Shown: one piece after another, positions 1 through 54,055 of the stretch
How positions within the stretch are numbered: position 1 is the first letter of the stretch
Layout: each line of letters opens with the position of its first letter
Assembly (NCBI GenBank): GCA_900315435.1
Contig: OMYY01000019.1
Location: 1-54,055 of the forward strand
Direction of reading: 5' to 3'
Length of the DNA: 54,055 nucleotides
Source: an uncultured Spirochaetaceae bacterium
Lineage (GTDB): Bacteria; Spirochaetota; Spirochaetia; Sphaerochaetales; Sphaerochaetaceae
Notes under the pieces: model-generated
What the model was told of the DNA's origin: nothing
What the model saw: only the letters and a program-made list of their open reading frames with translations
Database searches by the model: none
Position numbers and translations under genes: made by a program

Positions 1-1
1 C

Positions 2-190
2 AAAATCTTGATTGCGTGGCGGGAACAGGCGGCGAAGTTGGAGGCCGGGGAGATCACCAAGGAGGACTATGACCGCTGGCGCTACAACTACCCGAAGTAC
101 GACACCACCCAGCGGTGGGCCAAAGTCCCCTCGAAGGAATTAAGCGATGCTCTGATAAAAGGATTGAAGAAACAGAGAAAAGACAAATAA
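2..190 (+). CDS. C-terminal fragment of an unknown protein (5' end outside window)
   Basis: The frame is open from the left edge to a TAA at 188-190 and gives about 62 residues rich in Lys, Glu, Tyr and Trp. The tail is charged and probably helical and ends in KKQRKDK. It is followed directly by a good Rho-independent hairpin, so this is the natural end of a gene. I do not recognise the family. The Trp/Tyr-rich tail resembles C termini of proteins on Firmicutes mobile elements, but that is an impression only. Its position just outside guaA, next to short repeats, suggests it is cargo of an integrated element. No function is assigned. Confidence 0.5.
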   Translation, partial: KILIAWREQAAKLEAGEITKEDYDRWRYNYPKYDTTQRWAKVPSKELSDALIKGLKKQRKDK

Positions 191-196
191 CAAAAA

Positions 197-236
197 AGGT
201 CTTGCCGACTGGTGAAAGTCAGCAAGACCTTTTTCT
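197..236 (+). terminator. Rho-independent terminator of the left-edge gene
   Basis: AGGTCTTGC at 197-205 pairs with GCAAGACCT at 222-230. Inside the loop GACT and AGTC can pair further. A run of T follows. It lies 7 nt after the stop codon of the partial left-edge gene. Confidence 0.85.
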
Positions 237-247
237 TAGGATATGGA

Positions 248-296
248 GGATTTACCCGCAAGCCACCCGTTATACGGGAGTGAACAAAGTAAATCC
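248..296. repeat. Nested inverted repeat in the presumed element end
   Basis: GGATTTAC at 248-255 is complementary to GTAAATCC at 289-296. Between them CCCGT (266-270) pairs with ACGGG (274-278) around a TAT loop. There is no T tract, so it is unlikely to be a terminator. It could be a recombinase or accessory-protein site. Confidence 0.5.
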
Positions 297-308
297 GGTT
301 TTGGTATC

Positions 309-328
309 TGCTATCAATTTGCTATCAA
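309..328 (+). repeat. Direct repeat TGCTATCAA x2 (possible integrase arm sites)
   Basis: TGCTATCAA occurs at 309-317 and again at 320-328, an 11-bp period. Short tandem repeats about 60-80 bp from the crossover core are typical arm-type sites of tyrosine integrases. Here the presumed core is the guaA stop region at 386-397. Confidence 0.45.
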
Positions 329-385
329 ATGCCCCGTTTCCGCTTTAAGACCCCAGTGTTTTCAAGGCTTTGCGGGTTTTGTCAG

Positions 386-1936
386 TTATTCCCACTCAAT
401 CGTCCCCGGCGGTTTGGAAGTGATGTCATACAGGACACGGTTGACTCCCGATACCTCGTTGCAGATGCGGTTGGCGCACCGTGCAAGCACCTCGGGCGGG
501 AAACGGAACCAGTCGGCCGTCATGGCGTCCTCGCTGGTCACGGCACGCAGCGTGCAGACCTCGCGATAAGTGCGGTGATCCCCCTGCACGCCTACAGACT
601 TGACGGGAAGCAGGTCGGCAAGCGCCTGCCAGATCTTTCCGTACAGGCCGGCCTTGCGGATCTCCTCGATGAAGATCGCGTCGACCTCCCTGAGCGTATC
701 GAGCCTTTCCTTGGTGATCTCGCCGATGCAGCGCACACCGAGACCCGGACCGGGGAACGGATGGCGGTCCACCATCTCCTCCGGCAGGCCAAGCTCGCGT
801 CCAAGCTGGCGGACCTCGTCCTTGAACAGCTCCTTCAGCGGTTCCAGCAACTGCCACTTCAAGTCCTTCGGGAGACCTCCGACATTATGGTGGCTCTTGA
901 TGGTGGATGACGGCCCCCCACTGGGAGAACGGCTCTCAATCACATCCGGGTAGAGCGTCCCTTGGGCAAGGAACGAAATGTCGCCACACTGGCGGGCAGT
1001 CTTATAGAAGGTGTCGACGAACACCTTGCCGATGATATGGCGCTTGGTCTCAGGATCACTGACCCCTTTCAGGGCGGTCAGGAAGTCGTTTTCCGCATCC
1101 GCATAGACGAACCGCATCTGATAGTGGTCCCGGAAAACCTTTTGGACCTGTTCGGCCTCGCCCTTTCGGAGCAGACCATTGTTGACGAAGACGCAGACCA
1201 GCTGGTCGCCGATGGCCTTGTGGATCAAGACCGCGCAGACCGAGGAATCGACACCCCCGGAAAGGCCGAGCAACACCTGCTTGCCGCCAACCTGCTGACG
1301 AATCTGGGCGACCGCGTCATCAACGAAGTTGCCCATGTTCCAGTCGTTTTTGGCATGGCAGATGCCGATGACGAAGTTTTCCAGCATCCTGTTCCCTTCC
1401 CTGGTGTGAACCACTTCCGGATGAAACTGGACACCATAGAAATGCCGCTCGTCGTTCTCGATGACCGTGTAGGGACAATTCGGGGTATCGGCGGTGATGC
1501 GGAACCCGTCGGCCATCCTGTCGACAGAATCCCCGTGGCTCATCCAGATCTGGCTACCCTGGCTGACACCCGCAAGCAAGCGGCTTCCTGCGTCAGTAAT
1601 GTGCAGACCAGCCAGTCCATACTCCTTCTTCCTCGCGCTTGCGACGTGGCCACCCAGCGTCCATGTCATGACCTGCAGACCGTAGCAGATGCCCAGGATG
1701 GGGATGCCCAGCTTGAAGATCTCGGGATCGGGATGGGGAGCGCCCTCCTCGTCGACGCTTGCAGGTCCTCCAGAAAGGATCAGGCCGACAGGATGGACGC
1801 TCTTGATGGCCTCGGCCTTTGTCGTGAAAGGCACGATGGTGCTGTAGACACCCAGATCTCGCACACGGCGTGCGATCAACTGGCTGTATTGCGCGCCAAA
1901 GTCCAGCACAAGAACGGTATCGTGGGTTTGGGGCAT
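386..1936 (-). CDS. guaA: GMP synthase (glutamine-hydrolysing)
   Basis: Converts XMP to GMP using glutamine and ATP, the last step of GMP synthesis. The 516 residues are full length. The N-terminal glutamine amidotransferase domain has the nucleophile in GICYGLQ (Cys84) and the partner His172/Glu174 in FHPEV. The ATP pyrophosphatase domain starts near residue 215 with the PP-loop SGGVDSS (226-232). The dimerisation domain ends in the conserved GTIEWE. It lies 59 bp after ecfS on the same strand and may be read from the helicase-plsC-ecf run. Its 3' end is the presumed attachment site of the element at 1-385. Confidence 0.97.
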   Translation of the reverse strand: MPQTHDTVLVLDFGAQYSQLIARRVRDLGVYSTIVPFTTKAEAIKSVHPVGLILSGGPASVDEEGAPHPDPEIFKLGIPILGICYGLQVMTWTLGGHVASARKKEYGLAGLHITDAGSRLLAGVSQGSQIWMSHGDSVDRMADGFRITADTPNCPYTVIENDERHFYGVQFHPEVVHTREGNRMLENFVIGICHAKNDWNMGNFVDDAVAQIRQQVGGKQVLLGLSGGVDSSVCAVLIHKAIGDQLVCVFVNNGLLRKGEAEQVQKVFRDHYQMRFVYADAENDFLTALKGVSDPETKRHIIGKVFVDTFYKTARQCGDISFLAQGTLYPDVIESRSPSGGPSSTIKSHHNVGGLPKDLKWQLLEPLKELFKDEVRQLGRELGLPEEMVDRHPFPGPGLGVRCIGEITKERLDTLREVDAIFIEEIRKAGLYGKIWQALADLLPVKSVGVQGDHRTYREVCTLRAVTSEDAMTADWFRFPPEVLARCANRICNEVSGVNRVLYDITSKPPGTIEWE

Positions 1937-1995
1937 CGATTTCCTCCAATGGATGGAATCCTACCAAAAAGCACCGGTTCTGTACAGGATTCTCC

Positions 1996-2517
1996 TTACC
2001 AGGAAAGCGAGCGAACCGGAGGATACGCCTTGGCGACAGCCAAGGAGACTGCAAGACCGAGCAGGAATCCTACGGTCACCTGCCCGAAGTTGCCCGGAAT
2101 CTCGGCGGCCGCGACGCCAAAGCCTGCGATAAACAGGCCGGAAAGCAGGAAATACCCACCCACCACCATCACGACAGCGGCAAGATAGGCGAAAATCTTG
2201 CGGAGCCAGCTCGAGGTGTCGCCACGGATGATCAGGGCGACGAACAAGCCCTCAAACCCATGGCAGACAAACGAAACAGGAGCCCACTGGGCATAGCCGG
2301 AAAGCAGGTCGGCAAGAGCTGCGCCCAGACCAGCGGTCAGGAACGCGGTCCAAGGACCGAAGGTAAGGGCGATGAAGAGGATTGCCACATCGCTTAGATT
2401 CAAATAGCCACGCGCGGTGGGAATTTTCACCACCATGGTGAAGACGACGACAACAGCCGTCAAGATAGCAATGACGGCGACTTGCAAAGCACTACTCTTT
2501 TTCTTCGTTTCCATCAT
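1996..2517 (-). CDS. ECF transporter substrate-binding (S) component
   Basis: A 173-residue integral membrane protein with about five or six hydrophobic segments. After the first segment comes the S-component pattern (RGYLNLSDVAILFIALTFGP), then GLGAALADLLSGYAQWAP and HGFEGL, matching the family annotated as ECF S component (PF07155 type). It would bind a vitamin or precursor; the substrate cannot be read from sequence. It follows ecfT by 60 bp in the order A-T-S, so it is probably the dedicated partner of these energising subunits. The tandem ATG ATG start has a GAGGG Shine-Dalgarno 5 nt upstream. Confidence 0.85.
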   Translation of the reverse strand: MMETKKKSSALQVAVIAILTAVVVVFTMVVKIPTARGYLNLSDVAILFIALTFGPWTAFLTAGLGAALADLLSGYAQWAPVSFVCHGFEGLFVALIIRGDTSSWLRKIFAYLAAVVMVVGGYFLLSGLFIAGFGVAAAEIPGNFGQVTVGFLLGLAVSLAVAKAYPPVRSLSW

Positions 2518-2577
2518 ACAAGCCCTCTTGCAGTCTGCAGTAACCTCTTAAAGGAAAAGTGTCAATACACGATTGGT

Positions 2578-3336
2578 TCACATTCGGCAGACGAGAAACA
2601 GGACAATCACCCCGGTCACCACCAGAACACAGCTCAGGACACCATGGCGGTATTGGGAGAAATCATGGTACCGGGTCCTTCTTCCCCGCCTGCCATACCC
2701 CCGTTGCTCAAGACTCATGGCCAGGAAAGGAATGGAACGAAGAGATACAACGAGCGCGCTGGTCAAGGTGGGGAGCATGTCCTTCAGATGGCTCTTGCCG
2801 CTACAGACATTCGGACGGCGGAGCTTGTGGCTCTCCTGGATTTCCTTGAAACTGTCGCCGATGAAGGGAATGTAGGTGAACGCAAGGGTGACCACCAAGG
2901 CTACCTTGTAGGGCAGATGCCAGGATAGGAGGACCAAGGTGATATCGTGCATCTTCGTAGTGGCGAACAGCAACGTGCAGGTGAAGGTGATTCCCATGAA
3001 GCGCCCCATCAGCAACAGCGTCTGCCACAGCCCCGCCCAAGTGACCACAGTCCAGCCCCTGATGGACAGACAGCCCTCCCCGGTCCGTTGCGAGAAGGGC
3101 ATGAAAAGCACCATGAAGAGCAACATGGCGGAAATCGATGCAAGCACTCGCCGGCTGTACTTCACCCCGACAGATCCCACCATCACCACAAACAGAATCC
3201 CGACAACCACCCACAACGAACCAAGGGTGACCGGCAGGAAGAACCATATGGTCATCGCAACCAGGAAAAGCACCTTGGCCCGGGGATCGATCCGGTAGAG
3301 CGGGCCACGGCCTGCGATGAACGTGTCGCTTGTCAT
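2578..3336 (-). CDS. ecfT: ECF transporter transmembrane (T) component
   Basis: A 252-residue membrane protein of the EcfT/CbiQ family, which couples the ATPase to the S component. The N terminus has RIDPRAKVLFLVAMTIWF, typical of the family, followed by several membrane segments. The C-terminal cytoplasmic part carries the Ala-Arg-Gly-like coupling motif (SLEQRGYGRRGRRTRY). Its ATG overlaps the stop of the ATPase gene by 4 bp, indicating translational coupling. Confidence 0.9.
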   Translation of the reverse strand: MTSDTFIAGRGPLYRIDPRAKVLFLVAMTIWFFLPVTLGSLWVVVGILFVVMVGSVGVKYSRRVLASISAMLLFMVLFMPFSQRTGEGCLSIRGWTVVTWAGLWQTLLLMGRFMGITFTCTLLFATTKMHDITLVLLSWHLPYKVALVVTLAFTYIPFIGDSFKEIQESHKLRRPNVCSGKSHLKDMLPTLTSALVVSLRSIPFLAMSLEQRGYGRRGRRTRYHDFSQYRHGVLSCVLVVTGVIVLFLVCRM

Positions 3337-4751
3337 GCCCTCACCATCCTTTGCCCGTCAATCCGGTACCCATCCGTTCCCACAAGCCGCGCGAACTGGG
3401 AATCGTGGGAAATGACAAGGATACCGCTGCCCTTGCCCCCCAGCAAGCGCGTGATTTCCTGGGCCTTGCGGTAGGTAAGCGCATTGTCCAGCTCGTCAAG
3501 GATATAGAAAGGTCGGTCAAGCAGGTAGTAGACAGCACCCTGCAATGCCTTCCGCTGGGGATAGCTCATCGTCGTCGGCGTATCCTCCGGATCCAACCCG
3601 AAAAGGGAACAGGCCTCCGCCACCCGTTCGGAAATCTCCTTGCGGTCCACCGAGGCGTCACGTTCAAGCGACCAGGACAGCTCGTCCCTGACCGTCGGCA
3701 AAAAAATCTGCAGGTCCGGGTTCTGGAACAAGTACCCAACCGTGCAGTTCAGCTCATTCCTGTCCAGCCTTCTGCCATCAATCGTCATCGTCCCCTTCTC
3801 GAACGGATCCAGTCCGCACGCGACGCGGGCGAAGGTGCTTTTGCCCGAGCCATTCTCCCCCACCAGGGTGATGATCTGGCCGCTCTCCAGACGGAACTCG
3901 GGAACCTCGAGATGAAAGACGCGGCGCTCCTCGTCACTGACCCGTCGATGGACGATCCGGATATCGCGGGCCTCAAGCACATGCATGTTCCCCTCTGGCT
4001 TGACCGGCCGGAGCGGCACAAGCCCGTCATCCCCGCACAAGGCACTGAACGAGGCCCGAGGGTCCTCTCCAGCGGGAACCAACCTGCCATCTTCCAGAAG
4101 ATACGTATCATCAAACAACCCGGGAAACTGGGACAGATACCGGGAAGCAAATACCAGTACTGCATGTCCGCTTCGCCGAATCGCGTCGGCGAGCCGCTCC
4201 CTCCAGTCCTGGTCCAGATCATCAAAGCTCTCGTCCAGAATCCAGAGCTTCGGGTCCAGCATCTCTTCCAAGGCGACAAGCACCCGCTTGCGCTCGCCAC
4301 CAGAAAGCTGGGACTCGCTCACCTTGCGATACTTCTCAAGACCCCAACGCTTCAGCGCCTGGTCGACGCGCTGGCGCATCTCCTGCCGTTCAACACCCAT
4401 CGATTCCAAAGGGAAAGCAAGCTCGTCCTCCACCGTGGAGGCGATGAACTGCTCCTGGGGATTCTGGCTGACGTAGCCGACTTCCTCGACCAAGTCCCAG
4501 GGCTCACATGCCAAGAGATCCTTTCCATCCAGCATCAAGGATCCCGTAATCGGACCCCCAAGGTACTTGGGTGTCAGGCCGGAAAGAATGCGGGCCAGTG
4601 TGGACTTGCCAGCGTCGAAAGGACCGAGCACCAGCACTTTCCGTCCCGTGGGAATAGAGAGGCCGAGGTGGTCGAGCACCTGACGGGAAGGTTTTCCCGT
4701 GTAGCTTTGGTAGGAATAACCGAGGCCACGGACCTCGAGCAACTCAGCCAT
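3333..4751 (-). CDS. ecfA: ECF transporter ATPase, two ABC domains fused
   Basis: The 472 residues contain two ABC ATPase domains, the fused form of EcfA1/EcfA2. Domain 1 has Walker A GPFDAGKST, Q-loop YVSQNPQEQF, an intact signature LSGGERKR and Walker B LWILDES, but where the switch His is expected it reads VLVFASRY. Domain 2 has Walker A GENGSGKST, Q-loop FQNPDLQIF and switch His VISHD, but its signature has decayed to SYPQRK. In a head-to-tail sandwich this leaves one complete nucleotide site (domain 2 Walker and His with domain 1 signature) and one degenerate site. It overlaps plsC by 8 bp and ecfT by 4 bp. Confidence 0.93.
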   Translation of the reverse strand: MAELLEVRGLGYSYQSYTGKPSRQVLDHLGLSIPTGRKVLVLGPFDAGKSTLARILSGLTPKYLGGPITGSLMLDGKDLLACEPWDLVEEVGYVSQNPQEQFIASTVEDELAFPLESMGVERQEMRQRVDQALKRWGLEKYRKVSESQLSGGERKRVLVALEEMLDPKLWILDESFDDLDQDWRERLADAIRRSGHAVLVFASRYLSQFPGLFDDTYLLEDGRLVPAGEDPRASFSALCGDDGLVPLRPVKPEGNMHVLEARDIRIVHRRVSDEERRVFHLEVPEFRLESGQIITLVGENGSGKSTFARVACGLDPFEKGTMTIDGRRLDRNELNCTVGYLFQNPDLQIFLPTVRDELSWSLERDASVDRKEISERVAEACSLFGLDPEDTPTTMSYPQRKALQGAVYYLLDRPFYILDELDNALTYRKAQEITRLLGGKGSGILVISHDSQFARLVGTDGYRIDGQRMVRA

Positions 4752-5493
4752 GGAGTTTCTCGATCTTATCGTGCTCGGCGACGACTTCGTCCTGCACGAG
4801 AGAATGGATTGCTTTTCGTTGCTCGTCAGTCATCGACGAGGTGTCGACCGGCCTGCCAATCGAGACGTAGACGTGCGTGTGCCACTTCCGGCGAGACTCT
4901 AGCGACGTACGGGTACCCTCGATGGCGATCGGGACAATCACCGCCTTGCTTCTCGTGGCAAGATTGAAACTCCCTGCCTTGAATTCGGCGACCTTGCCGG
5001 TCCTGCTCCGTGTTCCCTCGGGGAAAACCAGCATGGGAATGCCCTTTTCCACATTGGCCACTCCGTCAAGGATCGCCTTGATCGAGGAACGGACACTCTT
5101 GCGGTCGATAAAGACACAGTCGAGCACCTTGCACCACCAATTGATGATGGGGACCTTCTTGATCTCCACCTTGGTGATGACACCCGGCTCACGCCTGACC
5201 GCGGAGAAAATGGCGGGCAGGTCGAGCAGGCTCTGGTGGTTGGCGATATAGCAGATCCGCCCGTCGGAAGGAAGGTTCTCCCTTCCCATGACGTGGTAGG
5301 AGATGCCGAGGCACACGAAGAAGGCGCCACTCATGAATCTGAGCCAATGGTCGCGCCACCAGACGGCCGCACGCTTTCCTCCCAGAAGGCGGAGGATGGC
5401 ATAGGGGAGGAAGACCAGCACGACGTTGCTGGCAAGCAGGGGTGCGAGCACGACCGCCCCAAGGCAGATTCTGAGCTTTGCCAGCATGGTCAT
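4744..5493 (-). CDS. plsC: 1-acyl-sn-glycerol-3-phosphate acyltransferase
   Basis: Transfers an acyl chain to lysophosphatidic acid to give phosphatidic acid for phospholipid synthesis. The 249 residues have an N-terminal hydrophobic anchor, the HX4D catalytic motif in NHQSLLD, and the glycerol-phosphate-binding motif in FPEGTRSRTG. Later VIVPIAIEGT matches the fourth conserved block. The start ATG follows an AGGG Shine-Dalgarno and overlaps the helicase stop by 4 bp; the second Met, two codons in, is an alternative. Confidence 0.92.
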   Translation of the reverse strand: MTMLAKLRICLGAVVLAPLLASNVVLVFLPYAILRLLGGKRAAVWWRDHWLRFMSGAFFVCLGISYHVMGRENLPSDGRICYIANHQSLLDLPAIFSAVRREPGVITKVEIKKVPIINWWCKVLDCVFIDRKSVRSSIKAILDGVANVEKGIPMLVFPEGTRSRTGKVAEFKAGSFNLATRSKAVIVPIAIEGTRTSLESRRKWHTHVYVSIGRPVDTSSMTDEQRKAIHSLVQDEVVAEHDKIEKLHG

Positions 5494-7118
5494 TTACCCT
5501 CTTGTTTCTTTTTCCTGCCGAACAGCCAGGCGAAGAATCCTTTTTTCTGCTTCGGCGGAAGCGGTTGCTCCGCGTTCGGCATGACCACCGGCTTCTTGGC
5601 CTGCTTTGGCTTCTCTCCCCTCTGCGGGAGGCGCTTCGGCTGGATCTTCTGCTCGGCGTTCATCGTCTGGCTCTCTTCCTGGTATTCCTGCTTGTAGTAG
5701 GCCAGGCGCTGCTCAAGCGGCATATTCTGGATTTCGGCATAGCTCTTGCGCGGACGTCCAGCGGCAGGTCTCGGCTTGCGCTCGCCCTTTGGAGCGTCGT
5801 TTCGGCGTCTATCTCCCCTCCGGGAGGAAGAGCGGTCTCCTCCACGGCGGCTGGAAGACCGACCCCCTCTGCCACGGCCGCGGTATCCTTCCTCGCAGTC
5901 CGTGCTATGGCCGGCGTATTCCTTGGTAGAGACGAGATCACGGAACTTCATGTCCTTGGTCTTGTCTTCGACCACGGGAAGGTCTCCCTCCTGTGGCCAG
6001 ATTACGGGAATCTTCATCTTGATATAATCCTCGATTCCCTCAAGGCCATAGACATACTCCTCATCGGCGAACGTGATCGCCTTGCCACTCTTGCCGGCAC
6101 GGGCGGTACGTCCGATACGATGGACGTAGCTCTCGAAATCCTCCGGGATATCGTAGTTCACCACCATCGCCAGGTCATCGATCTGCAGGCCACGGGCCGC
6201 GACATCGGTGGCGACCAGGTATTTGATCTTGCCCTCTTTCATGTCGTCGATCGTGCGCAGCCGCTTGCTCTGCGGCATGTCTCCCATCAGATAACTGGTA
6301 GGGAACCCGTTCAGGGTCAGACGTTTGGCCACCTCGATGCAGGTGCTCTTCATATTGGTGAAGATCAGACAGCTTTCCGGCTTTTCCTTGGTGAGGACCT
6401 GGAGGAACAGACCGAACTTGTCGCTCTTCGCGACATGGTACAGCTCCTGGGTGATTGCCTTGACGGTGACCTCCTCGGGATGGATGGCGACCTCTTCCGG
6501 CTCGTTCATGTATTGCCAGGCAAGGTTCTGCACCTTGGTGCCCAGCGTGGCGCTGAAGAGCATGGTCTGCCGTTCCTTCTGGTCTCGCAGCAGGCAGAAC
6601 ATCTTCTGGATATCGGGATAGAATCCCATGTCGAACAGACGGTCGGCCTCGTCGACAACAAAGATGTCGAACTGGCGGAAGTCGATCTTGTGGGACTTCT
6701 GGAAATCCAGGATACGTCCCGGCGTGCAGACGAACAGGTCGCACCCCTTGTCCAGCACAGCCTCCTGCTTCTCATATCCGACGCCCCCGTAGAAGCAACC
6801 GATGACGATGCCATCGATGTGCTTGGCGAAGTTCTTGGCGTCCTCCTCGATCTGGACAGCCAGCTCACGAGTCGGGGCGACAACCAAAGCCTTGGGAAGG
6901 GAACTTTTCCCCTCCTCCTTGGCCTTCACGTAATCCTGCAGGATGGTAAGCAGGTAGACGGCAGTCTTTCCGCTGCCCGTCTTCGACTGCACCATCACAT
7001 CCTTGCCCGCCAGGGAAATGGGCAGGACCTTGGACTGGACTTCAGTGCAATCGGTGAAACCGAGATCGGCAATGCCATCAAGAATCGGTTTCGAAAGCGC
7101 GAGTTCCTCAAATTTCAT
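5490..7118 (-). CDS. DEAD-box ATP-dependent RNA helicase
   Basis: A 542-residue RNA helicase for rRNA or mRNA remodelling. Visible motifs in order: Q-motif region FTDCTEVQSKVLPISLAG, motif I SKTGSGKT, Ia APTRELA, II DEAD, III FSAT, and VI HRIGRTARAG. After residue about 400 is a basic, Arg/Ser/Gly-rich tail (RGRGRGGRSSSRR and repeats) followed by a Lys-rich end, which is typical of RNA-binding extensions. It is the first gene of the helicase-plsC-ecfA-ecfT-ecfS-guaA run. It has a purine-rich AAGGA upstream and an AT-rich 5' region. Confidence 0.93.
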   Translation of the reverse strand: MKFEELALSKPILDGIADLGFTDCTEVQSKVLPISLAGKDVMVQSKTGSGKTAVYLLTILQDYVKAKEEGKSSLPKALVVAPTRELAVQIEEDAKNFAKHIDGIVIGCFYGGVGYEKQEAVLDKGCDLFVCTPGRILDFQKSHKIDFRQFDIFVVDEADRLFDMGFYPDIQKMFCLLRDQKERQTMLFSATLGTKVQNLAWQYMNEPEEVAIHPEEVTVKAITQELYHVAKSDKFGLFLQVLTKEKPESCLIFTNMKSTCIEVAKRLTLNGFPTSYLMGDMPQSKRLRTIDDMKEGKIKYLVATDVAARGLQIDDLAMVVNYDIPEDFESYVHRIGRTARAGKSGKAITFADEEYVYGLEGIEDYIKMKIPVIWPQEGDLPVVEDKTKDMKFRDLVSTKEYAGHSTDCEEGYRGRGRGGRSSSRRGGDRSSSRRGDRRRNDAPKGERKPRPAAGRPRKSYAEIQNMPLEQRLAYYKQEYQEESQTMNAEQKIQPKRLPQRGEKPKQAKKPVVMPNAEQPLPPKQKKGFFAWLFGRKKKQEGK

Positions 7119-7246
7119 TTAAAATTTTTCCTTCTATAGAAATAAGGTTGAATTAACCTCTGGATTGCTGTTGATAGCTTATACCAAAAACCAAACTGTG
7201 TATAGGCAACAGAAAGGGCCTCCCGGAAAGGAAGCCCTTTGTTCGC
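7119..7246. other. Intergenic spacer upstream of the helicase gene
   Basis: AT-rich compared with its surroundings. It must hold the promoter of the helicase-plsC-ecf operon and the terminator of the aminotransferase gene. On the minus strand TATAGA lies 14 nt before the helicase ATG, but I found no convincing -35 box at the right distance. Confidence 0.5.
7208..7241 (-). terminator. Likely terminator after the aminotransferase gene
   Basis: AAAGGGC at 7213-7219 pairs with GCCCTTT at 7234-7240. On the minus strand the hairpin is followed by a broken T run (TTTCTGTT). It starts 6 bp beyond the aminotransferase stop codon. Confidence 0.6.
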
Positions 7247-8077
7247 TCAGTTATCGGTCAATTCCCAGTCACGGACCATCTTGCAGATGGCAAGCGTACG
7301 TTTTCGGTTCCCGGGAAGATGGACCTTGTTGATCTGGGTGACCGGCATGGCGGCCATGCTGGTAGCGCTGATGAACGCCTCGTCATAGTACCCTGCATCC
7401 AGCTCGCTCTCCTTGGGGGAGCGGAACACCACCTCGATGCCGAGCTTTTTGCAGGCCTTCAGGACCCGTGAACGGGTCACGCCTCCCAGCACCTCTTCAT
7501 CAGGAGCCGTAAAAAGCTTCCCGTCATGGAAGGCGTAGAAGTTCGACCTGGTACCCTCCAAGGCGTCCCCCTTGCGGTCGACGAGAATCGCCTCGAACCC
7601 GCCTTGGCGTTTCGCCTCCTCCAAAGCCATATACTGGAGCAGAAGGTTGCCGGTCTTGCAGGTGGGAAGCAGGCGTTCTCCATGGTAGGTGATCGCCTTC
7701 ACCCCGTCCCTATAGTACCTCTCGGGGTAGGAAAGCAGCGGGGCAGCCATGACGAAGCACATGGCCTCTGGACCTCCGTAGACCTGGATCTTCATGGTGG
7801 CATCACCGATATGGTCCGACTCGATCAGCAGATGGACCCAAGCGCCGATATCCTCATAAGAACAGGGAGGAACCAGCTTGATGCCGTCACAGGAATGGCG
7901 CAGACGCTCCAAATGGTCCTCAAGATGGACGACCTCGCCATGCAGCACGCGGAGGGACTCGTAGGTCTGGAACCCATACTGCACCTCTCGCAACGCGACC
8001 GGCACTACCGCCTGGTCGCTCGGAATCAACTGGCCATTCTTGATGACATGGTCACCCAGTTTCGCAACTGCGCTCAT
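7247..8077 (-). CDS. Class IV aminotransferase (branched-chain or D-amino-acid type)
   Basis: A 276-residue PLP enzyme of fold type IV. The PLP lysine lies in LPTCKTGNLLLQYMA and the cofactor-binding stretch is ALEGTRSNFYAFHDGKLFTAP. The mid-chain GGVTRSRVL and the end ISATSMAAMPVTQIN match this fold. The amino-acid specificity cannot be settled by eye, since branched-chain, D-alanine and aminodeoxychorismate enzymes share these motifs. It has an AAGAGG Shine-Dalgarno 6 nt before the ATG. It follows ftsK with a hairpin between them, so it is probably transcribed on its own. Confidence 0.85.
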   Translation of the reverse strand: MSAVAKLGDHVIKNGQLIPSDQAVVPVALREVQYGFQTYESLRVLHGEVVHLEDHLERLRHSCDGIKLVPPCSYEDIGAWVHLLIESDHIGDATMKIQVYGGPEAMCFVMAAPLLSYPERYYRDGVKAITYHGERLLPTCKTGNLLLQYMALEEAKRQGGFEAILVDRKGDALEGTRSNFYAFHDGKLFTAPDEEVLGGVTRSRVLKACKKLGIEVVFRSPKESELDAGYYDEAFISATSMAAMPVTQINKVHLPGNRKRTLAICKMVRDWELTDN

Positions 8078-8122
8078 AGCACGCCTCTTTTCAAAATGTT
8101 CTAGCTAGCAAGATACACAAGA

Positions 8123-8151
8123 AAGGCCGCTCCGGAAAGCGGAGCGACCTT
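8123..8151 (-). terminator. Terminator hairpin after ftsK
   Basis: CGCTCCG at 8128-8134 pairs with CGGAGCG at 8140-8146 around a GAAAG loop. AAGG and CCTT extend the stem after one mismatch. On the minus strand it is followed by CTTTCTTG, a weak U tract. It starts 6 bp after the ftsK stop. Confidence 0.6.
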
Positions 8152-8156
8152 CCCGT

Positions 8157-11100
8157 TCACTGCCCGATATCGTCTGCCGTCGGGGCTGCTCCGGCATCCA
8201 GCTGTTGGAGTGACGGGGAGCCGGGATAGCGGAGCAGCGGCCGCGGCTTGCTGCCGTTGGCCGGGCCGACCACTCCTTCCTCCTCCATCTGCTCCACCAG
8301 GCGGGCGGCATGGTTGTACCCGATGCGCAACCTTCTCTGCAGGAACGAGGCGCTGGCGCTCTTGCGCTCCACGACGATGGAAAGCGCCTGCTGGTAGAGA
8401 TCCTCCTCGTCAGCCGCGCTTTGCATGTCCTCGTCAAATCCATCGATATTGGCGTCGCGGTCCGGCTCATCCTCCAGGAAGGCCTCGTCGATGTAGTCAG
8501 GCTCCCCTTGGGTGGAAACGAAGTCGACGATCTTCTCGCACTCCGAGTCGCTGAGGAAAGCACCCTGAATACGTTGCGGAGTCGGGTCTGCCGGGTTCAG
8601 GTACAACATGTCTCCCTTGCCCAAGAGCTTCTCCGCCCCGGTCTGCTCCAGGATGATGCGGCTGTCAACGGCGCTGTTGACCATGAAGGCGATACGGCCG
8701 GGCAGGTTGGACTTGATGATGCCGGTGACGACATCCACCGAAGGACGCTGGGTGGCCAACACCAAGTGGATGCCGACGGCACGGCTCATGGCCGCGAGCC
8801 GGGAAACCTTCTGCTCAAGCTCCTTGCCCACCGTGTTCATCAGATCGGCGAACTCGTCGATGATGACGATGATGTAGGGCATCTTTTCCCTGGCAATGCC
8901 GCCTTGGGCGATCTTCTCGTTGTAACCGATGATGCTGCGGGTCCTCAGGCCCTCGAGCAGACGATAACGGCGGTCCATCTCATCCAAGCAGAAATCCAGT
9001 ATCTTCAGCGTCTTCTTGCTGTCGGTGATGACCGGAGTGAGCAGATGGGGGATGCCGTTGTACATCTGCAGCTCGACCACCTTCGGGTCCACCATCACCA
9101 TGCGTACCTCTCGGGGACTCTTCTTGTAGAGGATCGAACAAATCAGGCTGTTCACGCAGACCGATTTGCCGCTTCCGGTCGCACCGGCAATCAGCAGGTG
9201 CGGAGTCTTGGAGACATCGCAGCAGATCGGCTCTCCCAGCAGGTTCCTTCCCAGAATCATCGGAAGCTTGTAGTCCTTCAGGTCCAGCGCGGGAAGCATT
9301 TCCTTGAAGCCGACCGTCGTGCGGGTCGCGTTCGGCACCTCGACACCGACACAGCTCTTACCGGGAATCGGGGCGACGATGCGCACCTGGGTGGCGGGCA
9401 GGCTCAGCTGGATGTTGTCGGCAAGACCCATGATCTTGTTGACCCTCACGCCAGCGGCCGGAGCGATTTCATACATCGTGACCGTCGGCCCCTTGATGAT
9501 GGACACGGGAGTCACCGAGACACCGAACTCGTCGAGGGTCTGGATGAGACGGTCCCCTTTCTGGCGGGTAAGCTCGTCCACCTCCTGGCTTGCGGCGGGA
9601 TAATCGATCAGGATATCGACCGGCGGGGTCTGATAATCCAGTTGCTTGCGGTTCAGCAGGGCGCTTTTGCCTGCGTTGGCGCTAGCCAGCCCACCAACAC
9701 CGCAAATGCTCTGCAGGTCATCCAGCATGTCGTCATCCTTTGCCGGCTCCTTCTCCACGTCATGAGCAAGCAGGGGATTGGCCATCGGCTTTGCCGCAGT
9801 CTGCGGAGCGCTTGGGACCAAAAGGGGAGCTGCTGGTTGCGGCTGTGCCGGCTCGGCGACCTTCTGGGTGGAGACGGCCGGCGGAGCGCCCGCCAGCTTA
9901 GGCTGAGGCGCTTCAGCCTTCACCGACACCGACGAAGCCGCTTTCGGGATAGGACTGGTCATAATCCGGGTAGGCTGGGGTTTCTCACCTGGAGCGGCAA
10001 AGACACTGGAAAGCGAGTCTTCCTTCGCAACCTGGGCGACGGACTTGGCCTTGCCCTGAAGCGCCGCCTCCTGTTCCTCGACAGGACGCATGATGTCGCT
10101 CTCCTTGTCGGGGACCACCTTGCTGAAGGAGGAACCCATGTTGGCGATTTCCTTGTTTTTGCGAAGATTCTCCTCGACAGCCTCATAGAGCAGGCCTTTG
10201 CCTTGTCCCGGCAATGCGGAGCTGGCCGGTTTCGTTTTTTCCTTCTTATGCCATCCTACCCGTTCCATCGCCCCTTGCAACAGACCGGAAACCTGTTTCT
10301 TCTCCCCGGCGGCATTCGGACTCTGGGATGGCGCAGTGTTGCGGGCGCCCTCTCCAGGGCAATCGTGCTGGACCTTGTCCTTGACCAGATCCAACAAGGA
10401 AGGACCGGCAGGCTGGGGCTGCTGGTTCTGGGGGATATTCCAGGTACCCTTGGCGGGAGCAGGTTGTTGCTCGCCCTTCTTCAACAGATTGTCGATGGTG
10501 GGCACTTCCATCACCTTCGGAAAGCGCAGATGTCCATCATCCTGCTGGACCGGGACGGTGACCGTCATTTCATTCTCCGGCTCCTGGGCTGTCTCGGCAG
10601 GCGGGGTTTCCTTCCGTTTGGCCTTCTCCGCCTTGCGGGCCTCCTTGGCGGCACGCTTCGCCTCCCGCTTCTCCAGCTTGGCCTGGCGCTTGGCGGCGAT
10701 CCTCGCCTCCTTTGCGCTCTGCTTCTGCTCGGCGGCCGTCTGCTCCTTCGTCTCCTTTCCGGCGGTCTCTCCTGCTTGGAGCTCGCGGTCATGCGCTTCC
10801 TTCCGCTGGCGGAACTCCGCCCTGCGGACGTATCTGGCGTTCAACGGGGAGACGATCAAAGAGAAGAGAATGGTGACCAACACCTCGGCAATCAAGACCA
10901 GGATGACGACGAGGAAGGCGATCTCCGGCTTGTTGATCCCCCCCGCCAACATGTCATAGAGAGGTTCCGGCCAGGCATGGCTGGGAGTCGCAGCCATCCC
11001 CGCCAAGAAATTGGCGGTCAGATAGATGACGACATACAAGGGATAGAGGAACAAAGTGAAGAAACGGCGCTTGCGTAGTATGAAGAAGCCCAGGGACAGC

Positions 11101-11327
11101 AGAAAGAGCAGACACACCGGGGGCACCAGGGAAGCCTTTCCGAGCAAGAACACGCCGAAACGGCTATCGATTTCCTGCAGGATCCGGGAAAGCATGTCCG
11201 GCAAGATTTCCCCGCGGTACTTCCCGTACGCGAGGGCGGCCACACCTGCCGTCAGCGCGAATCCAGCGATTCCCCATACCGAAGTGATGCGCCTTCGGCC
11301 TCCTTTCTTCTTCATATGTGTTGCCAT
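8157..11327 (-). CDS. ftsK: DNA translocase FtsK/SpoIIIE
   Basis: Membrane-anchored ATPase that pumps chromosomal DNA through the division septum. The 1056 residues have about four N-terminal membrane segments (within residues 15-170). A long low-complexity linker (about 185-580) follows, first a Lys/Ala/Glu/Arg-rich stretch and then a Pro/Ala/Gln-rich one. The motor has Walker A GATGSGKSV and Walker B VIIDEFADLM. The C-terminal winged-helix gamma domain (YNHAARLVEQMEEEGVVGP) reads DNA polarity motifs. The start ATG comes directly after the rsmG stop; Met5 is an alternative start. Confidence 0.95.
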   Translation of the reverse strand: MATHMKKKGGRRRITSVWGIAGFALTAGVAALAYGKYRGEILPDMLSRILQEIDSRFGVFLLGKASLVPPVCLLFLLSLGFFILRKRRFFTLFLYPLYVVIYLTANFLAGMAATPSHAWPEPLYDMLAGGINKPEIAFLVVILVLIAEVLVTILFSLIVSPLNARYVRRAEFRQRKEAHDRELQAGETAGKETKEQTAAEQKQSAKEARIAAKRQAKLEKREAKRAAKEARKAEKAKRKETPPAETAQEPENEMTVTVPVQQDDGHLRFPKVMEVPTIDNLLKKGEQQPAPAKGTWNIPQNQQPQPAGPSLLDLVKDKVQHDCPGEGARNTAPSQSPNAAGEKKQVSGLLQGAMERVGWHKKEKTKPASSALPGQGKGLLYEAVEENLRKNKEIANMGSSFSKVVPDKESDIMRPVEEQEAALQGKAKSVAQVAKEDSLSSVFAAPGEKPQPTRIMTSPIPKAASSVSVKAEAPQPKLAGAPPAVSTQKVAEPAQPQPAAPLLVPSAPQTAAKPMANPLLAHDVEKEPAKDDDMLDDLQSICGVGGLASANAGKSALLNRKQLDYQTPPVDILIDYPAASQEVDELTRQKGDRLIQTLDEFGVSVTPVSIIKGPTVTMYEIAPAAGVRVNKIMGLADNIQLSLPATQVRIVAPIPGKSCVGVEVPNATRTTVGFKEMLPALDLKDYKLPMILGRNLLGEPICCDVSKTPHLLIAGATGSGKSVCVNSLICSILYKKSPREVRMVMVDPKVVELQMYNGIPHLLTPVITDSKKTLKILDFCLDEMDRRYRLLEGLRTRSIIGYNEKIAQGGIAREKMPYIIVIIDEFADLMNTVGKELEQKVSRLAAMSRAVGIHLVLATQRPSVDVVTGIIKSNLPGRIAFMVNSAVDSRIILEQTGAEKLLGKGDMLYLNPADPTPQRIQGAFLSDSECEKIVDFVSTQGEPDYIDEAFLEDEPDRDANIDGFDEDMQSAADEEDLYQQALSIVVERKSASASFLQRRLRIGYNHAARLVEQMEEEGVVGPANGSKPRPLLRYPGSPSLQQLDAGAAPTADDIGQ

Positions 11328-11966
11328 TTACAGCTTCCTTGTTCCGATGACGAGAGCCCTTTCCGCATCCAGCATCGGCACAGTAACTGGATGGACGGCG
11401 AAGCGCCACCCACCCTTTACCTGGTCCAATTCCTCCCGGATGGTCTCGCTCCTGCCTTTGTACAGCATCAGCGTACCACCTTCAGCCAGCACGGAATCGA
11501 CTTCTCTCTCTATATCGTAAAATGGATGAAAAGCCCGGCAGGTTACAATCGTAAACCGCTTTTTGACTTCGACCAGCCGCTGCTCCAGGACACTGACATT
11601 GCCCAGCTTGCAGGCATCGACGGCGAGCCGGAGGAAATCGGCCCGCTTGTGCATCCGCTCGATCAGGACAAACCGGTAATGGGGAAGAGCGATGGCCAAG
11701 GGAATACCGGGAAGTCCGGCACCGCTGCCCAGGTCGGCGATGGCAGGATTATGGTAGTGCGAGGCGACCTGCGCCAGCAGGGGGACGCCGACCAGGCTGT
11801 CGGCGTAGTGGCGGATGATGAAATCGTCGCCCTCGGCCTTGCACATCTTGATTTCGGGATTGTAACGCTGAAGCAGTCCGTCATATGTGGCGAGCTGCTC
11901 CATCTGTCCGTCATCGAGGCTCACCCGCATCTGCTCTAGACACTGGCGCATCAGACTCTCATGCAT
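11328..11966 (-). CDS. rsmG: 16S rRNA (guanine-N7) methyltransferase RsmG
   Basis: Methylates N7 of G527 in 16S rRNA. The 212 residues match the family length. The SAM-binding motif is ADLGSGAGLPGIPLAI, and the family block VTCRAFHPFYDI is present, with His-Pro in the place usually filled by Arg-Ala type residues. It overlaps mnmG by 8 bp and abuts ftsK, the classic mnmE-mnmG-rsmG order of many bacteria. Confidence 0.93.
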   Translation of the reverse strand: MHESLMRQCLEQMRVSLDDGQMEQLATYDGLLQRYNPEIKMCKAEGDDFIIRHYADSLVGVPLLAQVASHYHNPAIADLGSGAGLPGIPLAIALPHYRFVLIERMHKRADFLRLAVDACKLGNVSVLEQRLVEVKKRFTIVTCRAFHPFYDIEREVDSVLAEGGTLMLYKGRSETIREELDQVKGGWRFAVHPVTVPMLDAERALVIGTRKL

Positions 11967-13770
11967 GGATATGTTCCTTTCTCTGCAAATGCAGGATCAG
12001 CAGGGCGATGTCACTCATACGCACTCCGTTGACACGACTCGCCTGTCCAACCGAAATCGGGAGCACCTTCTTCAGCTTCTCCCTGCTCTCGAAGCTCAAC
12101 CCCTGGACCTTGTCGTAATCAAAACCGGCGGGGATGGCCATTCCCTCCAGACGCTCGAAACGGGAAATCTCCCGGTCCTCACGATCGATGTACCCTTGGT
12201 ATTTTACATCGAGTTCCACCTGATAGCGAACAGATTCGTCGTAACCGGCCAACTCGGGAATCGCGCCAACCATCTGGTCGATCTCCACCTCGGGCATCTT
12301 CAGCGCCTGCAAGGCGTTCTTCTGCGCATAGGAGCGGCTGCGCAGCAGCTCCTTGACCGCATCGATTCCCTCCATCTTGCGCTTCAGGCGCTCCAATGCC
12401 TCCCCGCTCTGCAAACCCACCTGGTACCCCTTCGGGGTCAGCCGCTGGTCGGCGGTGTCGTGGCGGAGCAACAGACGATACTCGGCACGGCTGGTGAACA
12501 TGCGGTAGGGCTCGTTGGTCCCCATGGTGACCAGATCGTCAATCAGCACTCCGATATAGGCCTCGTTGCGCTTCAGGACCAACGGTGGCTCTCCCTTCAG
12601 CTTCTGGGCGGCGTTGATGCCGGCAAGCAACCCTTGGCAGGCGGCCTCCTCGTAGCCGCTCGTGCCATTGGTCTGGCCGGCGACGAAAAGCCCGCTCATC
12701 CGCTTGCTCTCCAACGATGGGTAGAGCCCGCGAGGGTTGAGGAAATCGTACTCGACCGCATAGCCAGGGCGCATGATCTCAGCCTGCTCCAAACCCCTCA
12801 CCTGATGGATGAAGGCGCTCTGCACCTCCTCAGGCAACGACGAGGAGAGACCATTCAGGTACATCTCTTCGGTGCCGACGCCCTCCGGCTCGATAAAGAC
12901 CTGATGCCGGTCCCGCTGGGGAAAGCGTACCACCTTGTCCTCGATCGAGGGGCAATACCGGGGCCCCTTGCCGACAATCTTGCCCCCATACAGGGGGGAC
13001 CGGTGGATATTCCGGCGGATGGTTTCATGGACATGCTCGTTCGTCCAAGTGATATAGCAGGGCACCATTGGCCTGTCGATCCTCGTATCGGAAAAACTGA
13101 ACGGAAGCGGAACGGGATCGGCGTCCTGCTTTTCCATGGCTTCCAGGTCCAGCGATGAGCGGCGGACCCTGGCGGGAGTTCCCGTCTTAAGCCTTCCCAC
13201 CTCGAAACCGAGGCGCCTCAGGTTGGTTCCCAATCCGATGGCAGCCGGTTCGTCCAGACGTCCGTACTGGGCGTCGTACTCGCCGATGAAGATCCGCCCT
13301 TCCATGAAGGTCCCGGTTGTCAGCACAAGGACTCGGCTGGTGATCCGATGTCCGCGCTCGGTGATGACGCCGGCGTAGGAATGGTCGGGGTTTTCCAGCA
13401 AGTCGACCACCGTGTCCATGAAAAGGTGCAACCCCTTCTGGGCCTCCAGCGTCTGTTTGGCTATCCGGCTGTAGGTGAACTTGTCCGCCTGTGCCCGGGG
13501 GGACTGGACAGCCGGACCACGACGACGGTTCAGGATCCGGAACTGAATCATGCTCTTGTCGATCAGGTGCCCCATCTCACCGCCAAGCGCGTCGACCTCG
13601 CGCACGATATTGCCCTTGGCAAGCCCGCCGACTGCGGGATTGCACGAAAGGCGTCCGATCGCGTCCAGGCTCTGGGTAATCACAAGCGTGGAGAATCCCA
13701 TTCTCGCCAGTGCAAGGCTGGCCTCAATTCCGGCGTGCCCGCCGCCGATGACAATCGCATCATAATCCAT
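11959..13770 (-). CDS. mnmG: tRNA uridine-5-carboxymethylaminomethyl synthesis enzyme MnmG
   Basis: FAD-dependent partner of MnmE that modifies U34 of tRNAs reading codons ending in A or G. The 603 residues start with the dinucleotide-binding motif IVIGGGHAGIEA. Conserved blocks SCNPAVGGLAKG, YCPSIEDKVVRF and GQTNGTSGYEEAA are present. It lies 3 bp after mnmE. It is slightly shorter than the usual 620-630 residues but no block is missing. Confidence 0.97.
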   Translation of the reverse strand: MDYDAIVIGGGHAGIEASLALARMGFSTLVITQSLDAIGRLSCNPAVGGLAKGNIVREVDALGGEMGHLIDKSMIQFRILNRRRGPAVQSPRAQADKFTYSRIAKQTLEAQKGLHLFMDTVVDLLENPDHSYAGVITERGHRITSRVLVLTTGTFMEGRIFIGEYDAQYGRLDEPAAIGLGTNLRRLGFEVGRLKTGTPARVRRSSLDLEAMEKQDADPVPLPFSFSDTRIDRPMVPCYITWTNEHVHETIRRNIHRSPLYGGKIVGKGPRYCPSIEDKVVRFPQRDRHQVFIEPEGVGTEEMYLNGLSSSLPEEVQSAFIHQVRGLEQAEIMRPGYAVEYDFLNPRGLYPSLESKRMSGLFVAGQTNGTSGYEEAACQGLLAGINAAQKLKGEPPLVLKRNEAYIGVLIDDLVTMGTNEPYRMFTSRAEYRLLLRHDTADQRLTPKGYQVGLQSGEALERLKRKMEGIDAVKELLRSRSYAQKNALQALKMPEVEIDQMVGAIPELAGYDESVRYQVELDVKYQGYIDREDREISRFERLEGMAIPAGFDYDKVQGLSFESREKLKKVLPISVGQASRVNGVRMSDIALLILHLQRKEHIHA

Positions 13771-13773
13771 AGG

Positions 13774-15072
13774 TCATTTCCCTACACAGAACCCGGAGAA
13801 GATCGTCTCCAGGATTTCCGCACTGGTCACCGCTCCGGTAATCTCACCGAGGGCGGAAAGCCCTTCCTGCAACACGCTGCTGACGATATCCAGCGGCACG
13901 CCTTGGCTCTCCAAGGCCAAGGCGGAAGTGATGTCCTTCACGATTTCGCCCAAAAGCTCATGCTGCCGCCTGGACTGGATGACCACCTCGCCCTCGCTCT
14001 CGGGAAGGCTCTTTCGGAGCCGGGCCGCAATCGCCGCAAGCAACTCCTTGATTCCTTCTCCGGTCTTGGTGCTGATGGCCAATCCCTTATGGGGAACCAG
14101 GTCGTTCTTCGCCCAGACGGACAGCACATGCTCCCCCTCGGGCGCATGTCCGTCCCCGTCCTCATGGAGATAGACAACCAGGTCTGCCTCAGCAAGGAGC
14201 CCTCTGGTACGGCTGATTCCCTCGCTCTCGACGATATCGCCACTCTCGCGGAGCCCTGCCGTGTCGTAGAGCCGGATGGGAATCGAGTCGATGACCACCC
14301 GCTCCTCCAGCCAATCCCTCGTCGTTCCTGGCACCGGACTGACAATGGCCCGCTGCTCGTGGAGCAATAGGTTGAACAGGCTGCTCTTGCCGACATTGGT
14401 ATGTCCGGCCAGCACCACCTTGGCTCCTTCGCCATACAGGCGGCCGACCTGATAGGTGGCGTCAAGACGCTCGACGTCATGGACGATGGATTCGAGCTGC
14501 GTTCGGGGAAAGATGAACTCGTCAAGTTCGTCCTCGCTGTAGTCCAGCTGGACCTCGATAGCCGCCATCGCCTGCAGGAACCGTTTCCGCACCTCGGCGA
14601 GCTTCATCTTCAGGCTGCCATTCAGGCGTCCGAGAGCCTGGCTCTGCCCTTTGTCGCTCATGCTGTCGACCAGTTCCTCGACCGCCTCGGCCTGGGTCAA
14701 GTCCATGCGGCCGTGGGCAAAAGCGCGGTAGGTGAACTCCCCCCTGCCCGCCTGACGGAAGCCGAGTCGTCCGCACATGTCCAAAAGCTTCTGGATACCC
14801 ACCAGACTGCCATGGCAGGAGATTTCAAGAGCCTCCTCCCCGGTGTAGCCGTGACCATCACGATAGACGGAGACGACCACCTGGTCGATTTCCTTCACCT
14901 CTCCATAGACCAAGGTTCCGTTCTGGGCGGAAAGCAGTTTCTGGCTCGCGGTGAAGACAGGGGCAAAACGGGCGATACACCCCTTGCCGCTGATACGGAT
15001 GACCGCAAGGGCGGAGCGTACCCACCCGGTCGCCAGCGCGTAAATGATATCGTCAGTGCGATAGGTGTCCAT
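13774..15072 (-). CDS. mnmE: tRNA modification GTPase MnmE
   Basis: GTPase partner of MnmG. The 432 residues have the N-terminal formyl-THF-binding domain, a helical domain with EAVEELVDS, and an inserted G domain: G1 GHTNVGKSS, G2 PGTTRD, G3 DTAG. The G4 position reads AKND rather than the canonical NKxD. The C-terminal FCVGK carries the catalytic-site Cys seen in the FCIGK ending of the family. There is no Shine-Dalgarno before the ATG, and a TATACT box ends 10 nt upstream, so the mRNA may be nearly leaderless. Confidence 0.95.
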   Translation of the reverse strand: MDTYRTDDIIYALATGWVRSALAVIRISGKGCIARFAPVFTASQKLLSAQNGTLVYGEVKEIDQVVVSVYRDGHGYTGEEALEISCHGSLVGIQKLLDMCGRLGFRQAGRGEFTYRAFAHGRMDLTQAEAVEELVDSMSDKGQSQALGRLNGSLKMKLAEVRKRFLQAMAAIEVQLDYSEDELDEFIFPRTQLESIVHDVERLDATYQVGRLYGEGAKVVLAGHTNVGKSSLFNLLLHEQRAIVSPVPGTTRDWLEERVVIDSIPIRLYDTAGLRESGDIVESEGISRTRGLLAEADLVVYLHEDGDGHAPEGEHVLSVWAKNDLVPHKGLAISTKTGEGIKELLAAIAARLRKSLPESEGEVVIQSRRQHELLGEIVKDITSALALESQGVPLDIVSSVLQEGLSALGEITGAVTSAEILETIFSGFCVGK

Positions 15073-15082
15073 AATCGGATTG

Positions 15083-15111
15083 AGTATAGAAGGTTAGCAT
15101 CCTTTGGGCAA
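15083..15111 (-). promoter_or_regulatory. Promoter of mnmE (near-leaderless)
   Basis: On the minus strand TTGCCC (15106-15111), a 17-bp spacer and TATACT (15083-15088) form a sigma70-type promoter. The -10 ends 10 nt before the ATG at 15072, which leaves a leader of only a few bases. Confidence 0.65.
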
Positions 15112-15128
15112 TCCGGGCAGGCGCTCCC

Positions 15129-15157
15129 TTGCCTAAGCAACGGGAGCTCTCTAGAAT
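15129..15157 (+). promoter_or_regulatory. Promoter of epmA (leaderless)
   Basis: TTGCCT (15129-15134), a 17-bp spacer and TAGAAT (15152-15157), with only 7 nt to the epmA ATG at 15165 and no Shine-Dalgarno. A hairpin (GCTCCC at 15123-15128 with GGGAGC at 15142-15147, plus inner TTGC/GCAA) spans the -35 box and could be a regulator site. Confidence 0.65.
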
Positions 15158-15164
15158 CGCAGGC

Positions 15165-16148
15165 ATGGACAGAAAGACATGTGCCTTACGGCGGAGCGCG
15201 TTGCTCAGACAGATGCGCGCATTTTTTGACGGAAAGGACTACACCGAGGTCGACACCCCGCTGCTCTCTCCCGACCTGATACCCGAAGCGACCATCCAGG
15301 ACTTCGAGACCACCTTCACCAACGAGTTTCTCGGAAGCCGGAATTTCTACCTTGTCCCCTCCCCCGAGGTATTCATGAAACGGCTGATAGCCGAAGGTTT
15401 CGGCTCCATCTACCAGTTCTGCCATTGCTTCCGCAACAGCGAGCAGGTAGGCGAGGTACACAACCCCGAGTTCACCATGCTGGAGTATTACACGGTCGGC
15501 TATGACGAGCAGGACTCGATTCCCCTGACCGAGGAGCTGATCGCCAGCACGGCTCCCAAGGGGACAGCCAAAGACCTTCTTCCCCCGTTCCGGAAAATGA
15601 CGATGCAGGAAGCGCTGTGGGAGTTCGCCCATGTCGACCTGGACGCATGCCAACGACAGGCAGACCTCCAGGAGGCGTGCAAGCGGCTGGACCTGATGAC
15701 CAGCGACAAACCCGAGCCCTGGGAAGATACCTTCAACCGGATCTTCCTCACCTTGGTCGAGCCCAACCTGCCCCAGGACAAGCCCTTGGTGCTGGACCGC
15801 TACCCGCAGCAGATCGAGTGTCTGGCCAAGCGGGAGGGAAATTACCGCAAGCGCTGGGAGATGTACATGCGTGGCGTGGAGATCGCAAACTGCTACGACG
15901 AGGAGCGGGATGTGGAAACGGTCCGGGACTACTATCGGAGGGAGTACGCGAAGCTAGTCTCCGAGCGGACGGACAGCGGGCTTCCGATTCCGGACGTCGA
16001 CCTTTCCTTCGCCGATGTGTTCCGGCATTTTCCCCAGACAAGCGGGGTGGCGATGGGAATCGACCGCCTTTTGATGGTGCAGGCAGGAGAAACGGAGCTG
16101 GGGGCTTTGCTTTTGTTCCCATTTTCTGCTATGCTAGCCAACGGCTAA
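15165..16148 (+). CDS. epmA: EF-P lysine lysyltransferase EpmA (GenX/PoxA)
   Basis: A truncated class II lysyl-tRNA synthetase homologue that attaches (R)-beta-lysine to EF-P. The 327 residues lack the tRNA anticodon-binding domain. Class II motifs are visible: motif 2 CHCFRNSE with HNPEFTMLEYY, and motif 3 GVAMGIDRLLM. The length matches EpmA (about 325) rather than LysS (about 500). I chose the ATG at 15165 over the upstream TTG because a promoter overlaps the longer version. It lies 40 bp before efp, its substrate gene; the epmB-type gene is 11 kb away. Confidence 0.93.
   Translation: MDRKTCALRRSALLRQMRAFFDGKDYTEVDTPLLSPDLIPEATIQDFETTFTNEFLGSRNFYLVPSPEVFMKRLIAEGFGSIYQFCHCFRNSEQVGEVHNPEFTMLEYYTVGYDEQDSIPLTEELIASTAPKGTAKDLLPPFRKMTMQEALWEFAHVDLDACQRQADLQEACKRLDLMTSDKPEPWEDTFNRIFLTLVEPNLPQDKPLVLDRYPQQIECLAKREGNYRKRWEMYMRGVEIANCYDEERDVETVRDYYRREYAKLVSERTDSGLPIPDVDLSFADVFRHFPQTSGVAMGIDRLLMVQAGETELGALLLFPFSAMLANG
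16107..16135 (+). promoter_or_regulatory. Internal promoter for efp inside the end of epmA
   Basis: TTGCTT (16107-16112), a 17-bp spacer and TATGCT (16130-16135). Transcription from here gives a leader of about 45 nt with the GAGGA Shine-Dalgarno of efp. It would let EF-P be made at a higher level than its modifying enzyme. Confidence 0.5.
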
Positions 16149-16188
16149 TATTCCTAAATCCTAATTCGCAATATAGAGGATAGTTATC

Positions 16189-16755
16189 ATGTCTATGAAA
16201 GCAGGTCAGATTGACAAGGGTACCGCCCTTTTGGTCAAAGGTCAGCCCTACATCGTCGTAGAGCGTGAGTTCGTCAACCCTGGCAAGGGTTCCGCGTTTG
16301 TGAGACTCAAGATGAAGAGCCCCACCACCGGACAGACCCTGAGCGACACCATCAAGAGCCAGGACACCGTTGAGGACATCAATGTCGAGGACAGGGATTG
16401 CCAGTATCTGTACCAGGACGGCGAACTGTTCCACTTCCAGGACGCCAACACCTTCGAGGAAGAAACGGTTCCGATGGCCACCTTCCCCGACTACCAGTAT
16501 CTGATGAAGGAGGGCGACACCTATCGCTGCACGTTCTGGGAGGACCAGCTCCTGGACATCCAGATTCCGAGCAAGGTCGTCTATACTGTCGCCGAGGCTG
16601 AAGAGGCCATCAAGGGCGACACCGTCACCGGTGCCACCAAGAACGCCATCACCGATACCGGCCTGAAGGTCCGCGTGCCCATCTTCATCAAGGCAGGCGA
16701 GAAAATCAGGGTCAACACGGAGACGAAAGAGTACCTGGAAAGGGTCAACAGCTGA
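16189..16755 (+). CDS. efp: Translation elongation factor P
   Basis: Relieves ribosome stalling at polyproline stretches. The 188 residues cover the usual three beta-barrel domains. The loop FVNPGKGSAF carries the lysine that is modified (Lys33 in this numbering, equivalent to Lys34 of E. coli). The Shine-Dalgarno GAGGAT lies 8 nt before the ATG; an in-frame ATG two codons later is an alternative. It is followed by a strong terminator. Confidence 0.97.
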   Translation: MSMKAGQIDKGTALLVKGQPYIVVEREFVNPGKGSAFVRLKMKSPTTGQTLSDTIKSQDTVEDINVEDRDCQYLYQDGELFHFQDANTFEEETVPMATFPDYQYLMKEGDTYRCTFWEDQLLDIQIPSKVVYTVAEAEEAIKGDTVTGATKNAITDTGLKVRVPIFIKAGEKIRVNTETKEYLERVNS

Positions 16756-16776
16756 TTCCGGCTCATTCGAATCGAA

Positions 16777-16803
16777 GAGGAGCTCGCGCTCCTCTTTTTT
16801 TTG
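16777..16803 (+). terminator. Rho-independent terminator of efp
   Basis: GAGGAGC (16777-16783) and GCTCCTC (16788-16794) form a perfect 7-bp stem with a TCGC loop, followed by nine T. It starts about 20 nt after the stop codon. Confidence 0.92.
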
Positions 16804-16816
16804 GGCAGGAGCACCT

Positions 16817-17401
16817 ATGGGCATTGTTGCATTTGTCGCTTTCGGGGTCAGCTTGTCGATGGACGCCTTCGCCATCTCGATGGTCAAGGGCCTGACGATG
16901 AAAAAGCTTTCCTGGGGATGGACTCTTGTCATCGCCCTCTTCTTCGGGGGGTTCCAGTTCCTGATGCCGGTGGCCGGCTATCTTCTCGGCGTGCAGTTCC
17001 AGTCCTACATCACCGCCATCGACCACTGGATCGCCTTTGTCCTGCTGGCCTTCATCGGCGGCAAGATGATCTGGGAAAGCCTGCATGAGTGCACGTGCGA
17101 AAAGCGGCAGGAGGAGCAGGAGCTGGAACACCTGGACATAAAGGAACTCTTCATCCTCGCCATTGCCACCAGCATCGACGCGCTGGCGGTCGGCATCACC
17201 TTCGCCTTCCTTTCGGTCAACATCATCGAGGCATCCTTGGTCATCGGCATCGTCACCTTCATCATCTGCGTCGGCGGCGTCCTGATCGGCCACCTGTTCG
17301 GAACCAAATTCGAGAAAGGAGCCCAAATTCTCGGCGGCACGGTGCTGGTCCTGATGGGATTGAAAATCCTGCTCGAACACTTGGGAATCCTTACGTTGTA
17401 A
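16817..17401 (+). CDS. mntP: Manganese efflux pump MntP
   Basis: Inner-membrane Mn(II) exporter. The 194 residues hold six membrane segments in two repeats, each with the metal-site motif: SLSMDAFAISMVKG near residue 12 and ATSIDALAVGITF near residue 117. A Cys/Glu-rich cytoplasmic loop (HECTCEKRQEEQELEH) joins the halves. The AGGAG Shine-Dalgarno lies 5 nt before the ATG. There is no room for a yybP-type Mn riboswitch between the efp terminator and this start, so control by one is unlikely. Confidence 0.93.
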   Translation: MGIVAFVAFGVSLSMDAFAISMVKGLTMKKLSWGWTLVIALFFGGFQFLMPVAGYLLGVQFQSYITAIDHWIAFVLLAFIGGKMIWESLHECTCEKRQEEQELEHLDIKELFILAIATSIDALAVGITFAFLSVNIIEASLVIGIVTFIICVGGVLIGHLFGTKFEKGAQILGGTVLVLMGLKILLEHLGILTL

Positions 17402-17412
17402 CGCTTCGCCCA

Positions 17413-17442
17413 CAACCCATTTGCTCAGAATGGGTTGCTTTT
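17413..17442 (+). terminator. Terminator after mntP
   Basis: CAACCCATT (17413-17421) pairs perfectly with AATGGGTTG (17429-17437) around a 7-nt loop and is followed by CTTTTC. It starts 11 nt after the stop codon. Confidence 0.75.
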
Positions 17443-17522
17443 CGCATACCCGCATTTCCTTTCACAGACCGACATTCCGGCATACCGCAAATTTCATATG
17501 CAGTTCATGAAACTTTATCGAA

Positions 17523-17570
17523 TGCATATGCAAAAAGCATATTTACAAAAAAAAGCAAAGTGTCTAGTAT
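17523..17570 (+). promoter_or_regulatory. Promoter and inverted-repeat operator of the BASS transporter gene
   Basis: TTTACA (17542-17547), a 17-bp spacer and TAGTAT (17565-17570) form the promoter. Immediately upstream, ATATGC-AAAAA-GCATAT (17526-17542) is a perfect inverted repeat touching the -35 box, and TGCATATGCA (17523-17532) is a perfect 10-bp palindrome. CATATGCA also occurs near 17495. The placement suggests a repressor or activator site; the regulator is unknown. Confidence 0.6.
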
Positions 17571-17605
17571 TGCCATCAATTATTCATTCAAGGAGAGTGA
17601 GAACA

Positions 17606-18607
17606 ATGCGTGCCCTGGAAAAAATCAGTACCTTTGCAGGCAAGTACATGGCTGTCATCAGTCTGGTCTGTGCAGTCTTCGCTTTGTTCGTACCGCAGGC
17701 TATCACCGGCTGGTTGAAGACCTCTTGGGTCAACCCGCTGCTGATGATCGTTATGTTCGGTATGGGCTTGACCACGAACGCCGAGGATTTCGTTCGTGTT
17801 TTGAAGAGACCGAAAGACATTCTCATTGGTTTCTGCTCCCAGTTTCTGATCATGCCCCTCCTTGCGATTGCTCTGGGCAAGCTCTTCAGGCTGGAAGACG
17901 CCCTGCTCATCGGCGTCGTGCTGGTCGGCACCTGTCCCGGCGGCACCAGCAGCAACGTCATGACCTTCCTCGCCAAAGGCGATGTCCCGCTGTCCATCAG
18001 CATGACCTGTGTCTCCACGCTGTGCGCCCCGTTCATGACTCCGCTGCTCGCCAAACTGCTGCTCTCGACGACCATCAATGTCGCCTTCTGGCCGATGTTC
18101 GTCAGCATCATCAAGGTGGTTCTGCTGCCAATCGCCCTTGGCCTTGTGATCAACCATTTCTTCGGCAAGCAGACCAAGGAGGTCCGCAACGTGCTGCCGC
18201 TGATTTCCGTCATTGCCATCTGCATGATCATCATGGCCGTTGTCGCGGCAAGCCACAAGGCTCTGATCAACGTCGACCCGGGCACCGGCAAGATGCTCGG
18301 TCCCAACATGAACGCGCTGATGATCATTCCCGTCGTCATCCTGCACAACTGTCTCGGCTATCTGTTCGGATATTTTGTCGCCTGCGCCATCGGACTCAAC
18401 GTCGCCAAGCGCAAAGCCCTTTCGATCGAGGTCGGCATGCAGAACAGCGGTCTGGCCACCAGCCTTGCCCGCACCAGTTTCCCCGACATGGCCCTTGCCA
18501 CTGTCCCGGGTGCCGTCTTCAGTGTCTGGCACAACTTCTCTGGTTCCCTGCTTGCCAATTTCTTTGCCACCAAGTTGCATGAGCCGGAAGAGGAAACGAA
18601 GAACTAA
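17606..18607 (+). CDS. Bile acid:sodium symporter (BASS) family transporter
   Basis: A 333-residue inner-membrane carrier with about nine or ten hydrophobic segments. The family motifs are clear: GMGLTTNAEDF, then VGTCPGGTSSNVMTFLAKGD, and EVGMQNSGLATSLA near the end. Bacterial BASS members move organic anions such as pantoate, pyruvate or other keto acids with sodium; the substrate here is not known. The start at 17606 follows AAGGAGAG; an earlier in-frame start at 17435 would run through the promoter and operator and is rejected. It faces a GntR gene across a hairpin. Confidence 0.9.
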   Translation: MRALEKISTFAGKYMAVISLVCAVFALFVPQAITGWLKTSWVNPLLMIVMFGMGLTTNAEDFVRVLKRPKDILIGFCSQFLIMPLLAIALGKLFRLEDALLIGVVLVGTCPGGTSSNVMTFLAKGDVPLSISMTCVSTLCAPFMTPLLAKLLLSTTINVAFWPMFVSIIKVVLLPIALGLVINHFFGKQTKEVRNVLPLISVIAICMIIMAVVAASHKALINVDPGTGKMLGPNMNALMIIPVVILHNCLGYLFGYFVACAIGLNVAKRKALSIEVGMQNSGLATSLARTSFPDMALATVPGAVFSVWHNFSGSLLANFFATKLHEPEEETKN

Positions 18608-18634
18608 CGGACAGGAAATCCTGGATACACATGG

Positions 18635-18654
18635 CGGCCACCTTCGGGTGGCCG
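18635..18654. terminator. UUCG-capped hairpin between convergent genes
   Basis: CGGCCACC (18635-18642) and GGTGGCCG (18647-18654) form a perfect 8-bp stem closed by TTCG, an extra-stable tetraloop. There is no T tract on either strand, so termination may be weak, but its position 28 bp after the BASS stop fits an end-of-transcript structure. Confidence 0.5.
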
Positions 18655-18692
18655 TCGTCGTATCTCACGCAGAGGGAGACGTCAAGCAGGCC

Positions 18693-19412
18693 CTATTGGA
18701 GCTTGAGTTTCCTGCTGTACTCGACCCAGTAGGCATTCTCCTGCTCGTCAAAGGTGAAATATTCCTTGTAATCTTCCCGGATCAAGTCCCCCATCCGGGC
18801 AAGGCCAGCATTGAGATGGGTGGCAAGGATGGGAACCACACGGTCGCTCTTATGGTCACGGATCGCATCCAAAAGCCGCCCATGGTCCGCGACGATGTCC
18901 TGATACCCTAAGGTGCCGACGAAATCGAGCATCCTGAAACGCTCGTAGTTCAAATCGTTCTGAATCAAATTCCAGATTTGGTCGCAATGCATGCGGTCAT
19001 ACCAGAATTGGTGCATCGCGCTATCCAGCCGGAAAAACTCCTTTTCATCAACTTGCTCCGTCCGGATGTGCAACTGTTGCATCCTCAGGATGTGCTCCAG
19101 TTCCTCAAGCACGAGCGGCGAAGGGTCGGTCGCGATGAAATCGCGGATGATCCACGATTCCACAGCCGTACGCAGGTGGATCATCTGGTGCACGGACGAA
19201 AGGCTGATCAACGTGGTACGCGCTCCTTTGTAGGGAACGACCTCGATAAGTCCTACATCCTGTAGTCGCTGGAAAGCAGCTCTGACTACCGGACGGGTAA
19301 CAGAAAACCGCTCGCATACATCCGCCTCGCCGATCTTTGCTCCCGGGGCGATGGCTAGGGAGGCAATTTCTTTCTTCAGAACATCAAAAATCGTTGTACA
19401 AACGTCAGCCAT
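18693..19412 (-). CDS. GntR-family transcriptional regulator with FCD domain
   Basis: A 239-residue repressor or activator. The N-terminal winged helix (about 1-75) has CERFSVTRPVVRAAFQRLQDVGLIEVVP. The C-terminal FCD ligand domain has likely metal ligands in DSAMHQF, DHGRLLDAI and HLNAGLARM. The ATG at 19412 has a GGAAGAG Shine-Dalgarno; the longer frame from 19445 is not supported. It sits just after a broken TRAP binding-protein gene on the same strand, which suggests it once controlled TRAP uptake. A TTGAT-N3-ATCAA palindrome in its 5' region suggests autoregulation. Confidence 0.85.
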   Translation of the reverse strand: MADVCTTIFDVLKKEIASLAIAPGAKIGEADVCERFSVTRPVVRAAFQRLQDVGLIEVVPYKGARTTLISLSSVHQMIHLRTAVESWIIRDFIATDPSPLVLEELEHILRMQQLHIRTEQVDEKEFFRLDSAMHQFWYDRMHCDQIWNLIQNDLNYERFRMLDFVGTLGYQDIVADHGRLLDAIRDHKSDRVVPILATHLNAGLARMGDLIREDYKEYFTFDEQENAYWVEYSRKLKLQ

Positions 19413-19449
19413 GTCTCTTCCTTTCGTCCATGATACCAAAACCAACGGC

Positions 19450-19462
19450 TTGATGATATCAA
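19450..19462 (-). promoter_or_regulatory. Candidate GntR operator upstream of the gntR gene
   Basis: TTGAT-GAT-ATCAA is an inverted repeat 38 bp before the gntR ATG. It contains the same TGATATCA core as the larger repeat in front of the dctP relic at 19726-19750, so one regulator could bind both. Confidence 0.5.
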
Positions 19463-19465
19463 AGG

Positions 19466-19714
19466 TTCCGACCCGAGTACGGCTGCGGGATAGAGCTCCA
19501 CCTGTACCTTGCCATTCGTTTTCTCCTTGACATATTTCTCAAACTCCAAGAGCGCCAGATGACGAGGATGAGCGGTACTCATCGTATGCCCAAGCTTGAT
19601 GGTATAGGTCTTTTCCGCAGAAGCGGCAGGCTTTTCCTTAGATCCTTCTGCAAACACCAAAGTGGCAGAAACCAGCAGCATACATGCTACCGCAACAAGT
19701 TTTTCATACAGCAC
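19466..19714 (-). pseudogene. dctP: Remnant of a TRAP transporter substrate-binding protein (DctP family)
   Basis: The frame encodes a signal-peptide-like start ending FAEGSKEK, then TYTIKLGHTMSTAHPRHLALLEFEKY and KVQVELYPAAVLGSE, the start of a DctP-family periplasmic binding protein. After about 83 residues homology stops and the frame runs into the gntR region, so about three quarters of the gene and any membrane subunits are gone. A second lesion is visible at the start. The ATG at 19707 has a perfectly spaced AAAGGGGG but meets TAG at codon 7; restoring one base joins it to the signal peptide. The locus is dead. Confidence 0.8.
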
Positions 19715-19925
19715 CCCCTTTAATAGATATCACTTCTAATTTGTGATATCACTTTATTCAAACAAAAACTATTATGCTTATTTTGATTTGTAAATAAAAA
19801 TTCTGTTTTCACAATTCCGACTGCGCGGACTACGATCAGATAGCTCGAGGAGATGCAAGCCTGTACGCCATTCTGAGAATGGCAACATTGCCGGAAAGCG
19901 GTACAAGGCGAAAGGGAAAACCGTT
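19715..19925. other. AT-rich control region of the dead TRAP locus
   Basis: About 210 bp with no gene. It holds the palindromic operator at 19726-19750, the AAAGGGGG Shine-Dalgarno of the dctP relic (19714-19722) and an AT-rich stretch that would carry its promoter. The rest, toward the pseudouridine synthase stop, shows nothing I can identify. Confidence 0.6.
19726..19750. promoter_or_regulatory. Inverted-repeat operator before the dctP relic
   Basis: GATATCAC at 19726-19733 and GTGATATC at 19743-19750 are perfect arms with a 9-bp spacer, and GTGATATCAC at 19743-19752 is itself a palindrome. It sits a few bases before the dctP Shine-Dalgarno, so it is a probable binding site of the neighbouring GntR regulator. 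Confidence 0.65.
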
Positions 19926-21194
19926 TCAGAACGGCACGTCAGCCTCGAAAACCATCTTCTTCCCGGTTTCCGGGTGATGGATCTCCAGACGACGAGCATG
20001 CAGGCAGAGACGCTGGCCTTCCCTGCCATGGCCATAGAAGCGGTCCCCGACAATCGGGTGTCCGAGACCTTGGGGAAATGCGCTATGGACCCGCAATTGA
20101 TGGGTGCGGCCGGTATGGGGCAAGAAACGCACCCGGGTGACCACGCTTCCGTCCGGAAGCTTCTCCACATCCATCTTCTCCCAATGCGTGATGGCGTACT
20201 TGCCATCTTTCGGGTCATAGATCTGATAGGGACGATGCTCATAGTCCGGACGGATCGGGACATCGATATCCCCGCCTTCCTCTTTCAGGACGCCCTCGAG
20301 CAACGCCTGGTACTCCTTGTGCACCTCGCCTTTGGCGAACTGCACGGAAAGGTCAGCCTGGGCCTGGCGGGTCAGGCCGTAGACCAGCACCCCGGAAGTA
20401 TCCTGGTCAAGGCGGTGGACCGATGGCTGGGAGATGGAACGGGGAAAAAGCGCCTTCACCCTGTTGACCACACAATCCTGCTTGTCCGGCCCCTTGCCGG
20501 GGACGGAAAGCAACCCGGAGGGCTTGTTGACCACACAGATCGACTCGTCCGCATAGATGACGTCCAGCCCCAGCATAGCGTCCAGAATCGGCCGGCATCG
20601 ATTCTCGCAGGGATCATAGAACACCCCATTGACCCGGTTCCCGGAAGGGCTGTCCTTCCCGTAGTAAAACTCGGCCATGCTGACAGGGTACCAGCCCCTG
20701 CGGTAGCACTCGGACAAAAGCTTGGGAGCACAGCAATCACCGCTGCCAGAAGGTGGCAGCCGGTCGCCGAAGATATCCTTGATGGTGAGTGTCCTGCCAC
20801 CCACTCCGGTGAAGCGGTAGAGCCCGAACAGCTCCTTCTGGCAGGCAAGGGAAAGCGAAGCGCTCTCCTTGCCCTCCCGCTCCGCGCCTTTGATCCGGAG
20901 ATCATACTCCGCCAGGATCGCCTTGTAGCGCTGGACGTCGAAGCAAGGCCCTACCCAACCCGGGATTTCCCAATACCCGTCATAGACCCCGCTAAACGCC
21001 TTGAGCAGATGTTTGTCCAGCTTCTCGTCCTTGCACAGCAACAGACCGACCATATGCCCCCGGCTTCCACGGAACATGGCCCCGGTCGATATGTTTCCCT
21101 CGCCCTCCCAGTCCATCGCCTGATGGACATCAAGGTCGGTCTTCAGCATCTCGCACAGGACATGAGCCCGCTGGGTGGGAATCGGTTGGAACAT
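19926..21194 (-). CDS. RluA-family pseudouridine synthase with a long N-terminal domain
   Basis: Converts uridine to pseudouridine in rRNA or tRNA. The catalytic domain is in the C-terminal half (about residues 205-422). It has the Asp motif HRLDQDTSG, LLSVPGKGP before it, and HTGRTHQLRVH and HPIVGDRFYG after it. The first 200 residues form a separate Cys- and Gly-containing domain I do not recognise; similar long forms exist in the RluA family. I chose the ATG at 21194 (422 residues) because a weak promoter (TTGCAG, 17 bp, CATCAT) ends 8 nt before it. The longer TTG start at 21239 lies in the terminator of the upstream gene. The exact target base is unknown. Confidence 0.82.
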   Translation of the reverse strand: MFQPIPTQRAHVLCEMLKTDLDVHQAMDWEGEGNISTGAMFRGSRGHMVGLLLCKDEKLDKHLLKAFSGVYDGYWEIPGWVGPCFDVQRYKAILAEYDLRIKGAEREGKESASLSLACQKELFGLYRFTGVGGRTLTIKDIFGDRLPPSGSGDCCAPKLLSECYRRGWYPVSMAEFYYGKDSPSGNRVNGVFYDPCENRCRPILDAMLGLDVIYADESICVVNKPSGLLSVPGKGPDKQDCVVNRVKALFPRSISQPSVHRLDQDTSGVLVYGLTRQAQADLSVQFAKGEVHKEYQALLEGVLKEEGGDIDVPIRPDYEHRPYQIYDPKDGKYAITHWEKMDVEKLPDGSVVTRVRFLPHTGRTHQLRVHSAFPQGLGHPIVGDRFYGHGREGQRLCLHARRLEIHHPETGKKMVFEADVPF

Positions 21195-21202
21195 GATAAA
21201 GG

Positions 21203-21231
21203 ATGATGGCACGGAGAAGGGATTCCTGCAA
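21203..21231 (-). promoter_or_regulatory. Weak promoter of the pseudouridine synthase gene
   Basis: On the minus strand TTGCAG (21226-21231), 17 bp, CATCAT (21203-21208), with 8 nt to the ATG and no Shine-Dalgarno. The boxes are poor (3/6 and 4/6), but the arrangement repeats the leaderless pattern of other genes here. Confidence 0.35.
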
Positions 21232-21237
21232 GGGGAC

Positions 21238-21266
21238 AAAAAAAGGCGGCCTTTCGGCCGCCCTTT
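21238..21266 (-). terminator. Strong terminator of the peptide-export operon
   Basis: GGCGGCC (21245-21251) and GGCCGCC (21256-21262) form a 7-bp GC stem with a TTTC loop. On the minus strand it is followed by seven T. It starts 16 bp after the stop of the precursor peptide gene and closes the operon. Confidence 0.92.
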
Positions 21267-21281
21267 GTGATGTGGATGCCG

Positions 21282-21515
21282 TCAGCTAGCGACGACGTTC
21301 ACCCGAACCCCATCACCATCCTGATACGTGCTCAGTTGTGCGTCGCCATTGGCGGTGACAGCGTAGGAACCATCGGCCCCCACCGTCGTCTCCACCCGGC
21401 TTGGCACCTCTGCATGCAAATGGATGGTAGCGATTTTTGCTCCACCTTCCACTTGGGAAAGGTCGGTATCAGTCAGTGCATTGGCTGTACCGCAAGCTCT
21501 TTTCAGCCACTTCAT
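21282..21515 (-). CDS. Double-glycine leader precursor peptide, putative cargo of the NHLM exporter
   Basis: A 77-residue peptide. Residues 1-25 look like a leader: a basic start, then ALTDTDLSQVEGG, which fits the double-glycine consensus cut by C39 peptidases, with Gly24-Gly25 before the cut. The predicted core (26-77, 52 residues) has no Cys or Trp, is acidic (six Asp/Glu, three Lys/Arg) and alternates Val/Thr/Ala stretches with Asp-Gly turns, suggesting beta strands. The only Cys (8) is in the leader. The ATG at 21515 has a GGAAGGGAG Shine-Dalgarno; the frame from 21578 would overlap the upstream gene and is rejected. It is the last gene of the export operon. The mature function (bacteriocin, signal or surface peptide) is unknown. 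Confidence 0.75.
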   Translation of the reverse strand: MKWLKRACGTANALTDTDLSQVEGGAKIATIHLHAEVPSRVETTVGADGSYAVTANGDAQLSTYQDGDGVRVNVVAS

Positions 21516-21574
21516 TTGAAGTTTCTCCCTTCCTATAATGTACTCCGAAACAAGGGAACAGGCAAGTGAAGGAA

Positions 21575-23761
21575 TCAAAGTCCATGCGATGGCGCAGTGC
21601 CGTTCACCAGTCGTGAGAACTGGGTGCCGGGAACGGCCAGTTCATCATACGTCCCCTCCTCGACAATCCGTCCCTTGTCCAGGACAAGGATCTTCGAGCA
21701 TTGCTTGATGGTGGAGAGACGATGGCTGACGATGATACGGGTGCACTTCTCGTTCTCCAGATACATGGAGATACGTTTCTGCGTCAGGTAGTCCAGCGAG
21801 TTCATCGCCTCGTCCAGAATCATCATCTTCGGATGGGAGACCAAGGCCCTTGCGATCATGATACGCTGCTTCTGCCCGCCGGAAAGACCGCCAGCACCCT
21901 CGCCCACGAAGGTATGGAGCCCCATCGGCATTTTCTGAATATCATCCCAGATGCCGGCTATCTCGCAGGCTTTCCGGATCTCCTCATCGGTGATTGCGGA
22001 ATCCATGATCGAGATGTTGCTGCGGATATCCCCCGCGAAAAGCTTGCCGTTCTGCATCACCGTGCCGATATGGCATCGAAGCGAGGGGAGATCCAGCGTG
22101 TTGAGGTCCTTGCCGTCGTAATAGATCGCACCATCGTCCATCTTCAAAAAGCCAAGCAACAACTTGACCAGCGTGCTCTTGCCGCTGCCCGTGCGCCCCA
22201 CCAAGGCGACATAATCCCCCGCATTGATCGTGAAGGAGCAGCCGGAGAGGACATGGGTGTTCTGTCCAGGATACTTGAAGCCAACGTGGTTCACCTCGAT
22301 CTTTCCCTGCAAGTCACGTACAAATTGCTTCTCGCTGGTCAGCTCGGGAACCGAGGAGAGAATCGGGTCTCCGACCTCGAGGTTCGACTGGATCCTTGCG
22401 AAGGTCTGCACCACATCGACGACCGAAAAGAAGGCGCTGCTGATAATCCCGATCGAGACCGTGTAGGCGATATAGTCCGCCTGGGAAAGACTTCTGTGGA
22501 CCGCCATAAGGCAGACGGCCAGCGTGCCCAGATAGCTGAGGGTACGGATCAGGACATTGCTGACAATCAGGGAAATCGGCTGGACATAGGTAGGATCCTG
22601 CGCATTGCGGTACAGCGACGCCCATCGGGCGAACGCCCGTTTCTCCGCGCCGCCGTTCTTCAGCTTCTGCATACCCTCGTACATGTTGTAGACGAGGGTG
22701 TAAAGCACCGATGAACGCTTCTGCACCATCCGCTCCGCCCGAAGCAGACGTCGTTCCGCGGAAACGGCAATCAACACCTCGGCCAGCAGGAAGAGCACCG
22801 TCACATAGACAATCGGCCCGCCGAACTTGTTTGCCTGAACCAAGAGGGAAAGCATCATCACCATCTCCAAGCCGCTGCCGGTCAAAAGGTTGGCCACCAG
22901 TCTGGGTACCTTGCCAAGAGCGTTGATCTGGGCGGAAACCTCTCCGGTGGCGAACTTGGAAAAGTAGGAGCTCGGCAGGTACATCAACCGCCCCATGACC
23001 GCGTTCTGGAAATCAAGCTCCAGCGCGTTCCCCAGCCGGAAACCAGCCACTATCTTGCTCATGCTGAAAAACGCCTTTCCCAGCAACACGCCGCCAAGGC
23101 AGAAAAAGGCGGAAACCACCATCACCTTCTGCCCAGTCGGAGCGAGACGGCCGATCAGGTACCGATAGGCAAGCGGGGTAAAGAAACTCAGCAACGTCAC
23201 CAGGATGGAAAGGATGACGAAGATCCACAGGTCGGAAAGCGAGAGGTTTCCGAGAAGATACCTGCCCACGTCCTTATGGTCCAGCTCCCGCTGGGGAAGC
23301 GGCTTGATGAAGACCTGGGCATGATCGGAAATCTCCATCGCCGTCTGGGCGTTGACTGGGCGCCGGTGTCCGGCGCGATAGTCAAAGAAGGTGTATCCAT
23401 CAAACTTGCGGGGAATCAGTGCTATGACCGCCTGGCCGTCGGAGCTCTTGGCCAGCATGACCGAGCGGCTCCGCCTCCACCAGCCCTTCTCCAGCTTCAC
23501 CGTACGGGAAATATAGCCCGCCGGGCGCAGGATGCGCTCCAGATGGACCGTGCCATCCTCGTCGCTCTCACGGCTGACGCTGGTGTCATCCAGATGGAAG
23601 TACTTGCAGATTTCCTCGGCGGAGTTGCGGGCGCTGCGACGCTTCAGCTCGCTGGACGTGGTCACCTTCTCACCCACCAACAGGCTGGCGATATCGGTGA
23701 ACGAGCGCTCGACAGTCCTCTGGTCCGCTTCCATCCGTTCTTTGATCGTCTTGTCTTCCAT
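21575..23761 (-). CDS. NHLM-type export ABC transporter, permease/ATPase without peptidase domain
   Basis: A 728-residue fused transporter. The first 170 residues are a soluble domain. Membrane segments follow (about 185-470), then an ABC ATPase with Walker A GRTGSGKST, signature LSGGQKQR, Walker B MMILDEAMNSLD and switch VSHRLST. In NHLM-type clusters this protein pairs with the C39-bearing ABC protein to export a leader-cleaved peptide. The ATG at 23761 lies 2 bp after the partner's stop; the open frame continues upstream to 24139 but is low-complexity antisense-like sequence and not coding. Confidence 0.88.
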   Translation of the reverse strand: MEDKTIKERMEADQRTVERSFTDIASLLVGEKVTTSSELKRRSARNSAEEICKYFHLDDTSVSRESDEDGTVHLERILRPAGYISRTVKLEKGWWRRSRSVMLAKSSDGQAVIALIPRKFDGYTFFDYRAGHRRPVNAQTAMEISDHAQVFIKPLPQRELDHKDVGRYLLGNLSLSDLWIFVILSILVTLLSFFTPLAYRYLIGRLAPTGQKVMVVSAFFCLGGVLLGKAFFSMSKIVAGFRLGNALELDFQNAVMGRLMYLPSSYFSKFATGEVSAQINALGKVPRLVANLLTGSGLEMVMMLSLLVQANKFGGPIVYVTVLFLLAEVLIAVSAERRLLRAERMVQKRSSVLYTLVYNMYEGMQKLKNGGAEKRAFARWASLYRNAQDPTYVQPISLIVSNVLIRTLSYLGTLAVCLMAVHRSLSQADYIAYTVSIGIISSAFFSVVDVVQTFARIQSNLEVGDPILSSVPELTSEKQFVRDLQGKIEVNHVGFKYPGQNTHVLSGCSFTINAGDYVALVGRTGSGKSTLVKLLLGFLKMDDGAIYYDGKDLNTLDLPSLRCHIGTVMQNGKLFAGDIRSNISIMDSAITDEEIRKACEIAGIWDDIQKMPMGLHTFVGEGAGGLSGGQKQRIMIARALVSHPKMMILDEAMNSLDYLTQKRISMYLENEKCTRIIVSHRLSTIKQCSKILVLDKGRIVEEGTYDELAVPGTQFSRLVNGTAPSHGL

Positions 23762-23763
23762 CG

Positions 23764-25905
23764 CTACTCCACCATGACCAAGTGGGAATACAGTCCTCCG
23801 GACGCGAAAAGTTCGGCATGGGTACCCCGTTCGACGATCCTTCCCTGGTCTATGACGATGATCTCGTCGCAATCCCTGATCGCGGCGAGCCGATGGCTGA
23901 TGACGACTGTCGTAAGTCCGCGCGCCCAGATGTTCCGCATGATCTGTCCCTCGGTATCGGCATCCAACGCGTTGGTCGCCTCGTCCAGGAACAGGATGCT
24001 CGGGTTGGTGGCCAGCACCCGGGCAATCTCGAAGCGTTCCAGCTGGCCACCGGAGAAGTTCCGTCCATTCTCCGCCACCGGGCAGTAATAGCCCCCCTCG
24101 CGGAGCATGATCTCGTCGTGGATCATCGCGTCCTTGCAAGCCTGGACAACCGCCTCGTCCTTGATGGTCGGATCCCAGAACTTCAAGTTCTCCATCAGGG
24201 TGCCCGGAAATACCTTGATGTCCTGGTCGACCACCCCAATCGAGGCGGCAAGCACCTCACGGGGATATTCGCCACGGTCAACCCCGTCAAGCAGAATCTC
24301 TCCGCTCCAAGGCTGGTAGAGCCCCAACAGCAACTTCCCCAACGTGCTTTTGCCGCTACCCGTCCTGCCGACAATGGCGATCCTCTTGCCCTTGGGAATC
24401 TCCAGACAGAGATCCTGCAGGATCGGTTGCTGCAGATGGTTGTAGCCGAAGACCAAGTTCCGGAATCCGATGTCCCCCGCCAATTTCACCAACGGGCGCT
24501 TGGGGTCACCCTGGGTCAGCAGAGGATCCTTCGGATAGGAGAGAATATCATCGATACGGGTTACCGAGGTATGCAGCTGCGCCATCTTGTCGTGACTGGC
24601 AAGAAGCTGCTCGACGGGATGCATGAACTGGTTCATGAAGCTCTGGAATGCCATCAGCACACCCAGCGTCAGCTGGCCGTCCATCACGAAGAGCACCCCG
24701 AGAGAGAGAATCAACAAACTGGAAAGCCCCTGCAGGAACTCGGGAACCACCGCGGAGAGAACCTCGCTCGGAACATGATGGACGATAATCCGGTTGAGCG
24801 ACGCCCTGCGGTCGGCCCACCGGTTGAAGTAGCCAGCCTCGGCGCCCAGGCTCTTGATGGTGTCCATCATGCTGATGCCGCCAATCTCGATGGTCTGCAA
24901 GTGCGCCTGCTCCACCGCCACGTTCTCGGCATAGTTGCGCCGGGAAGTCCGGGAAATCAAGTTGGAGGACAGGATCAGGATGGTACAGGCCAGGCCGATG
25001 ATGGTCAATGGAATGCTGGTGGACAGCATGATCCATACATAGCAGACCGCCATCAGCACGTTGACCACCGAGGGGACGATCCAGGCGGCGATGATCAAGG
25101 ACATCTCCTCCGCCTCGTCCATGCGGCCGGCTATATCTGCGGCGTAGCGCTGGGTGAAGAACTCCAAAGGCAGGCAGAGGCTGTACCAGAAAAACCGCAC
25201 CGAGCCAAGTATGGTCATCTCGGTACGAAAGCGCCGCATGGCCAGCTTCTCGACAATGCTGGTGGCGAACTGGATGAGAACCAGCACAAGGAAGGCCGCC
25301 CCATAGAGCCGCAACCACCCGTTTTGTCTTGAGGACAAGACCGAATCAAGGAAGACCTTGTGCATCAGGGTGAAACCGATGGTGACGATGGTAGTCATCA
25401 GCGTGCAGAGCGTGGCGAAAGCCATCGACCTCCACATCAACCCCACCCGGCCCATCACATAGCGGGAAACGCTGGAGCGTTTGGACTGTTTCTCGAAATG
25501 CGGACCTGGGATAAAGCTCATGCAGACACCGGTGAACATCTTGTCCAACGTCTCCATCGTCACCTTCACCTTTCCTCGTGCCGGGTCATTGATCACCGCC
25601 TTGCGCCCGAAAAAGCCGTCCAACACCACATAGTGGTCGAATCCCCAGTGGATGATGGCGGGAAGCTGTGCCTGGTGGCGCAGGTAGGCGAGGTCGCAGG
25701 TGACACTGGTGGTCTCGAAGCCGTACGAACGTGCGGTCTTCACCAAGGCCAAGGCGCTGGAACCGTCACGGCTGACCCCGCAGTCCAGCCGCACCTTGCT
25801 GAGCGGGATGTACTTCTCGTAATAGGCGCAGACCATGGCCAGACAGGCAGCCCCGCACTCTGCCGCCTCCATCTGCATGATCTGGGGAACCCTTGCCACC
25901 GACAC
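23764..25905 (-). CDS. NHLM-type export ABC transporter with C39 peptidase domain
   Basis: A 713-residue peptidase-permease-ATPase. The C39 domain (about 1-135) has all catalytic residues: Gln11, Cys17 (MEAAECGAACLAM), His91 (GFDHYVVL) and Asp107 (NDPARG). It should cut after the Gly-Gly of a leader while exporting the core. About six membrane segments follow, then the ATPase: GRTGSGKST, FSGGQLERFEIARVL, LFLDEATNALD, VISHRLAAI. It lies 3 bp after the HlyD-like gene and 2 bp before the second ABC gene, all one transcript. Confidence 0.93.
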   Translation of the reverse strand: MSVARVPQIMQMEAAECGAACLAMVCAYYEKYIPLSKVRLDCGVSRDGSSALALVKTARSYGFETTSVTCDLAYLRHQAQLPAIIHWGFDHYVVLDGFFGRKAVINDPARGKVKVTMETLDKMFTGVCMSFIPGPHFEKQSKRSSVSRYVMGRVGLMWRSMAFATLCTLMTTIVTIGFTLMHKVFLDSVLSSRQNGWLRLYGAAFLVLVLIQFATSIVEKLAMRRFRTEMTILGSVRFFWYSLCLPLEFFTQRYAADIAGRMDEAEEMSLIIAAWIVPSVVNVLMAVCYVWIMLSTSIPLTIIGLACTILILSSNLISRTSRRNYAENVAVEQAHLQTIEIGGISMMDTIKSLGAEAGYFNRWADRRASLNRIIVHHVPSEVLSAVVPEFLQGLSSLLILSLGVLFVMDGQLTLGVLMAFQSFMNQFMHPVEQLLASHDKMAQLHTSVTRIDDILSYPKDPLLTQGDPKRPLVKLAGDIGFRNLVFGYNHLQQPILQDLCLEIPKGKRIAIVGRTGSGKSTLGKLLLGLYQPWSGEILLDGVDRGEYPREVLAASIGVVDQDIKVFPGTLMENLKFWDPTIKDEAVVQACKDAMIHDEIMLREGGYYCPVAENGRNFSGGQLERFEIARVLATNPSILFLDEATNALDADTEGQIMRNIWARGLTTVVISHRLAAIRDCDEIIVIDQGRIVERGTHAELFASGGLYSHLVMVE

Positions 25906-25908
25906 CGC

Positions 25909-26439
25909 TCATCTCCCCTGGACCATGTATTCGATCGGCCGCTTGTCGCTGAGGGTGATGGTGACATCGCACAGCGTCTCCTCCGCCACACCGGCCGGTT
26001 CGTCCATCTGGACCACCAGACGGCGCATGAACTGGCTGGTCACCAAGTTGGACTGCAGCCAGTCGCTGGAAATCCGCTCGTCCAGCTCACGCTGCGAGTA
26101 GGGATGCTCGTCGATGGCGACCACCTTCCCGGTTCCAATGTTCCGGCCCAGGTAAGAGACGCTGACGAACGCATTCTCCAACCCGGCGGAGTATGAGGTC
26201 GCGTCCGCATAGGCCGTGATGTGGGTATCGTCGGTAACCACTCCTTTCAGGCTCGCGGTAAACGGCAGGTGTCCGAGGAAAAGCCACCCCATAGCGCTGG
26301 CAATCAGGACGGCGATTCCCAGTCCCAGGGACCACCACCAAGGCCGGTTGGTCACCACATAGACATCCAGTTCCTCGGGAGAGTTCAGCCCCTTCAGGCT
26401 CTCCTCGCGGTAAATTCGCTTCTCGGTCTCGTTATCCAT
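25909..26439 (-). CDS. Short HlyD-like secretion protein of the NHLM export system
   Basis: A 176-residue membrane-fusion-type protein. A cytoplasmic N terminus with REESLKGLNSPEELD, a block typical of NHLM secretion proteins, precedes one membrane segment (LGLGIAVLIASAMGWLFLG, near residue 50). A periplasmic domain of about 105 residues follows. It is clearly shorter than usual for this family: no coiled-coil hairpin or lipoyl repeat is visible, so it may not reach far across the periplasm. The ATG at 26439 has a GGAGG Shine-Dalgarno and overlaps the MFS stop by 8 bp. Confidence 0.78.
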   Translation of the reverse strand: MDNETEKRIYREESLKGLNSPEELDVYVVTNRPWWWSLGLGIAVLIASAMGWLFLGHLPFTASLKGVVTDDTHITAYADATSYSAGLENAFVSVSYLGRNIGTGKVVAIDEHPYSQRELDERISSDWLQSNLVTSQFMRRLVVQMDEPAGVAEETLCDVTITLSDKRPIEYMVQGR

Positions 26440-27727
26440 GGAAATCCTCCGGTTCTCCTCGGTCCACATGGCGCATCAGCAGATAGGCAAGCCCCATCAT
26501 TGCGCCTCCGAACAAGAAAATCGAACGATATCCCCACAGGTCGATACAGCCACCGGTCAGCGGAGGCGCGAGAATCGAGGCGAGCTGATTGAAGAAATAG
26601 TAGAGCCCTGTGTAGACACCCACCGTCTCGTAACTGGACATCTGCCACAGCATCGGAAAGCTGTTGGTGACAATGGCGACCCAGAAGATTCCAAAAAGGA
26701 ACATCAACACCCAGAAAGAGGCCAATCTGAGACCGGAATCCCAAGAAAGCGAGATGCGCCCATGCACAAAGACAAGGAGCAGGACGACCACCACCAGAAC
26801 GAGACTTCCGCGGATGGTCTTTCCACGACCGTGCCTATGGGCGAACCGGCCGGAAGGAATGGCGAACACGGCGTAGGCGATGCCGACCATGCCGGCCGCG
26901 AGACTCGCCGACCCCCCGCTGGTACCCAGCTCGTGGATCGAATAAGCCCCGATAAAGGGAAGGATGCCCTGATAGGCCAGGAACCACAGGAACAGGGAAA
27001 GCAAAATGAAGAGAGCGCTCTTGTCCTTTTCATGGAAAATGACGGAAATGGAATGAAGAAGCGGTTCATGGCTTTCCTCCTCGTTTCCATCCCCTTTTCC
27101 GTCGCGCTCCTTGACAAAAAGGAAGAGCAGGATACAGGCGACGACGACAAAGATTCCCGCGACAGGAAAAGCAAGCACATCTTTCTGGGGCTCGGAAAAA
27201 CCGGGTACCTTGACCGGCACGTCCATCAAGCGAGCAAGACCGATGGTACCGACGATGGCGGCAATCCCCCCCATCGTGTTGATTACCCCGTTCGCCTCGC
27301 TCCGTAGGTCACCGGGAACCATGTCCGGCATCAGGGCGACAATCGGACCTCTGGCGGCCTGCTTGAAAAGATTCAGGAGAAAGAGAAGCGCAACCAGCGC
27401 ATACAGATGGGCCAGCGCCGCATAGGGAATCAGACCGAAAGCCAAAGCCGTCACGGGAAGGCAGATGACAATGAAAGGCATGCGCCTGCCGATGGGGGTG
27501 TGCAACCGGTCGCTCAACGAACTGAAAAAGGGAATCAGAAAGACGGCGAGGACGTTGTCCAGCGTCATGATGGCGCCGACCAACGCATGACTCTGGATGT
27601 AGCGTAGCAAGAAGACCGGCACGAAGGTATCGTACAGAGGATCCATCAACCCGACAGTGAAAAAACCAAGCCCGATCAGGAATGTCGTCAGATAGTAGCC
27701 CTTCAGGCTTTTCTTGGGTGCAGCCAT
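26432..27727 (-). CDS. MFS transporter (SLC45/GPH-like)
   Basis: A 431-residue carrier with about twelve membrane segments. The loop between segments 2 and 3 has SDRLHTPIGRRMPFI, typical of SLC45-type and related sugar carriers, and a charged central loop (KERDGKGDGNEEESHEP) joins the halves. It is the first gene of the peptide-export operon and overlaps the HlyD-like gene by 8 bp. Its role there is not known: it could supply a solute, export the peptide's partner, or be a passenger. There is no Shine-Dalgarno, and a TATCAT -10 box ends 7 nt before the ATG. Confidence 0.8.
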   Translation of the reverse strand: MAAPKKSLKGYYLTTFLIGLGFFTVGLMDPLYDTFVPVFLLRYIQSHALVGAIMTLDNVLAVFLIPFFSSLSDRLHTPIGRRMPFIVICLPVTALAFGLIPYAALAHLYALVALLFLLNLFKQAARGPIVALMPDMVPGDLRSEANGVINTMGGIAAIVGTIGLARLMDVPVKVPGFSEPQKDVLAFPVAGIFVVVACILLFLFVKERDGKGDGNEEESHEPLLHSISVIFHEKDKSALFILLSLFLWFLAYQGILPFIGAYSIHELGTSGGSASLAAGMVGIAYAVFAIPSGRFAHRHGRGKTIRGSLVLVVVVLLLVFVHGRISLSWDSGLRLASFWVLMFLFGIFWVAIVTNSFPMLWQMSSYETVGVYTGLYYFFNQLASILAPPLTGGCIDLWGYRSIFLFGGAMMGLAYLLMRHVDRGEPEDFHG

Positions 27728-27734
27728 GGGGAAA

Positions 27735-27785
27735 ATGATAGCACAAATCGCTTCTGTTGCAAACTTTCCCCCTTTCCTGTACAAC
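27735..27785. promoter_or_regulatory. Divergent leaderless promoters sharing one -35 box (MFS operon / epmB)
   Basis: The palindrome TTGCAA at 27757-27762 serves both directions. To the left (minus strand) a 16-bp spacer leads to TATCAT (27735-27740) and, 7 nt on, the MFS ATG. To the right a 17-bp spacer leads to TACAAC (27780-27785) and, 7 nt on, the epmB ATG at 27793. Neither start has a Shine-Dalgarno. If both are used, the two polymerases would exclude each other. Confidence 0.55.
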
Positions 27786-27792
27786 AGACCGC

Positions 27793-28842
27793 ATGGAAAG
27801 CATCTGTTCTCTCGAGTCCCTCAAAAAACGTCTCGCATTGACCCCGGACGAAGCCTCCTTCCAGGAGAAGGGACACCTTCCCGTCAAGATTTCCGACTAC
27901 TATTTCCATCTGATCGATCCGGACGACCCCGACGACCCGATCAGGCGCCAGGTGGTGCCCACCATACACGAGTACCAGGCCCGCACCTGGGAGGATATCG
28001 ACCCGCTCGAGGAGGTAGCCCATTCCATCACCGACCGGCTGATCCATCGATACAAGAGCCGGGTCGCTTTCCTGGTCACCGATTACTGCGCCACCTATTG
28101 CCGGCACTGCTTCCGCCGCCGTTTCACCGGGACGATGCACGGCCCGGCAACCCGGGAGGATATCCAAACGGCGGCGGATTACTGCGCCCGGCATCCCGAA
28201 GTGACCGAAATCCTGCTCACCGGTGGTGACATGCTGACGCTTAGCGATGAGAAGATCGACGAGATGCTGGCCATGTTCCGCGCCGCAAGACCGGATCTGG
28301 TCATCCGCATCTGCACCCGCATTCCGGTCACTTTCCCCGAACGAATCACCGACCATCTGGTCCAGGTCATCACCTCCCACCGGAGCGCGGCCTTTTATCT
28401 GATGGTGCAGTTCAACCACCCACGGGAGCTTACCCCCCAGTCGATTGCCGCTGTCGCCAAGTTCGTCGACCATGGCATTCCGGCCATGAACCAGTCGGTG
28501 TTGCTCAGAGGAGTCAACGACGACGCCGACACCTTGGAAGAGCTGTGCAACAAGCTGCTCGCCGCACGAATCAAGCCCTACTACCTCTTCCAGGGAGACC
28601 TGGTCGAGGGAACCGACTATTTCCGGGTTCCGTTGGAGAAAGGCATGCAGATCGAGCAGGAACTCCGCAGGAGGCTCAGCGGACTGGCCATGCCGGTCTA
28701 CACTTCGGACCTTCCCCACGGTGGCGGCAAGATTCCCCTCTGCCAGGACTATCTTGTCAGCCATGGAGACGACGGCTCCTGGACGTTCCGGACCCCAGAA
28801 GGGGGACTCCGTCACTACCACGACCCGAACGTACAGGGATAG
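27793..28842 (+). CDS. epmB: Lysine 2,3-aminomutase-type radical SAM enzyme, EF-P-lysine-modifying EpmB
   Basis: Makes (R)-beta-lysine for attachment to EF-P. The 349 residues are close to E. coli EpmB (about 342) and shorter than catabolic lysine 2,3-aminomutases. The radical SAM cluster motif CATYCRHC has Cys99, Cys103 and Cys106. TGGDMLTLSD is the family's SAM-binding block, and the PLP lysine is in LPHGGGKIPL near the end. The presence of EpmA and EF-P in the same window supports EpmB over KamA. The ATG at 27793 is chosen because a promoter overlaps the longer frame. Confidence 0.87.
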   Translation: MESICSLESLKKRLALTPDEASFQEKGHLPVKISDYYFHLIDPDDPDDPIRRQVVPTIHEYQARTWEDIDPLEEVAHSITDRLIHRYKSRVAFLVTDYCATYCRHCFRRRFTGTMHGPATREDIQTAADYCARHPEVTEILLTGGDMLTLSDEKIDEMLAMFRAARPDLVIRICTRIPVTFPERITDHLVQVITSHRSAAFYLMVQFNHPRELTPQSIAAVAKFVDHGIPAMNQSVLLRGVNDDADTLEELCNKLLAARIKPYYLFQGDLVEGTDYFRVPLEKGMQIEQELRRRLSGLAMPVYTSDLPHGGGKIPLCQDYLVSHGDDGSWTFRTPEGGLRHYHDPNVQG

Positions 28843-28869
28843 CTATCCTTCCCGTTATCCTGATTCCGC

Positions 28870-29709
28870 TTAGTGGGAGCTGGACGCTCCCAGCAAGTCG
28901 AGCACCTTCCTGATCTGTTCTTTACGGATTGTCTCGCGCTGCTCGGTATATTCCTCCGGGGTCAGCACGGTCGGATTCTCGCGGATCTCGAACGAAGGAG
29001 CGGTGATGACCGGATTCTTCGCCTCAGGCGCTTCCTCGGGCACCTGCAGGATGCCACTCTGCAAATCCTGCTCGATGGCGTCAAGGGCACGCCCGACAGC
29101 CTCGGTGATGATTCCTTCACGCTGCGCCTCGACGGTATCCTCGGCAACTCCCTCCATATTGGGTCCGAGATCGCTGGCAAGACGGGCGATGTAGTCGGCC
29201 TTGTGGGCCTCGAACTCGGCGGCAACGACAGGAACGATACGGGGAATCACCGAGTCGACAGCCTGCGGGACGTAGGCTTCCAGCTTGGCCTGGATCTCGT
29301 CGTCGGTCCACGCCCGCAGCTCCTGCAACTGGGCGGCAACCTCGTCACGGAAGGAAGCGATATCGGAGGCAATGGTGCTTTGCATCTGGCTGGCAACGGC
29401 AGCCTGCACCTTCTGGTCCATTTCGGCCTCCACCTGGCCGAGCAGATGGTCGGTGACTGTCTGGTCGCCAAGAAGCTTCTGCTGGATGTAGGGATAGAGC
29501 TGCTCGACCTGTCTCTGACGCTCCTCTTCTACGGTGCGCCGGGCCCGTGCGGGCTCCTCGACCTCGATCAAAGGCTGGAGTTGCCGCTCGCGGGCAACCT
29601 CGATCATCTCGTTGTCCATCGACGGGCGGGTCATCCAAAGCGTGGCAAAGCCCCCCATAGCGACAACGGTCGTAACCACCAGCAGCGTAACACGTCCCGT
29701 CTGTTTCAT
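28870..29709 (-). CDS. Membrane-anchored coiled-coil protein of unknown function
   Basis: A 279-residue protein with one N-terminal hydrophobic segment (TLLVVTTVVAMGGFATLWM, residues 8-26) and no clear signal-cleavage site, so probably tethered. Residues 45-225 are rich in Glu, Gln, Ala and Arg with spacing suited to a long helix or coiled coil. A Pro-rich break near 230-245 precedes a last helix. I do not recognise it. It overlaps the end of coaE by 4 bp and so belongs to the polA-coaE transcript. The Shine-Dalgarno is GGAAGG. Confidence 0.7.
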   Translation of the reverse strand: MKQTGRVTLLVVTTVVAMGGFATLWMTRPSMDNEMIEVARERQLQPLIEVEEPARARRTVEEERQRQVEQLYPYIQQKLLGDQTVTDHLLGQVEAEMDQKVQAAVASQMQSTIASDIASFRDEVAAQLQELRAWTDDEIQAKLEAYVPQAVDSVIPRIVPVVAAEFEAHKADYIARLASDLGPNMEGVAEDTVEAQREGIITEAVGRALDAIEQDLQSGILQVPEEAPEAKNPVITAPSFEIRENPTVLTPEEYTEQRETIRKEQIRKVLDLLGASSSH

Positions 29710-30323
29710 TGTCTATCCTTCCGTATCTTAGCTATCTTAGCACAACACTCGACGACTTGTCGATGAAGAGACCATTCGTCACCACCATTATTATCAATCG
29801 TGAAAAGCCTTGTTTTGGGAGATACCGTTGCGGGATCCACGTCGTTCTGGTTGCGCTCCCGGGCCTCGAACTGGGCCCGACTCATCCCGTCACGCTTCAC
29901 GGCACGTGAAAAGCGCACCTCGGGCGAAGCTTCGACGAAGACCACCGCGTCGCACTCCTCGTCCAGATGGACACGTTGCAGCAGCGGGGCGTTCCAGATG
30001 ACCGCCCGCTCTCCCCGCTGCAGTGCCTGCCGGGTCAGGAGATGGCACATGGCGACAATCTTCGGATGGGTGATCGCTTCCAACTCCTTGCGCAACGCCG
30101 GGTCATGATACACAGCCTCCCGGACCATCCGGTGGTCCACCGTACCTTCGGGGGTAATGCATCCGGGACCGAAGAGCGCTTTGAGTTCCTCGTGGCTCTC
30201 TTCCAGAACCGGCCAGCCAAGCTTGTCGAAGTCGATGCTCGTCCAGCCCGTCTCCTTGACGAACAGGTCGGCCACCACGTTCTTGCCGCTGCAGGCACGG
30301 CCGGTCAATCCCACAACCAGCAT
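29706..30323 (-). CDS. coaE: Dephospho-CoA kinase
   Basis: Last step of coenzyme A synthesis, phosphorylating the 3' hydroxyl of dephospho-CoA. The 205 residues match the family. The P-loop is VGLTGRACSGKN, and the substrate blocks DKLGWPVL, ITHPKI and WNAPLLQR are present. The ATG at 30323 comes 1 bp after the polA stop codon; the longer frame into polA is rejected. polA-coaE adjacency is common in bacteria. Confidence 0.93.
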   Translation of the reverse strand: MLVVGLTGRACSGKNVVADLFVKETGWTSIDFDKLGWPVLEESHEELKALFGPGCITPEGTVDHRMVREAVYHDPALRKELEAITHPKIVAMCHLLTRQALQRGERAVIWNAPLLQRVHLDEECDAVVFVEASPEVRFSRAVKRDGMSRAQFEARERNQNDVDPATVSPKTRLFTIDNNGGDEWSLHRQVVECCAKIAKIRKDRQ

Positions 30324-30324
30324 A

Positions 30325-33024
30325 TCAATGCATCTCCCCCCAGGTACGGGCACACTCGATGCTGACGCGTAGCGGGATGGAAAGCTGACAGGCATGCTCC
30401 ATGGCATCCCTGACCAACTGCTCCATCGCCTCCTTCTCCTCTTCAGGCACCTCGAAGATCAGCTCATCGTGAATCTGCAGGAGCAATGCGCCATGCATGC
30501 CTTCCTGGCGCATCTTCTCGGAGACCCGCAGCATGGCCAGCTTGACGATATCGGCGGCCGAACCCTGGACCGTCGTGTTGACGGCGATGCGCTGGGCCTT
30601 GGCCTGCTCGGTCCGGTTGGCGCTGGTGATCTCCTTGATTTCCCGCTGATGGCCAAGGAGGGTCGAGACATAGCCGGTCCTGGCAGCGTCATCCTGTACC
30701 TGCTTGATGTAGGCGGCGACCCCTTTATAGGTCGCGAAGTAGTCGTCGATGAACTTTTTCGCCTGGCTGTGGGTGATATGGAGGTCCATCGCCAGACTGT
30801 GGGCGCTGATGCCATAGACAACACCGAAGTTGATGGTCTTTGCAATCCGGCGCTGGTCTGGGGTGACGAACTCGGGAAACTCTCCAAAGACCTTTGCCGC
30901 AGTCGCCTTGTGGATGTCTTCCCCTTCCCGGAAGGCCGCCATCAGTTCCCTGTCCTGGGCCAGGTGGGCCAATACGACCAGCTCGATCTGCGAGTAGTCG
31001 GCCGAGAGGAACAGGCACCCCTCTTTGGCGACAAAACTGGAGCGGATCTTGCGTCCCTCCTCGCTACGCACCGGAATATTCTGCAGGTTGGGATTGTTGC
31101 AGGCGAGCCTTCCGGTCTCGGTACCGGTCTGCAAGAAGTGGGGATGTACCCGCCCGGTGACAGGATTGATCATTCCCGGCAACGTATCGATATAGGTGTT
31201 CTTCAGCTTGCTGATCTGGCGCCAGTTGAGAATCTGCCGGACAATCGGGTACTCGTCAGCCCTCTCGTTCAGCACGTCGCTGGCAGTCGAAAAACCGGTC
31301 CGAGTCTTCGCCCCAGGAGGAATCGCCAGGTCGGAAAAGAGCACTTGGGCCAGCTGGCTCGGAGAATTCAGGTTGAACTCCTTGCCCGCAAGGCGGAAAA
31401 TCTCCGCCTGGGTGCTTTCCATCATGCTGGTGAACTCGCTAGCCAGAAGCTTGATCCGCCCGGTATCCAGGGCAATTCCCTGCATCTCCATGCCGGCAAG
31501 AATCGGCAGCAACGGCATCTCCACCTCATCCATCAGCCTTGCCAGCCCCTTCTCCTCCAGTTTGGCGGAAAACAGGTGGTAGAGCCTGAGCGCCAAGTCG
31601 CTGTCCTCGCCACTGTAGTTGGCAGCCTCCTCCAACGGTATGTCGCTGATCGTCTTTCCGTTGGGGATGGCGTCGTCGTAATGTACCGTCTTGTAGTTCA
31701 GGTACTTGTCTGCCAGATAGTCCAGGTTGAAGATATGGCCTGCGCTATCCAGGAGCCAGGCGGCAATCATCGTGTCGAAAACCACCGGGAAGGCAGGCAC
31801 CCCGAACCGGCGCATGACCTTCACATCGTACTTGCAGTTCTGCCCGACGATGCCGAAGCGGGGCAACCAAGCGGACAGCAGGTGCTTGACTTCCTCACGG
31901 TTCTCCCCGTCGACCGGCACATACCACCCCTTCCCCTCCACCCAGGTGAAGGAGAAGCCAAGCAAGTTGGCGAGCATGTCGTCGGTGCTGTCCGTCTCGG
32001 TATCGAATGCGAGCACCTTGCTCTCCTGGGCGGCCTGCTTGAACAGCGATTCCACCAGAGCCAGATCGCGGGTACCCACATAGACTCCGCGCTTGCCTTC
32101 GGGGCGGACTTCCACCACAGGCGCCTTCTTTCCCGCCAAGTCCTGCATTTCCTTGACCAGACTAGGCAGCTTCATCGCGTCAAACTCCCGGGCCACCGCA
32201 TCGTATCGGTAATTGTCTGTCCCGCACTGACTTTCGAAGGAATCGACGGTCTGGGCGTCGTGCCTGAGGGCAATCAGCTTTCTGGTCAGCCCCATGTGGT
32301 CCCTTGCGGCCTCCAGTTTCGTCCGTGTTCCCGCAGCCAGTTCGTCCAGGCTGGCATAGACCGCATCCAAGGTACCGTACTGGGAAAGCAGCTTCACCGC
32401 CCCTTTGGGACCGATGCCGTCCACCCCCGGGACATTGTCGCTGGCATCCCCGAGCAGACAGAGGTAGTCTCCTATCTGGTCCGGCCTGACCCCGAACTCC
32501 TCCTCGACCTCTTTCGGCCCGAAGAGCCGGTAGGCGGTAGTCTTCGGCTTGGGAGGACGCAAGGCAAAGACATGCTCGTCCACCAGCTGCAACAAATCCT
32601 TGTCCCCGGTAAAGACCACGGCGTCGATACCCTGTGCCTTGGCCTGGTCGCAGAGGGTTGCGATGATATCGTCGGCCTCGAATCCCGCCTTGTCCAAGTG
32701 CGGTACCCCCATCGCGTCCAACAGATGGCAGATGACCGGCACCTGGGCATGCAGGTCGTCGGGAGCCTTCTGCCGGTTCTGCTTGTATGGAGCGTAGAGC
32801 TCGTGGCGGAAGGTGGGGCCATGGCTGTCCATCGCCACGGCAAGGTAGTCGGGATGGTACTCGCGGATCAGCTTTCCCAGCGCCTTGAAAAAGCCGTAGA
32901 CGGATGAGACGTTCCTGCCCTCTCCATCCCGTAGCGGATTGTTCATCATGGCGAAATACGAACGGTAAATCTGCGCGTATCCATCGATGATGTACAACTT
33001 CTTTCTGGCAAACAACTCACTCAT
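30325..33024 (-). CDS. polA: DNA polymerase I
   Basis: Repair and Okazaki-fragment polymerase. The 899 residues have the 5' nuclease domain (start LYIIDGYAQIYRSYFA, then ADDIIATL and TGDKDLLQLV). The 3'-5' exonuclease domain keeps its acidic residues (AFDTETDS, NCKYDVKV, YSGEDSDLAL), so proofreading is probably active, unlike in many relatives. The polymerase domain has motif A SADYSQIELVVLAH, motif B RRIAKTINFGVVYG and motif C LQIHDELIFEVP. It overlaps the upstream hydrolase gene by 8 bp. Confidence 0.97.
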   Translation of the reverse strand: MSELFARKKLYIIDGYAQIYRSYFAMMNNPLRDGEGRNVSSVYGFFKALGKLIREYHPDYLAVAMDSHGPTFRHELYAPYKQNRQKAPDDLHAQVPVICHLLDAMGVPHLDKAGFEADDIIATLCDQAKAQGIDAVVFTGDKDLLQLVDEHVFALRPPKPKTTAYRLFGPKEVEEEFGVRPDQIGDYLCLLGDASDNVPGVDGIGPKGAVKLLSQYGTLDAVYASLDELAAGTRTKLEAARDHMGLTRKLIALRHDAQTVDSFESQCGTDNYRYDAVAREFDAMKLPSLVKEMQDLAGKKAPVVEVRPEGKRGVYVGTRDLALVESLFKQAAQESKVLAFDTETDSTDDMLANLLGFSFTWVEGKGWYVPVDGENREEVKHLLSAWLPRFGIVGQNCKYDVKVMRRFGVPAFPVVFDTMIAAWLLDSAGHIFNLDYLADKYLNYKTVHYDDAIPNGKTISDIPLEEAANYSGEDSDLALRLYHLFSAKLEEKGLARLMDEVEMPLLPILAGMEMQGIALDTGRIKLLASEFTSMMESTQAEIFRLAGKEFNLNSPSQLAQVLFSDLAIPPGAKTRTGFSTASDVLNERADEYPIVRQILNWRQISKLKNTYIDTLPGMINPVTGRVHPHFLQTGTETGRLACNNPNLQNIPVRSEEGRKIRSSFVAKEGCLFLSADYSQIELVVLAHLAQDRELMAAFREGEDIHKATAAKVFGEFPEFVTPDQRRIAKTINFGVVYGISAHSLAMDLHITHSQAKKFIDDYFATYKGVAAYIKQVQDDAARTGYVSTLLGHQREIKEITSANRTEQAKAQRIAVNTTVQGSAADIVKLAMLRVSEKMRQEGMHGALLLQIHDELIFEVPEEEKEAMEQLVRDAMEHACQLSIPLRVSIECARTWGEMH

Positions 33025-33898
33025 TGGGTACCTCTATGGTCAGTCCGTCGTAGGACGGGTACATGTGCCGCGCCGACCAGAATGGTCCACTCAGCTTCTG
33101 GTGGCTCAACTGGTGGTCGATATGGATCAGGTAGACTCGCCCGACGTCAAGCAGGGAAACCATTTCCTCGACTTCCTGGATGGTCAGGTGGCTCGGCGAA
33201 GCCCGCCACGATCCAGCCCCATTATGATGCATAGGTTCCAGACAGTCGATGACCATCGTATCGAAATGACGGCTTTGCAGATAGCTCCAGGTATCGTAGG
33301 GACAATCCGGCATCGGATAGTCCGGATCGGGATAGGGATAACCGGGTATGGTCTTCACGTCGGTCAGGTAGAGCAGACCTCCCAGTTGGTAGCCGGAAAT
33401 GAACCCGGCCTGCAGACCATGCCAGAGGACCAGCGGGGTCACCTGGAAACCACTGATGGAGACTTGGGCGAAGGGATTGAGCTGGTGCAACTGGCAAAAG
33501 GGCCGGCTGCCCCGTTCGACGTAGTCGTGGTGCTCGCGGATGAAAGCGACCAGCTTGGCGTCCCCGTAGACCGGGACCGGACGCACCCAAGTGGGAACCG
33601 GCACGGTCGGCACGCGGCTGAACTCGCGCAGGTCGGCGATACCTCCGATATGGTCGGCGTGACTGTGGGTGTAGAGCACCCCGTCGATCTGCTCGACATG
33701 GCGGCAGAGCATCTGCTCGCGGAAATCGGGCCCGGTATCCACCACCAGCCGCTTTCCGTCTTTCTCCACCATGATCGAGGTGCGCGTCCTCCGGTTGTGG
33801 TGCCCGGGACGCGACGCGGCATCCCGGCATACCGGACAGTGGCAACGGATGATGGGCACACCTTCGCTGGTTCCGGTTCCCAGAAAGGTCACGCGCAT
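33017..33898 (-). CDS. MBL-fold metallo-hydrolase (PhnP-like), copy 1
   Basis: A 293-residue metallo-beta-lactamase-fold hydrolase. It starts with FLGTGTSEGVPIIRCHCPVC, the Cys-containing entry seen in PhnP-like phosphodiesterases, has the metal motif THSHADHIGG and a late IHIDHQ. Likely a cyclic phosphodiesterase or similar, but the substrate cannot be told. It is a paralogue of the next gene upstream, with which it shares a 10-bp overlap and the same N-terminal and metal motifs. Confidence 0.87.
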   Translation of the reverse strand: MRVTFLGTGTSEGVPIIRCHCPVCRDAASRPGHHNRRTRTSIMVEKDGKRLVVDTGPDFREQMLCRHVEQIDGVLYTHSHADHIGGIADLREFSRVPTVPVPTWVRPVPVYGDAKLVAFIREHHDYVERGSRPFCQLHQLNPFAQVSISGFQVTPLVLWHGLQAGFISGYQLGGLLYLTDVKTIPGYPYPDPDYPMPDCPYDTWSYLQSRHFDTMVIDCLEPMHHNGAGSWRASPSHLTIQEVEEMVSLLDVGRVYLIHIDHQLSHQKLSGPFWSARHMYPSYDGLTIEVPNE

Positions 33899-34662
33899 GG
33901 CCCCACCTCCAGAGACAAGGTATCGTAGGCAGGACGGATGTGCTCGGGAAGCGAGGCAGCCAGTTCCTGATGGCAGACTTCATGGCAGAAATGGATCAGG
34001 TAGCACTCCTCCGCCCCAAGGCTCCGGGCCTCACCGACCGCCTCCCCGATTGAAAAATGGGTCGGATGCTTGCTCGGGCGCAACGCGTCCAGCACCAGCA
34101 CCTTGGCTCCCTGCATGAAAGGCCTTGAGATGTCAGGAATCCGGTTGCAGTCGGTGGCATAGACCAAATCGTCGATCTTGTAGCCGTAGATGGTCTGGCT
34201 CCCATGCAGCAAGGGAATCGGGGTTACCGAAAACCCGGCGATGGAAACAGTCTTCAAGGGTTCCAGGAAATGGGATGCAAGATGGGGAAGCCTGTCCAGG
34301 GGACCGTCGGGTCTGCGGAATGCGTATCCATAGCAGCGATGCATGTGCTCCAGCACCTCCTGGTCTCCGTAGACATCAAGGGTACGCTCCTTGCAGTATG
34401 CCCTCAGGTCGTCCAGACCATTGAAATGGTCTGCATGGCTATGGGTGTAGAGCACCCCCTCCAGGTGCATGATGCCAGCCCGCAACGCCTGCATTCGGAA
34501 TTCGGGACCGGTGTCCACCACCAGGTTCTTCCCCTCCTTCTCCAAGAGAACCGAGGTACGCATGCGATTGTCCTTCGGGTCGGCCGACCGGCAGACCCTG
34601 CAGGCGCACCCCGGAACAGGGATGCCGTGGCTGGTGCCGGTTCCAAGGAAGGTCAACCTCAT
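33889..34662 (-). CDS. MBL-fold metallo-hydrolase (PhnP-like), copy 2
   Basis: A 257-residue paralogue of the neighbouring hydrolase. It starts FLGTGTSHGIPVPGCACRVC, has THSHADHFNGLDDLR and ends with IHFCHEVCHQEL. The two share the N-terminal Cys pair and general layout but differ in length and loops, so they probably have different substrates. It lies in the same operon as polA and coaE and overlaps the small membrane protein gene by 4 bp. Confidence 0.87.
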   Translation of the reverse strand: MRLTFLGTGTSHGIPVPGCACRVCRSADPKDNRMRTSVLLEKEGKNLVVDTGPEFRMQALRAGIMHLEGVLYTHSHADHFNGLDDLRAYCKERTLDVYGDQEVLEHMHRCYGYAFRRPDGPLDRLPHLASHFLEPLKTVSIAGFSVTPIPLLHGSQTIYGYKIDDLVYATDCNRIPDISRPFMQGAKVLVLDALRPSKHPTHFSIGEAVGEARSLGAEECYLIHFCHEVCHQELAASLPEHIRPAYDTLSLEVGPCA

Positions 34663-35048
34663 TTCGCGCTCTCGAGCATGGTCCGGATCTTCTGGCTGAA
34701 AGCGATGCCTCCACGTTTGGCGGCTTTTTTGATTTCCTCGGCGAACTCAGGGTTGGCAAGCAGTTTCTTCGCCTGCTGGATCTCGCTAGTCGTGTAGCTC
34801 CCGGCCTTCTCCATAGCGCCGACCACCACCTTCTCCACATCTCCGGCGTCCACCGCCTTGGAAAGGGCTTCTTTCATACCGTCACTCTGCATCTCGTCGA
34901 CCAGGTCCTTCTCCACCGGATGTCTGAGCGAGGAGAGGCTGACCCCCAGGTAGGGATTGCTCAGAGTTGGAACGAAAGTAAAGAGCACCAGGTAGATGAC
35001 GACCGAGACGAACAAAGCGCGGATACAAGACGAGATAGTGTGGAACAT
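34659..35048 (-). CDS. Small membrane-anchored protein of unknown function
   Basis: A 129-residue protein with one hydrophobic segment near the N terminus (IRALFVSVVIYLVLFTFVP). A helical, charged domain (about 35-129) follows, with KAVDAGDVEKVVVGAMEKAG and KKLLANPEFAEEIKKAAKRG. The latter resembles short alpha-helical repeats, but I do not recognise the family. It is the first gene of the MBL-polA-coaE operon. The ATG at 35048 has an AGAGGGG Shine-Dalgarno; the longer frame from 35120 is not supported. Confidence 0.65.
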   Translation of the reverse strand: MFHTISSCIRALFVSVVIYLVLFTFVPTLSNPYLGVSLSSLRHPVEKDLVDEMQSDGMKEALSKAVDAGDVEKVVVGAMEKAGSYTTSEIQQAKKLLANPEFAEEIKKAAKRGGIAFSQKIRTMLESAK

Positions 35049-35164
35049 GTTGACCCCTCTGAGAAAGAGACTACCCTCCTTGGGACATTCGCGCAAGCAG
35101 GTTGGTTTCCCCGCCATCATGAGGATTTTCCAGACTTTTTACTGCGAAGACCTGGCAAATGGAG

Positions 35165-35170
35165 TATACT
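35165..35170 (+). promoter_or_regulatory. -10 box of the SecB-like gene
   Basis: TATACT, 28 nt before the ATG, with AGAGGAG between as a distant Shine-Dalgarno. No good -35 box lies 16-18 bp upstream, so the promoter call rests on the -10 only. Confidence 0.35.
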
Positions 35171-35198
35171 GTCCCCCATCAGAGGAGAAACTGAGACA

Positions 35199-35585
35199 AT
35201 GGATTTATTGGATTTCCGTTTGGCAGGCGCCGAGTTCAAGCTGCAGAATGCCCCGAAACAGGGCACTCCGCTGAAATTCGGAATGCGCCGCAAGAGTGAG
35301 ACAAACCCCAATAAGAATGGGGACCAGATTACGAGCCTGTATTCGGTCGACTTTGAGATCAGCCAGGAGCAGGATGGAGCGGCTGTCGTTTGCTTCTCCC
35401 TGCAACTCCGCTATCTGGTCTGGCTGGAGAGCAAGGACCCGATTACCGACCAAGGCCGCTTCGAGGGCCAGTACATCACCGACCAGCTGAGACCGGTCAT
35501 CTACGAAGAGGTCAACCACTATCTCGCCTGCGCGAGACTGCCGCTGATCACCTTCAAGAGCCTCGAACAGCAGACACAGGTCTGA
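35199..35585 (+). CDS. Possible SecB-like chaperone, small soluble protein
   Basis: A 128-residue protein with no signal peptide or membrane segment. The first 85 residues look like beta strands (LYSVDFEIS, AAVVCFSLQLRYLVWLES). Near the end comes the helix-turn block LRPVIYEEVNHYLACARLPLITF, which resembles the SecB end, where a helix is followed by a Gly/Leu-Pro turn and a hydrophobic strand. If right, it would hold secretory proteins unfolded for SecA. The match is by eye only. It stands alone with its own strong terminator. Confidence 0.5.
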   Translation: MDLLDFRLAGAEFKLQNAPKQGTPLKFGMRRKSETNPNKNGDQITSLYSVDFEISQEQDGAAVVCFSLQLRYLVWLESKDPITDQGRFEGQYITDQLRPVIYEEVNHYLACARLPLITFKSLEQQTQV

Positions 35586-35601
35586 TGTTCCCAAACAGCG
35601 C

Positions 35602-35635
35602 AACGGGGTCATGGCATGGCCCCGTTCTTTTTTTC
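35602..35635 (+). terminator. Terminator of the SecB-like gene
   Basis: AACGGGGTCAT (35602-35612) pairs with ATGGCCCCGTT (35616-35626), allowing one G-U pair, and is followed by C and eight T. Confidence 0.9.
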
Positions 35636-35648
35636 TTCGTCCAACCAG

Positions 35649-35678
35649 AAAAAACAGGGCAGGACTTTCGCCCTGCCC
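35649..35678 (-). terminator. Terminator of the hexuronate operon
   Basis: On the minus strand GGGCAGG and CCTGCCC (35657-35663 and 35672-35678) pair around an 8-nt loop. The stem is followed by TG and then six T. It lies about 20 bp after the uxuB stop and is back-to-back with the terminator of the SecB-like gene. Confidence 0.85.
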
Positions 35679-35699
35679 CGTCAGTTCCCGTGATGGGTG

Positions 35700-37310
35700 T
35701 CATTTCACGTACTTGGCCAGCGTCTTGCGGACCGCACCCTTTCCGGCCACCAGTTCGGTGAAATAGGCGACCACCTTCTTAGCCAGACCGGCCTTCTCCA
35801 GGTCGACACCGAAGAGCGTCGCGTCCGAGAGAATCGGATGGAGGACCGTGTCAAAGGGACCCTTGTCCCCCAGTTTGACACCTTTCAGGTAGGCGCTCTC
35901 CTCCTCGAGGCGAGGATCGCTGGACGGCGTGAAGGCCTTGCCTTCATCATCGACCGCCATCAGATAACGGCACCAGCCGGCGAAGACGAGAGGAATGATC
36001 TCCAGATCGTCCAGCTTGAGCGTCTTGCTTGCCTGGTAGGCCTTGATCGTCTCGCCATAGCGGATGGCCAGTTTCTGGCTGGTATCGGTGGCGATACGCT
36101 GCGGGGTATCCGGCATGAAGGGGTTGGGGATACGCTTCTCCACCACCTCGTCGATGAAAGCCTTCGGGTTCAGGATGCCCGGGTCGGTGACAACCGGCAT
36201 GCCTTCCTTGTAGCCAAGGGTCTTGACCATCTGCTTCAGCTGCGGGTCCTTCATCTCGTCGGCGATCAGCGTATAGCCGAGCAGGCAACCGTAAACCGCC
36301 AAGGCAGTGTGCAGCGGGTTGAGGCAGGTACAGACCTTCATGCGCTCCACCTTGTTGACGGTGTCGCGGTCGGTCAGATAGACACCAGCCTTCTCCAAAG
36401 CGGGGCGACCGGCCGGGAAGTCGTTCTCGATGACCAGGTACTGCGGCTGCTCGGCGTTGACGAACGGGGCGATATAGGTATGCTTGTCGGTGACCACCAC
36501 GGTAGTGTCCTCGAAGCCGTCGGCCTCCAGCATCGCCTTGACCTTGCTGTCGGGCCTCGGGGTAATCTTGTCGATCATCGACCACGGGAATGCGACCTGC
36601 TTCTGGAGGTAGTCGACAAAACCAGCTTCACAGAAACCCGCGGCGACCCACTCGCGGGCGATGGTGAGCACTCCGTTCTGGAGCTTCTCGCCATTATGGG
36701 AGCAGTTGTCGGTAGAGACCAGGGCAAGCGGTTTCCTGCCGGCCTGGTAGCGGGTGTACATCAGGCTGGTCAGCTTGCTGACCATGCTGCCTAAAGTGCC
36801 GTCCGGCCCGTTCTTGATGTCGTTCTGGACAAACGGGAAATAGGAACCGTCCTTGCCTTTCAGCGCATACCCCTTCTCGGTGATGGTAAAGGTGACCATC
36901 TCCAGGCTGTCGCTGGCGAAGTACTTCTGGAACGAAGCCCACTCCTCGGGAAAGCTCTTGTCGCAGCGAAGAGCCTCGGCGACAGAGGCGACCACTTCCT
37001 TCTCGATCGAGCCGTCAGCCTTCAGGGTGACCAGCAGGGAAAGATCGTCGTGCGGGCGGTAGATGTCGTCGATGATGGCGTAGTCGAAACCCTCGCCGAC
37101 GATGATGCCGCGGTCGGCAAGTCCGGCCTCGAGCAGCCTCTGCATCAGCATGGCATGGAAACCGCGGAAAATATTCCCAGCGCCAAAGTGGATCCAGACC
37201 GGGTTCTCCCTGGTCTTCCTGATCATCGCTTCCCGGTCGAAAGAGGGAAGCTTGTATCCCTTGGCCTGCCAGGCCTTGGTATCCTGCAAACCTTTCGTAG
37301 TCAAACGCAT
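35700..37310 (-). CDS. uxuB: Fructuronate reductase / mannitol dehydrogenase family
   Basis: NAD-dependent polyol dehydrogenase family member, 536 residues. WIHFGAGNIFRGF is the nucleotide-binding start, VSTDNCSHNGEKLQNGVL a conserved block, and KVCTCLNPLHTALAVYG carries the family's catalytic region. Family members use mannitol, fructuronate or tagaturonate. With uxuA in the same operon, interconversion of D-mannonate and D-fructuronate is the best fit. Its start has an AAGGAG Shine-Dalgarno; it follows the GntR gene by 14 bp. Confidence 0.88.
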   Translation of the reverse strand: MRLTTKGLQDTKAWQAKGYKLPSFDREAMIRKTRENPVWIHFGAGNIFRGFHAMLMQRLLEAGLADRGIIVGEGFDYAIIDDIYRPHDDLSLLVTLKADGSIEKEVVASVAEALRCDKSFPEEWASFQKYFASDSLEMVTFTITEKGYALKGKDGSYFPFVQNDIKNGPDGTLGSMVSKLTSLMYTRYQAGRKPLALVSTDNCSHNGEKLQNGVLTIAREWVAAGFCEAGFVDYLQKQVAFPWSMIDKITPRPDSKVKAMLEADGFEDTTVVVTDKHTYIAPFVNAEQPQYLVIENDFPAGRPALEKAGVYLTDRDTVNKVERMKVCTCLNPLHTALAVYGCLLGYTLIADEMKDPQLKQMVKTLGYKEGMPVVTDPGILNPKAFIDEVVEKRIPNPFMPDTPQRIATDTSQKLAIRYGETIKAYQASKTLKLDDLEIIPLVFAGWCRYLMAVDDEGKAFTPSSDPRLEEESAYLKGVKLGDKGPFDTVLHPILSDATLFGVDLEKAGLAKKVVAYFTELVAGKGAVRKTLAKYVK

Positions 37311-37324
37311 CGTTTGTACTCCTT

Positions 37325-37993
37325 TTATCGCTTTGTATTGGTGAAGTAGCCTGGGTACCGCTCCATCAGCGGCCCCAGTTCGGTATCCAGTTTCCGGACA
37401 TGTCCGGATTCCAGACGCAACGCCTCGTCGAGATCCTTTTCTTCGAGCGCACGTAAAAGTTTCTTATGGCTTTCCACCACAGCAGGAATCACTTCCGGCT
37501 CCTCGAAGCTGAGGATACGGATTCTCTGGTAGTTGCCCATCTGGTTCTGGATGATGTCCCAGAACCTTCCCAGGCCGCAACCGATGAAAATCTGCTGGTG
37601 GAAGGCGTCGTCCAGCTGCAGGAAATGCAGATAGGCGTTCTGGTTCGCCGCCCAGCGCTGCTCCTCGATGAGGAAGCGCATCTGGGCAAGCGCGCGCTCA
37701 TCCGGTTTCTTGCAGAAGCCACGCACCGCCTCCTGCTCCAAGGTGGTCCGGAGCAAGCGCTCCACCTCCACCTGGGACAGGTCTATCAGGCTGACGCGTG
37801 TGCCGCTCTGCGGCCAGATATCCACCAGGCCCTCGCTTTTGAGCTGTTGCAGGGCATCGCGGATCGGGCTCTTGGAGACCAACAGGCGGTCGACCAGCTC
37901 CTGCAGCTTCAGCTCGGTGCCGGGGGCAAGCTTCAGGGAGAGGATATCCCCCTTCAGCTCCTGATAGATCTGGTCGCTACGGGTGAAACTCAT
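37325..37993 (-). CDS. uxuR: GntR-family regulator of the hexuronate operon
   Basis: A 222-residue FCD-type GntR protein. The winged helix (about 5-70) has LVDRLLVSKSPIRDALQQLKSEGLVDI. The C-terminal ligand domain has probable metal ligands in DDAFHQQIF, ESHKKLL and SGHVRKLD. It lies between uxuA and uxuB and overlaps uxuA by 4 bp. By position it should sense a uronate intermediate and bind the operator in the uxuA promoter. The symbol follows from position, not from a proven orthology. It is distinct from the other GntR gene at 18693. Confidence 0.85.
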   Translation of the reverse strand: MSFTRSDQIYQELKGDILSLKLAPGTELKLQELVDRLLVSKSPIRDALQQLKSEGLVDIWPQSGTRVSLIDLSQVEVERLLRTTLEQEAVRGFCKKPDERALAQMRFLIEEQRWAANQNAYLHFLQLDDAFHQQIFIGCGLGRFWDIIQNQMGNYQRIRILSFEEPEVIPAVVESHKKLLRALEEKDLDEALRLESGHVRKLDTELGPLMERYPGYFTNTKR

Positions 37994-39057
37994 CGATTGC
38001 TCTTCTCGATCGCTTCCCACAGGCCGCAAATGTAGGCGGCGCCAAGGGCGCGGTCATACAGCCCGTAACCCGGCATGCACTGCTCGCCCCAGAGATTGCG
38101 TCCGTGGTCCGGTCTGATCGGACCCTCGAAGTGGATGTCATAGAGCGCCTTGCAGATCTCGTACAAGTCGAACGAGCCATCACTGGAAAGGTGGACAGCC
38201 TCCTCGAAGACTCCAGGGGCGAAGTGGTGGAGGTTGCGCACATGGGCGAAGTGGATGCGTCCCGGGAAGGAACGGATGATGCCAGGCAGGTCGTTCTTCG
38301 GATTGGTGCCCAGGCTTCCGGCGCAGAAGGTCAAGCCGTTGTAAGGCTTGTCGACCGCCTTGAGGATCTTGGCGATCGTCTCCTTGCTGCGGACGATGCG
38401 GGGCAGGCCGAAGACCGGCCAGGCAGGATCGTCCGGGTGGACGGCCATCTTCATGTCATACTTCTCGCAGACCGGTCCGATCGCCTTGAGGAAATAGACC
38501 ATGTTGGAAAAGAGCTTGTCCTCGTCGACATCCTTATATGCCGCAAACAGGTCAAGGACATGGGCGAGTCGCTCCGGCTCCCATCCCGGCATGTCGTGGC
38601 CAAGGGAATTCTTGCGGATTTCCTCGGCGAACTCCAGCGGGTTCTTGCCCTCGATGTACTTCTGGTCGTAGGCCATGACCGTCGAGCCATCCGGACGAGG
38701 CTTGCGCAGGTCGGTACGGGTCCAGTCGAAGACCGGCATGAAGTTGTAGCAGACCAGGTGGATGCCCTCTTCACCCAGCGCCTCGAGAGTCTTGATGTAA
38801 TTCTCAATGTACTTGTCACGGGAAGGCAGGCCGATCTTGATGTCGTCGTGGATGTTGACGCTCTCAATCCCGTCAAGGGTAAGGTCCTCCGCCTCGACTT
38901 CCGTTTTCAGCGCATGAATCCGCTCCCTGGGCCACACTTCGCCCGCGGGAATGTCATACAGGGTCGAGATGATTCCCTTCACGTAGCCAATCTGGCGGAT
39001 CTGGTTCAACGAGATGGTATCAGCCTTGTCGCCGTACCACCGAAACGTCATTTTCAT
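37990..39057 (-). CDS. uxuA: Mannonate dehydratase
   Basis: Dehydrates D-mannonate to 2-keto-3-deoxygluconate in glucuronate breakdown. The 355 residues fit the UxuA family. FRWYGDKADTISLNQIRQIG is close to the family start, PAGEVWPRE follows near residue 42, and KMAVHPDDPAWPVFGLPR, CAGSLGTNPKNDL and RPDHGRNLWGEQ hold the metal and substrate ligands. The start at 39057 has a GGAGG Shine-Dalgarno. It is the first gene of uxuA-gntR-uxuB; no aldolase, kinase or isomerase of the pathway is in the window. Confidence 0.95.
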   Translation of the reverse strand: MKMTFRWYGDKADTISLNQIRQIGYVKGIISTLYDIPAGEVWPRERIHALKTEVEAEDLTLDGIESVNIHDDIKIGLPSRDKYIENYIKTLEALGEEGIHLVCYNFMPVFDWTRTDLRKPRPDGSTVMAYDQKYIEGKNPLEFAEEIRKNSLGHDMPGWEPERLAHVLDLFAAYKDVDEDKLFSNMVYFLKAIGPVCEKYDMKMAVHPDDPAWPVFGLPRIVRSKETIAKILKAVDKPYNGLTFCAGSLGTNPKNDLPGIIRSFPGRIHFAHVRNLHHFAPGVFEEAVHLSSDGSFDLYEICKALYDIHFEGPIRPDHGRNLWGEQCMPGYGLYDRALGAAYICGLWEAIEKSNR

Positions 39058-39079
39058 GGTGGTTCCTCCGTATAGACCC

Positions 39080-39108
39080 ATACTAGCACACTAATATTTT
39101 AGTTGCAA
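39080..39108 (-). promoter_or_regulatory. Promoter and operator of the hexuronate operon
   Basis: On the minus strand TTGCAA (39103-39108), a 17-bp spacer and TAGTAT (39080-39085). The inverted repeat ACTAA-N4-TTAGT (39090-39103) fills the spacer next to the -35 box, where a bound repressor would block polymerase. The GntR protein of the operon is the likely binder. Confidence 0.6.
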
Positions 39109-39145
39109 GCGCAATAACGCCCGTTCCGCGGGTTTTCCCCAGGCT

Positions 39146-39760
39146 TTACCAGTTCAACAACAAGGAAAGACCGAACTTCCCGCTCCGCCATTTGACTCCG
39201 AACAGGTCGGCGACATCGTTCTCGTCAATCGTGTAGTCGGTATCGATCATGTAGCTCAGACCGACGGCGACCGGCTTCAGCAGAAGGTCGCAGGTGAACC
39301 GGTAGGTGAACGGGGCATGGATCCACATATCTCCGAACGAAGGACTGGAAACCAGCTTGTCGTCGGCGAGCACGTAGTTGTCACCACCACGGGAGAGCAC
39401 GCGCACGCGAGGCCCGATGCCGAAGCCCAGACGGACCGTGTCGACCATGTCGAAGGCCACTCCTCCGGTCATCAGGAACGAGGTCTCATGGTAGCGCTCG
39501 CTCTCGTGGCCGTCGATCGCGGCGGTCGTCTTGCCGTTGTACAGGAACAGGGCGGTACCCTCGAAGACCAACGCCTTCAGGCGGGCGTCGAGACCAAAGT
39601 TGTAGTTCCCGATATCAAGCAATCCGTCGCTGTCTTCCTGGATGCTCTCCGCGTCCACGTTGTAGAGCGCCGTTCCACCAATCTGGAAGTCCAGAATTTC
39701 CGCGAAAGCGGAAACAGAAACACACATCAGCGCCACGAGCAGGGAGATGAGTCGTTTCAT
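39146..39760 (-). CDS. Small outer-membrane beta-barrel-like protein, copy 1
   Basis: A 204-residue exported protein. The signal peptide is MKRLISLLVALMCVSVSAFA, cut before EILDF. The rest alternates hydrophobic and polar residues with Gly/Asp turns, as in a small beta barrel, and ends LLLNW, with the C-terminal aromatic residue of barrel proteins. It shares layout with the next gene: FGIGPRVRVL versus the neighbour's EFGPRLRWIL, an inter-strand YMIDTDYTID versus FYQVDTDYRF, and so on. Function unknown. Shine-Dalgarno AAGGAGG. Confidence 0.75.
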   Translation of the reverse strand: MKRLISLLVALMCVSVSAFAEILDFQIGGTALYNVDAESIQEDSDGLLDIGNYNFGLDARLKALVFEGTALFLYNGKTTAAIDGHESERYHETSFLMTGGVAFDMVDTVRLGFGIGPRVRVLSRGGDNYVLADDKLVSSPSFGDMWIHAPFTYRFTCDLLLKPVAVGLSYMIDTDYTIDENDVADLFGVKWRSGKFGLSLLLNW

Positions 39761-39774
39761 ACGATGAGTCCTCC

Positions 39775-40371
39775 TTACAGGTCAAAGAAATACATGCAGG
39801 TAAAGCCGAGTCTGCCGGTTTCCCAGTCAGGATTGACCAGGTCGACGACCCGCTCCCAGGATTCGAACCGATAATCGGTATCTACCTGATAAAACCCGCC
39901 CAGCACCACATTGTTACTCAGCATATAGTCGACCGTCAGGCGATAGTCGACGGGTGAATAGGAAAGATAATCGACGTTCTTGCCGACCCGGCTCGGATTT
40001 CCGTCTCCATCCAGGTAGTATCCCTCTCCATCCTTCAAGATCCAGCGCAGACGGGGACCGAATTCCAACCCGATCCTCAGCTTGCGGGCGTCCCGATTGC
40101 AGATGCCGATACCCAGGAACGTGGAGAGCTCGTTGTAGCCGTCATCCAGACGGGTGTACTCGCCCACCAAGGCGAAGTCGAACCACAGGACCCTTGCCCT
40201 CGCCTCGAGCGAAGGGTGGAAGTTGGCGACCGAAGCCGACTCGAAGGGGACGGAAAGGGAGAGGTTGCCACCGACTCCCACGGATACATACGGGGGAACC
40301 ACCTCTTCGGCGAATGCCGAGGCCATGCTCAAGGTGACGATGGCCAGTAGCGCCATCCATCGTTTGCTCAT
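39775..40371 (-). CDS. Small outer-membrane beta-barrel-like protein, copy 2
   Basis: A 198-residue paralogue of the adjacent downstream gene. The signal peptide ends ASAFAEEV. Barrel-like strands follow, with EFGPRLRWILKDG, SPVDYRLTVDYMLSNNVVLGGFYQVDTDY and the end CMYFFDL. The repeated ordering of blocks shared with copy 1 points to tandem duplication. The ATG at 40371 has a GGAGGGGAAG Shine-Dalgarno; the longer frame to 40500 runs into nadE and is rejected. It has its own promoter and is 14 bp from copy 1, so the two are co-transcribed. Confidence 0.75.
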   Translation of the reverse strand: MSKRWMALLAIVTLSMASAFAEEVVPPYVSVGVGGNLSLSVPFESASVANFHPSLEARARVLWFDFALVGEYTRLDDGYNELSTFLGIGICNRDARKLRIGLEFGPRLRWILKDGEGYYLDGDGNPSRVGKNVDYLSYSPVDYRLTVDYMLSNNVVLGGFYQVDTDYRFESWERVVDLVNPDWETGRLGFTCMYFFDL

Positions 40372-40398
40372 CTTCTTCCCCTCCTCTCGCAGGAAAAA

Positions 40399-40428
40399 AC
40401 TATAATGCATTCCCTGCGGGTATGGCAA
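40399..40428 (-). promoter_or_regulatory. Promoter of the outer-membrane protein pair
   Basis: On the minus strand TTGCCA (40423-40428, 5/6), an 18-bp spacer and TATAGT (40399-40404, 5/6), about 27 nt before the ATG. It lies just after the nadE stop. Confidence 0.7.
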
Positions 40429-40435
40429 ATCATCT

Positions 40436-42343
40436 CTAGAGCAGGTCGATCTCGCGCATCCACAGCGCCACCGAGGCATCGCTGGGCATGCGCCAGTCAC
40501 CCCTTGGGGAAAGGGCTACCGAGCCCACCTTCGGGCCGTCGGGCAGGCAGGAACGCTTGAACTGCTGCTGGAAAAAGCGCTTGTAGAAGTTCTTCAACCA
40601 TTTGCGCAGCACCTCTTCCGGGTAGGAATCCTGGAAGGTCGCACGGGCGATGCGCCAGATCTTGCGGGGCGAAAAGCCCCAACGGACCAGATAATAGAGG
40701 AAGAAGTCATGCAGCTCGTAGGGACCGACGATATCCTCGGTCACCTGGTTGATCGTCCCGTCAGCCTTGGCCGGCAGCAGTTCCGGACTCACCGGCGTGG
40801 CGATCACGTCCTCCAGGATGGCCTTGACCGGATCCTCCTCCCCCTGGGCGACATGGGCAACCAACAGACGCACCAGCGTCTTGGGCACCGACGCGTTGAC
40901 CCCGTACATCGACATGTGGTCCCCGTTGTAGGTGGCCCAACCAAGGGCCAGTTCGGAAAGGTCGCCGGTGCCGACGACAATTCCGCCAACCTGGTTGGAA
41001 AGATCCATCAGGATCTGGGTGCGCTCCCGTGCCTGGCTGTTCTCGTAGGTGACGTCGGTCACTTCCGGGTCATGGCCGATATCCTTGAAGTGCTGTTCCA
41101 CCGCCATTCCGATAGGAACTTCGCGGATCGAGGTCCCCAATGCCTCGGCAAGCTTGGTCGCGTTGCTCTTGGTACGCCTGGTGGTACCGAAACCCGGCAT
41201 GGTCACCGCATAGATGCCGCTACGATCCAGATGGAGATGGTCGAAGGCGCGCACGCAGACCAGGAAGGCAAGCGTCGAGTCCAAACCGCCGGAAAGGCCG
41301 ATGACCACCTTCCGGCACTGGATATGGGCAAGCCGCTTCTCCAGCCCCATGCTCTGCAGGCTGAGAATCTGCTCGCATCGGGCCGAGCGTTCCCGGTCAT
41401 CCTCGGGGACGAAGGGCTTCGGGCTGAAGCGACGGGTCAGTGACGTATCGCTCAACGGCAGGGCGAAGGAGACAACCTTCACCTCCTCGTGCGGCTCATC
41501 GAAGGTAGTCATCCGTCTGCGCTCCAAAGCGAGCCGGCCCACATCGATCTCCGTCATCACCAAAGCCCCGGGCTGGCCATAGCTTTCAGCCAGAACGGCG
41601 CCATTCTCGCAGACCAGGTCGTGGCCGGCGAAGACCAAGTCGGTCGAGGATTCCCCGAAGCCGGCGTCGGCATACAAGTAGGCGCAGACAAGCTTGGCGC
41701 TCTGCATGGCCACCAGGTTCCTGCGATACTCGGTCTTTCCCACCAGCTCGTCGCTCGCGCTCGGGTTCAGGATCACCGTCGCTCCCGCAAGGGCAAGATC
41801 GACCGACGGAGAACGGGGAACCCAGAGGTCTTCGCAAATCTCCACCCCGAAGGTAAAGTCCCTGAGAGCCGCGCAGCAGAAAAGCAGGCGGGAACCGAAG
41901 GGAACCACCTGACGGCAGAGGGAAATTTCCGCCGTTTCTTCCGGAGCCGGGGAAAACCAGCGCCGCTCATAGAATTCCCGATAGTTGGGAATATGGCTCT
42001 TGGGCACCACTCCGAGGATCTTCCCGTTGTAGACGACAGCTGCCACGTTGTAGAGCCGGGACCCGAGGGCCAACGGCAGGCCTACGACGATGACCAGGTC
42101 ATAGCCACGGCTGAACAGGACTACCGAGGAAAGCCCTTCGACAGCCGCCTCCTGCAGGGACTGCTGCAAGAACAGGTCTCCGCAGGTATAACCGGTCAGG
42201 CAGAGCTCAGGCAGCACGACCAGCCGCGCCCCGCCCTTGGCGGCACGCTCCACCAGGTCCTTGACGCGCTCCACGTTGTACGCCACATCCGCGACCTGGA
42301 CGATGGGTGAACCCAAAGCCACCTTGATGAAACCGTCACGCAT
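40436..42343 (-). CDS. nadE: Glutamine-dependent NAD+ synthetase
   Basis: Last step of NAD synthesis, amidating deamido-NAD. The 635 residues combine an N-terminal CN-hydrolase (glutaminase) domain with a C-terminal synthetase. The first has the Glu in VVLPELCLTGY and the Cys in FGVEICEDLW; the second has the P-loop VIGLSGGLDSTLA, then VGTGDLSELALGWATYNGDH. The two-domain form uses glutamine rather than free ammonia. It lies 3 bp after the methyltransferase gene, last in a six-gene operon. Shine-Dalgarno GGAGTGAGG. Confidence 0.95.
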   Translation of the reverse strand: MRDGFIKVALGSPIVQVADVAYNVERVKDLVERAAKGGARLVVLPELCLTGYTCGDLFLQQSLQEAAVEGLSSVVLFSRGYDLVIVVGLPLALGSRLYNVAAVVYNGKILGVVPKSHIPNYREFYERRWFSPAPEETAEISLCRQVVPFGSRLLFCCAALRDFTFGVEICEDLWVPRSPSVDLALAGATVILNPSASDELVGKTEYRRNLVAMQSAKLVCAYLYADAGFGESSTDLVFAGHDLVCENGAVLAESYGQPGALVMTEIDVGRLALERRRMTTFDEPHEEVKVVSFALPLSDTSLTRRFSPKPFVPEDDRERSARCEQILSLQSMGLEKRLAHIQCRKVVIGLSGGLDSTLAFLVCVRAFDHLHLDRSGIYAVTMPGFGTTRRTKSNATKLAEALGTSIREVPIGMAVEQHFKDIGHDPEVTDVTYENSQARERTQILMDLSNQVGGIVVGTGDLSELALGWATYNGDHMSMYGVNASVPKTLVRLLVAHVAQGEEDPVKAILEDVIATPVSPELLPAKADGTINQVTEDIVGPYELHDFFLYYLVRWGFSPRKIWRIARATFQDSYPEEVLRKWLKNFYKRFFQQQFKRSCLPDGPKVGSVALSPRGDWRMPSDASVALWMREIDLL

Positions 42344-42346
42344 ACC

Positions 42347-43477
42347 TCACTCCTTCCGGTCCAGCACGATGCAGGCTTCCTGCTCCCATGTCTGGGGATA
42401 CATGTCGAATACCGCAAGCCTCTTCGGAGCATACCCTACCTGCAGGAAACGGGCAACATCCCGGGCCAGCGTCACGCTGTTGCAGGACATATACAGCACC
42501 CTGGCAGGCTTCCAGGAGGCAATCAGGGAGGGAACCTCCTTGTCCAGTCCGGTCCGAGGGGGATCGACCAGCACCAGGTCGATCGGCCCCCTGGCCTTGA
42601 AGCGGCCGGCATCCCCGGTGAAAGCCTTGCCCCAAGGGACGTTCCTGCAGGCAAGGACGCGGCAGGAGGGATTCTTCTCCACAAGCGTCACCTGTTCCCT
42701 TTCCCCCAGGAAGGCGCTCAGGGTTCCTACCCCGCTGTACAGGTCGATGACCCGGTTTCCCTCGCCCCACCGGCGGATGAAGGAAGCCATGGCAGGCAGC
42801 ACCTCACGGTTGGACTGGAAGAAGACATTTCCGGAAACAAGGAAATCGATCCCGGCGACCGAGATATGGACCGGCTTCCCGTCAAACGAGATGCCATCGT
42901 CCCCAGCGAAGCAGGACACTTCGAAGAGCCCTCGGGTTCCCTTGCCCTGGAACATCGCCTTCCGCCCCTCGGCAAGGAGCTGCTTCTTTTCCCTGAGCAG
43001 GTTCCGGAGCGAGCCCACCAGCACCGGGCAGTCGTCCAAGGCGACCAGCTGGTTGCTCTTGGAAGCAAGGAACCCCACTTTGCCATGGACGAGGTCGACA
43101 TGGAACCGGCTACGGATCCTCCAGCCCCAGGCAGGCCCGGATGCCACCGGATCGGAAGGGACATCCTCCACCCCGGCGATCCGACGCAGGTTCTCCTTGA
43201 CCAAGGCATCCTTCACTTCCGCCTGCAGGCCGCTAGCCAAGTGCTGGAGATTGCAACCCCCGCAGGACTGGTAGACAGGGCAGGCAGGAAAGACACGGGC
43301 TGGACTGGCGGAAAGGATATTGGTCACGTGGGCGAAACCGACAGTGGAAGTCGTCCGGTCCACCTGGACGTCGACCGTCTCTCCGCTCAAGGCTCCGTCC
43401 ACCAGCAGGATCTTTCCTTCGGGATCCTTCGCCAGAGCGAGCCCTCCCTGCACCAGATTCTCAGTTTGCACAATCAT
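42347..43477 (-). CDS. TrmA/RlmD-type RNA (uracil-5) methyltransferase
   Basis: Methylates C5 of uridine in rRNA or tRNA using SAM. The 376 residues begin with a TRAM domain (about 1-60). The iron-sulfur Cys pattern CPVYQSCGGC is present, with a fourth candidate Cys in ALDDCPVL. The SAM site is VIDLYSGVGTLSAFL. LVDPPRTGLDKEV and the nucleophile in YMSCNSVTLARDV complete the family. The 23S enzyme RlmD or an RlmC/TrmA-type relative cannot be separated by eye. It overlaps pepF by 17 bp. Confidence 0.9.
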   Translation of the reverse strand: MIVQTENLVQGGLALAKDPEGKILLVDGALSGETVDVQVDRTTSTVGFAHVTNILSASPARVFPACPVYQSCGGCNLQHLASGLQAEVKDALVKENLRRIAGVEDVPSDPVASGPAWGWRIRSRFHVDLVHGKVGFLASKSNQLVALDDCPVLVGSLRNLLREKKQLLAEGRKAMFQGKGTRGLFEVSCFAGDDGISFDGKPVHISVAGIDFLVSGNVFFQSNREVLPAMASFIRRWGEGNRVIDLYSGVGTLSAFLGEREQVTLVEKNPSCRVLACRNVPWGKAFTGDAGRFKARGPIDLVLVDPPRTGLDKEVPSLIASWKPARVLYMSCNSVTLARDVARFLQVGYAPKRLAVFDMYPQTWEQEACIVLDRKE

Positions 43478-45193
43478 GGGCAAAGGCCTCCACGAAGCCT
43501 TGGATGACCGAGACGCTTTCCTCCCAGAACCGTTTGTCGCGGATGTCCAGGCCGATCGATGCGGCGCAGGTGGCCGCATCCTGGCTGCCGGTTGCGGAAA
43601 GCAACGTGACGTATTTCTCCTCGAAACGGGCAGGATCCGCCTCGTAGACCCGGTAAAGGCCCAGGCCGAAAAGCTGTCCGAAAGCGTAGGGATAGTTGTA
43701 GTAGCTGAAATCGCTGCTGTAATAATGGCTCTTCATCGTCCACATGTAGGGATGATAGGCCGACAGCGGGCCGTAGGTGTCTTGCTGTGCCTTGACCATC
43801 ACCTTGCAGAGCGTGTCGACCGGAACCTCCCCCTCTTTGCGCAGGCGGAAAACCTCGTCCTCGAACAGGAAGCGGGAAAGGATGTCGACGCAGACCTGGC
43901 AGGCGTTCTGCAGGAACTGGTCCTCCAGCATCACCCGCTCTCCTCTGGAGGTGCTTTCCTCCAGAGCGCCCTTGAGGGTGACGAACTCGCTGAAAATCGA
44001 CGCGGTCTCCGCCAACGTCATCGGATAGGTCCTCAGCAAGCTGGGCAACGGCAGGACGATGCTGTCATGAAAGGCGTGGCCCAGCTCATGGGCGAAGGTC
44101 GACACCCCGTTGTAGGTGCCGTCAAAGTTGGCAAGCACGCGGCTCTCCCCGAAAAGCGGAAAGGCGGTGTCGAAGGCGCCGCCCACCTTGCCGGCATGGG
44201 GCATCGGGTCGACCCAACCCTTGCGGAAAGCGTCCCGCATGAAACTGCCCATCCGTGGCGAGAAGGCGGAAACCTGTCTGACGACAAATTCCTGCGCCTC
44301 CCCATAGGTATAACGGGTACTCCCTTCCCCTACCGGGGCGAACAGGTCGTAGAATGCCAGTTTCTCCAATCCGAGCGCCTTGGCCTTGACGGCAAGGTAG
44401 CGGCGAAAGACCGGAAGGCTCTCCTTCAGGGTATCGATCAGCGCATGGAAGGTGAGCGGATCAAGCCGGGACTGGCTGACCGAGCGCTCCAACGGGCTCT
44501 TCCATCCCCTTCGTCCATCCAAGGTGATCGTGGTACCCTTGACGCCGTTGAGGGCCGCGGCGAAAACCGGCGCATGCTCCTTCCACAGGGCGGTTTCCCG
44601 TTCAAAGGCGATTCGGCGCAACTCTCGGTCCGGACTGAACGCATAGCCACGCAGCTGGGTACCGGTCCGTTTTCCGTCACCCCATCCGATCTCCGCCTGG
44701 GAACTGACCGTGTCCTGGAGCCTGCGGAAAGCTTCGGTGCCGGAACGACCCAAATCGCTGGCAAGGTTTTCCAGTTCCGGACTCATCGTATGTCCGGCTT
44801 GTTCGAGCATCTGGCCGAGGACGAACGCATAGGCCTCCAGCTTTCCCCCTTTTCTGGTCAGTCCGGCTACCTCGTCCTTCCGTTTCTGGACGAAGAGCAA
44901 CATATGGACTTCCAGGTCAGCAACGGCAAGGGAGGCCTCCTCGGCCTGACTGACCCCCTTGGCAAAAAGGGCGCTCCTGGTGTCTGTGCTCTGCATGCAG
45001 CTTGCAAAAGCCTCGAGGGTCTCGTCGATATCCAGGATTTTCTGGTAGCGGTCCAGCGCTTCCACGAAATCCTGGCCGGGGTTCTCCAAGTCGGCCTGCA
45101 GGTTCCGGGCGAGCTCCACTTCCCGTTTCAGATCCTCCTGAAAGCGCGGAGAATCGACATTCCCGTACAGGCTCTCCATCTGCCAATGTTCCA

Positions 45194-45194
<1 letters not shown>
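43461..45194 (-). CDS. pepF: M3-family oligoendopeptidase F
   Basis: Zinc peptidase of the cytoplasm that breaks down oligopeptides. The 577 residues are mostly helical. The zinc site is STFAHELGHAFHD with a downstream Glu in MTLAETASIFSE, and HPYMWTMKSHYYSSDFSYYNYPYAFGQ is the family's late active-site block. Its ATG shares one base with the regulator's stop (TAATG), so the two are translationally coupled. Confidence 0.93.
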
Positions 45195-46537
<1,343 letters not shown>

Positions 46538-46543
46538 AAGGTC

Positions 46544-47830
46544 TCACTCCTTCAGGTTGGCCGGAATGACCACTTCGGCGACAGCGCCTCCCCCTTCCCG
46601 GTTGGAAAGGGTCAGCTTGCCCCCGCGGGCCTTGACAAACTGGCGGCTGATGGCAAGCCCGATGCCTGAGCCGTGGATTTTCGTCGTGAAGAAGGGATCA
46701 AAGATCTTCTTCCCGTTTTCCTTGGAAATGCCATCCCCCCGGTCCATCACCCGCACGTGCACCAGTTGCCGCTTGTCGCGGAAGATGGAGACCTCGACCT
46801 GGGGATCGCGGCCATCGGAAGTGCTCTCCAAAGCGTTTTTCAACAGGTTCTCGAAGACCGACCGGGCGCGGTCGGCGTCCATCAGCACCCGCGGCGTTCC
46901 CACGCTACGGACGGGAATCTCCTTGCCGAAGGCGGCTACCAGCTGGGTGAAAAGCTCGGCAAGATCGATGACGGTGGGACTGCCTACCGGATTGCGGAGG
47001 AAATCGCTGACCTTGTTGGTCAGCTGGACCAGCCGTTCCACTTCGCTGTCCAGTACTTCCAGCCGTCCCTGCTGGTCCTCCGGCAGCGTCTTCTTCAGGA
47101 TGGCGAGCTGCAGCTTGATGGCCGACAGCGGGTTCTTGATCTCGTGGGTAAGCGTACGGGCTGCCTGGCCGAGACTGACCAGGTTCTCCTGTTTGCTCAG
47201 CGTCTGGCGGTAGGAAAGGTTGGAAAGGTAGAAGCGCAACACCATCAGGAACAAGCCCCCTATCACCAGCGCGGCGAACAGTCCGAGGAATCGGGTGCCC
47301 ACCAGCCGGGCATGGTACTCGGACCCATCCATGACCAGATAGAGCACGTCGGGAAATTCCATCGGGTTGGAAAGGTACCCGTTCTCCGACAGGGATAGGT
47401 TCTCGGTGTCCAGCAGGATGGAAAGACGGGCCATGCGGACATACTCGACGTTGCCCGTCTTGGCGTTGTAGCTGACCGCACCGGTAGTGAAGTTCCGTCC
47501 ATACGAGGAATGGTCGGCGGAAAGGTCAAGCACCAAGGGGGTGACTCCCAGACCCACCATGCGCCTGCCAGTCGAGTTGTAGATGGCCATTCCGGCGACG
47601 TGCTCGTTCTGCATGGTCCGCATCGCCTTGTCCTGCCCCCCCTCCTGCAGATCCATGTAGACCGTATTGAAGGCACGCTCCGCCTCGCCCTGCATCTTCA
47701 GGGTCTCGCTCTGCAGCAGAGCGTGGGTCAGAAAGAGCTCGAGCCCGATCAGAATGATGAAAACCGCGGCCAGCATGGAAAGGAACAGGAGCCTTTCCTT
47801 CTGGTCTTTGCTCATGCGATGGAACTTCAT
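46544..47830 (-). CDS. Sensor histidine kinase partnered with the NtrC-type regulator
   Basis: A 428-residue membrane kinase. Segment one is LFLSMLAAVFIILIGLELFL. A periplasmic sensor of about 150 residues follows, then a second segment (FLGLFAALVIGGLFLMVLRF). The H box LTHEIKNPLSAIKLQL, N box ENLLKNALES and G boxes DRGDGIS and GSGIGLAI are intact. No PAS or HAMP domain is evident. I chose the ATG at 47830 because TATACT (47838-47843) ends 7 nt upstream, the leaderless arrangement seen elsewhere; ATG at 47863 is the alternative. Confidence 0.9.
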   Translation of the reverse strand: MKFHRMSKDQKERLLFLSMLAAVFIILIGLELFLTHALLQSETLKMQGEAERAFNTVYMDLQEGGQDKAMRTMQNEHVAGMAIYNSTGRRMVGLGVTPLVLDLSADHSSYGRNFTTGAVSYNAKTGNVEYVRMARLSILLDTENLSLSENGYLSNPMEFPDVLYLVMDGSEYHARLVGTRFLGLFAALVIGGLFLMVLRFYLSNLSYRQTLSKQENLVSLGQAARTLTHEIKNPLSAIKLQLAILKKTLPEDQQGRLEVLDSEVERLVQLTNKVSDFLRNPVGSPTVIDLAELFTQLVAAFGKEIPVRSVGTPRVLMDADRARSVFENLLKNALESTSDGRDPQVEVSIFRDKRQLVHVRVMDRGDGISKENGKKIFDPFFTTKIHGSGIGLAISRQFVKARGGKLTLSNREGGGAVAEVVIPANLKE

Positions 47831-47862
47831 GCCACCCAGTATACCGAAAAAACGGGCATCCA

Positions 47863-48552
47863 TCACCTAAGGAAGGCGCCGGAATCGACAAAGATTGTCT
47901 GGCCGGTGACCGAAACGGCCCCGAGCAGGTAGCGGACCGCCTGAAAGACATCCTCCACCGTGGCCAGTTTCCCTAGCGGCGACGACGCTTCTTCCCTCTT
48001 GGCGAACTCCTCCTCGCCGGGCGAGGGAATGACCATTCCCGGGGCGACCGCGTTGATCCTGATCCGGGGAGCCAGGACAGGGGCAAGCAGACGGACCTCC
48101 TCGGCGAGCGCGCTCTTGGCCAGCCGGTAAGCCACCCTTCCGCCCTTCCCCGCCAAGGCGTAGGAATCCAGGATATGGACGATTGAAGAGCCCTTCCCAC
48201 GGGCGGCATAGCCTTGGGCAAGCAGGAACGGAGCCACCACATGGATGTCCAGGCTGCGCCGCAGATCGTCTGCCATCGTCTGCTGGAACCCGGTGGGAAG
48301 GAACTCGCTGGCGGCATTGACGATTCCATCCGTCGGCCCCGCTTCGTCCAACAACCGTTCCATGCACGAGGGGTCGGCAAAATCGGCATGGCAGGTCCGC
48401 ACCTGGCCGGGAAACCGGTCAGGCAGGTCGCTTTCCTGCCGATGGATGGAAAGGACAAGGCGGTCTCCCTCCTCAAGGAAGCGAAGCGCAATCTGGTAAC
48501 CCAGTCTTCCCGGGCGGGTCGCGCCCGTCAGCAGATAGGTGTGAGGTCTCAT
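47863..48552 (-). CDS. Short-chain dehydrogenase/reductase (possibly pterin-reductase-like)
   Basis: A 229-residue Rossmann enzyme. TGATRPGRLGYQIALRF near the start is the cofactor site; the Arg in it and the early basic residues hint at NADP. The catalytic Ser/Tyr/Lys are in ILDSYALAGKGGRVAYRLAK. The short length, and LTGATRPGRLG in place of TGxxxGIG, recall FolM-type dihydromonapterin reductases, but the substrate is uncertain. It is the first gene of the kinase-regulator-pepF-methyltransferase-nadE operon, with a good promoter but no Shine-Dalgarno. Confidence 0.78.
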   Translation of the reverse strand: MRPHTYLLTGATRPGRLGYQIALRFLEEGDRLVLSIHRQESDLPDRFPGQVRTCHADFADPSCMERLLDEAGPTDGIVNAASEFLPTGFQQTMADDLRRSLDIHVVAPFLLAQGYAARGKGSSIVHILDSYALAGKGGRVAYRLAKSALAEEVRLLAPVLAPRIRINAVAPGMVIPSPGEEEFAKREEASSPLGKLATVEDVFQAVRYLLGAVSVTGQTIFVDSGAFLR

Positions 48553-48559
48553 ACCGGTT

Positions 48560-48611
48560 ATTAGATACCCCACCCGCAAATCTTGTCAAAGCCAGAGCCG
48601 GCGAGTACATT
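48560..48611. promoter_or_regulatory. Divergent leaderless promoters with overlapping -35 boxes (SDR operon / hslO)
   Basis: TTGTCAA at 48583-48589 holds both -35 boxes. To the right, TTGTCA, 17 bp, TACATT (48606-48611) and 6 nt later the hslO ATG. To the left (minus strand), TTGACA, 18 bp, TCTAAT (48560-48565) and 7 nt later the SDR ATG. Neither has a Shine-Dalgarno. The layout copies that at 27735-27785. Confidence 0.65.
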
Positions 48612-48617
48612 GTCTCC

Positions 48618-49562
48618 ATGATCAAACAACCATTAGATTCCAAGGTCTTGGAGCACCTCGACCATATCCCTGCCGATACGAAAGACACCTATCTGCTGTG
48701 TGACGGCCAAGTCCGTCTGACGGCCATCGGCGCCACTCGGCTTGTCAACGAGATGCAGGCCAATTTCCATACCGGGGTGCTCGAGACCCTGGTGCTTGGC
48801 AAGGCCTACATCGCCAGCCTGTTGATGGCGAGCTCGATGAAGGGCAACGACCGCCTGCAACTGACCGTCGAGTGTGGCGGTCCCATTGGCGGCTATACCG
48901 CCGAGGCCTGGGCCTGCGGAGCGGTACGCGGCAGTCTGGTCCACAATCCCATCCCGCTCGCCAAGCCGCTGAAGGACACCAACCTCTCCCCGCTGTACGG
49001 TCCGGGATTCCTTACCGTCACCCGCTTGATCGAAGGCAACCGCGAGCCGGTTTCCGGGCAGATCATGATCGAACATGGCAGCCTGGCCAAGGACCTGGCC
49101 CTCTACTACCAGCAGAGCGAGCAGATTCCCACGCTGGTCGACCTTGCCATGCAGTTCGACAAGGAAGGCCATCCCTCCGGTGCCGGAGGACTGCTGTTCC
49201 AGCTGATGCCGGGATGTGACGAGAAGGCGATCAAGCAAGTCGAGCAGGCAGGCAGCCACCTGAAACCGGTCGGCGCCTGGCTGGAGAACGGCCTGGACAT
49301 GCAGGCCTATGTCAACGTCCACTGCGCCGAGTTGAGGCCGCAGCACCTGGACAGCGGCATGGTCGGATTCTCCTGTCCCTGCACCAAGGAGCGCTTCGCC
49401 GGCTATCTCCAGCATCTGCCGGAGGATACCCGTAAGGATATTCTCACGAAAGGACCTTTTCCGTTAGAATTGACCTGCGGGAACTGCGGTTCCCGCTACA
49501 CATTTGAGAAAGAGGCACTAGCACGTTTGCTGAACGAACCAGCAGACAAGGAGAAAAAATGA
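48618..49562 (+). CDS. hslO: Hsp33 redox-regulated chaperone
   Basis: Holdase chaperone switched on by oxidation and unfolding. The 314 residues have the Hsp33 core, including VECGGPIGGYTAEA, and the C-terminal zinc switch CPC (in FSCPCTKERF) and CGNC, giving four zinc ligands. There is no Shine-Dalgarno; the -10 box ends 6 nt before the ATG. It overlaps rlmKL by 4 bp. Confidence 0.95.
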   Translation: MIKQPLDSKVLEHLDHIPADTKDTYLLCDGQVRLTAIGATRLVNEMQANFHTGVLETLVLGKAYIASLLMASSMKGNDRLQLTVECGGPIGGYTAEAWACGAVRGSLVHNPIPLAKPLKDTNLSPLYGPGFLTVTRLIEGNREPVSGQIMIEHGSLAKDLALYYQQSEQIPTLVDLAMQFDKEGHPSGAGGLLFQLMPGCDEKAIKQVEQAGSHLKPVGAWLENGLDMQAYVNVHCAELRPQHLDSGMVGFSCPCTKERFAGYLQHLPEDTRKDILTKGPFPLELTCGNCGSRYTFEKEALARLLNEPADKEKK

Positions 49563-51829
49563 TTTATTTCGTCACATCCGCCCAGAACCAGAGCGACATC
49601 ATCAAGGAAGAAGCGGCACAAGCAGGCTGCACCGACATCAAGCCTTTCGTGGGCGGAGTGGAATTCCAGGCCGACCTGAAGGCGGCCTACACCTTCTGCC
49701 TGACCAGCAGGGTCTCGACCCGCGTGCTCCTTGGCCTGTATGAGGAAGACGGGGTGGAATCGGCCGACGACCTGTACGCCGCCAGCGTGCGTATCCCTTG
49801 GGAAGACTGGATCAACCCCCAGCTCTCCTTCTCTGTCACCGAAACCGTCAAGCACACCGACTGGCTGAACAATTCCCATTTCGCCGCAATCAGGCTGAAG
49901 GACGCGATCGTCGACCGTATCCGCAGCGTCTTTGACGGGGAACGCCCGCAAGTCGATACCGAGAACCCGGATGTGACCTTCCATCTCCATCTGGACGACG
50001 GGCACGTCTGCTGGTACGTCGACTTCTCCGGCAAGGCGCTCTACAAGCGCGGCTACCGTACCGACGTGACCGACGCGGTCCTTGCCGAATACCTTGCCGC
50101 CGCCATCGTCTGGAGAAGCGACTGGAGAAAAGCTCTGGACGACGAGCCAGGCAAGCGACCTGTGTTGCTCGATCCATTCTGCGGAGCCGGTACCATCGCC
50201 ATCGAGGCGGCCTTGATCGCCAGCGACACCGCCCCCGGCATCGTCACTCCCGGCCGGACATTCGCCTTCCAGAAACTTCCCGGCTATGACAAGGAACTGT
50301 TCGAGTCCATCAAGGCCGATTTGATCGCCAAGAGCAAGGAAGGACGGAAAAACGATATCAAGATCTATGCCTGGGATATCAGCCCGAAGGCGGTCCGCAT
50401 AGCCAAGGCCAACGCCCAGGCGGCTGGAGTGGCAGACCTGATTTCCTTTGGCGTGCAGGACTTTACCGACATTACCGCCGACGAGGTGCCTGCGCCCCGT
50501 GGCTATGTCATCACCGATCCTCCGTACGGTGTGCGCATGGAAGCCGACGAGCCGATGCAACTGCTCTACCAGCAGATGGGGGAGAAGTTCTCCAACCTCT
50601 TCCTTGGCTGGCATATCGCCATCCTCTGCGGCGACCAGCAGCTGCTTTCCTACGTTGACATGAAGCCGGACCGCACCAACACGGTCACCAATGGCGGCAT
50701 CCCCTGCCAGCTGGCCCACTACTATGTCTTCAGCGCGGAGGAGAAGGCCGAGCGCACCGCCCGTGCCGAGGCCCGCAAGGCGGAACGCCTGGCACAGCCG
50801 CTGAACGACACCGCCCAGATGGTCTACAACCGGCTGAAGAAGAACCTGGATGCGATTGTCCCGCTGATGGAAAGGCAAGGGGTCACCTGCTACCGCATCT
50901 ATGATGCCGACATGCCGGAGTTCAACGCCGCCATCGACATGTACGAGAAGAACTGGATCGTTCTGAGCGAGTACGAGGCTCCGGCGGAAATCCCCGAGGA
51001 AGACGCCGCGCGCAGGCTTCAGGACCTGGTCGACGCAACCGAACGCGCCACCGGCATCGACCGCGACAGGATCTTCGTGAAGACCCGTTCCCGACAGAGC
51101 GGCAAGAAGCAGTACATGAAGTTCAACGATACCGGCAAGTACTTCATCGTCCATGAGAATGGATGCAAGTTCCTGGTCAACTTCAGCGACTACCTGGACA
51201 CCGGTCTCTTTTTGGACCACCGCCCCATCCGCGCTGAAATCTGCGAGATGGCCAAAGGCAAACGTTTCTTGAACCTCTTCTGCTACACCGGCAGCGCCAC
51301 CGTCGAGGCTGCCAAGGGGGGTGCCCTGTCCACGGTCAGTGTCGACGCATCAAGCACCTACCTGGACTGGGCCCAACAGAACATGCGGCTGAACGGCTAC
51401 ACGTCGATGAACCATTTCTTCTATCGAAGCGACGTGCTGCAGTTCCTCTACGACACCTACGACCGCTTTGACCTGATCTTCTGCGACCCTCCGACGTTCA
51501 GCAACAGCAAGGGCAGGAATTCGTTCGACGTGCAGCGCGACCATGTAGACCTGATCAAAGCCTGCATGATGCACCTGGACACCGATGGCACGCTGATCTT
51601 CTCCTGCAACTTCCGGCGCTTCCATCTGGCCCCGTTCCTTGACGAGGACTATGAGATCGAGGACATCACCCCCCAGACGATCGGCGACGACTTCCAGCGC
51701 GACCCGCGGATCCACTACTGCTTCCGCATCCGCCACAAGGCGGTGCGCAGCGCCATTCCCCGCTTCAAGGAAAAGGTGACCCGCAAGGCCGTCCTGAAGA
51801 CAAGAAAGGAAGAACCTGATGGCGAGTAA
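49559..51829 (+). CDS. rlmL: Bifunctional 23S rRNA methyltransferase RlmK/L
   Basis: Fused enzyme making m2G2445 (RlmL half) and m7G2069 (RlmK half) in 23S rRNA. The 756 residues begin with a THUMP domain (about 45-160). The N-terminal methyltransferase has LDPFCGAGTIAIEA and TDPPYGVRM. A basic bridge follows (EKAERTARAEARKAERLA). The C-terminal methyltransferase has FLNLFCYTGSATVEAAKGGA and LIFCDPPTFSNSKG. It overlaps hslO by 4 bp and the CpXC gene by 11 bp. Confidence 0.95.
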   Translation: MIYFVTSAQNQSDIIKEEAAQAGCTDIKPFVGGVEFQADLKAAYTFCLTSRVSTRVLLGLYEEDGVESADDLYAASVRIPWEDWINPQLSFSVTETVKHTDWLNNSHFAAIRLKDAIVDRIRSVFDGERPQVDTENPDVTFHLHLDDGHVCWYVDFSGKALYKRGYRTDVTDAVLAEYLAAAIVWRSDWRKALDDEPGKRPVLLDPFCGAGTIAIEAALIASDTAPGIVTPGRTFAFQKLPGYDKELFESIKADLIAKSKEGRKNDIKIYAWDISPKAVRIAKANAQAAGVADLISFGVQDFTDITADEVPAPRGYVITDPPYGVRMEADEPMQLLYQQMGEKFSNLFLGWHIAILCGDQQLLSYVDMKPDRTNTVTNGGIPCQLAHYYVFSAEEKAERTARAEARKAERLAQPLNDTAQMVYNRLKKNLDAIVPLMERQGVTCYRIYDADMPEFNAAIDMYEKNWIVLSEYEAPAEIPEEDAARRLQDLVDATERATGIDRDRIFVKTRSRQSGKKQYMKFNDTGKYFIVHENGCKFLVNFSDYLDTGLFLDHRPIRAEICEMAKGKRFLNLFCYTGSATVEAAKGGALSTVSVDASSTYLDWAQQNMRLNGYTSMNHFFYRSDVLQFLYDTYDRFDLIFCDPPTFSNSKGRNSFDVQRDHVDLIKACMMHLDTDGTLIFSCNFRRFHLAPFLDEDYEIEDITPQTIGDDFQRDPRIHYCFRIRHKAVRSAIPRFKEKVTRKAVLKTRKEEPDGE

Positions 51830-52439
51830 TGTCGAGGTAGACCTCTTCTGCCCCTCCTGCCACGCGGTGCAGCACCTGAAGATGCCCACCAGCGTGGATC
51901 TGGGGAAGGAGCCGAACCAGCAGTATGCCATCCTGACAGACTCCCTTTTCACCCACACGTGCACCAAGTGCGGCACCCGCTTCCAGGTGGAGCACGAGTT
52001 GGTCGTGGTCCACAAGGATGCGGGCTACGCCCTGTTGCTCGCCCCTGACGCCAAGGAAGAGACCAGCAAGGTCGACGCTCCGAAGGAACTGGCCGGCTTG
52101 AAGCTCAGGCTGGTCAGGAACGTGAACGAGCTGAAGGAAAAGGTGCTGGCCTTCGAGAACCTGCTCGACGACCGGACGCTGGAACTCTGCAAGCTTTACC
52201 TAGGCCTGCGTCAGGAACCGGCCGACCAGCAAGCCACGTTGTTCTTCGCCGAGCACCGTGACGGGCAGCTTTCCTTCAGCAAGCTGGGGCCGACCGGGGA
52301 GCTTGAGGGAATGGTACAGGTTCCCGACTCCCTCTACCTCGAGTTGGACGCGAAAGGGAAATCATTGGAAACCGATCCTGGGAAATTTCAGCGGGTCGAT
52401 CCGCTTTGGGTCTTCGGGCAGATTGCCGGAAGCAAATAG
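51819..52439 (+). CDS. CpXC domain protein
   Basis: A 206-residue protein starting with two Cys pairs, LFCPSC and HTCTKCGTRF, about 40 residues apart, which fit a zinc-ribbon-like CpXC domain. The middle is helical (LRLVRNVNELKEKVLAFENLL), followed by beta-rich sequence. Its function is not known. It is the last gene of hslO-rlmKL-CpXC, overlapping rlmKL by 11 bp. Its 3' end overlaps the 3' end of the opposing Fic gene by 52 bp, an unusually large convergent overlap. Confidence 0.8.
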   Translation: MASNVEVDLFCPSCHAVQHLKMPTSVDLGKEPNQQYAILTDSLFTHTCTKCGTRFQVEHELVVVHKDAGYALLLAPDAKEETSKVDAPKELAGLKLRLVRNVNELKEKVLAFENLLDDRTLELCKLYLGLRQEPADQQATLFFAEHRDGQLSFSKLGPTGELEGMVQVPDSLYLELDAKGKSLETDPGKFQRVDPLWVFGQIAGSK

Positions 52440-53095
52440 GCGGACAGACCGTGTCCACGCCCCATGACGGCCTCATCCTCGCATGAGGCCATTGTCTGCA
52501 GGTCGAGGACACTCCAATCCACCTGCCAATGGCGGAACCGGCCCATCTGCTCGAACAGCAGGTGGACGGCCATGCGGTTGCCGCGCGCGAACGGATGGAG
52601 GGCAAGCAAGTCTCCCAGATATCCAGGAAGCATCGCCTCCTTCCCGCCGAGATAGCCGTCAGTCTGCAACCGGAACAGGATTTCCTCACCCTGGCTCTCA
52701 ATCAGGCCAGGAGCACAGTAGATTCCCTCGGGATAGGTACGCAGCATTCCGGCAAAGGGATCGATATCCCCGAAAAGCTCCCCATGCAGGTCCTGCAGCG
52801 TATCGAAGCCGAAAGGGGCTTCCGCTTTGCGCCAGAAGATCTCGGCAGCGCGAAGCGCGCTGAAATAGGCACTCGTGTGGCACAAGAATGCCGGATCGGT
52901 GATGCCGAACAGGTTCTCCCCTTCCTCCATCGCGCCCCGCACCTGGTAACCGGTATCCAACTGATGGCGTCCGATATAGTCGTCGATGCAACTGTCAGCG
53001 TTGTGCCGATGGGCGCAGACCCCCTCCAGGGCCCGCATCTCCCGCTCGTCCAGCATCTGATGCGCGAGATGGAAGGAGATGAATGGAAAAATCAT
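52388..53095 (-). CDS. Fic/DOC-family protein with a degenerate active-site motif
   Basis: Fic enzymes transfer AMP or other groups to proteins. The 235 residues show the fold: LQDLHGELFGDIDPFAGMLRT is the flap region, and the helix LGDLLALHPFARGN leads into the active site. The motif HPFx[D/E]GN[G/K]R here reads HPFARGNRM (167-175): the base His is kept, but the acidic metal ligand is Arg and the Gly-Arg pair that binds phosphates is Arg-Met. Activity may be lost or altered. Its start shares one base with the stop of the outer-membrane gene, so they are coupled. Confidence 0.8.
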   Translation of the reverse strand: MIFPFISFHLAHQMLDEREMRALEGVCAHRHNADSCIDDYIGRHQLDTGYQVRGAMEEGENLFGITDPAFLCHTSAYFSALRAAEIFWRKAEAPFGFDTLQDLHGELFGDIDPFAGMLRTYPEGIYCAPGLIESQGEEILFRLQTDGYLGGKEAMLPGYLGDLLALHPFARGNRMAVHLLFEQMGRFRHWQVDWSVLDLQTMASCEDEAVMGRGHGLSAYLLPAICPKTQSGSTR

Positions 53096-53925
53096 CAGAA
53101 GCGGTACCCCACCACCGCATGGGCTCCAAAGGTCATCGCCCCGCCATCCCGGTTCTCCGGGGCATCGCTGACAATCTGTCCGGCCTCCTTATGGAAGAAC
53201 CGGCTCTTCAGATAGTAGCGCATCATCACGTCGAAGCCCGCGAACCAGTGCCGGTTGACGTTGAAGGTGTAGCGCAGCATGCCCTGCAACCCATACATCT
53301 GCTTGGTCAGATCGTCGGAACCTGCATCGCCCCAGAACCAGAAAAACCCACCAAAACCGAGCGTGATCTCGTATTGGCCGGTCGGAAAGGAGAGTCCCAT
53401 CATCGCGCTGGCGGTGCATGTGTTCACCACATCGTCGTCAAGTTTCGCCGGGATATAGGAACCACCCAGAATCAAGCCGGCGTTCCTCCACATATCCTTC
53501 CATGCCGCCTCGAGCCCGATCTCCCAGCGGCCACGCTCATCATACAGGGCATAGTCGCCCGAGGTGATTGTCCGTTCGGATCCTCCGACGAAGCTCAGGC
53601 AGAAGCCGTTGGGCTCACGGAACGTGCTCCGGCTCTCCTCCACCACCATGGAGACCGAACCGGCCTGGTAGGTGCCAGGCTTCGAGGGAAAGACCAGGGA
53701 ACCGGAATAGCTCTCCCCGTCATGGGAATACTGGAGCACCAACGCGCTCCCGTTGGAGGTATAGGCATGCACCCCATCCTTCAAGTAGATCCAATCCCCG
53801 TTCGTCCCGTCCACCTGCACACGGTAACAGACAACCAAAGGATCAGTGGTTGTCCAGGACCAGGAGGCGGCGACAAGCGGAAGCGAGCACACAAGAGCCA
53901 ACAGGCCGGCAATCAGACGTTTCAT
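53095..53925 (-). CDS. Outer-membrane beta-barrel-like protein
   Basis: A 276-residue exported protein. The signal peptide MKRLIAGLLALVCSLPLVAA is cut near SWSWTT. The first half is a beta-rich domain (residues 25-125); the second half has barrel-type strands (WEIGLEAAWKDM, YGLQGMLRYTFNV, WFAGFDVMMRYYLKS) and ends VVGYRF, the terminal Phe of barrel proteins. Function unknown. The ATG at 53925 has GAGG and a TATGAT -10 box 6 nt upstream. It is the first gene of a two-gene operon with the Fic-like gene. Confidence 0.75.
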   Translation of the reverse strand: MKRLIAGLLALVCSLPLVAASWSWTTTDPLVVCYRVQVDGTNGDWIYLKDGVHAYTSNGSALVLQYSHDGESYSGSLVFPSKPGTYQAGSVSMVVEESRSTFREPNGFCLSFVGGSERTITSGDYALYDERGRWEIGLEAAWKDMWRNAGLILGGSYIPAKLDDDVVNTCTASAMMGLSFPTGQYEITLGFGGFFWFWGDAGSDDLTKQMYGLQGMLRYTFNVNRHWFAGFDVMMRYYLKSRFFHKEAGQIVSDAPENRDGGAMTFGAHAVVGYRF

Positions 53926-53931
53926 ACCTCT

Positions 53932-53960
53932 ATCATACAAAAAGAAGCACCCCGTGGTGT
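53932..53960 (-). promoter_or_regulatory. Promoter of the OMP-Fic operon, cut by the IS end
   Basis: On the minus strand TATGAT (53932-53937) is a good -10 box. A 17-bp spacer puts the -35 at 53955-53960, where the IS boundary lies (53957/53958); the present sequence there, ACACCA, does not match. The insertion seems to have replaced the -35 box. Confidence 0.45.
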
Positions 53961-54055
53961 AGTGAACCCTTCAAGTTGGACCAAAAACCAACTTGGAGGG
54001 TTTTTTCATGGTAAAGGAAAAGGATCTAAAAAGAGAACTGGAGATAGCGATCTCC
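53958..54055 (+). mobile_element. Left end of an IS3-family-like insertion sequence
   Basis: The sequence TGTAGTGAACCC begins at 53958 and continues CTTCAAGTTGGACC, resembling terminal repeats of the IS3 family (IS150-type ends start TGTA). CCTTCAAGTTGG at 53968-53979 can pair with CCAACTTGGAGG at 53988-53999 with one G-U pair, followed by six T, so transcripts entering from outside would stop. A reading frame opens at 54008 in the same direction. The rest is outside the window. Confidence 0.65.
54008..54055 (+). CDS. Start of an IS transposase orfA (partial)
   Basis: ATG at 54008 opens a frame of 16 residues, MVKEKDLKRELEIAIS, to the window edge. It is preceded by GGAGGG and the IS end. A Lys/Glu-rich start is common in IS3-family OrfA proteins, which carry a helix-turn-helix, but the length seen is too short to be sure. 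Confidence 0.45.
   Translation, partial: MVKEKDLKRELEIAIS

Follow-up and report, generated by a model that had tools for sequence, protein, structure and literature searches.

An export operon ending in a double-glycine peptide gene

The window, i.e., the whole 54,055-nucleotide stretch of DNA analyzed here, contains at 21282-27727 an operon of five co-directional genes on the minus strand, whose coordinates we confirmed. The features of the operon, from the terminator upward, are as follows:

21241-21266, minus strand: intrinsic terminator, an 11-bp GC-rich hairpin with a U-run (folding against shuffles)
21282-21515, minus strand: 77-aa precursor peptide gene (homologues in genomes G001 and G002 adjoin the same exporter; dN/dS ~0.13)
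21285-21440, minus strand: 52-aa core, assigned to a Sphaerochaetaceae mini-protein family whose members in other genera have Sec-type signals
21441-21515, minus strand: 25-aa double-glycine leader MKWLKRACGTANALTDTDLSQVEGG (motif scan, leader alignment, and whole-genome leader search)
21525-21533, minus strand: ribosome-binding site GGAAGGGAG of the peptide (from the sequence)
21575-23761, minus strand: partner ABC permease/ATPase without a peptidase domain (ABC2; best family TIGR03797, below cut-off)
23764-25905, minus strand: C39-peptidase ABC exporter (C39-ABC) with intact catalytic residues (best family TIGR03796, below cut-off)
25909-26439, minus strand: short HlyD-like protein, 176 aa (TIGR03794, E 1.6e-5, model positions 2-100 of 421)
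26432-27727, minus strand: MFS carrier, a positional member of the transcription unit but a conserved family gene untied to the exporter

The tight spacing and overlap noted in the preliminary description were borne out: the MFS and HlyD-like genes overlap by 8 nt, and the gaps that follow are 3 nt (HlyD-like to C39-ABC), 2 nt (C39-ABC to ABC2), and 59 nt (ABC2 to the peptide gene). A good ribosome-binding site, GGAAGGGAG, lies 9 nt upstream of the peptide ATG, and the terminator said to close the operon is indeed strong, its hairpin and U-run folding with z = -3.5 against shuffles. The C39-ABC protein is full-length, matches Peptidase_C39 (PF03412) at E 8.3e-33, and retains Gln11, Cys17, His91, and Asp107, as first described. 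Third-position G+C of the exporter equals that of housekeeping neighbor genes, so there is no sign of its recent horizontal transfer. Overall, the operon is real and conserved.

The exporter had initially been called NHLM-type. This stands insofar as the nearest family matches are of that kind, but none of the three proteins reaches its curated cut-off: the C39-ABC scores 776.1 bits against TIGR03796, its best family (cut-off 853.3), the partner ABC 550.3 bits against TIGR03797 (cut-off 709.4), and the HlyD-like protein 24.0 bits against TIGR03794 (cut-off 156.2). Neither a nitrile-hydratase-like nor a Nif11-like leader was matched in the peptide in Pfam or NCBIfam. The operon thus resembles the NHLP/Nif11 export cassette (TIGR03794, TIGR03796, TIGR03797; Haft et al. 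2010, PMC2887384) in combining a HlyD-like protein, a C39-ABC, and a second ABC without peptidase, whereas it differs in its sub-cut-off scores, in a HlyD-like protein of 176 aa set against a 421-position model, in a 25-aa leader with no similarity to nitrile-hydratase or Nif11 leaders, and in having no modification enzyme (PMC2887384). In appearance, and probably in function, the window exporter resembles a peptidase-containing ABC transporter paired with a substrate.

The MFS carrier had been counted in the exporter unit, a placement that did not hold. The gene is conserved in single copy in 92 of 139 family genomes and, at most of the loci examined, adjoins epmB with no exporter present; we rejected it as part of the export system and, judging from this distribution, it is an unrelated neighbor.

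The peptide gene is conserved with its exporter

The leader, LTDTDLSQVEGG, conforms to LSx2ELx2IxGG, a type conserved in five peptides of the genus. In its strict form, the motif occurs once in the six frames of the 54-kb window, at the peptide itself, and once in 574 kb of other family loci, adjoining another C39 exporter; with both occurrences at C39 exporters, chance is therefore unlikely.

Exporter and peptide co-occur in all three genomes of the genus (3/3). In the closest species (G002), the gene after the same exporter encodes a peptide with 94% identity, and in another species (G001) the counterpart beside the exporter shares 31% identity, so that the homology search proposed in the preliminary description did find relatives of the 77-aa peptide next to the same C39/ABC pair. 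Between the window and G002 peptides, dN is 0.03 and dS 0.24 (dN/dS ~0.13); by this measure, the 77-aa peptide is a real gene under purifying selection. The idea of an apparently unmodified double-glycine cargo beside its exporter is supported, and the linkage is kept in related genomes. The C39 gene of G002 is intact (tblastn check). At the G001 locus (L020), C39-ABC, ABC2, and nearby epmB are each split by frameshifts. Because the neighboring epmB is split too, we read these as probably assembly errors, with exporter decay as the alternative.

The core is 52 aa long and acidic (pI 4.86, charge -3), without Cys or Trp, as originally reported. Its suggested beta-rich character is retained as a low-confidence prediction of beta strands: AlphaFold models of the precursor and of one Sec-type member had pLDDT values of only 51.5 and 56.1, respectively, and a PDB sequence search returned only insignificant matches.

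Searched over the whole genome, a double-glycine leader profile found only the window peptide and one other, a 71-aa peptide on contig 33 (G000:C33:37177-37392; L021 9178-9393, minus strand) that begins MRTTKPGTARSLNDSELDEVQGG... This orphan has no adjoining exporter, lies directly before a gene resembling thiamine pyrophosphokinase by eye, and is also present in G002 (G002:C22; L022 9428-9637). The window exporter probably carries it as a second cargo.

One core family carries two export signals

A profile of the double-glycine peptides, searched over 139 family genomes, recovered many more members with the same core. Sec-type signals were called from hydropathy and AxA-like sites. In seven other genera (g2, g3, g5, g11, g15, g17, and g21; all sequence-verified), a hydrophobic segment stands N-terminal to the core, followed in these Sec-type members outside the genus by an AxA-like site, while all five family members in this genus have a double-glycine leader ending VxGG. 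Peak 11-residue hydropathy is 2.4-3.6 in Sec-type members, whereas the five double-glycine members range from -0.75 to 0.55; the figure does not apply to three Sec-type rows, in which the profile match starts inside the signal, but there the signal is evident from the sequence. The window and G002 peptides, peaking at ≤0.23, have no N-terminal signal of the Sec type. The processing sites of the two kinds of member align, and a profile search with a four-row alignment retrieved four named Sec-type loci, all from Sphaerochaetaceae and including Sphaerochaeta sp. S2.

Among convincing matches in 393 genomes across the phylum, the core family is confined to Sphaerochaetaceae. Matches elsewhere in the phylum were rejected as members, being weak (E ~1e-3) and either carrying internal stops or forming fragments of long frames. 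Conservation of the core extends across genera, and a genome often has several copies with no exporter or immunity gene adjoining. In genus g5 (G006; L078 and L079), at least three Sec-type core paralogues lie on one contig.

No Pfam or NCBIfam model matches the core family, which is an undescribed family of ~55-aa, predicted beta-rich proteins. The preliminary description had suggested a new class of secreted peptide; the lack of a database match agrees with this, but the core is not private to the exporter, since it has Sec-type relatives in seven genera. As judged from these comparisons, what is novel is the core family with its pair of export signals; the peptide system itself is of no new kind.

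The double-glycine and Sec-type cores might instead be unrelated, their similarity a product of convergence between short beta-rich sequences: the cores are short indeed, identity between them is only 20-30%, and the AlphaFold models are weak. We built a profile from 15 Sec-type cores only and ran it on the double-glycine cores and on 10,000 composition-matched shuffles. This profile, free of double-glycine members, gave 1.9e-8 for the G001 core and 1.7e-4 for the window core, against 0.029 for the best shuffle. Common ancestry is also favored by P, R, and N positions present in both kinds of core, by the aligned processing sites, by the confinement to one family, and by a gene neighborhood in common, which together leave convergence highly improbable. 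The orphan core alone gave E 1.7, no score, with the Sec-only profile and is tied to the family via the window and G001 peptides.

Synteny and the direction of the signal change

In a tree of the cores (55 columns, unrooted), the double-glycine members form one clade with 88/85 support, which agrees with a single putative signal change followed by duplication.

Gene order was compared at both peptide loci. In both genomes that have it, the orphan peptide lies <5 kb from Bax1-I and RarA, with purU and a RluD-like gene. At four loci of four other genera (L024, L082, L085, and L087), a Sec-type member adjoins Bax1-I and RarA, and a fifth locus (L081), also with a Sec-type member, shares with the orphan locus the genes that flank the peptide on the opposite side. 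The order differs: in this genus the peptide lies towards RarA, in the others towards Bax1-I. At the operon locus, EF-P and MFS of a Sphaerochaeta genome (G128) enclose a Sec-type member, encoded on the same strand as MFS and without exporter genes, a position that matches that of the exporter and peptide in the window. This is one of ~20 loci examined, the G128 member is very divergent, and the synteny there may be due to chance. Gene order thus supports an apparent in-place signal conversion at one of the two loci and gives a hint of it at the other.

Sec-type members are more widespread, and a Sec signal is therefore the likelier ancestral state; we infer that Sec came first. In a tree of the MFS protein, the placement of the genus is too weakly resolved to prove the direction of change.

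A proposed route through the C39 exporter

We consider it likely that the window peptide is a small protein of the envelope or periplasm that has moved from the Sec route to the C39 exporter and is cut after Gly25, and we infer that the operon is a dedicated processing exporter with its own cargo. Specifically, the cell would make the 77-aa precursor, and the C39 domain of the exporter would bind the LTDTDLSQVEGG leader and cut at the predicted site after Gly25. The C39-ABC, alone or together with the partner ABC, would then move the unmodified 52-aa core across the inner membrane, presumably assisted by the short HlyD-like protein, and deliver it to the periplasm or the cell surface. Since core relatives in other genera appear to be Sec-exported, the signal would have been exchanged in this genus and the core kept.

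The long helical hairpin of an HlyD adaptor normally reaches the outer-membrane channel, and the Sec route ends in the periplasm. TolC-family (OEP) proteins are encoded in the genome, so release of the core to the outside is possible. The HlyD-like protein, 176 aa long and matching the 421-position model at positions 2-100 only, appears too short for a long hairpin, and the core relatives appear to be Sec-exported; because of both, the periplasm or envelope is the favored destination. A more far-reaching version is tentative, and we would put it at rather below even chances: the conversion from Sec to C39-ABC took place in situ at two loci, all Sec copies of the genus were replaced, and the short HlyD-like protein releases the core in the periplasm, so that an ABC exporter takes over the task of Sec.

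If the re-routing is correct, a spirochaete small-protein family is tied to two export routes, a natural experiment with one core and two signals. This would make testable how a C39 exporter acquires a cargo, why an envelope protein leaves Sec, and what role the core plays. A further lesson is that an exporter next to a double-glycine peptide does not by itself mark the peptide as an antibiotic or as a modified natural product.

Neighboring genes and other roles for the peptide

The genes that flank the operon or its exporter part are epmA, EF-P, mntP, GntR, pseudouridine synthase, MFS, epmB, and coaE. No modification enzyme was found in this neighborhood, in line with the preliminary description, apart from epmB of the EF-P pathway. 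Between epmB and coaE lies a conserved gene with no Pfam match (28870-29709, minus strand), and in relatives the open frames at the equivalent position span ~250 to 730 aa.

These surroundings bear on whether the peptide could be a RiPP precursor whose modifying enzyme is encoded elsewhere and which is carried by an NHLP-type natural product exporter. The nearest exporter families are those of the NHLP cassette, the genome encodes two SPASM radical SAM proteins, and epmB, itself a radical SAM gene, is nearby. However, both SPASM genes are on other contigs, no PqqD-like or YcaO protein was found in the genome, and the core contains no Cys; the partners of epmB, EF-P and epmA, are likewise encoded in the window, and the three form a group conserved without the exporter. 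The Sec-type relatives, moreover, argue for a plain folded protein. We regard a RiPP precursor as very unlikely.

Double-glycine peptides exported by C39 exporters are often signals, and the peptide might accordingly be a secreted autoinducer of the genus. No kinase or receptor gene lies in the operon or its flanks, however, and the core, at 52 aa a beta-rich domain that has many Sec-type relatives, does not look like a short variable peptide; a signal, too, seems very unlikely.

A double-glycine leader together with a C39 exporter is typical of class II bacteriocins. The peptide could be an unmodified class II bacteriocin or microcin that kills relatives, its Sec-type counterparts being related bacteriocins, and faint matches were indeed seen to the Bacteriocin_IIc and lactococcin G-beta models. 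These matches are weak, lie mainly at the leader, and stay below cut-off. The core is unlike known bacteriocin families, and the earlier view had likewise set it apart from most bacteriocins. The operon has no separate immunity gene, the core is acidic (pI 4.86), and the multicopy, cross-genus distribution of the core, often away from any exporter or immunity gene, also speaks against a bacteriocin. A precedent for both leader types exists in class IIa bacteriocins, one core family with either double-glycine or Sec leaders, e.g., enterocin P (PMC3546714). The likeness is that of one core family with two unrelated export signals in different species, whereas here the core family is another one, the host is a diderm spirochaete, there is no sign of killing, and neither Cys nor a YGNGV motif is present (PMC3546714). 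All in all, we hold a bacteriocin to be unlikely, and re-routing from Sec remains our preferred reading.

Comparison with other exported proteins and C39 loci

MAM of Faecalibacterium is likewise an unmodified double-glycine-leader protein beside a peptidase-containing ABC transporter, and it was reported in the cell envelope (PMC12184118). It differs in its length of 135 aa, its predicted helical structure, and its phylum, and the passages considered describe no Sec-type relatives of it (PMC12184118). For Ax21 of Xanthomonas, a small secreted protein, both a C39 ABC exporter and Sec have been considered (PMC3897388). Ax21 has no double-glycine motif and is Sec-cut, whereas the window peptide has the motif and lacks a hydrophobic signal; the case cautions against assigning a route from indirect evidence (PMC3897388). 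Relative to these systems, the protein family, the phylum, and the apparent in-place signal change are new here.

Other C39 exporters of Sphaerochaetaceae (genera g7, g8, and g11) have different surroundings, with no core of this family adjoining. Those of genus g11 (L068, L070, and L073) also come with short HlyD-like proteins, of 154-160 aa. At L070 and L073, the exporter lies beside STAS-like, MATE-like, and large sensor-like genes in conserved order, possibly a different, regulated export cassette. C39 exporters of genera g8 and g7 adjoin double-glycine peptides of 64-66 aa with different cores (L071 7029-7223 and 12375-12569, plus strand; L069 5644-5844, minus strand), and at L071 a sigma-factor-like gene lies between exporter and peptide.
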